64,000 nt of DNA from the NCBI RefSeq assembly GCF_019739195.1, contig NZ_JAHHDS010000003.1:1116001-1180000 (forward strand), given 5' to 3'. Source of the stretch: Microcella sp. Lineage in GTDB: Bacteria > Actinomycetota > Actinomycetes > Actinomycetales > Microbacteriaceae. This document shows positions 1 to 64,000 of this stretch, piece after piece; the stretch's first letter is position 1; each line of letters begins with the position of its first letter. The notes below the pieces were generated by a model, which saw nothing but the letters and a program-made list of their open reading frames with translations, was not told where the DNA came from and did no database searches. A program made the translations under genes and the position numbers.

Positions 1-148
1 GACGGATGCTCTGCGCGAGGCCGTGCCCGACCTCGCGTCGCGCCGTGCCTACGTCTCCGGCCCTCCCTCGGTCGTCGCCGCCGCACGTTCAGCACTGCGC
101 CGCGCAGGTGCGAAGCGCGTGCAGACCGACTACTTCGCCGGGTACTGA
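1..148 (+). CDS. C-terminal end of an FAD/NAD(P) oxidoreductase (partial)
   Basis: The window opens inside a reading frame whose codons begin at base 2 and end at the TGA at 146-148; only 48 residues are visible. The tail reads Y-V-S-G-P-P-S-V-V, then a short helix, then V-Q-T-D-Y-F-A-G-Y. A C-G-P-P-like strand followed by a final aromatic 'D-Y-F-x-G-Y' is typical of the NAD(P)-binding half of ferredoxin-NADP reductase-like proteins, where this last strand packs on the flavin/nicotinamide. Here Ser replaces the usual Cys before Gly-Pro-Pro. The partner domains lie outside the window, so substrate and redox partner cannot be named. Confidence 0.6.
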   Translation, partial: TDALREAVPDLASRRAYVSGPPSVVAAARSALRRAGAKRVQTDYFAGY

Positions 149-195
149 ACAACCCAGAACGAGGTCTCACCAGGTCTTTCGCCCTGCGCGAACCT

Positions 196-225
196 CTGGC
201 ACTCTCATGTGTCGAGTGCTAATAT
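196..225 (+). promoter_or_regulatory. CIRCE operator over the hsp20 promoter
   Basis: CTGGCACTC (196-204), a 9-base spacer and GAGTGCTAA (214-222) form the CIRCE inverted repeat, consensus TTAGCACTC-N9-GAGTGCTAA; only two bases of the left arm differ and the spacer is exactly 9. CIRCE is the binding site of the heat-shock repressor HrcA. A possible -10 TAATAT (220-225) and a weak -35 CTGGCA (196-201) with an 18-base spacer coincide with the arms, so bound HrcA would block polymerase. That the site acts on hsp20 at 304 is inferred from position. Confidence 0.85.
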
Positions 226-303
226 CGTCGTAGTTGAGTCACCCCGGCTCAACTCTCGAAACCTCGGCCCGCCTCGGCGGGCGACGTGAAGGAGAACGAC
301 ACG

Positions 304-726
304 ATGAGCATGATCTTCGACCCGTTCCGCGAGCTCGACCGCGTCGCCGCGAACCTGCTCGACCGCCGCGAGAGCCCGCGCGTGATGCCGATGGATCTCT
401 ACCGCGACGCCGACCACTACGTGCTGACCGCCGACCTGCCGGGCATCGACCCCGGTTCGGTCGACGTCGACGTCGACGGCCAGCTGCTCACGATCCGCGC
501 CGAGCGCACGCCGCGCTCGCTCGACGGCGTGCAGTGGCTCGCGCGGGAGCGCGCCGCCGGAACCTTCCTGCGACAGCTCACGCTGGGCAAAGACATCGAC
601 ACCGAGCAGATCTCGGCGCACTACGAGAACGGCGTGCTGAGCGTCATGATCCCGGTGCTCGAGAAGGCCAAGCCGCGCAAGATCGAAGTCGCGACCTCGA
701 ACGAGCGCCAGGAGGTCTCGGCCTAG
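304..726 (+). CDS. Hsp20/alpha-crystallin family small heat-shock protein
   Basis: A 140-residue small heat-shock protein, an ATP-independent holdase that binds unfolding proteins in the cytoplasm. The alpha-crystallin domain covers about residues 30-125, with the 'A-D-L-P-G-I' strand near residue 43 and the conserved '[11 protein letters not shown]' near residue 105 before a short charged tail. The ATG at 304 is chosen because AAGGAG lies at 289-294, 9 bases upstream; an in-frame GTG at 286 would sit upstream of that site. The CIRCE element at 196-222 predicts HrcA-controlled heat induction. Its stop codon overlaps the convergent P-type ATPase stop by 4 bases. Confidence 0.95.
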
Positions 727-2654
727 CTCGACCTCGACGCGCGCCGCGCGGGCCTCGAACCCTCGGGTTCGGGGCCCGTTGGCGTTCGTGCGGCCGTGGG
801 CGGCGCATCCAGCCCCGGCACGGGCGCCACCCCTGCCCGCACCGCGCGCAGCGCCCCGAGAATGGCGACGAGGTCGACCGCCTCCTGCAGGGTGGCGCCG
901 ACGACGGCGGGCAGCAGTCCCGCCGCGGCGACGAGCATGAGGCCGATCGAGATGATGATGCCGAGCCAGATGCTCTGCAACGCGATGCGCACCGTGCGGT
1001 GACCGATCGCCACGGCGCGGGCGACGCGGGCGATGTCGTCGAGCAGGATCACGACGTCGGCCGACTCGCTCGCCGCCGTCGAGCCCTTGGCGCCCATGGC
1101 GATGCCGACGTCGCTGACGGCGAGCACCGGGGCGTCGTTGACTCCATCGCCGACCATGACGACCGGGCGCAGCTGCGCCTCGCGGATGATCCGCAATTTG
1201 TCATCGGGCAGGCATTCGCTGTGCAGCTCGGTGATGCCGAGGCTCTCGGCGATCGGCCCGGCGGTGGCAGCGACATCACCGGTGACCATGAGGATGCGCT
1301 CGGCTCCGAGCGCGCGCAGGGCGACGAGAGTGTCGGCGGCATCGTCGCGCACGGCATCCCGCAGCACGATGACACCGGCGAAGCGGCCGTCGACCGCCGC
1401 ATAGACAACAGCGGCGCCGCTCTCGGCGGTGTGCACCTGGAGGTCGGCAGCGTGCTCGGCGACGAACGCGGGCTTGCCGACCCGCACGCGGCGACCGTCG
1501 ACGGTCGCCTCGACTCCGAAGGTCGCCACCTCACGCGCGTCGGTCGACGGGCTGAGGGCGCCGGCGCGATCGAGCGCGGCTTGCTGGATCGACGCGGCGA
1601 GCACGTGCGACGAGTACTGCTCGGCCGAGCCCATGAGGTGCAGCAGCTCGCGCTCGTCGAAGCCGGGCCGAGGGTGCACGCCGACGACGGCAGGGCGCCC
1701 TTGGGTGAGGGTGCCGGTCTTGTCGAAGGCCACCGTGCGCACGCGAGCGAGCTTCTCGAGCGAGGCCGCGCTCTTCATCACGATGCCGCGCTTCGCGGCG
1801 CTGCTCATGCCGCCCATGAACGCGACGGGGGCGGCGATGAGCAACGGGCAGGGCGTGGCGACGACGAGCACCTCGGCGAACCTCACCGGGTCACCGCTCA
1901 CCGCCCAGGCGACTCCCGCGATCGCGAGCGAGACGCCGGTGAACGGCAGGGCGTAGCGGTCGGCGAGCCGCACGAGGGGCGCCTTGCTGGAGGAGGCCTC
2001 GCGCACGAGCTCGACGATGCGCTGGTATTGCGAATCAGCAGCGACGGCAGTCGCCACGATCTCGATGGCGGCCGGGCCGTTGACCGAACCGCTCAGCACC
2101 GCATCGCCGACCTCTTTGTCGACCGGCAGGCTCTCACCGGTGAGCGACGACTCATCGAGGCTGCCCAGGCCGCTGGCCAGCTCGCCGTCGACGGGCAGAA
2201 TCTCGGCGGGCCGAACGAGCAGCCGGTCGCCGACGCGCACCAGATCGACGGCAATGTCGGCCACCGAGCCGTCGTCTTCGATGCGATGCGCCTGCTGCGG
2301 CACCCGATCGAGCAGCGCCCGCAACTCGCGCTGCGCACGACCCGCGGCGGCCACCTCGAGGGCCTCGCCACCGGCGAGCATGAACACGATGATCAGGCTC
2401 GCCCAGTACTCCCCCACCACGACCGTGCTCACGATGGCCGTGACGGCGAGAATGTCGAGGCCGAACTGCTTCGCAAGCAGCCCACGCACCATGCTGACGG
2501 CTTCCATGGCCGCAATGCCCAGTGCGTAGAGCGAGACGAGCCAGCGCGCGGCAGGCTCGAACCCCGAGAGGGCGAGTGCGCCAGCTGTCGCGCCGATGAC
2601 CACGGTCACGGCAACAAGCGGAAAGCGGCGCACTGCCGAACTGATTCGCGTCAC
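723..2654 (-). CDS. P1B-type heavy-metal translocating ATPase (TPC motif)
   Basis: A 643-residue membrane pump that hydrolyses ATP to move a metal ion, probably outward. Visible motifs are T-G-E-S (172-175, actuator), T-P-C-P in the fourth core membrane helix (267-270), D-K-T-G-T (311-315, phosphorylated Asp311) and G-D-G-V-N-D-A-P (502-509). The N-terminus goes straight into membrane helices with no CxxC metal-binding domain. Instead of the CPC of Cu/Zn/Cd pumps it has TPC, and the usual S-x-H-P-L of the nucleotide domain reads S-S-H-V-L, so the substrate cannot be assigned. GTG start at 2654, 68 bases downstream of the two small genes at 2723-3131; it may share their metal-type promoter. 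Confidence 0.93.
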
Positions 2655-2722
2655 AGGCCCGGTCTAGCGCGATTCAGGGGCAACCGCCAGTGCCAGACGG
2701 CCTCGATCGTGCCGTGTGCGCG

Positions 2723-3013
2723 CTACAGGGCGGCGAGTGCCTCGCGCCCGCCGACCACATATGCCTTCCACGAGGCATCGTGCTCGATATGACGCGCCCA
2801 CTGCGAACCCCAGGTGTGCGCGTCAGGAATCGGCAACTCGGCTCGCTCCGCCCGCTGCGCATCACCCAGTGCTGCGACGGCGCCTTCGTGGTATTTCGCG
2901 GCAGGCAGCCGCTCTCGCGACAGTGTGCACAGCGAAGCATCGCCCGTCGCCGCGGCGAGCGCATCGAAGGCGGCCGCACGTGCGGCGGCGATGCGCTCGG
3001 CGCGATCGGTCAC
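2723..3013 (-). CDS. Small hypothetical protein in the metal-linked unit
   Basis: A 96-residue protein of no family I recognise. It is Ala-rich and predicted helical in its first half, carries one Cys, and ends with an aromatic patch (His-Thr-Trp-Gly-Ser-Gln-Trp and Ser-Trp-Lys-Ala-Tyr). No signal peptide or membrane segment. The GTG at 3013 is chosen because it lies 4 bases after the stop of the Cys-rich gene at 3018, which suggests translational coupling; a longer frame extends upstream but would overlap that gene completely and its extension is Arg/Pro-rich shadow-like sequence. Same strand and order as the downstream P-type ATPase. Confidence 0.6.
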   Translation of the reverse strand: MTDRAERIAAARAAAFDALAAATGDASLCTLSRERLPAAKYHEGAVAALGDAQRAERAELPIPDAHTWGSQWARHIEHDASWKAYVVGGREALAAL

Positions 3014-3017
3014 GAGG

Positions 3018-3131
3018 TCAGCAGCTGCAGCGATCGGCCTGCGCGACGCCGTCGAGCGCCTGCTCGATGTGCTGGCCGCAACCGGTCCAGGTGATCTTGC
3101 CGCACGAGGCGCAACGGGCGGGTGAGCACAT
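3018..3131 (-). CDS. 37-residue Cys-rich (zinc-ribbon-like) protein
   Basis: A tiny protein with six cysteines in 37 residues: Cys2, a CxxC at 7-10, Cys18 in a G-C-G-Q-H motif with His21, and a terminal C-S-C (35-37). The spacing suggests a metal- or thiol-binding knuckle. GAAGGA lies 8 bases before the ATG at 3131, and a good promoter with an internal palindrome stands at 3177-3205. I know similar short 'MCxPxxCxxCGK-T' proteins to be widespread in actinobacteria without an assigned function. Position ahead of a P1B ATPase suggests a metal chaperone, buffer or sensor role; this is inference. Confidence 0.75.
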   Translation of the reverse strand: MCSPARCASCGKITWTGCGQHIEQALDGVAQADRCSC

Positions 3132-3176
3132 GGGAGTTCCTTCCGACGATGAGGGCGTCGATCGACGCGTGCCCTC

Positions 3177-3205
3177 AGAATACCCCCGGGGGTATATTTT
3201 CGCAA
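3177..3205 (-). promoter_or_regulatory. Promoter with CsoR/CstR-like operator in its spacer
   Basis: On the minus strand TTGCGA (3205-3200) and TATTCT (3182-3177) are separated by exactly 17 bases, a strong -35/-10 pair. The spacer and -10 contain the perfect 16-base palindrome ATACCCCCGGGGGTAT (3180-3195). Palindromes of the form TACCC...GGGTA are bound by the CsoR family (copper sensors CsoR/RicR, persulfide sensor CstR). Placement between -35 and -10 means binding would repress. Controls the Cys-rich gene at 3131 and probably the genes after it. No CsoR gene is in the window. Confidence 0.75.
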
Positions 3206-3270
3206 CCGCCCCGAGACGACGGATGCCCGAGGCACGCAGCCCCGGGCATCCACTCACTGAGTCTCTGGTG

Positions 3271-4485
3271 TCAGGCCAGTCGCGACTGCAGGTTCTCGTC
3301 GAGCGCAGCCAAGAAGTCTTCCGTCGTCAGGTACGACTGCTCGGGGCTGATGAGAATCGCGAGGTCTTTCGTCATCTTGCCGCTCTCGACCGTCGTGATC
3401 ACGACGTCTTCGAGGGTCTCGGCGAAGGTGATGAGCGCCTGGTTGCCGTCGAGCTTGCCGCGGTGCATGAGGCCGCGGGTCCACGCGAAGATCGAAGCGA
3501 TCGGGTTCGTCGACGTCGGCTTACCCTGCTGGTGCATGCGGTAGTGGCGCGTGACCGTACCGTGAGCGGCCTCGGCCTCGACGACCTGGCCGTCGGGGCT
3601 CGTGAGCACGCTCGTCATGAGGCCGAGCGAGCCGAAGCCCTGCGCCACAGTGTCGCTCTGCACGTCGCCGTCGTAGTTCTTGCAGGCCCAGACGTAGCCG
3701 CCCTCCCACTTCATGGCCGACGCGACCATGTCGTCGATGAGGCGGTGCTCGTAGGTGATGCCGGCGGCCTCGAACTGCGCCTTGAACTCGGCCTCGAACA
3801 CCTCTTCAAACAGATCCTTGAAGCGGCCGTCGTAGGCCTTGAGGATCGTGTTCTTCGTGGAGAGGTACACGGGGTAGTTACGGGCCAAGCCGTAGTTGAG
3901 CGAGGCGCGCGCGAAGTCGCGAATCGACTCGTCGAGGTTGTACTGCACCTGGGCCACACCGCTGCCGGGCGACTGGTAGACCTCGAACTTCATCGGCTCG
4001 GAGCCGTCTTCGGGCGTGAACTCGACCGTGAGTGTGCCCTGGCCCTCGAAGCGGAAGTCGGTGGCGCGGTACTGGTCGCCGAAAGCGTGGCGGCCGATGA
4101 TGATGGGCTTGTTCCAGCCGGGCACGAGGCGCGGAATGTTCGAGATCACGATGGGCTCGCGGAAGATGACGCCGCCGATGATGTTGCGAATGGTGCCGTT
4201 CGGGCTCTTCCACATTTTCTTGAGGCCGAACTCTTCAACGCGAGCCTCGTCGGGGGTGATCGTGGCGCACTTGACGCCGACACCGTGCTTGATGATGGCG
4301 TGCGCCGCGTCGATCGTCACCTGGTCGTCGGTGGCGTCGCGGTGCTCGATGCCGAGGTCGTAGTACTCGAGCGTCAGATCGAGGTAGGGGTGAATCAGGC
4401 GGTCTTTGATGAACTGCCAGATGATGCGCGTCATCTCGTCGCCGTCGAGTTCGACGACCGTGCCGTCGACCTTGATCTTCTCCAC
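3271..4485 (-). CDS. icd: NADP-dependent isocitrate dehydrogenase
   Basis: A 404-residue homodimeric-type (eukaryotic-like subfamily) isocitrate dehydrogenase, which oxidatively decarboxylates isocitrate to 2-oxoglutarate with NADP in the TCA cycle. The protein starts M-E-K-I-K-V with 'E-L-D-G-D-E-M-T-R' and shows the substrate loop 'K-S-P-N-G-T-I-R-N' near residue 95, the 'Y-D-G-R-F-K-D' segment, and the metal-binding 'D-D-M-V-A' / 'N-Y-D-G-D-V-Q-S-D' stretches with the NADP-site '[10 protein letters not shown]' near residue 310. Length is normal for the subfamily. Single-gene unit; the promoter region carries the palindrome at 4547-4560 that also occurs before sucC. Confidence 0.97.
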
Positions 4486-4546
4486 GTAGTGCTCCTTGCC
4501 TCGGTTGCTGCAGTGTCGTCTTTCAGCCTAGCGTTTCGGGCCGATG

Positions 4547-4560
4547 TCTCGACATCGAGA
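4547..4560. promoter_or_regulatory. Palindromic operator candidate upstream of icd
   Basis: TCTCGACATCGAGA is a palindrome with half-site TCTCGA and centre CA. It lies between divergent icd (start 4485) and the GNAT gene (4606), and is followed by TATATAG, an AT-rich patch in GC-rich DNA. The same half-sites with centre TG stand upstream of sucC (37735-37748). Sharing by two TCA genes suggests one regulator; MarR-family control of TCA genes (TamR in Streptomyces) is a known precedent, but I cannot confirm the exact site from memory. Confidence 0.55.
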
Positions 4561-4605
4561 TATATAGACGTGCCCGCTCTCGGTGGTTGCGTCTACCCTG
4601 GGGGC

Positions 4606-5058
4606 ATGGGTGACTTGAGACTAGAAGAGCTGTCGGCCAAGACGATCGTCGCGGCGAACGGGCTCACTCTGCGCCCGGGGCAAGAGCAATTCGTCACGCC
4701 GGTGTCGTACGCCGAGGCCGATGCCTATGTGAATCCGACGACGACGTGGGCGCGCGTCGTGCTCGACGGCGACGATGTCGTGGGCTTCGTGCGGGGCAAT
4801 TTCGACTCCGAGCACCCGCGCGAAGAGTTTCGCAGCTGCATCTGGCGCATCAACGTCGACGCCAGCTCGCAGGGCCGCGGCGTGGGCAAGTTCGCCGTGC
4901 ACGCACTCGCCGACGAGGCGCGCGCCCGCGGATTCAGCACTGTCACCGTCATCTGGGAGCCGGGCGAAGAAGGGCCCGGCGAGTTCTTCCGGCGCATCGG
5001 CTTCGTCGAGACCGGCGAGACCGAATTTGGCGAGAAGATCGGTGCTCTCGACGTCTGA
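4606..5058 (+). CDS. GNAT family N-acetyltransferase
   Basis: A 150-residue cytoplasmic acetyltransferase that would move an acetyl group from acetyl-CoA to an amine. The acetyl-CoA-binding motif A is visible as 'V-D-A-S-S-Q-G-R-G-V-G-K' around residues 86-97, followed by the helix 'F-A-V-H-A-L-A-D-E-A' and a C-terminal 'G-F-V-E-T-G-E' strand. The opening 'F-V-T-P-V-S-Y-A-E-A' and overall layout resemble the diamine/spermidine acetyltransferase branch, but the acceptor is not decidable from sequence. The ATG at 4606 starts the family-like N-terminus; a longer open frame upstream is antisense to icd. The ATL gene follows 14 bases later. Confidence 0.88.
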   Translation: MGDLRLEELSAKTIVAANGLTLRPGQEQFVTPVSYAEADAYVNPTTTWARVVLDGDDVVGFVRGNFDSEHPREEFRSCIWRINVDASSQGRGVGKFAVHALADEARARGFSTVTVIWEPGEEGPGEFFRRIGFVETGETEFGEKIGALDV

Positions 5059-5072
5059 GAGGCGCCTTCGGT

Positions 5073-5477
5073 ATGCCCTCCGTGCGCCAACCGTCTGACC
5101 ACTCGGCCCCGCCGCCGTCGCTCGACTTCGCTGGCGCGGTGTTGCTCGTCGTTGCCGAGATTCCGCGTGGTCGCGTCATGACATACGGCGATGTCGCCAC
5201 TGAGCTCGGGTCGCGCGGTGCCCGCGCGGTCGGGCGGGTCATGGCGACCGAGGGCTCGAGTGTGCCCTGGTGGCGCGTGGTGCGGGCCGACGGCCGCCCG
5301 CCCGCCGGGCACGAACGCGCTGCATTCGAGCACTACCGGGCCGAGGACACGCCGCTGCGCGCGACCGGCGGCATGCGTGGCCTCACGGGTGACGTGCTCG
5401 ACTATCGGCTCGACCTCGCCACGGCCCGATGGGTACCGTGGCGCGACGCGCCAGCATCGAGTAGCGCCCGGTCGTAG
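5073..5477 (+). CDS. Alkyltransferase-like (ATL) DNA repair protein
   Basis: A 134-residue homologue of the DNA-binding domain of O6-alkylguanine-DNA alkyltransferase. It has the conserved 'P-R-G-R-V-M-T-Y-G-D-V-A' (31-42), the 'A-R-A-V-G-R-V-M' helix with the finger Arg, and, where active enzymes carry P-C-H-R-V, it reads P-W-W-R-V (65-69). Loss of the acceptor Cys with Trp in its place is the hallmark of ATL proteins, which bind O6-alkylguanine, flip it out and hand the lesion to nucleotide excision repair. GAGAGG 10 bases upstream supports the ATG. Probably co-transcribed with the GNAT gene, 14 bases upstream. Confidence 0.92.
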   Translation: MPSVRQPSDHSAPPPSLDFAGAVLLVVAEIPRGRVMTYGDVATELGSRGARAVGRVMATEGSSVPWWRVVRADGRPPAGHERAAFEHYRAEDTPLRATGGMRGLTGDVLDYRLDLATARWVPWRDAPASSSARS

Positions 5478-5549
5478 CGCCCGACCGGTGGCGGCGATAC
5501 TGTGCCCTGGTGCGGCGAGCGCCGCGCATCCTGAACTCCGGAGGTTCTC

Positions 5550-6008
5550 GTGACCGACTCGCCCGCCCCCGCCTCGAACGCCCGCAAGCCGAAGGCGGCT
5601 CCTGCCGCGGCAAAAGCCTCCCCCGACGCTGACGCTCCGGCGGCAGCCCGCGCCGATCAGACGCTTTCGCTCGACGTCAGCGCCGTGCCGGGTTTCTTCA
5701 AGGCCCTGGTCGACTTCAGGTTCACGACCTTCATCACCCGCCGCATCGCGGGCTTCATCTACGCCATCTTGCTCGTCAGCATCGTGCTCGCCGGTCTCGT
5801 CGCCTTCTTCAGCATCGTGGTCACGGGCGTCGGGCTCATGACTGGTCCGGTCAACGCGCAACCGATCTCGGGCATCCTGACGATTCTGGGCGCTCTCGTG
5901 CTCGTGCCGATCGCCACTCTCGTCGCGATCGTGCTCGCGCGCATGATCGTCGAGGTCAATGTGGCCCTCGTCGCGATCGCCGAGAACACCGCGAGCCTGC
6001 GCAAGTAG
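5550..6008 (+). CDS. DUF4282 membrane protein
   Basis: A 152-residue protein with a disordered Ala/Pro-rich N-terminus (about 1-45) followed by two strong membrane helices (about 68-95 and 108-135) joined by a short loop, then 'E-V-N-V-A-L-V-A-I-A-E-N-T'. The 'F-F-K-A-L-V-D-F-R-F-T-T-F-I-T' lead-in to the first helix and the tail are characteristic of DUF4282. GTG start at 5550 with CGGAGG just upstream. Function unknown; a perfect 9-bp hairpin follows at 6021. Confidence 0.88.
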   Translation: MTDSPAPASNARKPKAAPAAAKASPDADAPAAARADQTLSLDVSAVPGFFKALVDFRFTTFITRRIAGFIYAILLVSIVLAGLVAFFSIVVTGVGLMTGPVNAQPISGILTILGALVLVPIATLVAIVLARMIVEVNVALVAIAENTASLRK

Positions 6009-6020
6009 GGGGCGCGACGC

Positions 6021-6052
6021 AGCGCCCGTTGGCGGTCCGCGCCACGGGCGCT
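6021..6052 (+). terminator. Hairpin after the DUF4282 gene
   Basis: AGCGCCCGT (6021-6029) pairs perfectly with ACGGGCGCT (6044-6052) across a 14-base loop, 13 bases after the stop. There is no T-tract, so it may be a weak or factor-assisted terminator separating DUF4282 from the amylase promoter. Confidence 0.5.
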
Positions 6053-6074
6053 TCGCTCTGCCGCGTCGCCGCGC

Positions 6075-6097
6075 TAGAGTCGTGCAAGCGCTTGCAC
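6075..6097 (+). promoter_or_regulatory. LacI-family operator at the amylase promoter
   Basis: GTGCAAGCGCTTGCAC (6082-6097) is a perfect 16-base palindrome with the central CG flanked by GCAAG/CTTGC, the pattern bound by LacI-family sugar regulators such as MalR-type repressors. A -10-like TAGAGT lies at 6075-6080, placing the operator over the predicted transcription start, where binding would repress. The regulator gene is not in the window. Confidence 0.8.
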
Positions 6098-6126
6098 TCA
6101 GCGGGCGCGCGACGAAGGGGGCCGGG

Positions 6127-7581
6127 ATGCGCCGCACACTGCTCGCCGCGACCGCCGCGGCGGCCCTGCTCGTGATGGCGGGCTGCACGCCCGCGGCCGA
6201 GCCGCCCGAGGCTGCAGGGTCGCGCGATGCGGGCATCCTGCTGTTCCAGTACACGTGGGATGCCATCGCTGAGGAGTGCCCGGCGCTGGGTGAGCTCGGC
6301 ATCGACTGGGTGCTCACGAGCCCGCCGCAAGAGCACGTCGTGCGCGACGAATGGTGGGTGCACTACCAGCCCGTGAGCTACCTCATCGAGTCGCGGCTCG
6401 GCACGCGCGACGAGTTCGCCTCCATGGTGGCGACCTGCGCTGAGCACGAGGTCGACATCGTGGCGGATGCGGTCATCAACCACATGACCGGGCTCGGCAC
6501 GCCGGGCGCCGGCTGGGCGGGCAGCGCCTACGAACACTACGAGTACCCCGGCCTCTGGGGGCCCGACGACTTTCACCAGTGCACCGAGTCGCCGACGGGC
6601 GACATCATCGACTACCGCGACGAGGCCGAGGTGCAGACCTGCGAGCTCGTCAACCTCGCCGACCTGCGCACGGGCGAGCCGCGCGTGCAAGAGCGCCTGC
6701 GCGCCTACCTCGACGACCTGCTGTCGCTCGGGGTCGCGGGGTTCCGCATCGACGCGGCCAAGCACATGCCGCCGGTCGACATTGCCGCGATCGTCGCGGG
6801 GCTGCCCGAAGGCACGCGCATCTACCAAGAGGTCATCCGCGGCCAGGGCGAGCCCATCACGCCCGAGCAGTACCTCGGCAATGGCCACGTCTGGGAGTTT
6901 CTGCAGGCCCGCACGCTCACGAGCATGGTCGAGAGCGGCAAGCTCAACCCCGACGTCATCTTCGGCCCCGAGGGCGGGTCGATCCCGAGCGAGCAGGCCA
7001 TCAGTTTCGTCGACAACCACGACACCGAGCGCAACGGCGAGACCCTTTCGTACGTCGACGGCGAGCAGTACGCTCTCGCGATCGCCTTCCTGCTCGCGCA
7101 CCCCTACGGCACGCCCCAGCTCTCGAGCGGCTATGCCTTCGTGGGTCGAGACGCGGGGCCGCCACTCGACGAATCGGGTGCGGTGCTCGACGCATCGTGC
7201 GAGGGGGCCGCCACCGCGCCGCAGCCGCGCTATGAGCCCGGCGAGTGGGTCTGCCCGCAGCGCTGGGACGTCGTGAAGGGGATGCTCGCCTTCCGCTCGG
7301 CGGTCGGCGACGCTCCCCTGACCGACGCGATCGAGTTTGGCGCCGACGACGATCGCGCGCTGCGCGCCGTCACGGGCTTCGGGCGCGGCGCGTTCGGCTT
7401 CGTCGCGTTCAACGCGGGCGCAACAAGCACCGAGGCGACGTTCGACACCTCGCTCGCTCCGGGCCGTTACATCGAGGCCGTGTCGGGCACCGTGATCGAG
7501 GTCAACGGGTCGGGCCGCTTCACGGCTGAGGTTCCCGGATACGGCGTGGTCGCCCTGCACGTCGGCGCCGTCGACCGCTGA
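6127..7581 (+). CDS. Secreted GH13 alpha-amylase, lipoprotein
   Basis: A 484-residue glycoside hydrolase family 13 enzyme that cleaves alpha-1,4-glucans outside the cell. The first 20 residues are a lipoprotein signal peptide with lipobox V-M-A-G-C (Cys20), so it should be anchored to the outer face of the membrane. GH13 regions are clear: 'D-A-V-I-N-H' (114-119), 'G-F-R-I-D-A-A-K-H' with nucleophile Asp209, Glu235 in 'I-Y-Q-E-V', and 'F-V-D-N-H-D-T' with Asp299. A short C-terminal beta domain follows and no starch-binding module is present. The start at 6127 has GAAGGGGG upstream. A perfect LacI-type operator overlaps the promoter, fitting induction by maltodextrins. Confidence 0.95.
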   Translation: MRRTLLAATAAAALLVMAGCTPAAEPPEAAGSRDAGILLFQYTWDAIAEECPALGELGIDWVLTSPPQEHVVRDEWWVHYQPVSYLIESRLGTRDEFASMVATCAEHEVDIVADAVINHMTGLGTPGAGWAGSAYEHYEYPGLWGPDDFHQCTESPTGDIIDYRDEAEVQTCELVNLADLRTGEPRVQERLRAYLDDLLSLGVAGFRIDAAKHMPPVDIAAIVAGLPEGTRIYQEVIRGQGEPITPEQYLGNGHVWEFLQARTLTSMVESGKLNPDVIFGPEGGSIPSEQAISFVDNHDTERNGETLSYVDGEQYALAIAFLLAHPYGTPQLSSGYAFVGRDAGPPLDESGAVLDASCEGAATAPQPRYEPGEWVCPQRWDVVKGMLAFRSAVGDAPLTDAIEFGADDDRALRAVTGFGRGAFGFVAFNAGATSTEATFDTSLAPGRYIEAVSGTVIEVNGSGRFTAEVPGYGVVALHVGAVDR

Positions 7582-7587
7582 GCCCTC

Positions 7588-8904
7588 TCAGAACGCTACG
7601 AGGAGCATCCCGCCCCCGGCGCCGATGATGACGATCACCCATGCGGGCAGGCGCGCGACAATGAGCAGCACGGTGCACAGCACCGCCAGAGCGACCGTGG
7701 GCGCGTCAACAAGCGCGCTCGTCATGACGGGGTCGTAGAGCGCCGCAGCGAGCACCCCGACGACGGCCGCGTTGGCTCCGCGCACGAGGGCCTGCACCGC
7801 GGGCCGACCCTGCAGCGCTCCCCAGAACGGCAGCACGCCCGCGATGAGCAGCAGGCCCGGCACGAAGATCGCGACGAGCGCGACAACGGCGAGCAGTACA
7901 CCTTGCGCGCCGGGTGCGATCGAGGCACCCAAGAAGGCCGCGAAGGTGAAGAGTGGGCCCGGCACGGCCTGCGCGGCGCCATAGCCGGCCAAGAACTGCG
8001 ACGCGCTCACCCACCCCGGCTCGACGACCGCGGTCTCGAGCAGCGGCAGCACGACGTGCCCGCCGCCGAAGACGAGGGCGCCGGCGCGGAAAAACCCGTC
8101 GGCGACGGCGAGCGGCTGACTCGGCACGAGCACCGCCAGCAACGGCAGACCGACGAGTAGCAGGGCGAAGACGCCGAGACAGATCGCGCCAGCGGTGCGC
8201 GAGATCGGGATGCTGAGCCTCGCGGGCGCCGCCGACACCGCCGCACGGCACAGCAGCAGGCCCGCCACGGCCCCGAGAGCGATGGCGACCAGGGTGGCCC
8301 ACCCGGTGCCGACGAGCAGCACGATCAGGCCCGCCACGATCGCGATCGTGGCGCGGCGCACGTCGGGCGTCAGCGCGCGAGCCATGCCCCAGACGGCATG
8401 CGCCACGACCGCGACGGCGACCACCTTGAGGCCGGCGATGAGCCCTTCGGCGAGCGCGCCGTCGAGCAACGGAGCCCCGAGTGCCGCAAGCACGAGCAGC
8501 ACCGCACTCGGCAGGGTGAACGCCGCGAAGGCGGCGAGCCCGCCCAGGATGCCCGCTCTTTGCAGCCCGAGCGCAAACCCGACCTGACTCGACGCCGGCC
8601 CCGGCAAGAACTGCGCGAGAGCGACGAGGTCGGCGTAGCCCTGCTCGCTGATCCAGCGCCGCCGCACGACGAGTCGCTCGCGGAAGTAGCCGAGGTGCGC
8701 CACGGGTCCGCCAAACGAGGTGAGGCCGAGCACCGTGAACTGGCCGAGCACCTCGAGCGCCGACCCGCGGGGAGTGGAGGCCGAGTCGTCACCGTGAGGC
8801 GCGGCAGCGGTGTCGTCGCCCTGCCGAGCGGCCGCGCCTAGCTCGTCGCCGGGCTCGAGCGCGTCGTCGGGCCCAGGGTGAGCATCCTCAGGTCGATCGG
8901 TCAC
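7588..8904 (-). CDS. chrA: Chromate transporter, ChrA family (two-domain)
   Basis: A 438-residue membrane protein of the CHR family, which exports chromate by proton-coupled antiport. Both homologous halves are present: the first has 'T-S-F-G-G-P-V-A-H-L-G-Y-F' and 'Q-F-L-P-G-P-A-S-S-Q' (about 60-110), the second 'F-G-G-G-H-V-V-L-P-L-L' and 'A-V-P-G-P-L-F-T-F' (about 280-330). About 45 residues of acidic, disordered N-terminus precede the first domain. GTG start at 8904. Ends 6 bases from the convergent amylase stop. CHR proteins are often annotated as chromate exporters without test, so the ion is family-level inference. Confidence 0.9.
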   Translation of the reverse strand: MTDRPEDAHPGPDDALEPGDELGAAARQGDDTAAAPHGDDSASTPRGSALEVLGQFTVLGLTSFGGPVAHLGYFRERLVVRRRWISEQGYADLVALAQFLPGPASSQVGFALGLQRAGILGGLAAFAAFTLPSAVLLVLAALGAPLLDGALAEGLIAGLKVVAVAVVAHAVWGMARALTPDVRRATIAIVAGLIVLLVGTGWATLVAIALGAVAGLLLCRAAVSAAPARLSIPISRTAGAICLGVFALLLVGLPLLAVLVPSQPLAVADGFFRAGALVFGGGHVVLPLLETAVVEPGWVSASQFLAGYGAAQAVPGPLFTFAAFLGASIAPGAQGVLLAVVALVAIFVPGLLLIAGVLPFWGALQGRPAVQALVRGANAAVVGVLAAALYDPVMTSALVDAPTVALAVLCTVLLIVARLPAWVIVIIGAGGGMLLVAF

Positions 8905-8967
8905 ACGGCGAACCCTACCCAGCCCCGGTGAACCCGCGCGTACGCGCGTGACTCACCTCGCACGTTC

Positions 8968-9027
8968 TCGCACTGTTTGCGACACTTCGCACGCACCCTT
9001 CCGTACGAGGTGTCGCAAACAGTCTGA
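8968..9027. repeat. Palindromic 60-bp repeat, copy A
   Basis: An interrupted palindrome: ACTGTTTGCGACACTTCG... (from 8972) pairs with ...CGAGGTGTCGCAAACAGT (to 9023), 19 of 21 positions, with a 10-base loop at 8993-9002. It matches copies at 55711-55770 and 56839-56898 in length, loop size and core GCGACA/TGTCGC. Lies between chrA and the ABC exporter genes, in the 222-base gap 8905-9126. Confidence 0.8.
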
Positions 9028-9095
9028 GTTGTGAGGCACGGGCTCGCCCAACCTGCCCGACGGTGCACGCCCGGCGCGCAGACGCTCCCGGCGAG

Positions 9096-9150
9096 CTACA
9101 CGAGCGACTCGCGCCAGGCGGCCGCGCTACACGAGCGAGTCGCGCCAGGC
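9096..9150. repeat. Tandem duplication of the 3' end of the ABC gene
   Basis: CTACACGAGCGA then one variable base then TCGCGCCAGGC occurs at 9096-9119 and again at 9127-9150, offset 31 bases, with a single mismatch. The second copy contains the stop codon and last codons of the exporter gene (stop 9127-9129); the first is an out-of-frame duplicate just downstream of it. Looks like a slippage or recombination scar. Confidence 0.75.
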
Positions 9151-10935
9151 CGCGTGCAGCTGGGCGAACTTGCCCGTGCCCGCGATGAGCTCGGCAGGTG
9201 TGCCGTCTTCGACGACGCGGCCGTGCTCCATCACGAGCACCCGGTCGGCGATCGCGACGGTCGAGAGCCGGTGCGCGATGATGACCGCCGTGCGGTCGGC
9301 GAGCAGGGTCTGCAGGCCGAGTTGCACGAGGCGCTCGCTCGGAATATCGAGCGAGGCGGTCGCTTCATCGAGAATCAGCACGACGGGGTCGGCCAAGAAC
9401 GCCCGCGCGAACGAGATCAGCTGCCGCTGCCCTGCCGAGACGCGACCGCCGCGCTTGTTGACGTCGGTCTCGTAGCCGTTCGGCAAAGACTCGATGAAGT
9501 CGTGCGCTCCGACCGCCTTCGCCGCGGCCACGATCTCGTCGCGGCTCGCCTCAGGGTTGCCGAGCGCGATGTTGTCGGCGACCGTGCCCGAGAACAGGTA
9601 GGCCTCTTGCGTGACCATGACGATCGCGCGCCGCAGGTCTTTCGGGTGCAGCTTGCGCAGGTCGACGCCGTCGAGCGTCACCGCGCCCTCGCTCGGGTCG
9701 TAGAACCGGGCGATGAGCTTGGCGAGCGTCGACTTGCCCGCACCCGTCGTGCCGACGAGCGCGATGGTCTGCCCCGCAGGAATCGTGAGCTCGAGGTCGG
9801 GCAGCACGACCGCGTCCTCGTTGTACGAGAACTTCACCTGGTCGAAGTGCACGGTGCCGCGCGCCTTCCACAGGTCGATCGGCGTCGTCGGGTCGGGCAC
9901 ACCGGGCTTCTCCTCCAGCACGCCCGAGATCTTCTCGAGCGCGGCAGCGGCCGACTGGTACGAGTTGTAGAACATCGCCATCTCTTCGGCCGGGTCGAAG
10001 AACCGGCGCGTGTAGAGCACGATCGCGAGCAGCGAGCCGATGAGCAGCGCGCCGTCGACCACGCGGAAGGCGCCGACCACGAGCACCGCAGCGACGGTCA
10101 CGTTGCCGATGAGCACGAGACCGGGGTCGAAGATGCCGAACAGGCGGATCACGCGCGCGTTCGCGTCGCGGTAGTCCTCGACGTGGCCGGCGAACTGGCG
10201 CGCGTTGCGGGGCTCTTTGCGGAACGCCTTCACCGCTCGGATGCCCGTCATGGTCTCGACGAAGTGCACGATGAGGCGCGCCGACGCCACGCGGGTCTGC
10301 CGGAACAGGGTCTGCGAGCGCACCTGGAACCACCGCGTGAGCAGCAGCAGCGGAATGAGCGAGACAGCGAGCACGATGCCCGACACGGGGTCGAGAATGA
10401 CGAGCGCCGCCGCCGTGAACCCCATGTAGAGGATGCCCGAGACCAGTTGCGTGAGCCCCGAGTCGAGCAGCTCGCGAATGGAGTCGAGGTCGCTCGTCTG
10501 GCGCGCGATGATGCGACCCGAGGTGTACGACTCGTGGAACTCGAGTGACAAACGCTGCGTGTGCAAGAAGACGCGCTTGCGCAGGTCGAGCAGAATCGCC
10601 TGGCTCAAGCGCGCGCTGATCACCTGGAACGCGGCCGCGAGAGCCGCGCCCACGATGCCCGTGAAGACGTAGGCCCCCACGATCAGAGCCACTGGCATCC
10701 AGTCGTTCTGTTCGAGTAGCGCAGGCAGGCCCGTATTGATGCCGAGCGCGATGAGCGCGGGGCCCGCGACCTGCAGGGCGATCGAGATCACGAGCACGAC
10801 CATCGTGCCCACGATGCGCCACCGCAGGGGGCGCACGAGCGAACCGAGCAACTGCAGCGACCTCGCGCGAATCTGCTTCGACTCGGCGCGCGAGAAGTCG
10901 TCGCGCTCTTCGCCCTCTACTCCTGTGACGCTCAT
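9127..10935 (-). CDS. ABC exporter half-transporter, ATPase-competent subunit
   Basis: A 602-residue type I ABC exporter subunit: six membrane helices (about 40-310) followed by a nucleotide-binding domain. Walker A is G-T-T-G-A-G-K-S-T, the signature reads V-S-A-G-Q (Val for the usual Leu and Ala for the second Ser/Gly), Walker B is V-L-I-L-D-E-A-T with the catalytic Glu kept, and the switch His is in 'A-H-R-L-S-T'. ATG at 10935 overlaps the stop of the upstream partner by 4 bases (ATGA), so the two are co-translated. With the partner's degenerate Walker B this is the heterodimer layout of BmrCD/TM287-288-type multidrug or lipid exporters. Substrate unknown. Confidence 0.95.
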
Positions 10936-12854
10936 CGGGTCACCTCGCCTTCGTTGTCGATGACTCTGCTCTCGCGGTCGATGGCATCGCGCCGTCGGCC
11001 CTCTTCCTCCGCGAGCTTGAGCTCGCGGTCGACACGTTCAGCCGCGGCCAGCTCTTCGTCTTCGAGCGACGAGAGCACGTAGCGGTAGTGCTCGTTGCGC
11101 TTGAGCAGCTCGCTGTGCGTGCCGACGTCGGTGATGCGGCCCTCTTGCAGCAGCGCGACGCGGTCGGCCATCTGCACGGTCGAGGGGCGGTGCGCGACGA
11201 TGAGGCCCGTGGTCGTCGCGAGCACGCGGCGCAGGGCTGCCTCGACAAGGGCTTCGGTGTCGACATCGAGCGCGCTGAGCGGGTCGTCGAGCACGAGCAC
11301 GGCGGGGTTCGCTGCGACAGCGCGCGCGAGCGCGAGCCGCTGACGCTGGCCGCCCGACAGGCTCAGGCCCTCCTCGCCCACGGTCGTGTCGACACCGTTC
11401 GGCAGGCTGTGCACGAAGTCGGCTTGCGCGATGTCGAGAGCTTCGGCGAGCACGCGCTCGGCCTCGGCGGCGTCGGCGGGCTCGTCGCTCTCGGTGAGCT
11501 CGGGCCGACCGAGCAGCACGTTGTCGCGCACGCTCGCCGAGAACAGCGTCGCGTCTTCGAACGCCATCGCGATGTGCCGGCGCAGCTCTTCGCGCGTCAG
11601 GTCACGAATGTCGACGCCGTCGAGCAGCACTCGACCTTCGGTCACGTCGTAGAGCCGCGTGGCGAGCGCCGTCATGGTCGTCTTGCCGCTACCGGTGATG
11701 CCGACCAGAGCCATGGTCTCGCCGGGCTCGAGGGTGAGGTCGATGCCGTTGAGGGTTCCGGGGGTGTCGGCGGCAGCATCCTGATACCGAAAGACGACGT
11801 TCTCGAACGTGAGTCGCCCGGTGGGCGCGGCGATCGTGGCCGGCTCTTCGGGGTCGGTGATCGTGTTGATCTCGTCCATGACCTCGAAGAAGCGGTCGGT
11901 CGCCGTGCGGGCGTCGAAGGTCATCGAGAGCAAGAAGCCGATCGACTCGATCGGGAACCGCAGCACGGTCGCGGTCGCGAAGAACGCGAAAAGCTCGCCG
12001 ACGGTCAGCTCGCCGTTCGCCGCGAGCGCGACGCCGCCGAGCAGGCAGAGGGCGAAAGCAACATCGGGAATGAGCAGCAGCCAGAACCAGATGCCCGCGA
12101 TCGCCTTGGCCTTCTCGATCTCGGTGCCGCGCAGCAGCTCGGCCTGGTCGGCGAACTTCAGCAGCGAGTGCTTGCCGCGCCCGAACGCCTTCAAGACGCG
12201 GATGCCGTGCACGCTCTCTTCGACCGCCGTCGCGAGGTCGCCCTGCTGGTCTTGCGCGCGTCGCGCGATGACCGAGTACTTGTTCTCGAAGAGGTAGCCG
12301 TAGATCCACAGCGGGATGCTCATGACGAGGAAGAGCAGGCCAAGCCAGAGGCTCCAGTTGATGAGCACAATGAAGCCGATGACGATCGTGATCGAGTTGA
12401 CGATGAGCAACACGAAACCGAACGACAACCAGCGGCGGATGAGGTTCAAGTCGCTCACGGCGCGGCTCAGCAACTGCCCCGACTGCCAGCGGTCGTGGAA
12501 GGCGACGGGCAGGTCTTGCAGCTGGGCGTAGAGCCCATTGCGCATGCGCGCCTCGATGTGGGTGCCGGGGGTCAGTACGAACAGGCGGCGCAGCATGATG
12601 AACACGGCCTCGAGTACGCCGAGCACGAGCACGATCAGTGCGGCGGGCCAGATCTGCCCGGGATCGCCCGTGGCGAGCGGGCCGTCAACAAGACCCTGCA
12701 ACACGATCGGAATCACGAGCGTCACAACGCCCGCTGCCAGCGCCGCGCCCATGCCCGCGTAGATCCACGGCATCGCGGGTTTCGCGTAGGGGTAGATGCG
12801 GGCGATCGCCCTGAAGGTGCTCAGCCTGGGCTGATCTGGTGTGGTCGTCGACAC
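10932..12854 (-). CDS. ABC exporter half-transporter, degenerate-site subunit
   Basis: A 640-residue exporter subunit with six membrane helices (about 25-320) and a C-terminal ATPase domain. Walker A is G-I-T-G-S-G-K-T-T and the signature is a canonical L-S-G-G-Q, but Walker B reads V-L-V-L-D-D-P-L: the catalytic Glu is Asp. In known heterodimeric exporters one site is impaired in this way while the partner supplies the active Glu, as here. The switch region is 'A-H-R-P-S-T'. A charged coiled tail of about 40 residues follows the ATPase domain. GTG at 12854 with GAGGA 6 bases upstream. Transcribed first, overlapping the partner gene by 4 bases. Confidence 0.95.
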
Positions 12855-13006
12855 GGTGAGTCCTCGATACGACGCGGCCGCTCGTGGCGGTCGCGGGTGG
12901 GTGGTGGCAGGTGAAGAGGTGCTGCCCAGGGTGGCTGAGCAGAGCCTTTCAGCCTAAGGCTCAGGTCATACCTTTGTCGACGTGAGCAGCGATCGTGATG
13001 CGGGCG

Positions 13007-14200
13007 TTATCTCACCAACACGCTCAGGCACGTGACGCAGCCCTCGAGCTTCTCGAACTCTGAGATGTCGACGGTCACGACCCGGTAGCCGAGCGACCGC
13101 ACGAGCTCTGCACTCGCGGGCGCCGAAGCCGCCATCAGCACGGCGTCGTCGCTCAGCACGACGACATGGCCACCCTCGGCTTCGGGCATGGGCAGGAACG
13201 ACCGCCACATCGACACGTCATCGACGGTCGACGGATGCCCGATCACTGTTCCGTCGGGCAGCGCAGTCACCGCGCTCTTGAGGTGCAGCACCTTCGACAC
13301 GGGCACGGCGACGACTTCGTGGCCCAGCCGACCGGCGATAACCCGCAGCTGCCGGATGCCTTCGGCGTTCGTGCGCCCGCCGCGGCCGACGTAGAGGGTC
13401 GTGCCGATCGCGAGCACGTCGCCACCCTCAAGGGTGCCGGGCTCGACGATGCGCTCGATGCGCAATCCCTGCTCGCGGGCGGTCTGCTCGGCTGCGTCGA
13501 TCTCGGCCCGGCGCGATTCAGCTCCCGCCCTCGTCACCACCGCTGTACCGCCGATGATCACGAGTGTGTCTTCGACGAACACCGAGTCGGGCAGCTCGTC
13601 GGCGGGCGGCACATCGACGATCGTGAAGCCCTCGGCGCGCAGGGCTTCGACGTAGGCCTCCCACTGCTGGTCGGCAAGGTCGGCGTCGACCGGCACGCGC
13701 TGCTGGTGCGTGAGTTCACCCTCGGCGAGTCGCGTGGAGGGCATGCGCACGAGCGCGACTCGGCGGGGCGGGCGGCTCGCGGCACGCATCCGGATCACCC
13801 GTCGGCCGATCGTGAGCACCGCCAATACGGCGACAACCTGGAAGAGCAGGTTGAAGCCGAAGACGCTCACCCACAAATAGTCGATGAGCTCACCCGAGAT
13901 CGCGTTGCCCGAGGCGACGAGGGCGATGAGCGAGCCGAGCCACGAGGCGACGAAGGCCGCGACGAGGGCGACGAGCAGCGTGACGCTCCAGTGATCGAAG
14001 ACGGACGCCGTGCCGACGATCGTCAAGAAGAGGAAAAGCAGCAGAGACGAGAACCCGAAGATGCCGTTGAGTTGCACGAGAATCTCAAGCGTCGCCCCGT
14101 TGATCGCCGAGTAGAGCACGATCGTCACGAGGTGCGTGACGAGGGCGACCGCGAGCGCGGCGAGGGCAGAGTCGAGCAGGCGGCGAGCGAGGGGCGTCAT
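13007..14200 (-). CDS. Membrane-fused dimethylarginine dimethylaminohydrolase family protein
   Basis: A 397-residue single frame with two parts. Residues 1-135 hold four membrane helices. Residues about 145-397 are a complete DDAH/amidinotransferase-fold domain: 'M-P-S-T-R' substrate loop start, 'D-S-V-F-V-E-D-T' (acidic active-site pair), 'G-T-L-E-G-G-D-V-L' , the His of 'V-L-H-L-K-S-A-V' , and the nucleophile in 'G-C-V-T-C-L-S-V' at the C-terminus (Cys391 most likely). DDAH hydrolyses methylated arginine to citrulline plus methylamine. Stand-alone bacterial DDAH is about 255 residues, so the membrane part is extra. No frameshift or internal RBS marks a boundary; an internal Met near residue 137 could give a soluble form. 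152 bases separate it from the exporter gene. Confidence 0.85.
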   Translation of the reverse strand: MTPLARRLLDSALAALAVALVTHLVTIVLYSAINGATLEILVQLNGIFGFSSLLLFLFLTIVGTASVFDHWSVTLLVALVAAFVASWLGSLIALVASGNAISGELIDYLWVSVFGFNLLFQVVAVLAVLTIGRRVIRMRAASRPPRRVALVRMPSTRLAEGELTHQQRVPVDADLADQQWEAYVEALRAEGFTIVDVPPADELPDSVFVEDTLVIIGGTAVVTRAGAESRRAEIDAAEQTAREQGLRIERIVEPGTLEGGDVLAIGTTLYVGRGGRTNAEGIRQLRVIAGRLGHEVVAVPVSKVLHLKSAVTALPDGTVIGHPSTVDDVSMWRSFLPMPEAEGGHVVVLSDDAVLMAASAPASAELVRSLGYRVVTVDISEFEKLEGCVTCLSVLVR

Positions 14201-14292
14201 GCCCTCAACGCTACTGCCACCCTGGAGCAGGGGTTCGTGCCGAAGTAGGACCGCTATTGCATTCAGATGCTCGAGTCAGTCGCGGCGGGCTG

Positions 14293-14493
14293 CTAGATCC
14301 AGGCCAGCCAGAGACCTGCCCCGATGAAGCCTGTCCCTACGACGAGAAACAGCGCCCGAAAGCCATTCTTGCCCGTCCTGCCTAGCCTCGGGATCCCGAG
14401 ATGTCGTTCGCCACTGAAGACGTACGGCACCAGGGGAACGAGAACGCCTATACAGAAGATCCCCATAATCGCGAGTACAAGGGGCAATGTCAT
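14293..14493 (-). CDS. 66-residue two-helix membrane protein, unknown
   Basis: A small hydrophobic protein with one membrane helix at about 4-26, a polar basic loop (G-R-T-G-K-N-G-F-R) and a second helix at about 47-65. AGGA followed by AAAGG directly precedes the ATG at 14493, a good ribosome site. Base composition is visibly lower in GC than its neighbours, suggesting later acquisition. No family recognised; could equally be a non-functional leftover. It sits alone in an 500-base interval between DDAH and purH. Confidence 0.5.
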   Translation of the reverse strand: MTLPLVLAIMGIFCIGVLVPLVPYVFSGERHLGIPRLGRTGKNGFRALFLVVGTGFIGAGLWLAWI

Positions 14494-14575
14494 CCTTTTT
14501 CCTGCCTATATCGGACGCCAGCGGAGCCGGCGGCGAGTGAGGGTCGTCCTACGCACCAAGCTAGCGCCGAGGCAC

Positions 14576-14662
14576 GTCACACTTCACGGAATTGAGGCGA
14601 TCCGGCCCTTGTCGTGGCGCCAAGGCGCCGCCACCCGTCCACGAAGTTCCGTGATTTGTGAC
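14576..14662. repeat. 87-bp inverted-repeat element downstream of purH
   Basis: GTCACACTTCACGGAA (14576-14591) and TTCCGTGATTTGTGAC (14647-14662) are inverted copies, 14 of 16 matching. The 55 bases between hold a second, smaller palindrome, GGCGCC-AA-GGCGCC near 14616-14629. It begins 33 bases after the purH stop on the minus strand and could end purH transcripts, or be a MITE-like remnant. No target-site duplication is obvious. Confidence 0.5.
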
Positions 14663-14694
14663 ACCGCGGCGGAATGCGTCGGGTGGCGATCCGA

Positions 14695-16290
14695 CTAGTG
14701 GAAGAAGTGCCGCTCGCCCGTGAGGTACATCGTCACGCCGGCCGCCTGGGCCGCCGCGATCACCTCTTCGTCGCGCACGGAGCCGCCCGGCTGAACGACC
14801 GCCGCGACGCCCGCGTCGATGAGAACTTGGAGGCCGTCGGCGAACGGGAAGAACGCGTCTGACGCCGCGACCGAGCCGCGCGCACGATCGCCCGCGCGCG
14901 AGACAGCCAGGTGGCACGAGTCGACACGGTTGACCTGCCCCATTCCGACACCGACGGATGCCCCGCCCGACGCCAGCAGAATCGCATTCGACTTCACGGC
15001 GCGGCACGCGCGCCAGGCGAACTCTAGGTCGGCCAGCTGCTCCGCCGACGCGGCGGGGCCGGAGACGAGCTGCCAGTCGCTCACCGGTGCAAAGTGGTGG
15101 TCGGCCTGCTGCCGCAGCAGCCCCCCGCTCACGGGGCGCAGCTCGACCTCCGGCAGCGCGAAGCCGTCGGGCAGCTTCAGCAGCCGGATGTTCTTCTTCT
15201 CGCGCAGCACCGCGAGAGCATCCTCATCGAAACCCGGCGCCACGACGACCTCGGTAAAGATCGGCGCGATCGACTCGGCGGCCTCGCGCGTGATGACGCG
15301 GTTGGCGGCGATCACTCCCCCAAAGGCCGAAACGGGGTCGCAGGCGTGGGCGGCCGCATGCGCCGAGGCGATCGACGACCCGATAGCGATGCCGCACGGG
15401 TTCGCGTGCTTGATGATCGCGACGGCGGCAGCGTCGTGGTCGTAGGCGGCGCGCACGGCGGCGTCAGCATCCACAAAATTGTTGTACGACATCTCTTTGC
15501 CGTGCAGCTGGGTCGCCTGCGCGATGCCGTGCAGGCCGTCGATGCGGTAGAGCGCCGCGGGCTGGTGGCTGTTCTCGCCGTAGCGCAGCACCTGCTGCAG
15601 CGTCGCGTGCACGTCGATCGTCGAGGGGCTGCCGTCGGCCGCCAGGTGCTCGCCCCGCACGCCGAGGTTCTCGGCGAACCAGCCGGCGACCGCGGTGTCG
15701 TAGGCGGCCGTGTGCGCGAAGGCCTTGGCCGCGAAGCGCTGCCGCTGCAGCAGCGTCGTGCCGCCGAGCGTGAGGGCCTTCGTCACCATGACGTAGTCGG
15801 CCGGGTCGACGATGATCGCGACGTTGGCATGGTTCTTGGCGGCGGCGCGCACCATCGCGGGCCCGCCGATGTCGATCTGCTCGATCACCGCGTCACCCTC
15901 GGCACCTGATGCAACCGTCTCAACAAACGGATAGAGGTTGACGATCACGAGGTCGAAGGGCGAGACACCTAGGTCGGCCAACTGGGCCTCGTGCGCCTCG
16001 AGCCGCAGGTCGGCGAGAATGCCCGCGTGCACCTTCGGGTGCAGCGTCTTGACGCGTCCGTCAAGGGTCTCGGCGAACCCGGTCACCTGCGCGACCTCCG
16101 TCACCGGATGCCCCGCCGCCGCGATCGTCGCCGCCGTCGAGCCAGTCGACACGATCTCGACGCCCGCACCGGCGAGCGCCGACGCCAGCTCGAGCAGTCC
16201 GGTCTTGTCGCTCACGCTCACGAGTGCGCGCCGCACGGGAATCGCGTCGCGGAAGCGGTAATCAGCGGGGTCGTGGGCGGGGCCGGCCAT
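14695..16290 (-). CDS. purH: Bifunctional AICAR transformylase/IMP cyclohydrolase
   Basis: A 531-residue enzyme for the last two steps of IMP synthesis: formylation of AICAR with 10-formyl-tetrahydrofolate, then ring closure. The N-terminal MGS-like cyclohydrolase domain (about 15-160) opens with '[10 protein letters not shown]' and has 'S-T-G-S-T-A'; the transformylase half contains 'R-Y-G-E-N-S-H-Q' and the catalytic 'I-K-H-A-N-P-C-G' near residue 290, and ends 'M-Y-L-T-G-E-R-H-F-x-H'. Length is usual. Starts 18 bases after purN, same transcript. Confidence 0.97.
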
Positions 16291-16308
16291 GGTGGTCTCC
16301 AGAGGATT

Positions 16309-16902
16309 TCAGGGGGTGGATGCTGCGCCGAGCTCGATCGACCCGTCAGCGATGCCGCGCACGACGTCGATGAGCAGGCGCCGCTCGACGGGCTTGATGC
16401 GTTCGTGCAGGCTGTGCTCGGTGTCGCCGGGCAGCACGGGCACGCGCTCTTGGGCGAGCACGGGGCCCGTGTCGACCCCGGTGTCGACGACGATGACACT
16501 CGCCCCGGTCTGCGCGACCTCCGCGGCGAGCGCGTCGCGCACGCCGTGGGCGCCAGGAAACTCGGGCAGGTAGGCAGGGTGCGTGTTGATGATGCGCGGT
16601 GCGAGAGCCTCGACGACCGCGGGAGGCAGCAGGCGCATGAGTCCGCTCAGCACGACGAGGTCGGGCTGCCACTCTTCGATTGTCGCGAGCAGCTCATCGC
16701 CCCACGCTTCGCGCGAGGGGTACGACGAGTAGGGCACGGTGAACGAGGGAATGCCGAAAGCCTCGGCGTGGGCGAGGCCATCTGCGTCGCGGTCGGCTCC
16801 GACCGCGACAACGTGCGCGGGATACTCGGCGTCGCGGCACTCGTCGAGCAGAGCCCGCAGGTTCGACCCGCCGCCCGAGATCAGCACGACGACCCTCAGC
16901 AC
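16309..16902 (-). CDS. purN: Phosphoribosylglycinamide formyltransferase
   Basis: A 197-residue GAR transformylase, which adds the formyl group of 10-formyl-tetrahydrofolate to GAR in step three of purine synthesis. It starts '[12 protein letters not shown]', shows the catalytic His in '[10 protein letters not shown]' and the catalytic Asp in '[12 protein letters not shown]'. Lies between perM (9 bases upstream) and purH (18 bases downstream), the standard actinobacterial arrangement. Confidence 0.97.
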
Positions 16903-16911
16903 GTGCCCAGG

Positions 16912-18135
16912 TTATCGGGTGCGCGCGGGGGCTACGGGCCGAGGCGCTCGCGCACCGCCGGCCAGCAGGCCGAGGGCGACGCCGATGAGGGTCTCGGCGA
17001 GCATCCACCACCCGATGGCGACCGGGTCGGGGCCGACGACCGCGAGGCGCCCAGGCCCGGCTGACCCCGCCGCGACGAAGGCGAGAAAGGCGGCCGCGAG
17101 ACCCGCGACGACCGCGGCGATGACCGCCGTCGCGACGGCCCAGGCGGCGAACGACGCGTCGCCGAGGTGCGCTACGAGGCGCGGCCGCACAGCGATGCCG
17201 GCCACGAAGGCGGCAAGCACGGGCACGAGCAGGGTCGCGAAGCCGAGCGGCGACGGCTCCACGGGCAGAGCGCCCAGCACGGGCACGGCCGGCAGCGGAC
17301 CGAGCGATACCGCGATGGGGCTCACGCTCGAACCCGCGCCGATCGCGAAGCCTGGACCAATCAGCCACGACGCCGCCCAGATGACGAGGGTCGGCAGCAG
17401 GGCAAGCTGCGCCGCCGTCAGCGCGACACCGCCGAGCACTCCCGCCTGCACGCTCTCGTAGAGCGCGATCACCTGGCCATAGCCAAGCACGAGCGCGACG
17501 GTCGTGAGCAGCGCGGCTGCGGCCATGACGGTCGCGACGGTGCCGAGCCCCGCGCGCAGAGCGCCACCCGCGGCGGCCGTGAGCGGCTGCGGCCCGTCGG
17601 CGATCAGCTGGCGCAGACGTACGCGCGCCGGGTTGGTCGCGCCCATCGAGCCGATCGCGACGCCGAGCCCGTAGACGAGAGCCGGAAAGAGAATGGCTTG
17701 CCACCGCGACGGCAGGGCGGCGGGATGCGCGGCACTGAGCATCACGAGCGCCGAGAGCACCGTCACCCCGCCGATCGCGACGAGCTCGCCGAGAATGCGG
17801 TGCGGCTGCTCGCGCAAGCGGCGCCCGAGCGCGACTCCGGCGAGGGCGGTGACGAGCGCGAAGCCGCTGAGCGCGAGCGTCACGACGATGGGGTCGCCGA
17901 CGCCCACGACGTCGAGCGCGAGCGCCGTCTCGGGGTCGAGCTGCAGGGTGACGGTGACGCCGTGGCCGAGCATCCAGATGATGACGGCCGCGCGCCAGAA
18001 GTCGACCCAGTCGATCTGGAATCCGTACTGCGCCGCCCACATGACGGTGAGAATGCTCAGCGGAACCGCGATTCCGAGCCCCACGATCAGCAGCGCCTCG
18101 AGGGCACTGTAGAGGGCGGTCAGGCGGCGGGTCAT
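16912..18135 (-). CDS. perM: DUF6350 / PerM-type polytopic membrane protein
   Basis: A 407-residue, very hydrophobic protein with about ten membrane helices and a short basic tail. Family membership is judged from the sequence style and, above all, from its position immediately before purN-purH, where actinobacteria carry the perM/DUF6350 gene (Rv0955 in Mycobacterium tuberculosis, linked to cell division and persistence). The ATG at 18135 begins 'M-T-R-R-L-T-A-L', a proper positive-inside start; the open frame continues upstream over unrelated low-complexity sequence. Here sucD is not next to it, unlike the usual order. Confidence 0.82.
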   Translation of the reverse strand: MTRRLTALYSALEALLIVGLGIAVPLSILTVMWAAQYGFQIDWVDFWRAAVIIWMLGHGVTVTLQLDPETALALDVVGVGDPIVVTLALSGFALVTALAGVALGRRLREQPHRILGELVAIGGVTVLSALVMLSAAHPAALPSRWQAILFPALVYGLGVAIGSMGATNPARVRLRQLIADGPQPLTAAAGGALRAGLGTVATVMAAAALLTTVALVLGYGQVIALYESVQAGVLGGVALTAAQLALLPTLVIWAASWLIGPGFAIGAGSSVSPIAVSLGPLPAVPVLGALPVEPSPLGFATLLVPVLAAFVAGIAVRPRLVAHLGDASFAAWAVATAVIAAVVAGLAAAFLAFVAAGSAGPGRLAVVGPDPVAIGWWMLAETLIGVALGLLAGGARAPRPVAPARTR

Positions 18136-18163
18136 GGCGCTCGCGAGCCTACTGGCCGGATGC

Positions 18164-20602
18164 TCAGCCGAGGCTCGCCCGCGCCGCAGCATGCGCGGCC
18201 TCGGGGTCGGGGGCCGCGCACGCCGCTGCTGCCGCAGCCCGGCACTGCTCGAGCGTGACGTCGGCAAGCCGCGCGCCCACCGTGGGTATCGCGCGCGCGG
18301 CCATCGACAGGCTCGTCGCCCCGAGCCCCACGAGCACCGCGGCGAAGTCGGGGTCGGCCGCAGCCTCGCCGCACAGCCCCATCGGGGTGTCGGAGGCGGA
18401 AGTCGCCTCGCCGACGAGCCGGATCATGCGCAGCAGCGCGGGCTGCCACGGGTTCGCGAGGGGCGCGAGGGCCGCCGACATGCGGTCGGCAGCCATCGTG
18501 TACTGCGACAGATCGTTGGTGCCGACGCTCACGAAGTCGACGACGGTGCACAGCTCGGCGGCCGTCATGGCGGCAGCGGGAGTCTCGAGCATGATGCCGA
18601 CGCTCGCGATGCCCGCTCCACGGGCGCGGGCCGCGAACTCGCGCGTCTCGCCGAGCGTGGCGATCATCGGCGCCATGACCGCGACGTCAGCGCTCTCGAG
18701 CGCAGCCGCCTCGGCGATCGAGCGCAACTGACGCTCGAGCACCTCGGGGTCGCGAATAGCCGTGCGCACCCCGCGCAGACCGAGCACGGGGTTCGGCTCG
18801 ACGATGGGCGTCAGAAACGGTAGGGGCTTGTCGCTGCCTGCATCGAGCGTGCGCACGACCACGCGCTGCCCGGGGAACGCCGCGAACACCTCCCGATAGG
18901 CCTCGACCTGCTCGTCGACGCTCGGCTCATCGGCCCGGTCGAGGAAGCAGAACTCGGTGCGGAAGAGTCCGGCGCCCTCAGCACCGCGCTCGACCGCGCG
19001 CGCGATCTCGCGCGGGGCCCCGACGTTGGCGCTCAGCACGACACGGTGCCCGTCGGCCGTCTGCCCCGGGCCGATGAACGGCGCCGTCGTGATGACGCCC
19101 GTCGCCGTCGCCTGCGCGGCCGCGTCGGGCTGCACGATGACCTCGCCCGTGTCGCCGTCGACGAGCACGAGAGTTCCGTCGGCGATCGCGGTAGCTCCGG
19201 CGACCCCGACGACGGCCGGCAGGCCGAGCTCGCGCGCGATGATCGCGGTGTGCGAGGTGGGCCCGCCCTGCTCGGTCACGAGCGCGAGGCAGCGCGTCGG
19301 GTCGAGCGTCACGGTATCGGCGGGGGCGAGGTCGTCGGCGACGAGCACGTAGGGCGCGTCGCGCTCGGGCAGCCCGGGCGGCTCGGTGCCGGTCAGTTCG
19401 GCGATCACGCGGTCGCGCACATCGATGAGGTCGGTGACGCGGTCAGCCAGGTCTCCCCCCGCCGCGCGGTACTCGCTAGCGGCCCGGCCTACGGCCTCCC
19501 AGACGGCGCGCTCGGGCGTGAGACCGCGTTCGCGCACGGCCGAGGTGGCCGTGTCGATGAGCAGAGGGTCTTCGGCGAGCGCCGCCGTAGCGTTGAGCAC
19601 CTCACGCCGGTGCCCGTCGACCTTGAGCGCCCGGCGCCGGTAGGCAGAGGCGGTCGCGGTCATCGCGTCGACCACGATGTCGGCGGCCGCTCGACGCGCG
19701 GGCGGGGCCAAAATCGCCGTCGCGCTGGGCTCATCGATGCGGTGCACGAGTACGGCGACGGGCCCCACGATGCGACCGGCGCTGACGCCGAGCGCGCCAC
19801 TCTCGGCCGCGTGCTGCGGCTCGATGACGGTCGCCGCTGGGCCGTCGACGCCGACGATCGCCTCGCCGAATCCGCTCTCGATGAGAGTGCTGATCGCGTC
19901 GACGGCTTCGCGCGCATCGTCGCCGGCCGCGGTGATGCTCATGATCGTGCCCGGCCCCGCGACGAGCATCGAGATGCTCAGCATGCTGCGCGCCGGGGCT
20001 GCAGGCCGACCCGCGACCGTCAGCGTGATGTCTGCACTGAAACCCGCCGCGAGCGCCGCGATCTCAGCCGCGGGCCGAGCGTGCAGGCCGCCCTCGTTGC
20101 GCACCGTCACGACGTTCACCGACTCGGGCCGCTCGGGCACGGGCGATGCCTCTGAGGGTGCGATGGTGTCGTCGTCGCCGACCAGCAGCGCGCGTTTCGG
20201 GTCAAGGGCCGCGCTCGCCTCGCGCGCCACCGTGTCGACATCGTCGCCCGCGCTCGCGCGCACCACCGCGGCGAGCAGCCCCTCGATGAAGGGCGCGGGC
20301 ACGACGCGCGCGTCGATGCGCCCGTTGAGCAACTCAAGCGCCATGTCGGCGGCGAGCACGGCTGACCCCAGATCGGTGAGCACGACGACGCCGACGCCCT
20401 GCGAGGCCTCACTGATCGCCGCCGCGACTCGCGTCGCGTTTGTGCCGGTGGCACCGTCGGCTCGACCCGCAGCGATCGCGATGCGCGGCGCGGGGCCCCC
20501 GACGAACTCGAGGGCGAGCTGTCGGGCCGCTGCCGCGAGCGCGGGGCTGTGCGAGACGAGCACGAGGCCTACGCGAGGCGGCGACGCAGCGACGCCGGTC
20601 AT
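18164..20602 (-). CDS. dhaM: DhaM-HPr-enzyme I fusion phosphotransferase
   Basis: An 812-residue three-part phosphocarrier that takes phosphate from PEP and passes it to the ADP on DhaL. Domains in order: EIIA-Dha (about 8-130, phospho-His18 in 'V-S-H-S-P'), HPr (about 160-250, His174 in 'G-G-L-H-A-R-P') and enzyme I (about 265-810, phospho-His451 in 'G-G-P-T-S-H-T'). The PEP-binding barrel is complete: 'G-T-N-D-L-S-Q-Y' (694-701) and the Cys744 loop 'P-M-G-L-C-G-E'. In Escherichia coli DhaM the enzyme I part is truncated; here it is full length and needs no separate PtsI. ATG overlaps the dhaL stop by 4 bases. Confidence 0.94.
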   Translation of the reverse strand: MTGVAASPPRVGLVLVSHSPALAAAARQLALEFVGGPAPRIAIAAGRADGATGTNATRVAAAISEASQGVGVVVLTDLGSAVLAADMALELLNGRIDARVVPAPFIEGLLAAVVRASAGDDVDTVAREASAALDPKRALLVGDDDTIAPSEASPVPERPESVNVVTVRNEGGLHARPAAEIAALAAGFSADITLTVAGRPAAPARSMLSISMLVAGPGTIMSITAAGDDAREAVDAISTLIESGFGEAIVGVDGPAATVIEPQHAAESGALGVSAGRIVGPVAVLVHRIDEPSATAILAPPARRAAADIVVDAMTATASAYRRRALKVDGHRREVLNATAALAEDPLLIDTATSAVRERGLTPERAVWEAVGRAASEYRAAGGDLADRVTDLIDVRDRVIAELTGTEPPGLPERDAPYVLVADDLAPADTVTLDPTRCLALVTEQGGPTSHTAIIARELGLPAVVGVAGATAIADGTLVLVDGDTGEVIVQPDAAAQATATGVITTAPFIGPGQTADGHRVVLSANVGAPREIARAVERGAEGAGLFRTEFCFLDRADEPSVDEQVEAYREVFAAFPGQRVVVRTLDAGSDKPLPFLTPIVEPNPVLGLRGVRTAIRDPEVLERQLRSIAEAAALESADVAVMAPMIATLGETREFAARARGAGIASVGIMLETPAAAMTAAELCTVVDFVSVGTNDLSQYTMAADRMSAALAPLANPWQPALLRMIRLVGEATSASDTPMGLCGEAAADPDFAAVLVGLGATSLSMAARAIPTVGARLADVTLEQCRAAAAAACAAPDPEAAHAAARASLG

Positions 20603-21249
20603 GCCTCGACCGCCGCGGTCTCAGCCAGCGCGCCCGCGAGCGCCGCGAAGAGCAGGGCCGTCGAGGCGGCGCCGGGGTCGACGTGGCCGGCGCTGCGTTC
20701 ACCCAAGTAGCTGGCGCGGCCCTTGCGGGCGACGAGGCCCGTGGTGGCGTCGCGCGCGGCCTGCGCCGCGATTGCGGCCGTGGATGCTGCGTCGGCGAGC
20801 GAGGCGCCCGACTCGACGGCGGCATCCAGAGCATCGATCACAGGTGCGAGCACGTCGACCATGGTCTTGTCGCCGAGCTCGGCATGGCCGCGCGTGCGCA
20901 CGCCCTCGAGACCGGCATGCAGCGCGGCGATCACCTCGGGCCCCGTCGCCGTCGCACGATCGGCGAGCGCGGTCGCCATGCGCAGCAGGAAGGTGCCGTA
21001 GAGCACTCCGCTCGCGCCGCCGACCGTGCTGATGAGCGTCATGCCGGCGGCTCGCAGGGCGCCATCGATCTGCGACGCAGGCTCGTTCTCAAGCTGCTCG
21101 ACCACGGCGAGCATGCCTCGACGCATATTGCTGCCGTGGTCGGCGTCGCCGATCGCGGCATCGAGGTCGGTCAGCAGCTGCGCGTTGTCGTCGACCGACT
21201 GCGCGAAGCGGCGCAGCCAGTCGTTCGTGGCGCACACGGTGAGGGTCAT
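20599..21249 (-). CDS. dhaL: Dihydroxyacetone kinase ADP-binding subunit
   Basis: A 216-residue helical-barrel protein that holds ADP/ATP and phosphorylates dihydroxyacetone bound to DhaK. The Mg-nucleotide motif 'D-A-A-I-G-D-A-D-H-G' is near residue 31, and the 'G-A-S-G-V-L-Y-G' nucleotide loop near 80. The ATG at 21249 overlaps the dhaK stop as ATGA; an earlier in-frame Met would lie deep in dhaK. The C-terminal overlap with dhaM (4 bases) shows a tightly coupled dhaK-L-M operon. Confidence 0.95.
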   Translation of the reverse strand: MTLTVCATNDWLRRFAQSVDDNAQLLTDLDAAIGDADHGSNMRRGMLAVVEQLENEPASQIDGALRAAGMTLISTVGGASGVLYGTFLLRMATALADRATATGPEVIAALHAGLEGVRTRGHAELGDKTMVDVLAPVIDALDAAVESGASLADAASTAAIAAQAARDATTGLVARKGRASYLGERSAGHVDPGAASTALLFAALAGALAETAAVEA

Positions 21250-22241
21250 GATCGACCCCACCGCAGCGCCGGAGTGTCGACAGGCGAATCCCAATACGAC
21301 AGCAGCTCGGCGTCGACCGGCAGCACGGTGAGCAGGCAGCCGGCCATGTCGAGCGACGTGATGTAGTCGCCGACGAGCACCCGCACGGGGCGCACGCCGT
21401 GCTGCTCGAGCAGCGGCGCAACGGCGGCGAGCATGCCGTAGAGCTCGATGAGCGGCGTCGCTCCCAGGCCGCTGAGCATGACGATCGCGTCGCCGGTGCC
21501 GAGTCCGTCGTCGACGAGCGGCTGAACGAGTCGAGCCGCGAGCTCAGGCGCCGGAGCCATCGGCTGTCGCTCGCGCCCCGACTCGCCGTGAATGCCCACG
21601 CCCCACTCGATCTCGTCGTCGCCAAGCGTGAAGGTCGGGCGCCCCGCGGCCGGAACCGTGGCGCCGCTCAGCGCGATGCCCATCGACCGGCCAGCACTGG
21701 CGACACGCTCGGCGAGAGCGTGCACCTCGTCGAGGTCGAACCCCTGCTCGGCGGCCGCACCCACGATGCGCTCGAGCAGCACGGTCGCACCCGTGCCTCG
21801 GCGACCCGCGGTGTAGAGCGAGTCGGTCACGGCGACATCATCGGCCACGACGACGGTGCGCACCTCGATGCGGGCCTCGGCCGCAAGCTCGGCCGCCATC
21901 TCGAAATTGAGCACGTCGCCGGTGTAATTCTTGACGATGTGCAGCACGCCCGCGCCGCGGTCGACCGCGCGGGTGGCGGCGAGCACCTGGTCGGGAGTGG
22001 GAGAGGTGAACACGGCGCCGGCGCAGGCCGCGTCGAGCATCCCGAACCCCACGAAACCGGCGTGCAGGGGTTCGTGACCCGACCCGCCGCCGCTCACGAT
22101 CGCGACCGTGCCGTGCTCTTTCGGTTGGGCGCGGTAGACGATGCGCCGCTCGAGATCGACGCTCAGCTCGGGATGCGCTGCCGCCATGCCGCGCAAGGCG
22201 TCGACGACCACGCTCTCGGGGTTGGAGATGAGCTTCTTCAT
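21246..22241 (-). CDS. dhaK: Dihydroxyacetone kinase substrate-binding subunit
   Basis: A 331-residue DhaK, which binds dihydroxyacetone covalently as a hemiaminal on a His. The opening 'M-K-K-L-I-S-N-P' is diagnostic; 'S-G-G-G-S-G-H-E-P' (50-58) lines the substrate pocket and His218 in 'G-V-G-I-H-G-E' is the covalent residue. First gene of dhaKLM. No dhaR, glycerol dehydrogenase or glycerol uptake gene is adjacent, so the dihydroxyacetone source is not visible. The 62-base gap to the giant gene holds a strong hairpin. Confidence 0.96.
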   Translation of the reverse strand: MKKLISNPESVVVDALRGMAAAHPELSVDLERRIVYRAQPKEHGTVAIVSGGGSGHEPLHAGFVGFGMLDAACAGAVFTSPTPDQVLAATRAVDRGAGVLHIVKNYTGDVLNFEMAAELAAEARIEVRTVVVADDVAVTDSLYTAGRRGTGATVLLERIVGAAAEQGFDLDEVHALAERVASAGRSMGIALSGATVPAAGRPTFTLGDDEIEWGVGIHGESGRERQPMAPAPELAARLVQPLVDDGLGTGDAIVMLSGLGATPLIELYGMLAAVAPLLEQHGVRPVRVLVGDYITSLDMAGCLLTVLPVDAELLSYWDSPVDTPALRWGRS

Positions 22242-22268
22242 CGCAGCGCCAGTCTAGGGCGGGGCGAT

Positions 22269-22302
22269 GCGCCGTCGGCGGGGGGTGACCCGCCGACGGC
22301 GC
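22269..22302. terminator. Hairpin between the giant surface gene and dhaK
   Basis: GCGCCGTCGGCGGG (22269-22282) pairs with CCCGCCGACGGCGC (22289-22302), a perfect 14-bp stem with a 6-base loop, one base after the stop of the giant gene. No T-tract, but stability and position fit a terminator that insulates dhaKLM. Confidence 0.7.
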
Positions 22303-22303
22303 C

Positions 22304-25300
22304 TCACCGCTGCGCGAGGCGGCGTCGGCCGCCAGCCGCGATGGCCAGGGCCCCGCCGAGCAGCAGCGCGATCGCGAGACCGATCACGCCCGCAGGCTCC
22401 GCGCCCGTCGCCGCCAGCCTCGAACCCAGGACGATCGAGAGAGTCGCGTCGGCACCGCCCCCGGTTTCGACCTCAGCCCGCTGCGGCTGCCACCCGGTCG
22501 CCGACGCGGTGACGCACCAGAGCCCGGCCGGAACTCCCGTGAACCGCACCTGACCCTCGATGTCGGTGTCGGCCACCAGCACGAGGTCGTCGGCCGTGTC
22601 GCAGAGACCGTCGACGCCCGACCAGCGCGCCTCGACCGTGGCGCCCGGCACGGGCTCGCCGTCGGCCATCGTCACCGTGATGGTCAGCGACTCGTCGCCC
22701 GCGAGGCCGATCGCGAGATCGGTCGTCGTGTCATCGACGGTGATGAGCTCAGAGACACCACCGATTCCCGGGCCGGCCGTCATCGTGGTGCCTGCCGGCA
22801 GCTGCACGACGAGCTGGTAGGTGCCGAAGGGCACCTCACCGAACGAGTACTCGCCGTTCGCGTCGCTCGTCACCATGGCGGCGACGGCATCGGCTGACTC
22901 GAAGCTCACCGAGTCGCTCGAGGGGCCGATCTCCACAGGCACCAGGCTGAGTCCGACACCGGGAAGGCCCGGCTCATCGGCGTCGAGCACACCGTCTCCA
23001 TTGAGGTCGAGCCATAGCGTGCCGTCGAGCGTCGCTGCGGGGCCGGGCACGTAGGTGAAGCCGTCGAAGAAGGTCGTGCCGCCGTCATAGGTCATGATGT
23101 CGACGTCGCGCGGGCCTTCCGGGGCCGGCGCGGTTACAGCGATGAGCGACTCACCGTCGTCAGCGACACGCACGTCGGCTACGGGAACACCATCGAGCAG
23201 CACCTCGGCGGGCTCGCCGTCGCTGCCGACCAGGTGGGCTCCCGTGACCGTGATCTCGGTGCCGCCATCGACCGGGCCGAAGCCGGGCGACATGCTGAGC
23301 ACGACCGGACCGGGAATCGGCTCGACGTAGGTGTACGCCTGCGTGAGCACGGTCTCGCCCGCGCCCGTCACCACCGTCACATCGACCGTCGCCGCGTCGT
23401 GCGCCGGGGTCAGGCCGCTGATGCGGTCGTGACCCTCGAGCACGACCTCTGTCGCAGGAACGCCGTCGAAGAGAACCTCCGGCGCCTCGGCGCCGAACCC
23501 GCTGCCCGTGATCGTGAACGGAAGACCGCCCGACGTCAGCCCCTCAGCGGGGTCGATACGCAACGCTGTGGGTCCCGCGATGATGTGAGTGCCGACAGAG
23601 ACGTCGAGCACGTAATTGCTCGATGCTCCGGGTGCGGTCGTCACCGACTGGATCGAGCGGATGCTCATGCCCGGTTCGGTCGAAACGACGGTGCTGCCGT
23701 CGAAGGTCTCGACCTGCCCGACGATCGCATCGTCGAACTGCAGGCCGCTCACGCTCGGCACCGCGGGAGCGATCGGCTCGCCGTAGGCCGAGATCGAGAA
23801 GCCCAGCGCGAGCGTCAGCGTGCGCTGGGCGATCGTGAAGGTGCCATCGACCACGGTGAGCTCGTAGTTCGCACCCAGGTCAAGCGTGCCGCGCGTCACC
23901 ACGTAGGTGCCGGCGTCTTCACCCGGTGCGCGCTGTGGAGCGCCCTCGAGCAGGTCTTCGCCCACGAGTGAACCATCGGTGATGACGGCACCGAGCGAGT
24001 CGGGGTCGGCATCGCCGTAGGTCTTGCCCGTGCCGCCGACCGTGACCGTGACGGGTCGAGCTTCGATCGTGAGCTCAGAGCCCGTCGCAACCGTCACCGT
24101 GTAGTTCGGGTTGAGAGCGTTCGCGACGGTGCCTCCCGTGATCGCGTAGCCGCCCACGTTCTCGCCCTCAGCCCGCGACAGCGTTCCGAGCACGGGCTCG
24201 CCCTCGACACCGTTGGAGACCGAGAACGTCAACGACGGATCGCTCTCGCCGTAGGTCTTCGAGACGTCATCGGGTGTGACCGTCACCGGTCGCTTCGAGA
24301 TCGTAAGAGTGCCGGGCACCGCGGTGACGACGTAGTTCGCGACCGGGCTCGGCTGGGCCGTCACCTCGTACTCGCCGACGTCGTCGCTCGTGTCATCGCG
24401 ACCGAGCTCGCCCGCGACGATCGCCGCATCGGACTCGTCGAGCAGGCTGCCGACGGTGATCTCGAACTCGAACTCTGGGTCGTCCTCGCCGAAGACCTTC
24501 TCGGCGTCGAGCACTGTCACTGTGACGGCGCGCGGAGTGATCGTGAACGTACCGCCATCAGTCGACAGCGCGTAGTTCGAGCCTGCGCTGAGCGAGCCGA
24601 GCCCGATCGCGTACTCGCCACGGTTCTCGCCGGCCGCGCGGTCAGGTGCTCCCATGATCTCGTCGCCGCCCACGAGCGTGCCCTCGCCGATGCTCCACGC
24701 GAAGCTCTCGGGCTCATCGTCGCCGAACTCTTTTTCGGCATCCTCGATGTCGATCGAGATCGGGCGAGAGGTGATCGTGAAGGTGCCCGAAACGACGGTG
24801 AGATCGTAGTTTGCCGACACGGCGACCGTGCCACGGGCGATCACGTAGTCGTCGACATCGGCACCGACTTCACGCACCGGCGAACCCGTGATCGCATCAG
24901 TACCCACGAGCGAGCCGCTGGTGATCTGCGTCGTGAAGCTCGGGTCTGGTTCGCCGTAGACCTTGTCGCCATCATCAATCGTCAGCTCGAGAGGCCGCTG
25001 CTCAATGGTCAGTTCAGCCTCAGAGCTCCAGGTGATGACGTAGTTGGGGTTCGACGCGGTCTCGACCGTGCCCTGCGTGATGAGGTAGCCACCGACACCC
25101 TCGCCCGCAGCGCGACTCGGGGTTCCCGCCAACTCATCACTGCCGACGAGCCCGGCCGACTGAGCCTGCAGTGCAGGATCATCGTCGCCGTAGATCTTCG
25201 AGTCAGCCACGGCCGATACCGTGATGGGCTTCGGGTCGATCGTGAAGGTCGCGGTATCGCCCGTGACGGTCACGTTGCCCGCGTCGCTGCCCGACAGCTG

Positions 25301-28300
25301 CAGTGCGTAGTCGCCGGCATCGTCGCCGCTCTCGCGCCCGATCAGGGCTGCAATTGCCTCAAGGTCGCCCGCAGAAAGCGCGACTCCCTCGGGCGCCGTG
25401 AAGTCGAAACTCGAAGGATCGCCCTCGCCGTAGACCTTGCTGTCATCGGCAATGTCGATGACGACGGGCAACTGCACAATCGTGAGCGCGCCGAACTGCC
25501 AGGTCACGGCGTAGTTGAGACCAGCATCCAAGGTGCCTTGCGTGTAGTCGTACTCGCCGACCAACTCACCTTCCTCGCGGGTAGCAGCACCGCTCAGCGC
25601 GTCGCCCTCGAGCAGCGCGCTGTCGTCGATGTCAATGCTGGGGTCGGAGGCGAGGTACTGCTTCTCTGCGTCAGCAATCGAAATCGTGATCGCGAGCTGG
25701 CTCACCGTGAGGGTGCCCGAACGGTACTCGATCGCGTAGTCAGCAGCGTCGCCATTGGCGATCACCGCGTCGCTCGTGCTGACGTCGTAGGTGCCCACCG
25801 GCCGAGGGCTTGCCGCCGACTCGACGGTCGCGACGATGCTCGTGAGGTCATCGTCGCCGACGAGCGGCCCGCCTTCGATGATGGTCGGCGTGAATGCGCC
25901 ATCGGCCTGGCCGTAGTCGATCTCGCGGTCGAGCACCCCCACGACGATCGCGCGAGGCGTGATCGTCAGCGTGCCGTTCGTGACCGTGCCGATCGCGTAG
26001 TTGTCGCCCGCGTCGAGAGTGCCGACGCGAATCGTCCACGTTCCGCGGCCTTCACCTTCATCGCGCGAGGGAGCACCCGAGAGCGTGTCGCCGTCGAGGA
26101 GTCCCGTGACCTCGTACGTGAAGGTCGGGTCGTCGGTGCCGAACTCCTTCTCGGCGTTGTCGATCGCGATCGAGATGGTCGCGGGCGTGATGGTGAAGGT
26201 GCCGGGAATGACGGTGGTGTCGTAGTTCGGTTCGGCGCCGTCGACGCCCGTGATTGCGTAGCCGCCGTCGATGACGTCGTCACCCCGAGCGCGCTGCAGC
26301 AGCCCCTCCAGGGTGTCTCCCTCGACGATCGTGCCGTCGGTGAGGCTCCAGGTCAGCGCCGGGTCGGCCTCTCCGTAGACCTTTTCGCGGTCGGTGGCCG
26401 TGATCGTGATCGCGCGTTGGTTGATGGTCAGCGTGCCCGTGGTCCACGTGACGTCGTAGTTCTCACCAGCGCTGAGGGTGCCCGAGCCGATGGTGTAATC
26501 ACCCACCGCTTCGCCCTCGTCGCGCTGAGCAGCACCCGTCAGCGAGTCACCATCGAGCAACGCACTGTCGTCGACCGTGAACGCGGGGTCGGCGTCACCA
26601 TAGATCTTGACTGCGTCGTTGATCGCGATCGTGATCTCGCGCGGCGTCACCGTGAGCGTGCCCGATTCGTACTCGATGACGTAGTCGGCGGCAATTTCCT
26701 CGCTCGTACCGGTGCCCGAGAACTCGAGCGACGACGGCGTCGCCGTATAGGTGCCGTGCGCGAGACGCCCACCGCCCTCGCCTTCGAAGTCGATGAGAGC
26801 GTCGACGATGTCGTCACCGTCGCGCAGGCTGCCCGAGACGACCTCGAGTTGCCACGTGGGCAGACTGTCGCCGTAGGCGATCGACTCGTCACCGACCGCG
26901 ACCGTGATCGACCGCGTGGTGATCGTGAAGGTGCCCGGGTTGACGGTCATGGTGTAGTTCGTACCGGCGTCGAGCGTGCCTGCGGTGATCGGGTGCGTGC
27001 CGCGGACCTCTGTACCCGTGCGCTCAGGAGCACCCGAAAGCGAGTCGCCAGAGACAAGGTCGTCGACCGAGTAGGTGAACTCAAACGGGTCGTTGTCGCC
27101 GACCTGCTTCTCTGCATTGTCGATCGTGACGACGATGGGCCTCGCGGTGATGCGCAACACCGGAGTCGGTGCCTCATTGCTGAGTTCGACCTCGTAGTTG
27201 AGTGCAGCATCCGCTTCGATCGAGATCGCGTACTCGCCGACGTTCTCACCCTCGACGCGCACGAGCGCCGCCTCGATGGCCGCCACGTCAGATTCAGAGA
27301 TACCCGTCACGGCGCTCGAGTCAACGGTGAACTGCGGGTCGCTGTCTCCGTAGACCTTGCTGGCATCATTCACGATGATGACGAGCGGCCCAGGTTCGAT
27401 GGTGAGAGTGCCGTCGACAGCGGTGATGGAGTAGTTGGCGGTCTCAGCGCCCACCTCGATATCGACGAGCTCGATCGCGTACGTGCCGGCAGCTTCGGGC
27501 GCGGTGGTGCTCGGCCCGTACTCAGTGCCCTCGATACCGCGGAACTGCACCGAAAAGTCAGAAACGACGTCGGGGGCCTGCAGGCCAGTAGAAACGATCG
27601 TGACAGCAGCGACAGGTTCGCCGAAGCCGATGGTCTGGTCTTCTACCGTCACGGTGAGCTCGCGCTGCTGCACCTCGAGGGTGCCCGCCTGGTAGGTGAC
27701 GGCGTAATTCGCGACGGCGCCTCCGGTGAGCGCAAGCTCTGAGGGCGTCACCGTGTAGCTGCCGACTGCCGCGCGGCCCGAGATCTCGGGAGACAGCGCG
27801 GTCGCAGCACCGTTGAGCGTGTGCCCCTCGAGCAGGGCGCCCGAGACGACCTCGATGGTGAACGCGGGCACGTCGTCGCCGTAGGTGATCACGTCGTCGA
27901 CCACGGCGACGGTGATGGCGCGCTGCGTGATCTCGAACTCACCGTCGGTGAACGTGATCGTGTAGTTCGGGTTGCGCTCGTTGTCGACCGTGCCCTGCTG
28001 CACCGGGTAGGCGCCCACCGATTCGCCCGTGGCACGAGTGAGAGTGCCCGTCAGCTCGTCGTCGCCCACGAGGTCGTTCGAGACCGCGACGAACGTCGGG
28101 TCGGCGTCGCCGTACACCTTCGTGGCAGCCTCGGCAGTGACCGAGATGGCCTTGGGCGTGATGGTCAGAGCACCGTCGTCGATGATCTCGATGACGAAGT
28201 TCGACTCGGCATCAGCATCCACCAGGTAGTCGTACGAACCGACATAGTCGCCTGCCGCGCGCGAGACCGAGGCCTCGACAGCATCGCGATCGTCGCCAGA

Positions 28301-31300
28301 CAGCTCGACCTCGATCGAGTCGCCCGCGAGCGATACCACCGGTTGGGGGTCGACCTGGCCATAGGTCTTGCTGGCGTCAGCGACCGACACCTGCAGGGCA
28401 CGGCGCGTGATCGTGAACGAGCCGCCAGTGCTCGATACGTCGTAGTTTCCGGCAGCAGTGCCGAAGTCGATCCAGTCGAGCTCGATCGCATACTCGCCCA
28501 CCGCGGTAGGTTGCGCTGCACTCGACTCGCCCTCGCCCTCGCTGTAGAGGAACGTGGCGCCGATCACATCATGCCCCGGCAAGAGCCCGGTTGCCGTCAC
28601 GCCGATCTCGGCTTCAGGGTCGAGATAGGCGATCTCTGCGGAACCGACCTGCACGAACACGTGCTTCGGATCGATCGTGAGCAGGCCAGTGCCATAGGTG
28701 ATGTCGTAGTTCGCGGCGTTGCCGCCCACGATCTGCACTGCCGTCGCGGTGCCGGTGTAGTCACCAGCGTCGCGCGGGGTCGCGGTCGCCTCGGGCAGTT
28801 CGACCGTCACCGTGCCCAGGGTGTCGCTGAACGCGAGCGACCCCGCGAGCACTCGAGGCGACCAGCCCGTGATCGGGTCACCGTACGTGAGGGTGAGGTC
28901 GTTGATGCCGACCGTGATCGGTCGCGGGTCGATGCGCAACTGGCCCGACTCGGTCTCGACGATCTCGTAGTTGAGCGTGGGGCTCTCGCCGTCGGCGTGA
29001 ATGTCGTAGAACGCGACGTCTTCGCCCGGGTCGCGAGAGATGGTGAGTTCGAGCTCGTCATCGCCGACGAGGCCCTGCGCGATGACCGTGAACTGCGGGT
29101 CGTCATCGCCGTAGTACTTCACCGCATCGGCGACGCTCACAGAGATGGGCTTGGGAGTGATGAAGAGTCGGCCATCGACAATGGTCATGAGGTAGTTCGG
29201 TCCTGCATCGGCGTCACCCGTGATGCGGTAGCCGAGGTTCGCCGGGCGCACATCCTCTCCTGCATCCCGAACGAGCAGGTCTTCGAGCACGTCTCCCTCG
29301 ACGAGTGAGCCGGTCGTGATCTGGTAGGTGAACTCGGGGTCGACCTGGCCGTACTGCTTCTGCACGTCGTCGATCGTGATCGTGATCGGGCGCGGGTCGA
29401 TGCGGAAGCTGTCTCCGATGTAGAGGAAGTCGTAGTTGTCGGTGTTCTCGCCCACATCGGCGTTGCGCGGGGTCACGGTGTAGTCACCGGCACCGGTCGG
29501 CGCCGCGAGAGTGGGACCGAAAGAACTGCCCGAGCGCAGAGTGCCCTGGTAGACCAGTTCGACGCCGTGCAGCTCGTCGCCCTCGATGAGACCCGTCGCC
29601 GTGGTCGTGATCGACTCGGTCGAACCGTAGACGCGGTCGGCGATCGTCGTGCGCACCGTGGCCGACTGACCGATGATCGTGAAGGTGCCGGAAAGACGCT
29701 CGAGCGAGTAGTCGGCGCGACGGCCCGGGTCGAGGGTCACGTCGTCGACGGTGATCGTGTACACCCCGGCGCGAGTCGGAGGCGTCGTCGAGTAGTAGTA
29801 CTCGCCCGAGAAGATGTAGCGCACCGAGGCGATGGTGTCGCCGCCCCGCAGTCCGCTCGTCGTCGACGTGAAGACCGGGGTCGGGTCGCCGTAGTTGATG
29901 GTCGTGTCGTCAGGGTCGATCGTGAGCGTCGCGTAGGCAGTGAGGCATGAGGCGATCTCGAAGGCCCCCGCGCCCGTCGACGGGTAGACGACGACGGTCG
30001 GGTTGCCCGGTGCGAGCGACGGAGGCACCTCGAAGCGCACCGAGGTGTCGGTGCTGCTGACGACCTCGGCGATGACGCCACCGATCGTCACGACGGGCGT
30101 GCCATCGCCGAAACCTGTACCCGTGACGGTCACGTCTCCGGGGTTCTCATCGAGGTAGAGGTAGCGCGGCGAGACAGCACTGCAGCTGTCGATCACCGGC
30201 GGGTAGGGCACGGTGAGGGCGTAGTTGAGAAGCGCGAAGCCCTCGTTCGTCGTGACCCGCAACTGGTAGACGCCCGACGCCAGCGCAGGGGTACGGAAAG
30301 TCACGCGTCCTTGATCGACGACGGTGAGGTCGCTGACGGCGTACACCACTCCGCCACGCTCGAACCAGACGCTTGCCGCCACATCGTTGCTGCCGAGAAA
30401 GTGCTCGCCGAGCACGGTGACGAGGGTGCCGCCCGACTGCGGTGCGCGCACCGGCAGCGACGACGTGATGATGGGGGTGCGAATCTCGGGCACGTACCGG
30501 TAGCCGGCGCTCAGCACACCGTTTCCGGAGCCCTGCGCGGGCGTCACGCGCACGTCGGCGGCTCCTGTTCCCGCGGGAGTCACGACCGTGATGCGCGTGC
30601 TGGACTGCAACTGGAGGCTCGTCGCGGGCACCCCGCCAAACGTCACGCTCGGCGTTCCCGAGCCGAAGCCTTCACCGGTGATCGTCACCGTGGTGCCGCC
30701 GCTCTCGGGACCCGCCTCGGGCAGCAGCGACTGCACGAGCGCCGCACGATAGGTGAAGGCGTTGAGCTTGGGCAGGGGCGTGCCGCCCTGCGGCGTCACG
30801 ACGACATCGGCAGCACCGACGGTGCCGGGCGGAACGGTCACGTAGATGAACTCGTCGGTGCTGCTCGTGACGGTCGCAGGCACACCGTCGAACGTCACGG
30901 CAGGGGTACCCTCGCCGAAGCCGCGACCGACGATGGTCACGGAGGCGTCCCCGGCCGAGTAGCCCCAGTTGGGCGAGACGGCTGAGAAGGTGGGGGGCGC
31001 GGTGTAGGTGAAACCATCGGTCGAGACGACTCGGCCGGTCTGCATGGTCACGCTGAGGTCGGCGGCGCCGAGCGTGCCGGGAGGCGCGACGGCGACAATG
31101 CTCGTGGGGCTGTGCGAGATGATCGCCGCTGCGCACGCAGTGCCGAAGCGCACCACCGGTGTCGTGCTGCCGAAGCCCGTGCCGCTGATCGTGACGCTTG
31201 TGCCGCCGGCGGTGATGCCGCTCGAGGGCGAGATCGACGAGATGGTCGGTGTCGTGGTGGCCGCGGCATAGGTGACGGCGTTGGTCAGGGTGGCTGTGCC

Positions 31301-32719
31301 GCCCCGTGTGTCAGGCGCCACCGTGACGGTGGCCGGCCCGGCAAAGCCATCAGGCGCAACCGCGGTGAGCTGGGTGTCGCTCGTGCGCACCACGCACGTC
31401 GCAGGCCGGCCGCCCACGGTCACCACGGGGGTGCCGCTCGCACCGAAACCCGAGCCCGCCACGGTGATGAGCCCTCCGCCGTTGATCAGCACCGTGCTCG
31501 GCGAGACGGACGAGATCGAGGGCACTGCCGCATAGGTGTACCCGCGCGGCAGAGTCGCTGCGCCCGCTGCGTTCGTGACGCGCACCGACACCGCGGCGGC
31601 GGCGGCGCCCGCAGGCACGCGCACGACCATCGAGGTGCCGCCCGCCACCACCGACTGCACGGCCGCAGCGTTGTCGCCGAAGGTCACCGTAGTGGAAGGG
31701 GTGAAGTTCGTTCCCGTGATGGTGACGTTCTCGCCACCGGCGAGGGGGCCGCGGTTCGGGGTGACCGCGGTGATCGTGGGGGCGGTCGGCACCGCCGCGT
31801 AGGTGTAGTTCAGCGAACCGGTGGCCGTCAGCGCGGGGCTCACGGCCGTGATGCGCACGACAACGGGGGCGCTGCCGACGACGCCCGAGGGAGTGGTGGC
31901 CTGGATGCTCGTGCTCGAGACCCGTGTGATCGCGGTTGCCGAAACACCACCGATCGTCACGCTCGGCGTGCCGGTGACGCCGAAGCCCGCACCCGTGATG
32001 GTCACGCGCGTGCCACCGGTCTCGGGGCCCGAGGTCGGAGTCATGGAGGTCACGGTGGGCTGGAGGTAGCGGTAGGCGTCGTCGCGCTGCACGACCTGGG
32101 TCGAGGTGACGACGGCGACATCGACAGTGCCCGGTGCACGCTGGGGCGCACGGATCGTGATCGAGCTGCCGTTCGCGCCGCGATCGACGAACGACCAGTG
32201 ATCGATCTCGACCGAGCCGAAGCGCACGTGGGTGACGGCGTAGAGACCCGAACCACCGATCGTGACGAGCTCGCCGCCGGGCGCAGAGCCCTCACTCGGA
32301 GCGACGGTCGTGATGGTGGGCGCGGCGAAGCTCGAGCGGTATTCGAAGGCTCCGACGCGCGTGATCGGCTCGCCGCCTTGAGGAGTTACAGCCACGGTCG
32401 CTGCTCCGGCACTGCCCGCGGGTGTCACGGCGGTGACGAGCGTGTCGCTGTGCCGCACGACTGATGTGGCGGGGTTGCCGCCGATCGTCACAACTGGAGT
32501 GCCACTGTCACCGAAGCCCGTACCGACGATCTCGATGGCTGTGCCGCCCAAGGTCGTGCCCTGATCGGGCGCGACACTCGTGATCGAGCCAGAGCTAGCC
32601 CACGCAGGAGCCGTCGCGGCGGGTGCGATGAGCGAGACTCCGATAAGCACAGCGAGTAAGGCTGCGAGAGGGCGAACCGGGCGGACAAGAGACAGGAAAG
32701 GCCGGGGGGTCGACGCCAT
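22304..32719 (-). CDS. Giant LAxTG-anchored surface protein with IPT and MBG repeats
   Basis: A single 10.4-kb frame encoding 3471 residues. Order: signal peptide (about 1-43, ending A-P-A-W-A); ten IPT/TIG Ig-like units (about 45-925; each with 'G-G-T-x-V-T-I-x-G-x-G-F'); about 26 tandem MBG-type units of roughly 81 residues (about 928-3045; each with 'K-x-Y-G-D-x-D-P' and a closing 'G-x-L-T-I'); two more IPT units; an SdrD-B-like domain ('L-D-L-N-G-D-G-V-L-D'); a CarboxypepD-reg-like domain; then L-A-A-T-G (22417-22403), a membrane helix and R-R-R. LAxTG is the class E sortase signal of high-GC actinobacteria, so wall anchoring is expected; no sortase gene is in the window. ATG 32719 chosen for GGAGAGAGAA upstream. 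Likely adhesion or matrix; ligand unknown. Confidence 0.95.
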   Translation of the reverse strand: MASTPRPFLSLVRPVRPLAALLAVLIGVSLIAPAATAPAWASSGSITSVAPDQGTTLGGTAIEIVGTGFGDSGTPVVTIGGNPATSVVRHSDTLVTAVTPAGSAGAATVAVTPQGGEPITRVGAFEYRSSFAAPTITTVAPSEGSAPGGELVTIGGSGLYAVTHVRFGSVEIDHWSFVDRGANGSSITIRAPQRAPGTVDVAVVTSTQVVQRDDAYRYLQPTVTSMTPTSGPETGGTRVTITGAGFGVTGTPSVTIGGVSATAITRVSSTSIQATTPSGVVGSAPVVVRITAVSPALTATGSLNYTYAAVPTAPTITAVTPNRGPLAGGENVTITGTNFTPSTTVTFGDNAAAVQSVVAGGTSMVVRVPAGAAAAAVSVRVTNAAGAATLPRGYTYAAVPSISSVSPSTVLINGGGLITVAGSGFGASGTPVVTVGGRPATCVVRTSDTQLTAVAPDGFAGPATVTVAPDTRGGTATLTNAVTYAAATTTPTISSISPSSGITAGGTSVTISGTGFGSTTPVVRFGTACAAAIISHSPTSIVAVAPPGTLGAADLSVTMQTGRVVSTDGFTYTAPPTFSAVSPNWGYSAGDASVTIVGRGFGEGTPAVTFDGVPATVTSSTDEFIYVTVPPGTVGAADVVVTPQGGTPLPKLNAFTYRAALVQSLLPEAGPESGGTTVTITGEGFGSGTPSVTFGGVPATSLQLQSSTRITVVTPAGTGAADVRVTPAQGSGNGVLSAGYRYVPEIRTPIITSSLPVRAPQSGGTLVTVLGEHFLGSNDVAASVWFERGGVVYAVSDLTVVDQGRVTFRTPALASGVYQLRVTTNEGFALLNYALTVPYPPVIDSCSAVSPRYLYLDENPGDVTVTGTGFGDGTPVVTIGGVIAEVVSSTDTSVRFEVPPSLAPGNPTVVVYPSTGAGAFEIASCLTAYATLTIDPDDTTINYGDPTPVFTSTTSGLRGGDTIASVRYIFSGEYYYSTTPPTRAGVYTITVDDVTLDPGRRADYSLERLSGTFTIIGQSATVRTTIADRVYGSTESITTTATGLIEGDELHGVELVYQGTLRSGSSFGPTLAAPTGAGDYTVTPRNADVGENTDNYDFLYIGDSFRIDPRPITITIDDVQKQYGQVDPEFTYQITTGSLVEGDVLEDLLVRDAGEDVRPANLGYRITGDADAGPNYLMTIVDGRLFITPKPISVSVADAVKYYGDDDPQFTVIAQGLVGDDELELTISRDPGEDVAFYDIHADGESPTLNYEIVETESGQLRIDPRPITVGINDLTLTYGDPITGWSPRVLAGSLAFSDTLGTVTVELPEATATPRDAGDYTGTATAVQIVGGNAANYDITYGTGLLTIDPKHVFVQVGSAEIAYLDPEAEIGVTATGLLPGHDVIGATFLYSEGEGESSAAQPTAVGEYAIELDWIDFGTAAGNYDVSSTGGSFTITRRALQVSVADASKTYGQVDPQPVVSLAGDSIEVELSGDDRDAVEASVSRAAGDYVGSYDYLVDADAESNFVIEIIDDGALTITPKAISVTAEAATKVYGDADPTFVAVSNDLVGDDELTGTLTRATGESVGAYPVQQGTVDNERNPNYTITFTDGEFEITQRAITVAVVDDVITYGDDVPAFTIEVVSGALLEGHTLNGAATALSPEISGRAAVGSYTVTPSELALTGGAVANYAVTYQAGTLEVQQRELTVTVEDQTIGFGEPVAAVTIVSTGLQAPDVVSDFSVQFRGIEGTEYGPSTTAPEAAGTYAIELVDIEVGAETANYSITAVDGTLTIEPGPLVIIVNDASKVYGDSDPQFTVDSSAVTGISESDVAAIEAALVRVEGENVGEYAISIEADAALNYEVELSNEAPTPVLRITARPIVVTIDNAEKQVGDNDPFEFTYSVDDLVSGDSLSGAPERTGTEVRGTHPITAGTLDAGTNYTMTVNPGTFTITTRSITVAVGDESIAYGDSLPTWQLEVVSGSLRDGDDIVDALIDFEGEGGGRLAHGTYTATPSSLEFSGTGTSEEIAADYVIEYESGTLTVTPREITIAINDAVKIYGDADPAFTVDDSALLDGDSLTGAAQRDEGEAVGDYTIGSGTLSAGENYDVTWTTGTLTINQRAITITATDREKVYGEADPALTWSLTDGTIVEGDTLEGLLQRARGDDVIDGGYAITGVDGAEPNYDTTVIPGTFTITPATISIAIDNAEKEFGTDDPTFTYEVTGLLDGDTLSGAPSRDEGEGRGTWTIRVGTLDAGDNYAIGTVTNGTLTITPRAIVVGVLDREIDYGQADGAFTPTIIEGGPLVGDDDLTSIVATVESAASPRPVGTYDVSTSDAVIANGDAADYAIEYRSGTLTVSQLAITISIADAEKQYLASDPSIDIDDSALLEGDALSGAATREEGELVGEYDYTQGTLDAGLNYAVTWQFGALTIVQLPVVIDIADDSKVYGEGDPSSFDFTAPEGVALSAGDLEAIAALIGRESGDDAGDYALQLSGSDAGNVTVTGDTATFTIDPKPITVSAVADSKIYGDDDPALQAQSAGLVGSDELAGTPSRAAGEGVGGYLITQGTVETASNPNYVITWSSEAELTIEQRPLELTIDDGDKVYGEPDPSFTTQITSGSLVGTDAITGSPVREVGADVDDYVIARGTVAVSANYDLTVVSGTFTITSRPISIDIEDAEKEFGDDEPESFAWSIGEGTLVGGDEIMGAPDRAAGENRGEYAIGLGSLSAGSNYALSTDGGTFTITPRAVTVTVLDAEKVFGEDDPEFEFEITVGSLLDESDAAIVAGELGRDDTSDDVGEYEVTAQPSPVANYVVTAVPGTLTISKRPVTVTPDDVSKTYGESDPSLTFSVSNGVEGEPVLGTLSRAEGENVGGYAITGGTVANALNPNYTVTVATGSELTIEARPVTVTVGGTGKTYGDADPDSLGAVITDGSLVGEDLLEGAPQRAPGEDAGTYVVTRGTLDLGANYELTVVDGTFTIAQRTLTLALGFSISAYGEPIAPAVPSVSGLQFDDAIVGQVETFDGSTVVSTEPGMSIRSIQSVTTAPGASSNYVLDVSVGTHIIAGPTALRIDPAEGLTSGGLPFTITGSGFGAEAPEVLFDGVPATEVVLEGHDRISGLTPAHDAATVDVTVVTGAGETVLTQAYTYVEPIPGPVVLSMSPGFGPVDGGTEITVTGAHLVGSDGEPAEVLLDGVPVADVRVADDGESLIAVTAPAPEGPRDVDIMTYDGGTTFFDGFTYVPGPAATLDGTLWLDLNGDGVLDADEPGLPGVGLSLVPVEIGPSSDSVSFESADAVAAMVTSDANGEYSFGEVPFGTYQLVVQLPAGTTMTAGPGIGGVSELITVDDTTTDLAIGLAGDESLTITVTMADGEPVPGATVEARWSGVDGLCDTADDLVLVADTDIEGQVRFTGVPAGLWCVTASATGWQPQRAEVETGGGADATLSIVLGSRLAATGAEPAGVIGLAIALLLGGALAIAAGGRRRLAQR

Positions 32720-32850
32720 GGGATTCTCTCTCCGTTGATGTACGCCGATCGCTCGTGAGCAGCGCTCCACGACCGCACTTCGCCCAGTCGGCGAAGCGAG
32801 TTCAGGTCACGCCACGGTATTGGCCTTGAATCGTGTTCACAACGGGAGGA

Positions 32851-32905
32851 GTTCGCTCTGCGAACGACACCCCCCGAATGCGGGACCCCTGCGCGAGGGG
32901 TGTCG
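32851..32905. promoter_or_regulatory. Two adjacent hairpins in the divergent promoter region
   Basis: GTTCGC-tct-GCGAAC (32851-32865) is followed directly by CGACACCCC (32865-32873) pairing with GGGGTGTCG (32897-32905). They share one base and lie between the giant gene (start 32719, minus) and the SRPBCC gene (start 32961, plus). Could be leader-RNA structures or operator sites. The rest of 32720-32960 shows no gene. Confidence 0.5.
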
Positions 32906-32960
32906 AGAAGGCCTGGTGCGCAGCATCAGCGTGAACGCATGCGCGTGACACACTGAGCCC

Positions 32961-33569
32961 GTGAGCAATCGTTCGATCCGCGTTGAGGCACTCATCGACG
33001 CGGACCTGGAGAGGGTGTGGAAGCTCACGCAAGACCCCGAGCTACATGCGCGGTGGGATGCCCGCTTCAGCCGCATCGTGCCCACCGAGCAGGGCGGCGA
33101 CGGCCTGTGGCGGTTCACGTACGAGCGCCGCCTGCTGGTGCGCACGATTCGAGGCACGGGCATCTCGCTCGGCTCGCGCGAGGGCTCAGACGGCGCCCGC
33201 ACCTCGGCCCTGCGATTCACGACGACCGATAGGCTCTCGCCCCTGCGCGATGGCCGCGGCTACTGGCGCTACGAGCCCGTCGACGGCGGGGTGCGGTTCA
33301 TCACCGGCTACGACTACGAACCAGGCTGGGGCGCCCTGCTCGACAGGTTCGTCGTGCGGCGACTCGTGGCGTGGATGACCGCCGCGAGCTTCGCGCGCCT
33401 GCGCCGGTGGGCCGAGGCCGATGAGCCGCCCGAGCGCTGGCCGCTGTGGAAGATGGCGCTGCCGGGGGCGCGCGACCGACCGCGAGCATCCGACTGCCTC
33501 TGGAGCATCGGGAGGCCGACCGCGATGGCCGACGCCCCCGCCTCGCTCGCGACCCTGGACGCACCGTGA
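32961..33569 (+). CDS. SRPBCC-fold (START-like) protein
   Basis: A 202-residue cytoplasmic protein. The opening 'I-R-V-E-A-L-I-D-A-D-L-E-R-V-W-K-L-T-Q-D-P' followed by 'R-W-D' and a long C-terminal helix (about 130-155) is the helix-grip pattern of polyketide cyclase/START-type ligand-binding proteins. The last 40 residues are low-complexity. GTG start at 32961 without a clear ribosome site. The next gene begins within its stop (GTGA), so the two act together; ligand unknown, but the DUF4166 partner suggests a lipid or small-hydrophobe role. Confidence 0.8.
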   Translation: MSNRSIRVEALIDADLERVWKLTQDPELHARWDARFSRIVPTEQGGDGLWRFTYERRLLVRTIRGTGISLGSREGSDGARTSALRFTTTDRLSPLRDGRGYWRYEPVDGGVRFITGYDYEPGWGALLDRFVVRRLVAWMTAASFARLRRWAEADEPPERWPLWKMALPGARDRPRASDCLWSIGRPTAMADAPASLATLDAP

Positions 33570-34267
33570 CGTCGACCGGCACCGCGCGCAGCATGTTCGC
33601 CACCGCCATGGGTGGCGACTTCGACCGCCTGCATCCGATGCTGCAGCGCCGCTTCGGCGTGAGCCTCGCAGGCGGCTACGCGTGCGTCGGGCGCGGCGTC
33701 ATGACGCGCATCAGGCGCGGGCCGTGGTGGACGGTTCCGTTCATGCACATCGGGCGCATCCGCAACATCCTGGCCCCCTACCCCGGCGATGAGGTGCCGT
33801 TCACGGTCGAGAACTACCCGTACGTCGACCCGTTCGGGCGCGAGACGGTGACCTTCGTGCGCACCTTCGCCTACCCCGACCGACCCGGCAAGCCCGGGCG
33901 ATTCGACGCAACGATGATCCTCGGTCAGAACGGGCGCGTCGTCGACTACCTCGGAACCCACCAGCACCTCGCGGTCGACCTCGAGCTGACCGCAGAGCCC
34001 GACGGCTCGCTGCGCTTGCGATCAGATGCTCAGCGCTTCTACGCCGGGCCCCTCGCGTTCCGCTTTCCGATGCTGTTCTCGGGCCGCGCCGACCTGCACG
34101 AGTCGTTCGACGACGACACCGGCGAGTTCGTCATCCGGCTCGAGGTACGCAACCGCGCTTTCGGCTTCCTCTTCGGGTACGAGGGTCGCTTCACGTGCCA
34201 GTTCCCGCCCGTGGGCGATGCTCCGCCCGCGCATGTGCTGCCGGTGCGGCACGAGCGCCGCGAATAG
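33566..34267 (+). CDS. DUF4166 domain protein
   Basis: A 233-residue protein that begins 'A-T-A-M-G-G-D-F-D-R-L-H-P-M-L-Q-R-R-F-G-V', the family-typical N-terminus of DUF4166, and continues with 'R-x-F-Y-A-G-P-L-A-F-R-F-P' and a C-terminal beta segment 'G-F-L-F-G-Y-E-G-R-F'. No signal peptide or membrane helix. GTG start at 33566 overlaps the upstream stop by 4 bases. DUF4166 domains are also found fused to saccharopine dehydrogenase-like or epimerase domains; biochemical role unknown. Confidence 0.85.
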   Translation: MTSTGTARSMFATAMGGDFDRLHPMLQRRFGVSLAGGYACVGRGVMTRIRRGPWWTVPFMHIGRIRNILAPYPGDEVPFTVENYPYVDPFGRETVTFVRTFAYPDRPGKPGRFDATMILGQNGRVVDYLGTHQHLAVDLELTAEPDGSLRLRSDAQRFYAGPLAFRFPMLFSGRADLHESFDDDTGEFVIRLEVRNRAFGFLFGYEGRFTCQFPPVGDAPPAHVLPVRHERRE

Positions 34268-34273
34268 CCGTCG

Positions 34274-35251
34274 CTACGACGCTCGAGTGCGCTCGCCCTC
34301 ATCGACGGCGTGTGCTCCGAACGCTCGACGGTAATCGCGTGGCGTGGTGTGCAGCGTGCGCAGGAAGTGGTGTCGCAGCACTGACGCCGTGCCGAAGCCG
34401 CAGAGCCGCGCGATCTCGTCGACCGAGTGCTGACTCTGCTCGAGCAGGTGCTGCGCGCGCAGGGTGCGCTGCCGGTTGAGCCACGCCGCGGGGCTCGTGC
34501 CGAGTTCTGAGCGAAAACGGCGCGAGAAGGTTCTGCTCGACATGTGGGCCTGACGGGCGAGTTGGTCTACCGTGAGCTCGTCGTCGAGATGATCGAGCAT
34601 CCATTCGGTCAGTCGGCTGAACGGAGACTCGTCTGCGTGGCGAGGAGGCGGGGCGATGTACTGGCTCTGTCCGCCATCGCGCTGCGGCGGCACGACCATG
34701 CGGCGAGCGATGACTGTTGCCGCCGCGGCACCGAGCTCGCGCCGCACGAGGTGCAGGCAGGCATCAATGCCGGCAGCCGTGCCCGCCCCTGTGATGACCC
34801 GTCGGTCTTCGACGAAGAGCACATCAGCATCGACCGTGGTGCGAGGGTATGCGCGTTGCATCTCATCGGCGTACATCCAGTGCGTGGCGCTGCGTCGGCC
34901 ATCGAGAATGCCCGACTCTCCGAGTACGAACGAGCCGCTGCAGACGCTCAGCACCCACGCACCGCGAGCTTCTGCCGCTCTGATGACCTTGAGATACCGC
35001 TCGTCGACGGGCCCGATGCTGCGTGCGGAGACCGCGATGAGGTCGGCGTGCGCCGCGACTGAGAGATCGTTCTCGACAACGATGTCGAAGCCCATGCTCG
35101 TCGGCACGGGGCCCGGTTCGGCGGTGGCGACGCAGAAGTCGAAGGCCGGGCCACCCATGGCCGTGCGATCGAGTCCGAACACCTCGCACAGAACGCCGAA
35201 CTCGAATGGCGCTACCCCGGGAATCGCCAAAGCGACCACGGACGTGAGCAT
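34274..35251 (-). CDS. AraC-family regulator with DJ-1/PfpI-like sensor domain
   Basis: A 325-residue transcription factor. The N-terminal class I glutamine-amidotransferase-like domain (about 1-185) has the elbow 'V-L-S-V-C-S-G-S-F-V-L-G-E-S-G-I-L' with a Cys and the following 'T-H-W'; in this GlxA/FtrA branch the domain senses rather than hydrolyses. The C-terminal AraC domain (about 215-315) shows both helix-turn-helix units ('D-Q-L-A-R-Q-A-H-M-S-S-R-T-F' and 'D-E-I-A-R-L-C-G-F-G-T'). ATG 35251 is preceded by GGGAGGTGG, better than the Met 13 codons upstream. Divergent from the tiny membrane gene at 35349; ends 6 bases from the DUF4166 stop. Confidence 0.92.
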   Translation of the reverse strand: MLTSVVALAIPGVAPFEFGVLCEVFGLDRTAMGGPAFDFCVATAEPGPVPTSMGFDIVVENDLSVAAHADLIAVSARSIGPVDERYLKVIRAAEARGAWVLSVCSGSFVLGESGILDGRRSATHWMYADEMQRAYPRTTVDADVLFVEDRRVITGAGTAAGIDACLHLVRRELGAAAATVIARRMVVPPQRDGGQSQYIAPPPRHADESPFSRLTEWMLDHLDDELTVDQLARQAHMSSRTFSRRFRSELGTSPAAWLNRQRTLRAQHLLEQSQHSVDEIARLCGFGTASVLRHHFLRTLHTTPRDYRRAFGAHAVDEGERTRAS

Positions 35252-35348
35252 GGCGACACCACCTCCCGCACCAGGATGGCATGAAATCACTGAACTGTGT
35301 CATTTCTGCCACTCGTGGCTCAGTCTTGGCGACCATAGATTTTCAGCC

Positions 35349-35507
35349 ATGACCTCGCTGATCCTTCTCCTCACTCTCGCGGTGGGAGCGATCGCGGGCA
35401 CGGTGAGCGCCGTGCATCGCGACGGGTACCGCCGTGCACCTGACCGTCGACCGTTGCGGGAGTACGAGCGCGACGAGCCGTACGCAGCCTGGAGCGATCG
35501 CGCATAG
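35349..35507 (+). CDS. 52-residue single-helix membrane protein
   Basis: One hydrophobic helix (about 2-23, 'L-I-L-L-L-T-L-A-V-G-A-I-A-G') followed by a charged Arg/Asp/Tyr tail of about 28 residues. Not matched to a named family; short proteins of this style occur in Microbacteriaceae. No strong ribosome site before the ATG. A good terminator 43 bases after its stop supports a real transcript. Confidence 0.55.
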   Translation: MTSLILLLTLAVGAIAGTVSAVHRDGYRRAPDRRPLREYERDEPYAAWSDRA

Positions 35508-35550
35508 AGCGTGCGGGGCGCGATACACGCTCGTCGCGCGCCGCACACGG

Positions 35551-35602
35551 CGACGGCCCTGCCGCCCCATCCAGGGGAGCGGCAGGGCCGTCGTTCTTCG
35601 TT
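35551..35602 (+). terminator. Intrinsic terminator, probably bidirectional
   Basis: CGACGGCCCTGCCGC (35551-35565) pairs perfectly over 15 bp with GCGGCAGGGCCGTCG (35579-35593), followed on the plus strand by TTCTTCGTT. It ends the plus-strand mini-gene and lies 14 bases beyond the convergent sucD stop. Confidence 0.85.
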
Positions 35603-35606
35603 ACGG

Positions 35607-36509
35607 CTAAAGCGCCGCGATGACCTCACGCATGAGCGCTGCCGTCTCGCTCGGCGTCTTGCCGACCTTGACTCCGGCGGCCTCGAGGGCCTCCTTCTTC
35701 GCTTGGGCGGTGCCCGCCGAGCCACTGACGATCGCGCCAGCGTGACCCATGGTCTTGCCCTCAGGAGCCGTGAAGCCAGCGACGTATCCGACTACAGGCT
35801 TCGTGACGTTGGACTTGATGAAGTCGGCCGCGCGCTCTTCGGCGTCGCCGCCGATCTCGCCGATCATGACGATCGCCTTCGTCTCCGGATCGGCCTCAAA
35901 GGCCGCGAGAGCATCGATGTGCGTCGTGCCGATGATGGGGTCGCCGCCAATGCCGATCGCGGTCGAGAAGCCCAGATCGCGCAGCTCGTACATCATCTGG
36001 TAGGTCAGCGTGCCCGACTTCGACACGAGGCCGATGGGGCCCTTGCCCGTGATGTTGGCGGGCGTGATGCCGACCAACGCCTCGCCCGGCGTGATGATGC
36101 CGGGGCAGTTCGGGCCGATGATGCGCGTGGCGTTGCCCTTCGCCTGAGCGTGCGCCCAGATCTCGGCGGTGTCGAGCACGGGGATGCCCTCGGTGATGAT
36201 GACGAGCAGCGGGATGCCCGCGTCGATCGCCTCGAACGCGGCGTCTTTCGAGAACGCCGGCGGCACAAAGGCGATCGAGACGTCGGCGCCCGTGGCCGAC
36301 ATGGCCTCGGCGACGGTGGCGAAGACGGGAAGCTCGACGGTCGAGCCATCGGCCGCGGTGTGGGTCACGGTCGTGCCGGCCTTGCGGGCGTTGACACCGC
36401 CGACGACCTGCGTGCCAGCCTTGAGCATGAGGGCGGTGTGCTTCGTGCCCTCACCGCCCGTGATGCCCTGCACGATGACTTTCGAATCCTTGTTGAGGAA
36501 GATCGACAT
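35607..36509 (-). CDS. sucD: Succinyl-CoA synthetase alpha subunit
   Basis: A 300-residue alpha subunit that binds CoA and carries the phosphorylated His of succinyl-CoA synthetase, which couples succinyl-CoA hydrolysis to nucleotide triphosphate synthesis in the TCA cycle. It starts '[18 protein letters not shown]', has the CoA loop, '[11 protein letters not shown]' and the active-site 'M-G-H-A-G-A-I-V' near residue 250. Follows sucC after 14 bases in one operon. Confidence 0.97.
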
Positions 36510-36523
36510 TGTTCGCGTATCCC

Positions 36524-37687
36524 TTACTTCGCAGCCAGTTCAGCAGCCTTGTCGGCGCCCTCGTCCATGGAGCTCGCGAGCGTCACGAGCGGGTGGTTGG
36601 CGGCCGCGAGAATGCGGCGGCCCTCTTCGACGTTGTTGCCGTCGAGCCTCACGACGAGCGGCTTGGTCGCCGTGTCGCCGAGCATCTCGAGCGCCGCAAC
36701 GATGCCGTTGGCCACCGCGTCGCACGCCGTGATGCCGCCGAAGACGTTGACGAACACGCTCTTGACCTGCGGGTCGCCGAGAATGACGTCGAGGCCCGCG
36801 GCCATGACCTCGGCCGAGGCTCCACCGCCGATGTCGAGGAAGTTCGCCGGCTTGACGCCGCCGTGAGCCTCACCCGCGTAGGCGACGACGTCGAGCGTCG
36901 ACATGACGAGCCCGGCGCCGTTGCCGATGACGCCGACCTCGCCGTCGAGCTTCACGTAGTTGAGATCGTGCTGCTTGGCCTTCGCCTCGAGCGGGTCAGC
37001 AGCATCCTTGTCTTCCAGAGCCTCGTGACCCGGCTGACGGAATGCGGCGTTCTCATCGATGCTGACCTTGCCGTCGAGCGCCACGATGTCGCCGGCGCCC
37101 GTGAGCACGAGCGGGTTGACCTCGACGAGCGTCGCGTCTTCTTTCACGTACACGTCGTAGAGCGTCACGAAGACGGGGGCGACCTTGTCGACGAGCTCGG
37201 CCGGAAACTTCGCGGCGACCGCGATCTCGCGGGCTTTCTCGAGCGTGATGCCGACACCGGGGTCGACCGCGATGCGCGCGAGCGCCTCGGGGCGCTCTTC
37301 GGCGAGCTGTTCGATCTCCATGCCGCCCTCGAAGCTGCACAGCGCCAGGTAGTTGCGATTGGCGCGATCGAGCAGCACCGAGAAGTAGTACTCCTCCTTG
37401 ATGTCGGCTCCCTGCGCGACCATGACGCGCTTGACGACGTGGCCCTTGATGTCGAGGCCGAGAATGTCGCGGGCTGCTGCCTCGGCGTCATCCGCGGTCT
37501 TGGCGACCTTCACGCCGCCGGCCTTGCCGCGGCCGCCCACCTTGACCTGCGCCTTGACGACGGTCACGCCGCCGATCGACTCGGCTGCCGCCCTCGCCTC
37601 TTCAGGGGTGTCGGCGATGATGCCCTGCAGCACGGGAACACCGTGCTTCTCGAAGAGGTCTCGGGCCTGATACTCGAAAAGATCCAC
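36524..37687 (-). CDS. sucC: Succinyl-CoA synthetase beta subunit
   Basis: A 387-residue ATP-grasp subunit that binds nucleotide and succinate. The GTG at 37687 gives the family start '[15 protein letters not shown]' and a normal length; the open frame extends 32 codons upstream but through the palindrome at 37735, so it is not used. Motifs include '[15 protein letters not shown]' near residue 45, 'L-D-G-K-V' and the C-terminal 'G-G-I-T-A-C-D'. Promoter on the minus strand has TAGAGT upstream of the palindrome at 37735-37748. Confidence 0.96.
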
Positions 37688-37734
37688 GCTGTTCGTCCCA
37701 TCCGCGTGCGAAAAAAGGGCTGATGCGATCGATC

Positions 37735-37748
37735 TCTCGATGTCGAGA
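37735..37748. promoter_or_regulatory. Palindromic operator candidate upstream of sucC
   Basis: TCTCGATGTCGAGA has the same half-sites as the icd palindrome at 4547-4560. Here the symmetry runs further: GCGAT (37725-37729) and ATCGC (37752-37756) extend it to 32 bases. It lies 48 bases upstream of the sucC start, downstream of a -10-like TAGAGT on the minus strand, a repressor position. Confidence 0.6.
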
Positions 37749-37816
37749 GAAATCGCAGGCTCTACTCTACCGCCGCCCAGCAAAGGCCTCGACCGGCGAC
37801 CAAGTCGACCCCGCCC

Positions 37817-39427
37817 TCAACCGGCGTCGTCGCGCCGCACGATCAGCACGGTCACATCGTCGGCGGAGAAACCGCGAGCGCGGGCGCGGATCGCCTCGAT
37901 GATCTCCCACGGATCCCGCGAGAGCATCGCCAGCGCCACGAGGTTGTCGAGCGAGGCGAGCGTGCCGTCATAGAGGTCGAGCACACCGTCGCTCACGACG
38001 ATGAGGGTGTCGCCCGGGTCGAGATCGACCGTCTGCTGCGTCCACTCTGTCTCGGGGTCGACGCCCAGGGGCGGCGCGGTCGACGTGAGCCGCTGCGATG
38101 AGCCGTCGGCGCGCGACACGATCGAGAGGCCGTGGCCGGCATCCACGTAGGTCAGCGTGCCCGAATCCATGTCGAGGCGCGCGTGAAAAGCCGTGACGAA
38201 AACGCCGGCGTTGTCGAGATCGATCGAGAGCGCCGCCGAGGCCGCGTCGACCGCGCCGACCACATCGGCGAACCGGGCAGCCGACCTCAGCACTGCGCGC
38301 ACCGTCGCGGCGATGATCGACGCCGCGATGCCCTTGCCCATGGCATCGGCGAGCGTGAAAGCCGCCCCTTCGCCCACCGGGTACCAGTCATAGAAGTCGC
38401 CCCCGACGGCTCGCGCGGGAATGCAGACACCCGCGATCTGCCACCCCGGCATGCTCAGCAGCTTCTGCGGCAGCAGGCCCTGCTGCACTTCGGATGCTCG
38501 GCTGAGCTCTTGGCTCACCGTCAGCTCTTGCTGCACCCACGCAGCGAGGTCGCGCAGCATCTCAGTCTCGCGCGCCGAGAAGTGGCGCGGCTGCGAGTCG
38601 TAGACGCAGAACGCGCCGATGCGCTCGCCGCCGGGCGCGTAGAGCGGAAAGCCCGCGTAGAACCTCAGAGTGTCAGGATTCGCCTTGGCAGCGAAGCGCT
38701 CATCAGCAAGGAGGTCGGGCACCACGAGCGCCTCGTCAGACTGCACAGTGATCGTGCACATCGACTCGCTGCGGGCAATCTCCTCTGAGCCGAGACCCGT
38801 CAGCGACTTGGACCACTGACGGTCATGATCGATCATGTTCACGGCCGCCGACTCGACCCCGAACAGTTGCGCGGCGAGGCGCGTCACACGATCGAAGCGC
38901 TCTTCGGGAGGCGTGTCGAGAATGCCCATGTCGTCGAGAGCGCGTTGACGAGCCATCTCGTCGATGACTCCGGCGATCGAGATCGACGGCATCGAACGCC
39001 GAGCACGCGGGCTCGATGCGCGTCGAGCCCGCACGACCGTCCAGTGATTCGACCCCTCCACGCGGTGGTGCTCGACACTGTCGCTGAGCATCTGCATAAG
39101 AGGAAGCCCTCGCCCGCGCTCGGCCATCGACTCGGGCATGGCGCGATCGTCGAGATTCACCCGCTCGACAGAGCCGCTGTCGGTCACGGTGGCCTCGATG
39201 CGGTCCTCGAACACCACGATCGAGAGCGAGAAGGCGATGTCGCCGCCCCCGTTAGCGTGCTCGATGACGTTCGCCGCCAGCTCGACGATGGCCAGCTCGG
39301 CCGCCATGCGGTCAGCGTCGTCGAGCCCGGGTGTTTGCGCCCAGATCGTCGCGAGCAGATCTTGCACGGTGTCGACCGAGTCAGGAGGGCTGCTGAGCCG
39401 CACTGTGCGAGAGACGAGTTCAGTCAT
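37817..39427 (-). CDS. Anti-sigma kinase-GAF-PP2C (SpoIIE/RsbU) phosphatase
   Basis: A 536-residue fusion for partner switching. Domains: RsbW-like HATPase (about 5-135, 'E-L-A-A-N-V-I-E-H-A' N-box and 'G-R-G-L-P-L-M' ), GAF sensor (about 165-315), PP2C/SpoIIE phosphatase (about 335-535, 'V-G-G-D-F-Y-D-W' , 'D-A-M-G-K-G-I-A' and 'V-S-D-G-V-L-D'). It could both phosphorylate and dephosphorylate the STAS protein encoded just upstream, whose stop it overlaps by 8 bases. ATG 39427 is taken; an ATG at 39442 is also possible, neither with a ribosome site, so translation is probably coupled. No cognate sigma factor is in the window. Confidence 0.9.
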   Translation of the reverse strand: MTELVSRTVRLSSPPDSVDTVQDLLATIWAQTPGLDDADRMAAELAIVELAANVIEHANGGGDIAFSLSIVVFEDRIEATVTDSGSVERVNLDDRAMPESMAERGRGLPLMQMLSDSVEHHRVEGSNHWTVVRARRASSPRARRSMPSISIAGVIDEMARQRALDDMGILDTPPEERFDRVTRLAAQLFGVESAAVNMIDHDRQWSKSLTGLGSEEIARSESMCTITVQSDEALVVPDLLADERFAAKANPDTLRFYAGFPLYAPGGERIGAFCVYDSQPRHFSARETEMLRDLAAWVQQELTVSQELSRASEVQQGLLPQKLLSMPGWQIAGVCIPARAVGGDFYDWYPVGEGAAFTLADAMGKGIAASIIAATVRAVLRSAARFADVVGAVDAASAALSIDLDNAGVFVTAFHARLDMDSGTLTYVDAGHGLSIVSRADGSSQRLTSTAPPLGVDPETEWTQQTVDLDPGDTLIVVSDGVLDLYDGTLASLDNLVALAMLSRDPWEIIEAIRARARGFSADDVTVLIVRRDDAG

Positions 39428-39755
39428 GCGGGAAGGCGGCATCGACCGAGTCGAAGCTCGCGAGCACCGAGCCCATGTTCGTGAGCTCGAGCACGAGCTG
39501 AGCCTGCTCGGCAGGTCTCACAAGCCGCAGGTCTCCGCCTGAGGCCCGCACGGCCTTGAGGCTCGCGATGAGCGCGCCGAGACCCGACGAGTCGAGGAAG
39601 ACGACGCGGGACATGTCGACCGCGACGTTCGGGTGGTGGTCGTCGACGGCGCCCTGGATGGCCTCGCGCAGTCGCGCGGCCGTGACCATGTTGAGGCGGC
39701 CAGCGACACCCACCTCCGCTACCCCGAACGGGTGGTGCACCACTGTGATGTCCAT
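39420..39755 (-). CDS. STAS-domain anti-sigma factor antagonist
   Basis: A 111-residue single STAS domain, RsbV/SpoIIAA type, whose phosphorylation state decides whether an anti-sigma kinase is free. The phosphorylatable Ser is in 'V-V-F-L-D-S-S-G-L-G-A-L' (about 51-62). AAGGGGAG sits before the ATG at 39755. First gene of the two-gene switch with the HATPase-GAF-PP2C protein. Confidence 0.93.
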   Translation of the reverse strand: MDITVVHHPFGVAEVGVAGRLNMVTAARLREAIQGAVDDHHPNVAVDMSRVVFLDSSGLGALIASLKAVRASGGDLRLVRPAEQAQLVLELTNMGSVLASFDSVDAAFPHD

Positions 39756-39876
39756 CGCGACTCCCCTTGTCGGCTGATGCCCCCATTATCCCTGGCGCGG
39801 GCCGCGCAGCGCGGCGGCATGTGCGGCGCGCGGAGCGTCGTGCGCCGCAGGAGCGGCGGCGCACCAATGGGCTCAG

Positions 39877-40012
39877 AGCTTTTCGATCGGGTTCGACGCG
39901 AACGAGCGTCGAACAGATAAACGGGCTCGAACGGCTACAGCCGTTCGATCGGGTTCAATGCGGAGGTGCATTGAACAGATAGGCAGTCGAAAAGCTACAG
40001 CTTTTCGATCGG
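39877..40012. repeat. Tandem covarying hairpin array at the pcrA 3' end
   Basis: Two full units of about 61 bp plus a partial third. Each unit has a hairpin with 10-bp arms (TCGAAAAGCT/AGCTTTTCGA at 39987-40008; TCGAACGGCT/AGCCGTTCGA at 39927-39948) and a second with 8-bp arms and 6-base loop (TTCAATGC/GCATTGAA at 39954-39975; TTCGACGC/GCGTCGAA at 39892-39913). Arm bases differ between units but pairing is kept. Constant blocks are GATCGGGTTC and GAACAGATA. AGCTTTTCGATCGG recurs at 39877-39890. The pcrA stop codon lies in the first arm, so the array looks like repeated copies of the gene's end. Flanking 39756-39876 holds no gene. Confidence 0.9.
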
Positions 40013-42325
40013 ACTGATCTTGACGAGCAGGCGCTTGCGCCCGGCCGTGTCGAACTGCACTTCGGCGATGCTCTTGGGCCCGACGCCCGTGACGGCGCTC
40101 ACACTGCCGTCGCCGAAGTCGACGTGGCGGATGCGGTCGCCGACCGCGAGCGTGAGGTCGCCGTTGTCGCGCACGGTCGCCGTGACGCGGTTCGCCCACT
40201 CGGTCTTGGGCTTGCCCGCCGGCAGCGAGGTTCCGTAGCTGAACCGGTCACGACCCGCACCGATGCTGCGGGTGGTTGAGCGCGTGCCCATGCCGGGCGA
40301 GTCGCGCCAGTCGATGAGCTCGGTCGGAATCTCTTGCAGGTATCGGCTCGGGCTCGAGACGGTCGTGTCGCCGAAGGTCGACCGCGTCATCGCCAGGCTC
40401 AGGTGCAGCTTCTTGCGCGCGCGCGTGATGCCCACGTAGAAGAGCCGCCGCTCTTCGGCGGGGCCACCCGGCTCAGCAGCGCTCATCTGGTGCGGCAGCA
40501 GGTTCTCTTCGACCCCGGTGATGAAGACAGCGTCGTACTCGAGCCCCTTCGCGGTGTGCAGCGTCATGAGCGAGACCGTGCCGCTCGAGTCGTCGAGGTC
40601 GTCGGCCGCGGCGACGAGCGCCACCTCGGTGAGAAAGTCGATCAGTCGACCCTCGGGGTTGTTCTTCTGAAACTCGCGAGTGACTGCCACGAGCTCTTCG
40701 ACGTTCTCGGCGCGCGCCTCGTCTTGCGGGTCGCGGCTGCCGCGCAAGAGCTCGAGATACTTCGTGCGCTCGATGATCGTCGTGAGGGCATCCGGCACCG
40801 GCATCGTCTCGATCTTCTCTGAGACCTCGTCGAGCAGGCCTGCGAGATCGAGAATCGCGCCCGTCACCTTGGGCCCGAGGCCCAGGGCGGCGGCGTCGCG
40901 CAGCGCGTCGTGCATCGTGCCGCCGAGCTCGTCGGCATGGTTGGCGAGCGCCGTCTCGGTCGCGGGCCCGATGCCGCGCTTCGGGGTGTTCAGGATGCGC
41001 CGCATCGCGAGGCCGTCGGCCGGGTTCGCGACGGCGATGAGATACGCCATCATGTCTTTGATCTCGGCCCGCTCGTAGAACTTCGTGCCGCCGAGCACTC
41101 GGTACGGAATGGCAGAGCGGATGAAGATCTCTTCGAGCGCTCGCGTCTGAGCGTTGGTTCGGTAGAACACCGCGATCTGGCTGTAGGGGGTTCCGGCCTC
41201 GTGCAGGGTCTGAATCTCATCGGCGACGAACTGAGCTTCATCGTGCTGGCTGTACCCGGTGAAGCCGACGATCTTGTCGCCCGCGCCGACGGCGGTGAAG
41301 AGGTTCTTCGCGATGCGGTCGAAGTTGTTCGCGATGACCGCGTTGGCGGCATCGAGAATCGTCTGCGTCGAGCGGTAATTCTGCTCGAGCAGCACGACCT
41401 CGGCGCCACTGAAGTCGCGTTCGAACTCGACGATGTTGCGAATGTCGGCACCCCGGAAGGCGTAGATCGACTGGTCGGAATCGCCCACGACCGTGAGGCT
41501 GGCCGCGGATATGCCGCCGTCGGGTTCCAGCTCGACGCGCGTATCGGCCGGTACGTGCTGCGGCTCGACCGGGCGGGTGAGCTCGCGGATGAGCGCGTAC
41601 TGCGCGTGGTTCGTGTCTTGGTACTCGTCGATGAGAATGTGACGGAACCTGCGCTGGTAGAGCGCCGCGACTTTCGGGAACGCCCGGAAGAGGTAGACCG
41701 TCTGCGCGATGAGGTCATCGAAGTCGAACGCGTTCGCCCGGCGCAGCTCGGCGCTGTAGCGGCGGAACAGCTCGAGGAACATGACCTCGGTCGGGTCGTT
41801 CGGGTTGAGCTGGCGGCTGTAGCCCTCGGCATCGATGAGCTCGTTCTTGAGCCGCGAGATCTTGCCCGCGACCCCGCTCACCGTGAAGCCCAAGGTGTCG
41901 GCCTGCATGTCTTTCACGAGGCGCTTGATGAGCGCGCGCGAGTCGGCCGAGTCGTAGATCGTGAAGGCCGCGCCGAACCCGAACTGCTCGGCCTCGCGGC
42001 GCAGAATGCGCACGCAGGCCGAGTGGAACGTCGAGATCCACATGCCCTGGGCTGCTTCGCGGCCGACGAGCAGTTCGACGCGTTCGCGCATCTCGGCCGC
42101 CGCCTTGTTGGTGAAGGTGATGGCGAGAATCTGGCTCGGCCAGAGCTCGCGATCGCGAATGAGCCGAGCGACGCGCCGCGTCAGCACGGCGGTCTTGCCC
42201 GACCCCGCGCCCGCGACGATGAGCAGCGCCTTCGAGCGGCTGAGCACGGCCGTGCGCTGCTGCGGGTTCAGCCCGTCGAGCAGCGGATCAGCATCGGCGA
42301 GAGAGGCGCTGGCAGGGGTGCTCAT
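39995..42325 (-). CDS. pcrA: UvrD/PcrA-type ATP-dependent DNA helicase
   Basis: A 776-residue superfamily 1A 3'-5' helicase for excision repair and for clearing replication forks. Motifs: Q-motif 'L-N-P-Q-Q-R-T-A-V', Walker A 'A-G-A-G-S-G-K-T', II 'L-I-D-E-Y-Q-D-T-N', III 'V-G-D-S-D-Q-S-I-Y-A-F-R-G-A', and V/VI 'T-L-H-T-A-K-G-L-E-Y' with 'Y-V-G-I-T-R-A'. The C-terminus has the PcrA tail ending 'K-I-S-P-I-E-K-L'. Its last codons are part of a hairpin array that continues past the stop (39877-40012). Next to sucC through the STAS/phosphatase pair, as uvrD1 is near sucC in mycobacteria. Confidence 0.96.
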   Translation of the reverse strand: MSTPASASLADADPLLDGLNPQQRTAVLSRSKALLIVAGAGSGKTAVLTRRVARLIRDRELWPSQILAITFTNKAAAEMRERVELLVGREAAQGMWISTFHSACVRILRREAEQFGFGAAFTIYDSADSRALIKRLVKDMQADTLGFTVSGVAGKISRLKNELIDAEGYSRQLNPNDPTEVMFLELFRRYSAELRRANAFDFDDLIAQTVYLFRAFPKVAALYQRRFRHILIDEYQDTNHAQYALIRELTRPVEPQHVPADTRVELEPDGGISAASLTVVGDSDQSIYAFRGADIRNIVEFERDFSGAEVVLLEQNYRSTQTILDAANAVIANNFDRIAKNLFTAVGAGDKIVGFTGYSQHDEAQFVADEIQTLHEAGTPYSQIAVFYRTNAQTRALEEIFIRSAIPYRVLGGTKFYERAEIKDMMAYLIAVANPADGLAMRRILNTPKRGIGPATETALANHADELGGTMHDALRDAAALGLGPKVTGAILDLAGLLDEVSEKIETMPVPDALTTIIERTKYLELLRGSRDPQDEARAENVEELVAVTREFQKNNPEGRLIDFLTEVALVAAADDLDDSSGTVSLMTLHTAKGLEYDAVFITGVEENLLPHQMSAAEPGGPAEERRLFYVGITRARKKLHLSLAMTRSTFGDTTVSSPSRYLQEIPTELIDWRDSPGMGTRSTTRSIGAGRDRFSYGTSLPAGKPKTEWANRVTATVRDNGDLTLAVGDRIRHVDFGDGSVSAVTGVGPKSIAEVQFDTAGRKRLLVKISPIEKL

Positions 42326-42388
42326 GACCGCCCCAGTCTAGGTCTGGCCGCCGACGGGCTTGCTGCGAGCATCCGTCGCCGCGGGCAC

Positions 42389-43468
42389 TCAGAGCGCGGC
42401 GCGGGCCTCGAGCGCGAGGTCGGGCTGATCGGCGAAGACGCCGTCGAGCCCCGTGCGCATGACGGCCTGGAAGAACGTCATCCAGTCGCCGGGCGCGGCC
42501 GCGCTCGCGCCGATGCGGCAGGGGGCGGGCAGGAAGCGGTTCTCGGCGCGGAGGGTCCAGGTGTACGTCGCGAGCCCCGCGGCGCGCGCACGATCGACGA
42601 GGTCGGATGCTGCGATGCCGTTGCCGACGGGCGTCCAGGGCGAGCCGGGCTGGCCTGCGCCCCGCGGCTCGGCCTTCACGAGTAGCGCCGTGTCGACGCT
42701 CACCCCGTCGATGCCTGCGGCGGCGATGCGCCCCAACCCGGCGTCGGTGAGTTGGCCGGCATAGGAGATCGCCGCCGCTCCGTGGCGCGCGACGAGGTCG
42801 GCCGCGCTGCCCGACTTCTCGAGCAGGTAGACGTACTCGGCGGGCAGGCCGCGGGCCCGTAGCTGCCCGAGCACGGTCTGTTCGAATGCCTCGACGACGA
42901 GCTGGCCCCGCTGGCCCCAGCCGCGCAGCTCGGCCTCGACGAGCTCATCGAGTGGCAGGCCGCGCCCGGCGAAGTAGGTGGCGTGCTTCACCTCGACGAC
43001 GAGGCGCACCGGTCGACCCGTGCCCGGGGCGGGCGGTGCCTCGTCGATGAGCCGCTGCAGGTCGCGCAGGCGCAGCAGGCCGAAGCGCCCGTCGAACCGC
43101 GCCGACGCCGGACGCACCTGCGGCAGCCGCTCTCGAGCCCGCAGCGTGCTCAGCTCGGCCCAGGTGAAGTCTTCGGTGAACCAGCCCGTGATGCGCTCAC
43201 CGTCGATCTCGCGCGTCGTGCGCCGGTCGGCGAACTCGGTGTGATCGGCGACATCGGTCGTGCCCGAGATCTCGTTCTCGTGCCGCAGCACAAGCTCGCC
43301 GTCGCGCGTCGCGACCACATCGGGCTCGATCGCCTCGGCCCCCAGCGCGAGCGCGAGCCGATACGCCGACTCGGTGTGCTCGGGGCGATAGCCGCTGGCG
43401 CCGCGGTGGGCGATGACGAGCGGGCGCGCATCCGGATGCGCTGACGACGCGGCAGCGGGCTCACTCAC
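42389..43468 (-). CDS. Glycerophosphodiester phosphodiesterase
   Basis: A 359-residue GDPD-fold enzyme that hydrolyses glycerophosphodiesters to sn-glycerol-3-phosphate and an alcohol. The signature is complete: 'I-A-H-R-G-A-S-G-Y-R-P-E-H-T' (catalytic His), 'A-I-E-P-D-V-V-A-T' and 'L-V-L-R-H-E-N-E-I-S-G-T-T-D'. No signal peptide is evident, so it is taken as cytoplasmic. GTG at 43468 leaves a 30-base divergent gap to the DUF4190 gene. Its product would feed GlpD at 51604. Confidence 0.93.
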   Translation of the reverse strand: MSEPAAASSAHPDARPLVIAHRGASGYRPEHTESAYRLALALGAEAIEPDVVATRDGELVLRHENEISGTTDVADHTEFADRRTTREIDGERITGWFTEDFTWAELSTLRARERLPQVRPASARFDGRFGLLRLRDLQRLIDEAPPAPGTGRPVRLVVEVKHATYFAGRGLPLDELVEAELRGWGQRGQLVVEAFEQTVLGQLRARGLPAEYVYLLEKSGSAADLVARHGAAAISYAGQLTDAGLGRIAAAGIDGVSVDTALLVKAEPRGAGQPGSPWTPVGNGIAASDLVDRARAAGLATYTWTLRAENRFLPAPCRIGASAAAPGDWMTFFQAVMRTGLDGVFADQPDLALEARAAL

Positions 43469-43498
43469 GGCGACCACGCTACGCGATACCGTCAGAGC

Positions 43499-43825
43499 AT
43501 GAGCGCCCCCGCAGACGAGGCCCGCACGGATGAGTTCGAACCGCGGTTCGAGCCCATGCCGTACGCGGGCCTGCCGCACGAGGCGCCGCCGGTGGCGCGC
43601 CCGCGGCCGAAGCTCAATACGCTCGCCGTCGCCTCCCTCATCCTCGCCGTCATGCTCAGCCCGCTCGCCGCGCTGTTCGGGCACATCGCCGCGGCGCAGA
43701 TCGGTCGATCGCGCGGCACCGAGCGCGGAGCCGTCATCGCGTGGATCGCGGTCGGGCTGGGCTACGTCTGGCTCGTCGGAGCGATCGTCATCGGCGTGGT
43801 CGTCTGGCGCGTGCTGAACGGATGA
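43499..43825 (+). CDS. DUF4190 membrane protein
   Basis: A 108-residue protein with a disordered Pro/Glu-rich N-terminus (about 1-38) and two membrane helices joined by 'I-G-R-S-R-G-T-E-R-G'. The 'N-T-L-A-V-A-S-L-I-L' entry and the 'G-H-I-A-A-A-Q-I' loop are typical of DUF4190. Function unknown. The next gene starts inside its stop codon (ATGA at 43822). Confidence 0.88.
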   Translation: MSAPADEARTDEFEPRFEPMPYAGLPHEAPPVARPRPKLNTLAVASLILAVMLSPLAALFGHIAAAQIGRSRGTERGAVIAWIAVGLGYVWLVGAIVIGVVVWRVLNG

Positions 43826-44331
43826 CCGCACTTGCCTGGGTCGAACCTGCAGCTCGGCTGCCGCTGCGGTGGGGCACCTACCGGGGGCGGGTGAACGGCG
43901 GGCTCGTGCTCATTGCGGGCGGGCTCGTGCACCTGCAGGCTGCCCGCACCGAAGACCTGATACCGCTCATCATCGGGTCGACCGCGCATGTCATCGGCTG
44001 GCTGATCATGCCGGCGACGGCATGGAGGCGGCTCGTGCCCCTGCTGCCGAGCACGCTCGTCGTGTGGCTTTTGCTGACGGGGCCGCAGTCGGTCTGGACT
44101 CTCACCGTTCCGTTCATCTTCTGGCTCATCGTGCGTCACCGACCGGCGCGCAGCTACCTGGCGCTCGGCCCCGTGCTGCTCAACGGCGTCGCCGCCGTCG
44201 GGCTGTTCGGCGAGTACGACGGCATGCTGCTCTCGCTGGCGATCTCGGGGATTGTGCTCGTCGGCTCTGCGTGGTGGGCGTGGGCATTGGCACGGCCGGC
44301 ACGACGCATCCCTGTCGCGGCATCGACATAG
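43822..44331 (+). CDS. Polytopic membrane protein, unknown
   Basis: A 169-residue protein with about five membrane helices and a Trp-rich interior ('G-W-L-I-M-P-A-T-A-W-R-R', 'S-A-W-W-A-W-A'). No family recognised. ATG at 43822 overlaps the DUF4190 stop by 4 bases, so it is translationally coupled to it and may form a membrane complex with it. Confidence 0.8.
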   Translation: MTALAWVEPAARLPLRWGTYRGRVNGGLVLIAGGLVHLQAARTEDLIPLIIGSTAHVIGWLIMPATAWRRLVPLLPSTLVVWLLLTGPQSVWTLTVPFIFWLIVRHRPARSYLALGPVLLNGVAAVGLFGEYDGMLLSLAISGIVLVGSAWWAWALARPARRIPVAAST

Positions 44332-44351
44332 GGTCTGCAGAGCATTTTCGG

Positions 44352-44376
44352 GGCGAGATTCTCTAGACTTCTCGCC
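44352..44376 (+). promoter_or_regulatory. Leaderless-type promoter with flanking inverted repeat (BI-1 gene)
   Basis: GGCGAGA (44352-44358) and TCTCGCC (44370-44376) flank a -10-like TAGACT (44364-44369). The right arm touches the ATG at 44377, so the start of transcription should fall on or next to the start codon. The symmetric arms around the -10 may be a repressor site. Confidence 0.5.
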
Positions 44377-45180
44377 ATGGCCACTTCCAACCCCGCATTC
44401 TCGAACTCCCCTGCCTTCACGCAGAGCGCCACCAAGGCGATTCAGTGGACCCAGGAGCCCTCGGCGCAGCAGCTCGACGAGCTGTACGCCCGCTCGTCGG
44501 CGACGCCCGAGCAGATGGACCGCATGACGTACGAGAACACGATCGTCAAGACCGTGATCGCGTTCGTGGTGCTGCTGGCTGGCGCTGCCGTGGGCTGGAT
44601 CATTCCCGCACTGACGATCCCGGCCGCGATTATCGGCTTCGTGCTCGCGCTCGTCAACATCTTCAAGAAGCAGCCGTCGCCGCCCCTCGTTCTCGCCTAC
44701 GCCGCGGTGCAGGGTGTCTTCGTGGGCGGCATTTCGATGCTGTACAACACCATGTGGGACGGCATCGTGGTGCAGGCCGTGCTCGGCACGTTCGCGGTCG
44801 TCGGCATCACGCTCGCGCTCTTCGCGAGCGGCAAGATCCGAGCCACGAAGCGCGCGACGAAGATCTTCATGGTGGCGATCATCGGCTACGCGGCCTTCTC
44901 GCTCATCAACTTCGGCCTCATGATCTTCGGCGTGACCGAGAGCATGTTCGGTCTGCGCGACACGATCTTCCTCGGCATGCCGCTGGGCTTCTGGCTCGGA
45001 ATTCTCGTGATCCTGCTCGCGGCGTACTCGCTCGTGCTCGACTTCGAGTCGATCAAGACCGGGGTTCAGCGCGGCGCGCCGGCCGTCTGGGGCTGGCAGG
45101 CCGCCTTCGGCATCATGGTCACGGTCATCTGGCTGTACCTCGAGATCCTTCGCCTGCTCGCCATTCTGCGCGGCGAGTAG
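44377..45180 (+). CDS. Bax inhibitor-1 / YccA family membrane protein
   Basis: A 267-residue protein of the TMBIM/BI-1-like superfamily (Bax1-I, YccA-like). About 60 polar N-terminal residues precede seven predicted membrane helices; the closing helix pair carries 'V-L-D-F-E-S-I-K-T-G-V-Q-R-G-A-P', where the paired acidic residues correspond to the pH-sensing Asp site known from structures of this fold. Bacterial members act as ion leak channels or modulators of membrane proteases. Followed by a textbook terminator; monocistronic. Confidence 0.92.
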   Translation: MATSNPAFSNSPAFTQSATKAIQWTQEPSAQQLDELYARSSATPEQMDRMTYENTIVKTVIAFVVLLAGAAVGWIIPALTIPAAIIGFVLALVNIFKKQPSPPLVLAYAAVQGVFVGGISMLYNTMWDGIVVQAVLGTFAVVGITLALFASGKIRATKRATKIFMVAIIGYAAFSLINFGLMIFGVTESMFGLRDTIFLGMPLGFWLGILVILLAAYSLVLDFESIKTGVQRGAPAVWGWQAAFGIMVTVIWLYLEILRLLAILRGE

Positions 45181-45214
45181 TCGACAGCTCGCATCGAGCA
45201 TCCGATTCAGGATG

Positions 45215-45245
45215 GGGCCGCCCTTCGGGGCGGCCCTTTCTCGTT
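45215..45245 (+). terminator. Intrinsic terminator after the BI-1 gene
   Basis: GGGCCGCCC (45215-45223), TTCG tetraloop, GGGCGGCCC (45228-45236), then TTTCTCGTT. Perfect 9-bp stem, 35 bases after the stop. Confidence 0.92.
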
Positions 45246-45546
45246 GGTGCGGGTCGTGTTGCGTGGTCGCTACCTAGTGCCACGACTGCTCCACCGGCCC
45301 AGACTCAATGCGACCGTTACCCTCCACACGCTCACCGATCAGGCCGCCCCCGCCGCCGCTCAAGGTGCGAGATGTGCCGCTAAGGCTGTGTGCCGCTCGC
45401 GGCATGTGCCGCGGGAGGCACACTGCGTCCGCGGCAGGTCGGCTGCCGGGGGCTTAGGTGACCCGAGCGCCGAGACGGCAACCGGTTGCTCAGTAGAGGC
45501 GTTCAGGTTGCTCGGCGCTCAAGAGATCGCGGCCGAGACGGCCGCT
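45246..45546. other. Non-coding interval with a 36-base nested hairpin
   Basis: No credible gene is seen here: open frames lack ribosome sites and have no recognisable composition. At 45388-45423 two stems are stacked, GTGTGCC/GGCACAC outside and CGCGGCA/TGCCGCG inside, separated by three unpaired bases on each side and closed by a 2-base centre. The interval separates the BI-1 terminator from the guaA terminator and might hold a small RNA or a decayed gene. Confidence 0.5.
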
Positions 45547-45593
45547 GGAATAGCAACGCTGCGAGGCCCGAAAGGGCCTCGCAAAGCGCGTTG

Positions 45594-45600
<7 letters not shown>
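45547..45600 (-). terminator. Two-tier hairpin overlapping the guaA stop codon
   Basis: Outer arms GGAATAGCAACGC (45547-45559) and GCGTTGCTATTCC (45588-45600) pair over 13 bp; inside, GCGAGGCCC (45561-45569) and GGGCCTCGC (45574-45582) close with a GAAA loop. The outer right arm contains the guaA stop codon (45594-45596) and its last codon. Confidence 0.8.
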
Positions 45601-47164
<1,564 letters not shown>

Positions 47165-47168
<4 letters not shown>

Positions 47169-47617
47169 GCGGTGGCCTCCGAGCTCACGTGCCGGGCTTC
47201 GATCGCGGCGACGATCTGCGCGACCTCACGGGGAACCTGCCGTTCGAAGTAGAACGACAAGAACGGCACGATGCCCCCCATGGCGATCCACAGGAAGCGC
47301 AAGAACGCCCACGGCACCGACCCGAGGTAGACGACGCGCCACAGCACGAAGTTGCACGCGAGGTAGAGCACGTAGAGCCAGCCGTGCACCGTGAGCAGGA
47401 AGATCGACACGTTGAAGCCCGTGAGCGTATCGATCGGGGTCAGAGCGAGGAATCCGCTCTCGCCGCCCAGCTCAATGTCTCGACCGAACCCGTACCGCGT
47501 CACCATCATGACAACGAGGCCGAGCAGAAAGATGCCGGTGACGATCGACGAGACCTTGAAGATCGAGACGGTGCGCGTGATGAGGGGAATATCCCGGGGC
47601 TGAGGGCCGATCGCCAT
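47165..47617 (-). CDS. DUF3817 membrane protein
   Basis: A 150-residue protein with three to four membrane helices; the '[13 protein letters not shown]' start and the 'H-G-W-L-Y-V-L-Y-L' segment are typical of DUF3817. It sits between SURF1 (4 bases upstream) and guaA (4-base overlap), an arrangement I know from other Microbacteriaceae. Function unknown. Confidence 0.88.
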
Positions 47618-47621
47618 GACC

Positions 47622-48437
47622 TCAGTCTATGGGCGCGGGCTGAGGGCTCGGCTCGGGTGACGACCCTGCCGCGGCGAGCCCGAGCTTCTCCTGCTCATCC
47701 TTCACGAGACGCCACCACAGGTAGACCGCGAAGCCTCCGAAGATGACCCACTCGATCGCGTAGAAGAGGTTGAGCAGGTTGAGCGACACGTCGGCCGTCG
47801 GTGGAGGGGCGGCGATCGCCTCGAGACCCGGCGGCGGCGTCTCGAGCACGAGGTACCCGGAGTACACGGTGTCGACGTCGCTCCAGAGGTTGATCAGCTC
47901 AGCAACAGCGATCGTCGAGCGCTCACCCGCTTCGAAGTCGCTCACTTGCGGCGACTCGCTCGGAACGTACCGGCCGGTCAGATCCTGCGCACCGCTCGGC
48001 AGGTTCGGGATGCTCGCCCCGGGCTCCACGAATCCCGCAGCCACGGCGAGACTCGCGCCGTTCTCGGTCACGAGGTGCCGCAGCACCCAGTCACCCGGCT
48101 CGCCCTCCGCACCGGAGTCTGCCCCGCCAGCATCGCCGGCTCCGCTCAGGCGCCCGGTCACGACGACCTCGTCGCCGTCGACCCAGGTGCCCGACACCGT
48201 GACGACGCGGCCACTGGCCTCGGTCGTCATGACCGTCTGCGGCTCGGCGATCGAGTTGAGCGGCACGGGAGTCTCGGTGTCGCGCTCGTCGACGATGGCC
48301 GTCTCGAGCGAGCGCTCGAGCTGCCACTGGCCGAGTGCGGCAAACGCGGCCGCGACGCCGAAGGCGAGCGCGAGCGCGGCGATCCAGCGCGGCCGCCGGG
48401 CGATCTGCCAGAAGCCCGGCGCAGCGGTCGACGTCAT
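47622..48437 (-). CDS. SURF1 family cytochrome oxidase assembly protein
   Basis: A 271-residue protein with an N-terminal membrane helix (about 16-38) ending in 'L-G-Q-W-Q-L-E-R', the SURF1 signature, an extracytoplasmic domain with 'V-T-V-S-G-T-W' and 'G-D-W-V-L-R-H', and a second helix near residue 225 ('N-L-F-Y-A-I-E-W-V-I-F-G-G-F'). SURF1 proteins help insert haem a into cytochrome c oxidase. First gene of SURF1-DUF3817-guaA. Confidence 0.92.
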   Translation of the reverse strand: MTSTAAPGFWQIARRPRWIAALALAFGVAAAFAALGQWQLERSLETAIVDERDTETPVPLNSIAEPQTVMTTEASGRVVTVSGTWVDGDEVVVTGRLSGAGDAGGADSGAEGEPGDWVLRHLVTENGASLAVAAGFVEPGASIPNLPSGAQDLTGRYVPSESPQVSDFEAGERSTIAVAELINLWSDVDTVYSGYLVLETPPPGLEAIAAPPPTADVSLNLLNLFYAIEWVIFGGFAVYLWWRLVKDEQEKLGLAAAGSSPEPSPQPAPID

Positions 48438-48500
48438 GGCGGTTTCTCCTGGCGAGGGTGTCGGGGCAAGCGCCGCGCGACGCTCTCAGTCTACAAAGCA

Positions 48501-48534
48501 CGAGCGGGGCCCCTCCTGAGAGGGACCCCGCTCG
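48501..48534 (-). terminator. Terminator after the cell-wall-binding protein gene
   Basis: CGAGCGGGG (48501-48509) pairs with CCCCGCTCG (48526-48534); an inner CCCTC/GAGGG closes on CTGA with one mismatch between tiers. On the minus strand it is followed by a T-rich run (TGCTTTGTA). It lies 15 bases after the stop at 48549. Confidence 0.85.
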
Positions 48535-48548
48535 CTACGTCGCTCGCG

Positions 48549-51431
48549 CTAGTCGACGCTGCAGAGCACGAGGTTCTCGACGTCGAGGCTCAGCACGGAA
48601 GGACCGCCGAGCACGTAGATCGTCGAGATGCCTTGACTCACGATCGTCGCCAGCACATCGGGCAGCATGCAGTCCGCCGGCGAGATGTAGAGCGGAGCGC
48701 CCTGATTCGCCGCGGCCGTTCCGCCGCCGAGTGCGTCAGCGAAGATCAGCCCTGTCGCGAGGTAGGCGACCGACTCGGTCGTGAAGATCGCGTCATTGAT
48801 CTCTACCGCTGTGGCGTAGCGATCGACCCCGGAGAGGCGGTTGACCGTGACCGATGAGAGTGCCTCGAGCTGATCTTCGATGCTCTGGGTGACCACCCCG
48901 ATTCCGCCGGCGATGTAGACGGTCTCGGTGCCGAGACCATTCAGCACCGACAGGGTCGCGGCGTCGACCGCGGCCTGATTGCCGGGTACGAGCACCACCG
49001 GGCCGTTGAGCTCTGCCGCCGCGGGTCCTGCGGCGAGCGCGTCGGGGAACTCGAGTCCGGTCGCCACGAACGCGTTGAGCGCCGAGGTGAAGAACTCCTC
49101 AGCGATCGCCCTCGAGGTCGCGTAGCGATCGATGCCGGCGACGCGCTGCACCGTCGGGGTGAACGTGAGCGCTTCGATGGCATTCTCGACCGCGGTAGAG
49201 ACCACGCCCGTGCCACCGACGATGACGACGGTCGACGGGCTCAGCCGCTCGAGCTCGGCGCTCACGACGGCAGGCAGTGCGTTGGCCGGCACGAGCAGCA
49301 GCGGCGCATTGACGCTCGCCGCGGCGGGCGCGGCGCTGAGTGCGTCAGCGAACTGCTCACCGGTCGCGATGAAGACCGTGTCGGGCTCACCGTCGGCGAA
49401 GACCGACGCTGACACCTCGACGGCGGTGGCGTAGCGGTCTGCACCGAAGAGACGCTCAGTCGTCGGCGCCGGCAGCGTCTCGAGGTCAAAGCCGAACGGG
49501 GTCGTGACGCACCCGACGGTAATCGACTCGATGGTCGCCGAACCGGTCACTCCCGAACCCAGGCTGTAGCCGTACTCGGTGATCTTCGCCTCAGGGTTGG
49601 CGATCAACCACTCGTCGAGAGTGCCGAACCCGGGGTAGCCGAAGCCGCCCGGCATGCCGAACGCGTTCGATCCCGTCACCCAGAAACCGGCGTCTGCCCA
49701 GTCACCGTTGACCTCGGTGGTCCAATCGCCGCCGCCGTACACCCATGGCTCGCCGACGAGGTAGGCGTCGCGGGTTCCGTTGCCGTCGGCATCGAAGCCC
49801 AACTGCAGGCTCGGGCGCACACCGGTGAAGCCGTCAGCGATGTCAAGCTCGACGCTGCCGACCTCGCTTAGCGCGATGTCGATCGGCACGTAGCCGGCCG
49901 CCTTGCGCTGGTCAGGACTTCCCGCATCGCCGAACGTGCTGACGATCAGTCCGTCGTCGGTGAAAACGTTCGTGCCCTGTGTGCGGGTCTGCGAGAAGTC
50001 CCAGCCTCCGAGCGCGAGGTTGGTCACCTCGGTGCCGAGCGTCGGCACGCACGCCTCGATCACGGGCTGGAAGAACGTGTAGCGCGTGTCGTCCCAGACG
50101 ATGCTCTCGACGACGGCCAGGCTGTCAGCCTGAACGCCGTAACCGCCGAGTGCGACGCCGCCACCGGCTGCCGAGGCAGCGGCAAACAGTGCGTCGATGA
50201 GCTCACCGAGTGAGTCCTCCTCTTGCGCGACGTAGTCACCGAAGGGCCGCGTGGTCGCCCACGTGTCGGCCTGCGAGAACGAGTTGCTGCCTGCGCTCAG
50301 GCTGGTCGACCGGAGGGTCGTGAAGCTCGGCGCGAGCGGGTTGCCGAAGAAGACCGGAACCTGGTACGTGACCGTTCCGCTGACGACCTCAACGCTTGCA
50401 CGCTCGATGAGTGTGCGCAGGTCGTCGCGAGTGATCGTGACCGCAGCAGGGTCGCTGAGATCTGTGCCCTTGATCACCGTCGACGGACCTCCGATGCCGA
50501 GGTGCAGACCATCCGCGAAAACGGTCGAGCGGTCGCTCGTCTGGCCCTCGTGCCATTCGGTGTAGGTCTCTGACGTCTCGTTCGGCTTCACGTCGCGCTC
50601 GAAGACGGTGACCTCGTTCAGCGGGTCGATCGCGGGAACACTGTCAGCCGTGATCTCGAGCGCGAGCCCGAAGAAGCTGGCCCAGCCTGTGTCGATGGTC
50701 AGGCCCGGGGTGCGGCCGAGGTAGGTGGAATCCCAGAACATCTCGTCGTAGGTCTCGACCGCGCCGACAGACGGAGCCGCGTTGACGAGGCTCACATTGA
50801 GCGAGTTGTAGGGGCCGTTCACGCCCAACGGAGCGGCACCGTACGACTGCGTGTTGTAGGCGATCGAGACGATCACGTCGTTGCTGACCAGCTCGTTGAG
50901 CCCGTCAAAGGTGACCGACGTGTTGAAGCCGTTGTAGCAGGTCTCCGTGACGTCGCTGTACCAGCGGTTGTCACCGCACTCTTCGGCGTTCGCCGACGGA
51001 CGGAACGGAATGGTCTTGTCTTCGGTGACCGTCGTGATGAGGTCGCCCACGGCAGGGGTCGCCCCTGAGTTGTCGACCTCGTAGAGCGAGAGCGTGATGG
51101 GGTGATCAAAGCTTGAACCTGGCGTGGTCACGCAGGGATTTGCTCCCGACTCCCAGTTCTCGCAGGACCAGTTGGTGAGGCCGACCGTCACCTCGGTGAT
51201 GATGCGGTTGCCACCGCCCAGCTGGATGTAGTCGCCGAACGCGCTCGTGCTCGTGGCCTGGAAGCCCAGGCTCGAGTAGGCGGGCGGCATCGGGTCGGGA
51301 ATCGAGTCGTAAACGACGGCGGGCGCTGCTGCTGCGGGGCTGGCTGCGATGACAGCCAAGCCGGTGGCGGCGAGCGACAGAGCAGCGATGCTGCTGAGCG
51401 CGCGCACGCCGAAGGGGCGTGTTCGGGTCAC
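48549..51431 (-). CDS. Secreted protein with three cell-wall-binding repeats
   Basis: A 960-residue exported protein. The GTG at 51431 has GGAGAAG 6 bases upstream and begins a clean signal peptide (about 1-37, ending A-A-A-A-P); an ATG 23 codons earlier has no ribosome site. Residues about 40-660 form a novel-looking beta-rich region with four to five Cys pairs and no family I recognise. Residues about 665-960 hold three cell-wall-binding repeat 2 (PF04122-type) units, each with 'R-x-x-G-x-D-R-Y-A-T-A' and an 'x-G-G-x-x-V' strand. Such repeats attach proteins non-covalently to wall polymers. The final residues 'V-L-C-S-V-D' leave no anchor or sorting signal. Function of the N-terminal part unknown. 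Confidence 0.9.
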   Translation of the reverse strand: MTRTRPFGVRALSSIAALSLAATGLAVIAASPAAAAPAVVYDSIPDPMPPAYSSLGFQATSTSAFGDYIQLGGGNRIITEVTVGLTNWSCENWESGANPCVTTPGSSFDHPITLSLYEVDNSGATPAVGDLITTVTEDKTIPFRPSANAEECGDNRWYSDVTETCYNGFNTSVTFDGLNELVSNDVIVSIAYNTQSYGAAPLGVNGPYNSLNVSLVNAAPSVGAVETYDEMFWDSTYLGRTPGLTIDTGWASFFGLALEITADSVPAIDPLNEVTVFERDVKPNETSETYTEWHEGQTSDRSTVFADGLHLGIGGPSTVIKGTDLSDPAAVTITRDDLRTLIERASVEVVSGTVTYQVPVFFGNPLAPSFTTLRSTSLSAGSNSFSQADTWATTRPFGDYVAQEEDSLGELIDALFAAASAAGGGVALGGYGVQADSLAVVESIVWDDTRYTFFQPVIEACVPTLGTEVTNLALGGWDFSQTRTQGTNVFTDDGLIVSTFGDAGSPDQRKAAGYVPIDIALSEVGSVELDIADGFTGVRPSLQLGFDADGNGTRDAYLVGEPWVYGGGDWTTEVNGDWADAGFWVTGSNAFGMPGGFGYPGFGTLDEWLIANPEAKITEYGYSLGSGVTGSATIESITVGCVTTPFGFDLETLPAPTTERLFGADRYATAVEVSASVFADGEPDTVFIATGEQFADALSAAPAAASVNAPLLLVPANALPAVVSAELERLSPSTVVIVGGTGVVSTAVENAIEALTFTPTVQRVAGIDRYATSRAIAEEFFTSALNAFVATGLEFPDALAAGPAAAELNGPVVLVPGNQAAVDAATLSVLNGLGTETVYIAGGIGVVTQSIEDQLEALSSVTVNRLSGVDRYATAVEINDAIFTTESVAYLATGLIFADALGGGTAAANQGAPLYISPADCMLPDVLATIVSQGISTIYVLGGPSVLSLDVENLVLCSVD

Positions 51432-51603
51432 GGGTGTCTTCTCCAAGGGGGCTGACAGCCGCGGGTTCGGGTTGGCTGTCGTCGGGTAGGTATCGTTCAC
51501 TCAGGAGAGAAAGCGAAACGTCGTCGCTCCTGAACTTCCGTCAGGCTAAGCGACAACACCGACATTCACAACAATTCCTCGCGAAGTCACCCTGTGAAGG
51601 CGT

Positions 51604-53334
51604 TCAGGGGCGCGTCGAGGCGACGACATCGGGCGCCTCGAGCCGCACGCGGTCGGCGCTCACGTCATCGGGCTGCTCCTGGCTCGCAATCTCAGCGGCC
51701 ACGCGGCGCAGATAGTGGTCGATCTCCCACTGCGTGCGCTCAGCATCCCACCCCAATTCGGCGGCCATCAGCTCGGCGACCACCGGCGCGGCCGCGACGC
51801 CGCGATCCCATGCCTCGATCGAGATACGGGTGCGGCGTGCGAGCACGTCTTCGATGTGCAGTGCGCCCTCGTGTGTCGCCGCGTAGACGACCTCAGCACC
51901 GATGTAGTCGTCAGCGCCCGGCAGCGGTTCCTGCAGCTCGGGTCGCGCCATGATGAGCTCGAGCAGCTCGTCAGTCATGACGCCGTAGCGGTTGAGCAGG
52001 TGCTCAATGCGCACAGTGTGCACGCCGAAGGCGCGGGCGATCTTGCGGCGCTTGTTCCACGCAGCCTGGTAGCCTTCGGCGCCGAGCAGCGAGATGTGCT
52101 CGGTCACGCACGGCGCGATCGTGCCGTCGAGCGCCGCCGTGGCCTCGTCGATCGCATCTTTCGCCATGATGCGGTAGGTCGTCCACTTGCCGCCTGCCAC
52201 GACGACGAGGCCCGGAACGGTGTGCGCGACAATGTGCTCGCGGCTGAGCTTCGAAGTCTCGTCCGACTCACCTGAGAGCAGCGGACGCAGCCCCGCGAAC
52301 ACGCCTTCGACGTCTTCGCGCGTGAGCTTGACGCGCAGCACCTCGTTGACCGTCGAGAGAACGTAGTCGATGTCGGCGGCGGTGGCGGCCGGGTGCGCTT
52401 TGTCAAGGTTCCAGTCGGTGTCGGTCGTGCCGATGAGCCAGTGGCGTCCCCACGGAATCACGAACAGCACGCTCTTCTCGGTGCGCAGCAGAAGGCCGAC
52501 GGTCGACTGGAAGCGATCGCGCGGCACGACGAGGTGAATGCCCTTGGATGCCCGCACCTTGAATTGACCGCGCTCGCCGACCATCGCCTGCGTGTCGTCG
52601 GTCCAGACGCCCGTGGCGTTGACCACCTGACGAGCCTTGACCTCGAAGTGCTCGCCGGTTTCGAGGTCGTGCGCCTTCACGCCGACGACGCGCTCGCCGA
52701 CCTTGATGAAGCCTTCGACCCGCACCCGACTCGCCACGTGGGCACCATAGAAAGAGGCCGTGCGCGCGAGCGTCGACACGTAGCGCGCATCGTCGACCTG
52801 AGCGTCGTAGTACGTGAGGCCGCCCGTGAACGCGTCGTCGGCGAGGCTCGGCGCCGCCTTGAGCACCTGGCGCTTCGAGAGGTGACGGTGGTGCGGCACC
52901 CCCGGCGGGCGCCCGCCGGTGTAGCTGAACACGTCGTAGAGGGCCATGCCCGCACCGATGTAGGCCCGCTCGATGATCGGCTTCGTCAGCGGGTACAAGA
53001 ACTTGACCGGCTTGACGAGGTGCGGGGCGAGCCGCTGCAGCAGCAGCCCGCGCTCGATGAGCGCCTCGCGCACGAGCCTGAAGTCGAGCTGCTCGAGGTA
53101 CCGGATTCCTCCGTGCACGAGCTTCGACGACCGGCTCGAGGTGCCGCTGCCCCAGTCGCGCTGCTCGAGCATGCCCGTGCTGAGGCCCCGGGTCACGGCG
53201 TCGAGCGCAGCCCCCGTGCCGACGATGCCGCCGCCGACCACGAGCACGTCGAGCTCTTTGGCCTTCAGCCGTTCGATGGCCGCCGAGCGCTCTTCGGGGC
53301 CGAGCTTCGATGAACGGGTGACCGTGCGAGCCAT
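51604..53334 (-). CDS. glpD: Glycerol-3-phosphate dehydrogenase (FAD, respiratory)
   Basis: A 576-residue flavoprotein that oxidises sn-glycerol-3-phosphate to dihydroxyacetone phosphate and passes electrons to the quinone pool at the membrane. FAD motif 'V-V-G-G-G-I-V-G-T-G-A-A-L-D' near residue 33, then 'S-S-R-S-S-K-L-V-H-G-G-I-R-Y', both family signatures, and the C-terminal helical domain. AGGAGGA before the ATG at 53334 fixes the start. No glpF or glpK is adjacent; the GDPD at 42389 and dhaKLM at 18-22 kb are the other glycerol-related genes here. Confidence 0.96.
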   Translation of the reverse strand: MARTVTRSSKLGPEERSAAIERLKAKELDVLVVGGGIVGTGAALDAVTRGLSTGMLEQRDWGSGTSSRSSKLVHGGIRYLEQLDFRLVREALIERGLLLQRLAPHLVKPVKFLYPLTKPIIERAYIGAGMALYDVFSYTGGRPPGVPHHRHLSKRQVLKAAPSLADDAFTGGLTYYDAQVDDARYVSTLARTASFYGAHVASRVRVEGFIKVGERVVGVKAHDLETGEHFEVKARQVVNATGVWTDDTQAMVGERGQFKVRASKGIHLVVPRDRFQSTVGLLLRTEKSVLFVIPWGRHWLIGTTDTDWNLDKAHPAATAADIDYVLSTVNEVLRVKLTREDVEGVFAGLRPLLSGESDETSKLSREHIVAHTVPGLVVVAGGKWTTYRIMAKDAIDEATAALDGTIAPCVTEHISLLGAEGYQAAWNKRRKIARAFGVHTVRIEHLLNRYGVMTDELLELIMARPELQEPLPGADDYIGAEVVYAATHEGALHIEDVLARRTRISIEAWDRGVAAAPVVAELMAAELGWDAERTQWEIDHYLRRVAAEIASQEQPDDVSADRVRLEAPDVVASTRP

Positions 53335-53366
53335 GAATCCTCCTGAGGGTGGGGGCAACCGGGGCG

Positions 53367-54488
53367 CTAGCGACCCGCCGTATAGGGGGCGACGACCACA
53401 TCGACCCGCTGAAACTCTTTGAGATCTGAGTAGCCGGTCGTCGCCATCGATCGTCGCAGAGCGCCCATGAGATTCGCCTGGCCGTCGGCCGTCGCGCTCG
53501 GCCCGAACAGCAGCTGCTGAAGCGGTGCGAACTGGCCGACGTGCACGCGGCGGCCGCGCGGAAGCTCGGGGTGATGCGCCTCGGGCCCCCAGTGCCACCC
53601 GCCGCCCGGAGCATCCGTCGCCCGCGCAAGCGCGGTACCCAGCATGACGGCGTCCGCGCCCATGGCGACCGCCTTGACGATGTCGCCGCTCGTGCCGAGG
53701 CCGCCGTCGGCGATGACGTGCACATAGCGCCCTCCCGACTCGTCGAGGTAGTCACGACGTGCGGCGGCGACGTCGCTGACCGCGGTCGCCATCGGGGCGT
53801 GGATGCCCAGGCTGAGCCGCGTCGTCGACGCAGCCCCGCCGCCGAACCCGACGAGCACCCCGGCCGCACCCGTGCGCATGAGGTGCAGGGCAGCCGTGTA
53901 GGTCGCGGCGCCGCCCACCATGACGGGCACGTCGAGCTCGTAGATGAACTTCTTCAAGTTGAGGGGCTCGACCGTGTTGCTGACGTGCTCGGCACTCACC
54001 GTCGTGCCGCGGATCACGAACAGGTCGACCCCCGCGTCGATCACGGCCTGGTGGTGCTCTTGCGTGCGCTGCGGGCTGAGTGCCGCGGCGACGGGCACGC
54101 CCGCAGCACGAATCTCTGAGAGTCGGGTGGCGATGAGCTCGGGCTTGATCGGCTCTGCGTAGATGCGCTGCATCTCGGCCGTTGCGCCGTCGTCGGCGAG
54201 TTCGCGAATGCGCTCGAGCTTCGCCTCGGCATCGTCGTAGCGGGTCCAGAGGCCTTCGAGGTCGAGCACGCCGAGGCCGCCGAGTCGCCCGATCTCGATC
54301 GCGGTCTGCGGGCTCACCACCGAGTCCATCGGCGCTGCGATCACCGGAATCTCGAAGGTGAGCGCGTCGATGCTCCAGTGGAGCGACACGACTTCGGGGT
54401 CGCGGGTGCGCCGACTCGGCACCACCGCAATGTCGTCGAACGAGTACGCCCTGCGCCCGCGTTTGGCCCGCCCGATCTCGATCTCCAT
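53367..54488 (-). CDS. guaB3: GuaB3 family IMP dehydrogenase-related protein
   Basis: A 373-residue TIM-barrel protein of the IMPDH/GMPR superfamily. It opens 'E-I-G-R-A-K-R-G-R-R-A-Y-S-F-D-D-I' and keeps 'P-V-I-A-A-P-M-D-S-V', 'V-I-A-D-G-G-L' and a C-terminal 'G-A-L-R-R-S-M-A-T-T-G-Y', but has no CBS domains and its active-site loop reads 'I-R-G-T-T-V-S-A-E-H' without the Cys of IMPDH. Actinobacteria usually carry it besides guaB. ATG 54488; a GTG codon directly precedes it. Its exact reaction cannot be read from the sequence. Confidence 0.93.
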   Translation of the reverse strand: MEIEIGRAKRGRRAYSFDDIAVVPSRRTRDPEVVSLHWSIDALTFEIPVIAAPMDSVVSPQTAIEIGRLGGLGVLDLEGLWTRYDDAEAKLERIRELADDGATAEMQRIYAEPIKPELIATRLSEIRAAGVPVAAALSPQRTQEHHQAVIDAGVDLFVIRGTTVSAEHVSNTVEPLNLKKFIYELDVPVMVGGAATYTAALHLMRTGAAGVLVGFGGGAASTTRLSLGIHAPMATAVSDVAAARRDYLDESGGRYVHVIADGGLGTSGDIVKAVAMGADAVMLGTALARATDAPGGGWHWGPEAHHPELPRGRRVHVGQFAPLQQLLFGPSATADGQANLMGALRRSMATTGYSDLKEFQRVDVVVAPYTAGR

Positions 54489-54567
54489 CACTCGCCCACT
54501 CTATCGGCGGGCAGGGTTGTAGCGTGGCGAACGGCGGCACTCGATCGCCGCTGACAGAGGAGTCACC

Positions 54568-55599
54568 GTGACAGGCAGCGCGCTCAGCATCGAACGACCC
54601 GGGTCGCGCGACGACGCACCGCTGCGGGTCGCCGTCGTCGGAGCCGGCGGCTGGGGCGCCCAGCACGCGCGCATGATCACCGAGCGGGTCGACACCGAGC
54701 TCGTGGGCATCGTGGGTCGCACCCCCGATCGCACCGAGGCGCGCGCGGCCGAGTACGGCACGCGCGCCTACACCTCGATCGCGCGCATGCTCGAGACCGA
54801 GCATCCCGACCTCGTCACCGTCAGCCTGCCCAACGAAGAGCACTTCGCTCCGACGCTCGAGCTGCTGCGCGCGGGTGTGCCGCTGCTCGTCGAGAAGCCG
54901 CTCGTCTTCGACCTCGCAGAGGCCGATCAGTTGCTCGAGGCAGCCGGCGACATCTTCTTCGGCATCAACTTCAACCACCGCTACGCCGAACCCGTGCAGC
55001 GGGCGCGGGCGGCGGTGCAGGCCGGCGAGCTCGGCGAGCTCGTGTTCGCGACCTGGCGCTTCGGCGGCGAGGCCAACCGGGGGCCGTCGCCGCACGCCAA
55101 CCTCATCGAGACGCAGTGCCACGGCTTCGACACGCTCGAGCACCTGTGCGGGCCGATTGTCTCAGTCGCCGCGCAGATGACGACGATGACCTACGGCGCG
55201 TTCAGCACGGTGGCCATCGCCCTCGAATTCGCCTCGGGAGCCGTCGGCACCATGCTCGGCTCGTACGACTCGTCGTACGCCTACCCCGACACCCAGCGCG
55301 TGGAGCTCAACGGCACGGCGGGTCGCGCGGTCATCCACGACACCGTGCGGGCGCTGACCCTGCAGTCGGTCGGCGACGAGACCGAGCGGGTGTGGCGGCC
55401 GGGCTACTTCGACGACGAGGCACGGTCGTTCGAGCGCACTGCCGACCGGCATCTGGATGCTGTGCTCGCAGCCCTGCGCGCGGGCTCACCCCCGCCGATC
55501 CCCGCGTCGGCGGGTCGCCGTGCGCTCGAGCTCGCGCACGCGGTGATCCGCTCGCACGAGACCGGGGCCCGCGTGCCGACCACGCCCGCGGCCCCGTAG
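54568..55599 (+). CDS. Gfo/Idh/MocA family oxidoreductase
   Basis: A 343-residue NAD(P)-dependent dehydrogenase. The N-terminal Rossmann fold begins 'L-R-V-A-V-V-G-A-G-G-W-G-A-Q-H' near residue 19; 'L-V-E-K-P-L' (about 107-112) carries the EKP motif of the family, and 'F-N-H-R-Y' follows. The C-terminal beta-sheet domain has 'E-T-Q-C-H-G-F-D' with the substrate-site Asp/His pair. These enzymes act on sugars or inositols; the substrate is not decidable. AGAGGAG stands before the GTG at 54568. Divergent from guaB3 and alone on its strand. Confidence 0.92.
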   Translation: MTGSALSIERPGSRDDAPLRVAVVGAGGWGAQHARMITERVDTELVGIVGRTPDRTEARAAEYGTRAYTSIARMLETEHPDLVTVSLPNEEHFAPTLELLRAGVPLLVEKPLVFDLAEADQLLEAAGDIFFGINFNHRYAEPVQRARAAVQAGELGELVFATWRFGGEANRGPSPHANLIETQCHGFDTLEHLCGPIVSVAAQMTTMTYGAFSTVAIALEFASGAVGTMLGSYDSSYAYPDTQRVELNGTAGRAVIHDTVRALTLQSVGDETERVWRPGYFDDEARSFERTADRHLDAVLAALRAGSPPPIPASAGRRALELAHAVIRSHETGARVPTTPAAP

Positions 55600-55629
55600 C
55601 CGCCCGTCGCCCGCCGCCGCGTCGCCGTG

Positions 55630-55671
55630 GCCGCCTCCATCGTCGCCGCCGCCTCCATCGCCGCCGCCGCC
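55630..55671. repeat. 18-bp tandem GCC-rich repeat
   Basis: GCCGCCTCCATCGTCGCC (55630-55647) is followed by a second copy with one change (55648-55665) and a third begun by GCCGCC. It lies 30 bases after the oxidoreductase stop, outside any supported gene, and looks like slippage sequence. Confidence 0.8.
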
Positions 55672-55710
55672 GAGCACCGCGGTGCCCGACCCCTACCCGT
55701 GCGCCGCTTT

Positions 55711-55770
55711 TCGCACTGAATGCGACAGTTCGCACGGTTCAACTCGTACGAACTGTCGCTTCCGGTGCGA
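55711..55770. repeat. Palindromic 60-bp repeat, copy B
   Basis: TCGCAC, 5 bases, then GCGACAGTTCGCAC (55722-55735), a 10-base loop, GTACGAACTGTCGC (55746-55759), 5 bases, GTGCGA (55765-55770). Same length and layout as copies A and C. Its right half overlaps the last codons of the gene at 55739, so the repeat supplies that protein's C-terminus. Confidence 0.82.
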
Positions 55771-56737
55771 AGCGCGCACGTGGCGCCCGCCGAGGCACGT
55801 CGGCAGCCTCCAGCTTGTGCCTCAGGCGGCGCGGATCTCGCAGATCGTCGCGCACACAGCGGAGCATCCCGTCTCCTGTCGCCCGAATCGCATCCTCGCG
55901 TTCCTTCTCCTCGATGACGACCTGCTCTGCGGTGCGACCACCCCACGCTTCGCCCGCTCGGTACTTGAGGCGCCCGTCGAACTCACCCGCGAGGTGAATC
56001 GACGGCCACCGAAAGTCGGAGCGGAAGCGCCGCCCGTCGGCGAGCCGATACTCGTGTTGCAGGTCGGGAACTTCGAAGCCGAGCTGATGGATGAGCGTGC
56101 GCATCCACGACTCGCCCGGCGACTCCGACCGCCCGTCAGCGAACGCGAGTGCGCGCTCGAGACGAGCCCTGCCGCGCACCAGGGCGAGCGCATCCGCCGC
56201 CGCTCGTATCTCCTCGAGAGTCGTCGCAGCCGCGCCGCCGCGCCGCCGCACTCTGATCGCCCAGTCGATCGCCGCGACAGTGCGTGCGAAAGACGAACGC
56301 ACACCAAGTTCGGCGATCGTGCGCGGCAGATCAGTGACACGTGCCCCTCGATGTTCGACGATGCGGTACCCGTCGTCTGGTGTGGCCCAGTACCTCAGAT
56401 CGGAGGCTCGACGGGTAGCGCGGTCATCCCACCCCAGCGCAATCACCTCCGGAGAGAACTGGTCTTCAAGGATCGGCACGCCCCAGACCCGCGCTGCGGA
56501 GATGCCGCACAGCGGTTGTCGTACGCGCCCTCGAGTGGCGGCGGCAACAGCGCGCAACAGCTCGCGATCTCCGGGGTCGAGGCGCTCGATCACCTCGCGC
56601 GGCACGTAGATGCCTCGAACAAGCCGCACGACCTCGCCGTGCCTAGTCGCTCGTTGTAGCCACCGGGCGCGGGACGGATCGTCGACCTCGGCGACGACGA
56701 TGGCGTGAGCGAGAGCGTCGGCGATGATGTCGGTCAT
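55739..56737 (-). CDS. AbiEi antitoxin-like / DUF559-like putative endonuclease
   Basis: A 332-residue protein of a type abundant in actinobacteria. The N-terminal part (about 15-60) resembles the AbiEi-type winged-helix segment ('L-V-R-G-I-Y-V-P'), and the C-terminal part (about 205-300) resembles a DUF559/Vsr-like PD-(D/E)XK nuclease: 'E-S-W-M-R-T-L-I', 'R-S-D-F-R-W-P', 'A-G-E-F-D-G-R-L-K-Y' and 'E-K-E-R-E-D-A-I-R-A-T-G'. No AbiEii-type toxin partner is adjacent, so an antitoxin role is doubtful. ATG 56737 has no good ribosome site. The gene is bracketed by copies B and C of the 60-bp palindrome, and copy B encodes its last residues. Confidence 0.8.
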   Translation of the reverse strand: MTDIIADALAHAIVVAEVDDPSRARWLQRATRHGEVVRLVRGIYVPREVIERLDPGDRELLRAVAAATRGRVRQPLCGISAARVWGVPILEDQFSPEVIALGWDDRATRRASDLRYWATPDDGYRIVEHRGARVTDLPRTIAELGVRSSFARTVAAIDWAIRVRRRGGAAATTLEEIRAAADALALVRGRARLERALAFADGRSESPGESWMRTLIHQLGFEVPDLQHEYRLADGRRFRSDFRWPSIHLAGEFDGRLKYRAGEAWGGRTAEQVVIEEKEREDAIRATGDGMLRCVRDDLRDPRRLRHKLEAADVPRRAPRARFAPEATVRTS

Positions 56738-56838
56738 GCCGTGACAATGCCCCGCCCACCGGCCACTGCGCGCGTGAGGCGGCCGAGTGTGCACAGCACC
56801 CACCCTCGAGCACCTCCTGAGGGACGCGCGCCCGTACG

Positions 56839-56898
56839 TCGCACCCTTTGCGACACCTCGCACATGTCAGGCAGTGCGAAGTGTCGCAACTCGTGCGA
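56839..56898. repeat. Palindromic 60-bp repeat, copy C
   Basis: TTGCGACACCTCGCAC (56848-56863) pairs with GTGCGAAGTGTCGCAA (56874-56889), 15 of 16, with a 10-base loop. Outer TCGCAC (56839-56844) and GTGCGA (56893-56898) complete the same 60-base frame as copies A and B. Lies in the 218-base gap between the AbiEi-like gene and guaB. Confidence 0.82.
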
Positions 56899-56955
56899 AG
56901 CGACGACGGATGCTCGCGCCGGGCCGCGCGTGCGGCAACGCCGCCCGGGCACGGG

Positions 56956-60038
<3,083 letters not shown>

Positions 60039-60047
60039 GGGCTGACC

Positions 60048-61031
60048 ATGATCGACTGGATCCTTCTCTTCTCCAACGCCGCGCAGGAGATCATTTCTCC
60101 GACGACGGCTGCCTACGCGCTCGCCGCACTCGGGCTGGCGATTCACTTCGGCTTCACGGGCCTGCTGAACTTCGGTCAGGCGGGCTTCATGGCGCTGGGC
60201 GCGTACGGCTTCGCCATTGCCACGCTGACCTTCGGATGGCCGGTCTGGGCCGCGATCCTCACCGGCGTGGTGGCCTCCATCGTCTTCGCCCTGATTCTCG
60301 GCATACCCACGCTGCGGTTGCGGGCCGATTACCTCGCGATCGTGACGATTGCGGCGGCGGAGATCGTGCGGCTGCTGTTCACGACCAACACGTTCGTCGA
60401 CGTGACGGGCTCTGCCAACGGCCTGCAGGGCTACAAGGGCGGGTTCGCCGCGCTCAACCCGATTCCCGAGGGCACCTACGGCTTCGGCCCGTGGGTCTAC
60501 AACGAGTACGACTGGTGGGTGCGTATCTTCGGCTGGGGCCTCGTCGCCCTCGCTGCTTTCATCACGTGGCGCCTGTTCAAGAGCCCCTGGGGCCGTGTCA
60601 TCAAGGGCATTCGTGAAGACGAGGATGCTGTGCGCGCGCTCGGCAAGAACGTCTACTTCTACAAGATGCAGTCGCTGGTCATCGGCGGCGTGTTCGGCGC
60701 CCTGGCCGGCATGATCTTCATCCTGCCTCGCGCCGTGGTGCCCTCGAACTACCAGACGTCGCTGACGTTCTTCATCTACGCGATCTTGTTGCTGGGCGGT
60801 GCCGCAACGGTTTTCGGCCCGATCATCGGCTCGGTCATCTTCTGGGTGCTGCTGTCGTTCTTCTCGGGCTTCATCGCTCGCGCGGTCGAGGTCGGATGGC
60901 TGCCGTTCCTGTCGAACGTTCAGGCTGGTCAGCTTCGCTTCATCCTGGTGGGCGTCGCGATCATGCTGATAGTCATCTATAGACCACAAGGAATCTTCGG
61001 GAACAAGAAGGAGCTGGCCTTTGTCAAGTAG
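60048..61031 (+). CDS. livM: Branched-chain amino-acid ABC permease (LivM-type)
   Basis: A 327-residue inner permease with about nine membrane helices. The 'H-F-G-F-T-G-L-L-N-F-G-Q-A-G-F-M-A-L-G-A-Y' near residue 35 is the classic LivM motif, and 'I-K-G-I-R-E-D-E-D-A-V-R-A-L-G-K' is the coupling loop that meets the ATPases. Partners the LivH-type permease 9 bases upstream; livG overlaps its end by 11 bases. Confidence 0.94.
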   Translation: MIDWILLFSNAAQEIISPTTAAYALAALGLAIHFGFTGLLNFGQAGFMALGAYGFAIATLTFGWPVWAAILTGVVASIVFALILGIPTLRLRADYLAIVTIAAAEIVRLLFTTNTFVDVTGSANGLQGYKGGFAALNPIPEGTYGFGPWVYNEYDWWVRIFGWGLVALAAFITWRLFKSPWGRVIKGIREDEDAVRALGKNVYFYKMQSLVIGGVFGALAGMIFILPRAVVPSNYQTSLTFFIYAILLLGGAATVFGPIIGSVIFWVLLSFFSGFIARAVEVGWLPFLSNVQAGQLRFILVGVAIMLIVIYRPQGIFGNKKELAFVK

Positions 61032-61950
61032 CGCTGGCGCCAACGGCGCCCCGATCAAGTCAGTCGACCTGCACGTCGGTGAGGCAGCTCCCGGTGTCAA
61101 GAAGGTCGATCCCATCATCGTCGCCGACCACATCAAGCGCAGTTTCGGCGGCTTGACGGCGGTCGATGTCGAGCACCTCGAGATTCCGCGCGGCGCGATC
61201 ACGGCCCTCATCGGCCCGAACGGCGCCGGTAAGACCACGCTCTTCAACCTGCTGACGGGCTTCGACAAGCCCGACACGGGCGAGTGGACGTTCGACGGGC
61301 AGGGCATCTCGGGCATCCCCGCCTTCAAGGTGGCCCGCAAGGGCCAGGTGCGCACCTTCCAGCTCACCAAGGCCCTCGGCCTGCTGACCGTGCTCGACAA
61401 CATGAAGCTCGGAGCAAAGGGCCAGAGCGGCGAGAACCTCGCCCGCGCGCTGTTCCCGTGGTTCTGGCGCAAGCAAGAGGCCGAGATCGAGGCGCGTGCG
61501 CTCGAGCTGCTCGCGCGCTTCAAACTCGACGAGAAGAAGAACGACTACGCGGCCGGGCTCTCGGGCGGGCAGCGCAAGCTGCTCGAGATGGCCAGGGCCC
61601 TCATGAGCCAACCGACGTTGGTCATGCTCGACGAGCCGATGGCCGGCGTGAACCCGGCGCTGACCCAGTCGTTGCTCGACCACATTCTCAACCTCAAGAC
61701 CGAGGGCATGACCGTGCTCTTCGTCGAGCACGACATGCACATGGTGCGTCACATCGCCGACTGGGTCGTCGTGATGGCCGAGGGCAAGGTGGTGGCCGAA
61801 GGCGACCCGCACGAAGTCATGGCGAACCCCGCGGTGATCGACGCCTACTTGGGCTCGCACCACGACTCAGACCTGGGCGATCTCGACACCGGAGTGATTT
61901 CTGCGATCAAGGAGCTGGCCGATGACGACGCCGACGAACACAAGCACTGA
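61021..61950 (+). CDS. livG: Branched-chain amino-acid ABC ATPase (LivG-type)
   Basis: A 309-residue ATPase: Walker A 'G-P-N-G-A-G-K-T-T' near residue 64, signature 'L-S-G-G-Q-R-K', Walker B 'V-M-L-D-E-P-M-A-G-V-N-P' and switch His in 'E-H-D-M'. The start is a TTG at 61021 inside the livM end, supported by GAAGGAG at about 61006-61012. About 30 residues precede the ATPase core and 40 acidic residues follow it, both longer than usual. Its 3' end overlaps livF by 29 bases. Confidence 0.93.
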   Translation: MSSSAGANGAPIKSVDLHVGEAAPGVKKVDPIIVADHIKRSFGGLTAVDVEHLEIPRGAITALIGPNGAGKTTLFNLLTGFDKPDTGEWTFDGQGISGIPAFKVARKGQVRTFQLTKALGLLTVLDNMKLGAKGQSGENLARALFPWFWRKQEAEIEARALELLARFKLDEKKNDYAAGLSGGQRKLLEMARALMSQPTLVMLDEPMAGVNPALTQSLLDHILNLKTEGMTVLFVEHDMHMVRHIADWVVVMAEGKVVAEGDPHEVMANPAVIDAYLGSHHDSDLGDLDTGVISAIKELADDDADEHKH

Positions 61951-62695
61951 GGCCGCCGTGACGAACGAGACGCGCGACGTCGTCGTGCACGTCGACAATG
62001 TCACTGCGGGCTATCTGCCGGGCATCAACATTCTCGAAGAGTGCTCGCTCACGGCCTATGACGGCGAGCTCATTGGCATCATTGGCCCTAACGGCGCTGG
62101 CAAGTCGACGCTGCTGAAGTCGATCTTCGGCCTGGTGAAGGTGCGTCAAGGCACCATCTCGCTCTACGGCGACGACATCACCAACATGAAGGCCAACAAG
62201 CTCGTCGCCAAGGGCGTCGGCTTCGTGCCGCAGACGAACAACGTCTTCCCGACCCTCACCATTCAAGAGAACCTCGAGATGGGGCTCTTCCAGAAGCCGA
62301 AAGAGCTCACCGATCGCCTCGCGTTCGTCGTGAGCATCTTCCCCGAGCTCGGCAAGCGTCTCGGTCAGCGCGCTGGCTCGCTCTCGGGCGGAGAGCGACA
62401 GATGGTGGCGATGAGCCGCGCGCTCATGATGAGCCCCGAGGTCATCCTGCTCGACGAGCCGAGCGCCGGCCTCTCGCCGGTGCGGCAAGACGAGGCGTTC
62501 TTGCGCGTGAAAGAGATCAACAAGGCGGGCGTCACGACCATCATGGTCGAGCAGAACGCCCGCCGCTGCCTGCAGATCTGCGATCGGGGCTATGTGCTCG
62601 ACCAGGGCACCGATGCCTATACCGGCACGGGCCGTGAGCTGCTCAACGACCCCAAGGTCATCGGTCTGTACCTCGGAACCCTCGGGCAGGAATAG
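61922..62695 (+). CDS. livF: Branched-chain amino-acid ABC ATPase (LivF-type)
   Basis: A 257-residue ATPase: Walker A 'G-P-N-G-A-G-K-S-T' near residue 56, 'L-S-G-G-E-R-Q', 'L-L-D-E-P-S-A-G-L-S-P' and 'V-E-Q-N'. The switch residue is the Gln of VEQN in place of His, as is normal for LivF. Last gene of the operon, followed by a strong terminator. The ATG at 61922 lies within livG; a GTG at 61958 is an alternative start. Confidence 0.94.
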   Translation: MTTPTNTSTEAAVTNETRDVVVHVDNVTAGYLPGINILEECSLTAYDGELIGIIGPNGAGKSTLLKSIFGLVKVRQGTISLYGDDITNMKANKLVAKGVGFVPQTNNVFPTLTIQENLEMGLFQKPKELTDRLAFVVSIFPELGKRLGQRAGSLSGGERQMVAMSRALMMSPEVILLDEPSAGLSPVRQDEAFLRVKEINKAGVTTIMVEQNARRCLQICDRGYVLDQGTDAYTGTGRELLNDPKVIGLYLGTLGQE

Positions 62696-62715
62696 AAGCC
62701 CGCAGAACGGCGCAC

Positions 62716-62751
62716 ACGGCCCCGCAGAGCCACTCGGCTCGGCGGGGCCGT
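62716..62751 (+). terminator. Terminator of the liv operon
   Basis: ACGGCCCCGC (62716-62725) pairs with GCGGGGCCGT (62742-62751); the loop holds a second stem, GAGCC (62727-62731)/GGCTC (62736-62740). Lies 20 bases after the livF stop, followed by CGTCGTCGG. Confidence 0.85.
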
Positions 62752-62805
62752 CGTCGTCGGCGGTGCGGGATGCTCGGCGGGGCCGTCATCGTCGGTGCGG
62801 GGATG
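62738..62805. repeat. Tandem duplication of the terminator's right half
   Basis: GCTCGGCGGGGCCGTC starts at 62738 and again at 62773, each followed by a CGTCGG-GTGCGGG-type stretch; the two copies of about 34 bases are nearly identical. Confidence 0.7.
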
Positions 62806-62831
62806 CTCGCCGCACGCCGGGCGCACGAAGA

Positions 62832-62859
62832 AGGGGCCCCGACCGAAGTCGGGGCCCCT
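62832..62859 (-). terminator. Terminator of the binding-protein gene
   Basis: AGGGGCCCCGAC (62832-62843), CGAA loop, GTCGGGGCCCCT (62848-62859): a perfect 12-bp stem, 21 bases after the minus-strand stop and followed on that strand by TTCTTCG. Confidence 0.92.
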
Positions 62860-62880
62860 CTCAGCTGCAGCTAGTCGTGA

Positions 62881-64000
62881 CTAGTTGATGCGGCTGAAGG
62901 TGTTGTCGGCAGCGTACTGGTAGATGCCGATGGTCGCCTCAGTGGGGTCGCCGTTCTCGTCGAACGTGATCGGGCCCGAAGGACCGTCGTAGTCGACAAC
63001 GCCGCCGTCGAGGATGATCTGCGCGGCCGACGCGAAGTCGGTCGCCTTCTCACCATCGCCGGAACCACCCGAGACCTCCTGGAGCTTCGACGCGATGTCG
63101 ACGCCCTCAGTCGAGCCGGCGGCGAGAGCCGCGAGCGCGAGCAGGATGACCGTGTCGTACGACTCGGCCGAGTACGCGAACTCGGTCAGGTCGGGGTCGA
63201 CCTCGAGCAGGCGGTCACGGAAACCGTCTGCCAGTGCCGGGCCGGGCAGCGTGCCCTTGGCGCCCTCGACGAGGCCGGGCTCGAAGTCCTCGGTGTAGTT
63301 CGCGAGGTTGCCATCGACGAAGTACAGCTGGCTTCCGGGGTAGCCGGCGCCCACGAGTGCGGGCACGACGACCTTTGCCTGGTCGAAGGTGATGACGGCG
63401 ATCGCGTCAGGAGCGGCTGCGGTCAGCGCGGAGACCTGAGCGTCGAAGCTCGTGTCACCCTCGTTGAACAGCTCCTCGGCGACAACCTCGCCACCGGCAG
63501 CCTCGAACGTCGCGCCGAGCGCGGCCGCGAGGCCGGTGCCGTAGGCGTCGTTGAGAACGAGCATGCCAAGCGTGGCAGCGCCGTCTTCGGCGATCAGGTT
63601 GCCGAGCACCTCGCCCTGCAGCAGGTCGCTGGGGGCGGTGCGCCAGTAGAGGCCACCATCGTCGTAGTTCGTGAAGTCAGGCGAGGTGTTCGCCGGCGAG
63701 AAGTGCACAACGCCCGCACCGGTGATCTGGTCGATCACGGTGAACGAGACGCCCGACGACGCTGCGCCGACGATGGCCGTGACGTCCTGCGAAAGGAGGT
63801 CGGTCACCGAGACGGTGGCGGTGTCGGTCGTGGTGTCACCCGAGTCGCGGTAGATGGCCTCAACCGTGATGCCGAGGTCGGCTTCGTTGATCTCTTGCAC
63901 GGCAAGAGCAACGCCTGCCTCCTCCGGCGGGCCGAGGAACGCCAGCGCGCCACTCTGCGGGAGGATGGTGCCGATCTTGAGGGTCAGCTGCTCGGCGGGA
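62881..64000 (-). CDS. Branched-chain amino-acid ABC substrate-binding protein (partial)
   Basis: Reads in from the right edge (5' end missing) to the TAG at 62881-62883, giving about 373 residues of a type I periplasmic-binding-fold receptor (Peripla_BP_6, LivJ-like). The visible start 'L-K-I-G-T-I-L-P-Q-S-G-A-L-A-F-L-G-P' is the first strand of the mature domain; 'A-I-V-G-A-A-S-S-G-V' and 'H-F-S-P-A-N-T-S-P-D-F' are the ligand-site loops, as in LivJ. The lipoprotein or signal peptide lies outside the window. Convergent to livHMGF, so it is transcribed separately but should serve the same transporter. Confidence 0.94.
   Translation of the reverse strand, partial: PAEQLTLKIGTILPQSGALAFLGPPEEAGVALAVQEINEADLGITVEAIYRDSGDTTTDTATVSVTDLLSQDVTAIVGAASSGVSFTVIDQITGAGVVHFSPANTSPDFTNYDDGGLYWRTAPSDLLQGEVLGNLIAEDGAATLGMLVLNDAYGTGLAAALGATFEAAGGEVVAEELFNEGDTSFDAQVSALTAAAPDAIAVITFDQAKVVVPALVGAGYPGSQLYFVDGNLANYTEDFEPGLVEGAKGTLPGPALADGFRDRLLEVDPDLTEFAYSAESYDTVILLALAALAAGSTEGVDIASKLQEVSGGSGDGEKATDFASAAQIILDGGVVDYDGPSGPITFDENGDPTEATIGIYQYAADNTFSRIN

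Follow-up and report, generated by a model that had tools for sequence, protein, structure and literature searches.

The last codons of pcrA in a Microcella genome recur downstream of the gene, interleaved with hairpins. What kind of element repeats the end of a helicase gene, and what keeps its hairpin arms matched while they change? We address these questions in a window of 64,000 nucleotides, which is the whole stretch of DNA analyzed here, and in related genomes. The genome of the window is labelled G000, and the other genomes of the genus are labelled G0xx.

A tandem array at the pcrA 3′ end

The PcrA protein has the Pfam domains UvrD-helicase, UvrD_C, and PcrA_UvrD_tudor, the last of which matches residues 728-775 of 776. 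Its gene closes with ATC AGT CCG ATC GAA AAG CTG TAG. The last six codons, stop included, form an 18-base segment that we call T, and each unit of the array consists of T, a hairpin A, and a hairpin B (Table 1). The whole array spans 39873-40012 and comprises two units followed by a lone T3. The inverted arm of A1 occupies the eight bases directly after T1 (39987-39994). Hairpin A1 spans the pcrA stop codon, while B1, A2, and B2 start 18, 46, and 80 nt after it, respectively; the gaps between A and B are 10 nt in the first unit and 12 nt in the second. We infer that T3 is the displaced old end of pcrA. An end reading CTCTGAGC followed by a GC-rich palindrome is also seen, by eye, in G025 and G018.

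Table 1. Features of the pcrA 3′ region, in window coordinates
Feature	Position	Strand	Description	Basis
SpoIIE/GAF/HATPase gene	37817..39442	-	Follows the STAS gene	Pfam
STAS-domain gene	39420..39755	-	Co-directional with pcrA, downstream	Pfam STAS
GC-rich palindrome	39842..39862	-	GCGCCGCCGCTCCTGCGGCGC; dispersed set, outside the unit	
T3	39873-39890	-	Third copy, reads PIEKL-stop (TGA), without inverted arm	
Hairpin B2	39891..39914	-	GTTCGACGC TCGTTC GCGTCGAAC	
Hairpin A2	39927..39948	-	TCGAACGGC TGTA GCCGTTCGA	
T2	39935..39952	-	Repeat of the pcrA end, second in the array; translates as PIERL-stop	
Hairpin B1	39953..39976	-	9-bp arms around 6 nt (GTTCAATGC ACCTCC GCATTGAAC)	
Hairpin A1	39987..40008	-	T1 coding arm, stop codon at loop, inverted arm in 3′ UTR	
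T1	39995-40012	-	Last six pcrA codons, CCG ATC GAA AAG CTG TAG (CCGATCGAAAAGCTGTAG)	
pcrA	39995..42325	-	UvrD/Rep-family helicase, 776 aa	ORF + Pfam

This layout had been described in a sequence-only reading of the locus, and it is borne out: T2 lies 60 bases after T1, T3 lies 62 bases further, and T3 has one arm only. That reading also took the loops to be fixed, which holds for hairpin A, whose loop is the same in both units, but not for hairpin B, whose loop matches at three of six positions. Its in-frame T2 is likewise a feature of the 60-base spacing in G000 and not a general one. Unit spacings are 60 and 62 in G000, 61 in both G021 and G009, 65 in G001, 67 in G018, and 66 in G010. Read-through of the pcrA stop into T2 was considered and rejected, since only two of these seven spacings (60 and 66) are in frame and the T2 of G010 has no stop.

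Tandem Repeats Finder listed 72 rows for the window, and the array scored highest among them (score 160, period 62, 2.2 copies). We wrote a 35-base pattern for hairpin B from the array's own two B copies; the window has two matches to it, whereas 100 shuffles have none. The predicted folding energy of the 151-base stretch is -60.6 kcal/mol (z = -6.41), and none of 200 shuffles folded as low. Perfect hairpins (stem of at least 9, loop of 3-8) number 61 in 464 kb of this genome (the window plus 20 stretches of 20 kb), where the array is the only place with three of them within 160 bases. A search of 39700-40200 against Rfam gave two matches, both below the gathering score of the family concerned (14.6 versus 35.8 bits and 13.9 versus 80 bits).

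A Microcella-specific element

We examined 26 genomes of the genus and could read the pcrA locus in 24; neither G008 nor G012 yielded a pcrA match, and both are left out of the counts. The unit is found at the pcrA 3′ end in nine of the 24 loci, 10 units in all: two in G000 and one each in G021, G009, G001, G018, G010, G006, G013, and G014. The key prediction of the sequence-only reading, units in other genomes with pair-preserving changes, is thereby borne out, and the outcome that would have refuted it was looked for and did not arise. In G005 only hairpin A is present at the end of pcrA, and this locus was counted as lacking the unit; the remaining 14 loci have none.

A covariance model, built from the same ten units that it recovers, found these ten across the 26 genomes with E values no higher than 5.5e-15; the best match after them was at 3.1e-4. 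With up to 150 candidates scored per genome, the model located no unit away from pcrA in the 26 genomes. Weak matches at E 1 occurred in 25 of them, and the seven that we fetched (E 3e-4 to 0.54) all lie inside stop-free stretches of 114-166 codons.

Outside the genus, we find pcrA ends without the unit. In BLAST searches of 149 relatives, strong matches were confined to the same genus, and the six matched relatives from outside it (E 2e-4 or weaker, 22-37 bases) had no unit by eye. Nor was a unit visible by eye at the pcrA loci of the best 20 of 63 other same-family genomes matched, 14 of which encode a PcrA ending in PIEKL. Allowing up to three mismatches, the B pattern matched 13 of 299 family genomes. 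Three of these are Microcella, at pcrA; the other ten belong to other genera and have three mismatches each, all within long open frames. Nine of the ten apparently belong to a single conserved gene, and CCGATCGA is absent from the vicinity of all ten. In the genomes searched, the array is a real, Microcella-specific 3′-end element of pcrA.

We also noted a palindrome-like stretch, CCCCCAGTTCTGGG, at the expected place of T2 downstream of pcrA in G006, G013, and G014.

Structure and covariation of the hairpins

The RNAalifold consensus of the units recovers hairpins A and B unprompted. Double changes are seen in 8 of 19 pairs (5 of 10 in A and 3 of 9 in B), counts that are inflated by the relatedness of the sequences. 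Of all paired cells, 94.7% hold a pair, compared with 86.9% in column shuffles (0 of 500 as high) and 22.7-43.0% when the alignment is slid. The measure of further pair types is weak, with 42 of 500 shuffles as high. Eight of the 10 units, and likewise the single hairpin of G005, fold at z -3.5 or lower, while for the units of G010 and G013 folding is on a par with shuffles.

The covarying arm of hairpin A is coding, and its partner lies across the stop codon. A Glu-to-Val change is answered by a U-A pair in G006 and a U-G pair in G014, and leaves a mismatch in G013; synonymous changes in G009, G010, and G014 are also answered across the stop codon. An alternative pairing of the inverted arm with T2 rather than T1 was rejected (81.5% of cells paired versus 95.0%, and one double-change pair versus five).

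The sequence-only reading held that pair-preserving change implies a structure kept in RNA or single-stranded DNA. The pairs are indeed preserved, but the implication is too strong. Selection on RNA should favor G-U over A-C cells, yet the two are about equally frequent on the sense strand (6 and 5). Furthermore, we see double changes from A-U to C-G, from C-G to G-C, and from A-U to U-A, for which a route through G-U is impossible. Pair-preserving change is therefore no proof of selection on RNA.

Both observations would fit a neutral origin, in which template switching made the inverted copy of T and re-matched the arms, slippage made the further T copies, and selection on RNA played no part. 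The adjacent columns 10 and 11, which both changed together with their partners in the second unit of G000 only, might point the same way. Template switching that makes stems and re-matches their arms is documented (Monttinen and Loytynoja 2022, PMC8794818): as described there, reverse-complement copying can make a perfect stem and change both arms at once. The cases in that account are RNA genes, whereas in the pcrA array the copied arm comes from the last codons of a protein-coding gene, and a direct repeat lies further on. As an account of the whole array, we regard neutral origin as possible though unlikely, because template switching alone does not conserve the sequence of hairpin B.

Conservation of hairpin B

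In two close pairs of genomes, G018/G010 and G006/G014, the stem and loop of hairpin B are identical at 43 of 44 positions, while the spacer is identical at 9 of 19 (Fisher P = 7e-6, with columns taken as independent, segments picked after the alignment had been seen, and G006/G013 left out). In the third close pair, G006/G013, hairpin B is no better kept than the spacer (16 of 22 versus 5 of 10), as a neutral origin would allow; the G013 unit is a decayed one. Between clades, identity is 34% in the spacer, 71% in the B loop, and 80% in the B stem, compared with 61% at fourfold sites of pcrA.

In two of the three close pairs, then, hairpin B and its loop have changed far less than the spacer. 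On balance, we take this as a sign of function in hairpin B, with the proviso that the segments were chosen post hoc. Its conservation is stronger evidence for a kept function than the covariation is.

A possible transcript-end element

What might this function be? The reading that we favor, tentatively and at a rough probability of 45%, is that the array is a two-hairpin transcript-end element of pcrA that does without a U tract and whose units turn over in concert. It probably represents a known type of element in unusual form. Hairpins A and B would fold in the pcrA transcript after the last ribosome leaves, and the resulting two-hairpin block might halt RNA polymerase, or exonucleases working from the 3′ end, ahead of the STAS and SpoIIE genes. 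A similar STAS start follows pcrA in 22 of the 24 loci by pattern and in G017 by eye; the stretch available for G018 ends earlier.

Hairpins of this sort are common at gene ends here. Among 346 genes, from a crude calling made for this analysis, we found 28 gene-end hairpin rows within 80 nt of a stop, three of them pcrA's own, and only 3 of the 28 have at least five T in the next ten bases. Terminator-like sites with a U tract numbered zero on both strands of 39600-40200. The array also shows the spacing of the hairpin-cluster rule (Gupta and Pal 2021, PMC8355165), by which two or more hairpins lie no further than 80 bases from the stop and are separated by fewer than 15 bases. Given this spacing and the abundance of gene-end hairpins without a U tract, a transcript-end block of this type is the most ordinary reading of the array.

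The resemblance to hairpin-cluster terminators extends to the position near the stop and to a U tract being unneeded, as that paper describes them. The pcrA element differs in that its first hairpin holds the stop and the last codons, in that it is a tandem unit, and in that it is a putative terminator found only at one gene in one genus. A hairpin that spans the stop, as A1 does, is not known to be covered by the published rule (PMC8355165). Stop-spanning hairpins occur in four cases among the 346 genes, of which pcrA is one. The other perfect ones are in L107 near 7830 (minus strand), L114 near 13077 (plus strand), and L115 near 16265 (plus strand); the three-base loop of the L114 hairpin is exactly TGA.

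Several points count against a transcript-end role. The conserved loop is atypical of a plain terminator. Hairpin A would be hidden under any ribosome that sits at the stop, and 14 of the 24 loci do without the unit. In six of these 14, an ATAATGG motif lies within 15 nt after the stop, so that no terminator would be needed there. Furthermore, a rule for Escherichia coli, as cited in PMC8355165, places hairpins at least 30 nt from the stop.

The ATAATGG motif raises a further alternative, that the array is a duplex-DNA operator acting on a downstream STAS promoter. Inverted repeats do lie upstream of the motif at some loci, and the conserved B sequence in two close pairs would suit a protein-binding site. 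An operator is nevertheless improbable: hairpin B and the motif are not a constant distance apart (about 20 bases in G021, about 100 for B2 of G000), the arms covary instead of staying fixed, and there is no sigma-70-type promoter match there. We also considered whether T might be an element at a fixed place upstream of the STAS promoter and rejected this, since the spacing from T to ATAATGG varies among loci.

Turnover of the array

We mapped unit presence on a pcrA DNA tree built without the last 30 bases. It takes six changes, and well-supported branches make at least four of these unavoidable. Two sister pairs, G009/G007 and G001/G004, each differ in unit presence with full support; G000, G020, and G005 also differ, with less certain branching. 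Presence is not clustered on the tree, with 91 of 500 label shuffles needing as few changes.

Where the unit is absent, the single T aligns with T2 of the sister species. The flank plainly continues in G001/G004, where the T2 of G001 and the pcrA end of G004 have CTCTAGG and the flank in common, and is more diverged in G009/G007. Displaced T copies mostly still read as a PcrA end. Across six lineages, T2 shows 3 protein-changing differences versus about 23 expected from fourfold divergence under a rough vertical model with a rough rate (5 versus about 23 when G010 replaces G018). Thus, either T2 has been refreshed from T1 as the array expanded and contracted, or the unit has been inserted recently, several times. 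Given that displaced T copies still read as the PcrA end and that sister species differ, the array turns over at the T repeats.

For the transcript-end element, we infer transcript ending or protection as its role and slippage between T copies as its route of turnover. Direct T repeats flank each unit, with palindromes between them, and slippage or recombination there could add, remove, or swap units. Such swaps could replace the last codons of PcrA, and template switching at the palindromes would re-match both arms in one step. Two of the options raised in the sequence-only reading, a transcript-end element and template switching, probably each hold part of the truth.

The PcrA of G005 ends in PIERL, with exactly the hairpin arms of A2, the second unit of G000, which suggests that units and the coding end of pcrA might be exchanged. 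Exchange of the pcrA end between the two clades was considered and set aside: over codons 8-30 counted back from the end, pairs of unit-bearing loci have a third-position identity of 0.692, mixed pairs 0.660, and unit-free pairs 0.666, and there is no clear footprint. Variants common to G018 and G010, and to G006 and G014, point to vertical descent within those pairs.

The same patterns bear on the possibility that the unit is a site-specific mobile cassette of ~61-67 bp. Such a cassette would target the pcrA 3′ end, restore the helicase frame with its own T, displace the old end into a growing array, and be moved in trans by a putative recombinase. Its patchy presence, the T2 copies that still read as coding, and the lack of a clear flank footprint would all be expected. 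So would the finding, plain in G001/G004 and less so in G009/G007, of a direct repeat of the target at both ends together with a one-copy empty site, where the displaced T joins the species' own flank. Deletion between repeats, however, gives the same pattern. The 9-6-9 geometry of hairpin B resembles that of recombinase sites.

We nevertheless consider a mobile cassette quite unlikely. There is no second site in the 26 genomes, and the variants common within G018/G010 and G006/G014 speak for descent rather than movement. Three exact unit patterns gave no match in viral contigs, and one exact unit pattern gave two matches in genome contigs, on contigs with the lengths of G009:C2 and G001:C3. 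The 18-base T pattern matched one viral contig, inside a long open frame. No phage or plasmid match was convincing: phages gave one (a minor tail gene, E 0.5), and plasmids gave one in a Halosolutus gene (E 0.1) and one to a palindrome of 22 bp carried by a plasmid from Microbacterium (E 0.4). This last palindrome (L134 3001-3022) equals the 22-bp palindrome of A1 and lies between MerR-type and recombinase genes; we take the match as probably chance, since only half the length of a palindrome is independent sequence. Tyrosine recombinases (PF00589) number only two in G000 and in G010, the same as in five unit-free genomes, and no Y1 transposase was found in the 26 genomes.

Attachment sites of integrative elements can likewise duplicate a gene 3′ end and restore the end of the reading frame. 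In contrast to these, the pcrA insert measures only ~61-67 bp, and neither a linked tyrosine recombinase nor a larger relative was found. REP and BIME elements are short palindromes in gene 3′ regions, sometimes arrayed. They occur in many dispersed copies, unlike the pcrA unit, which has none among the candidates scored in the 26 genomes (up to 150 per genome). A search for the RAYT gene (Y1_Tnp, PF01797) was negative in all 26 genomes at E 1e-5; the control was positive in 5 of 14 genomes.

An adjacent dispersed palindrome

The GC-rich palindrome beyond T3 belongs to a separate set. We found GCGCCGCCGCTCCTGCGGCGC at seven places in the genome (the window and L089-L095) with up to two mismatches allowed; one copy has one mismatch. 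Three copies (in L089, in L094, and the one with a mismatch, in L091) follow a tRNA gene called by ARAGORN at a distance of no more than about 20 nt, and the flanking bases lengthen the stem differently in several copies. This palindrome may represent a dispersed transcript-end or REP-like family.

Implications

The pcrA array puts numbers on a general difficulty: pair-preserving change alone cannot separate selection on RNA from template switching. It also ties together the 3′ end of a coding sequence, a hairpin at the stop codon, and direct repeats. Turnover of the array could thus rewrite the C-terminus of PcrA.
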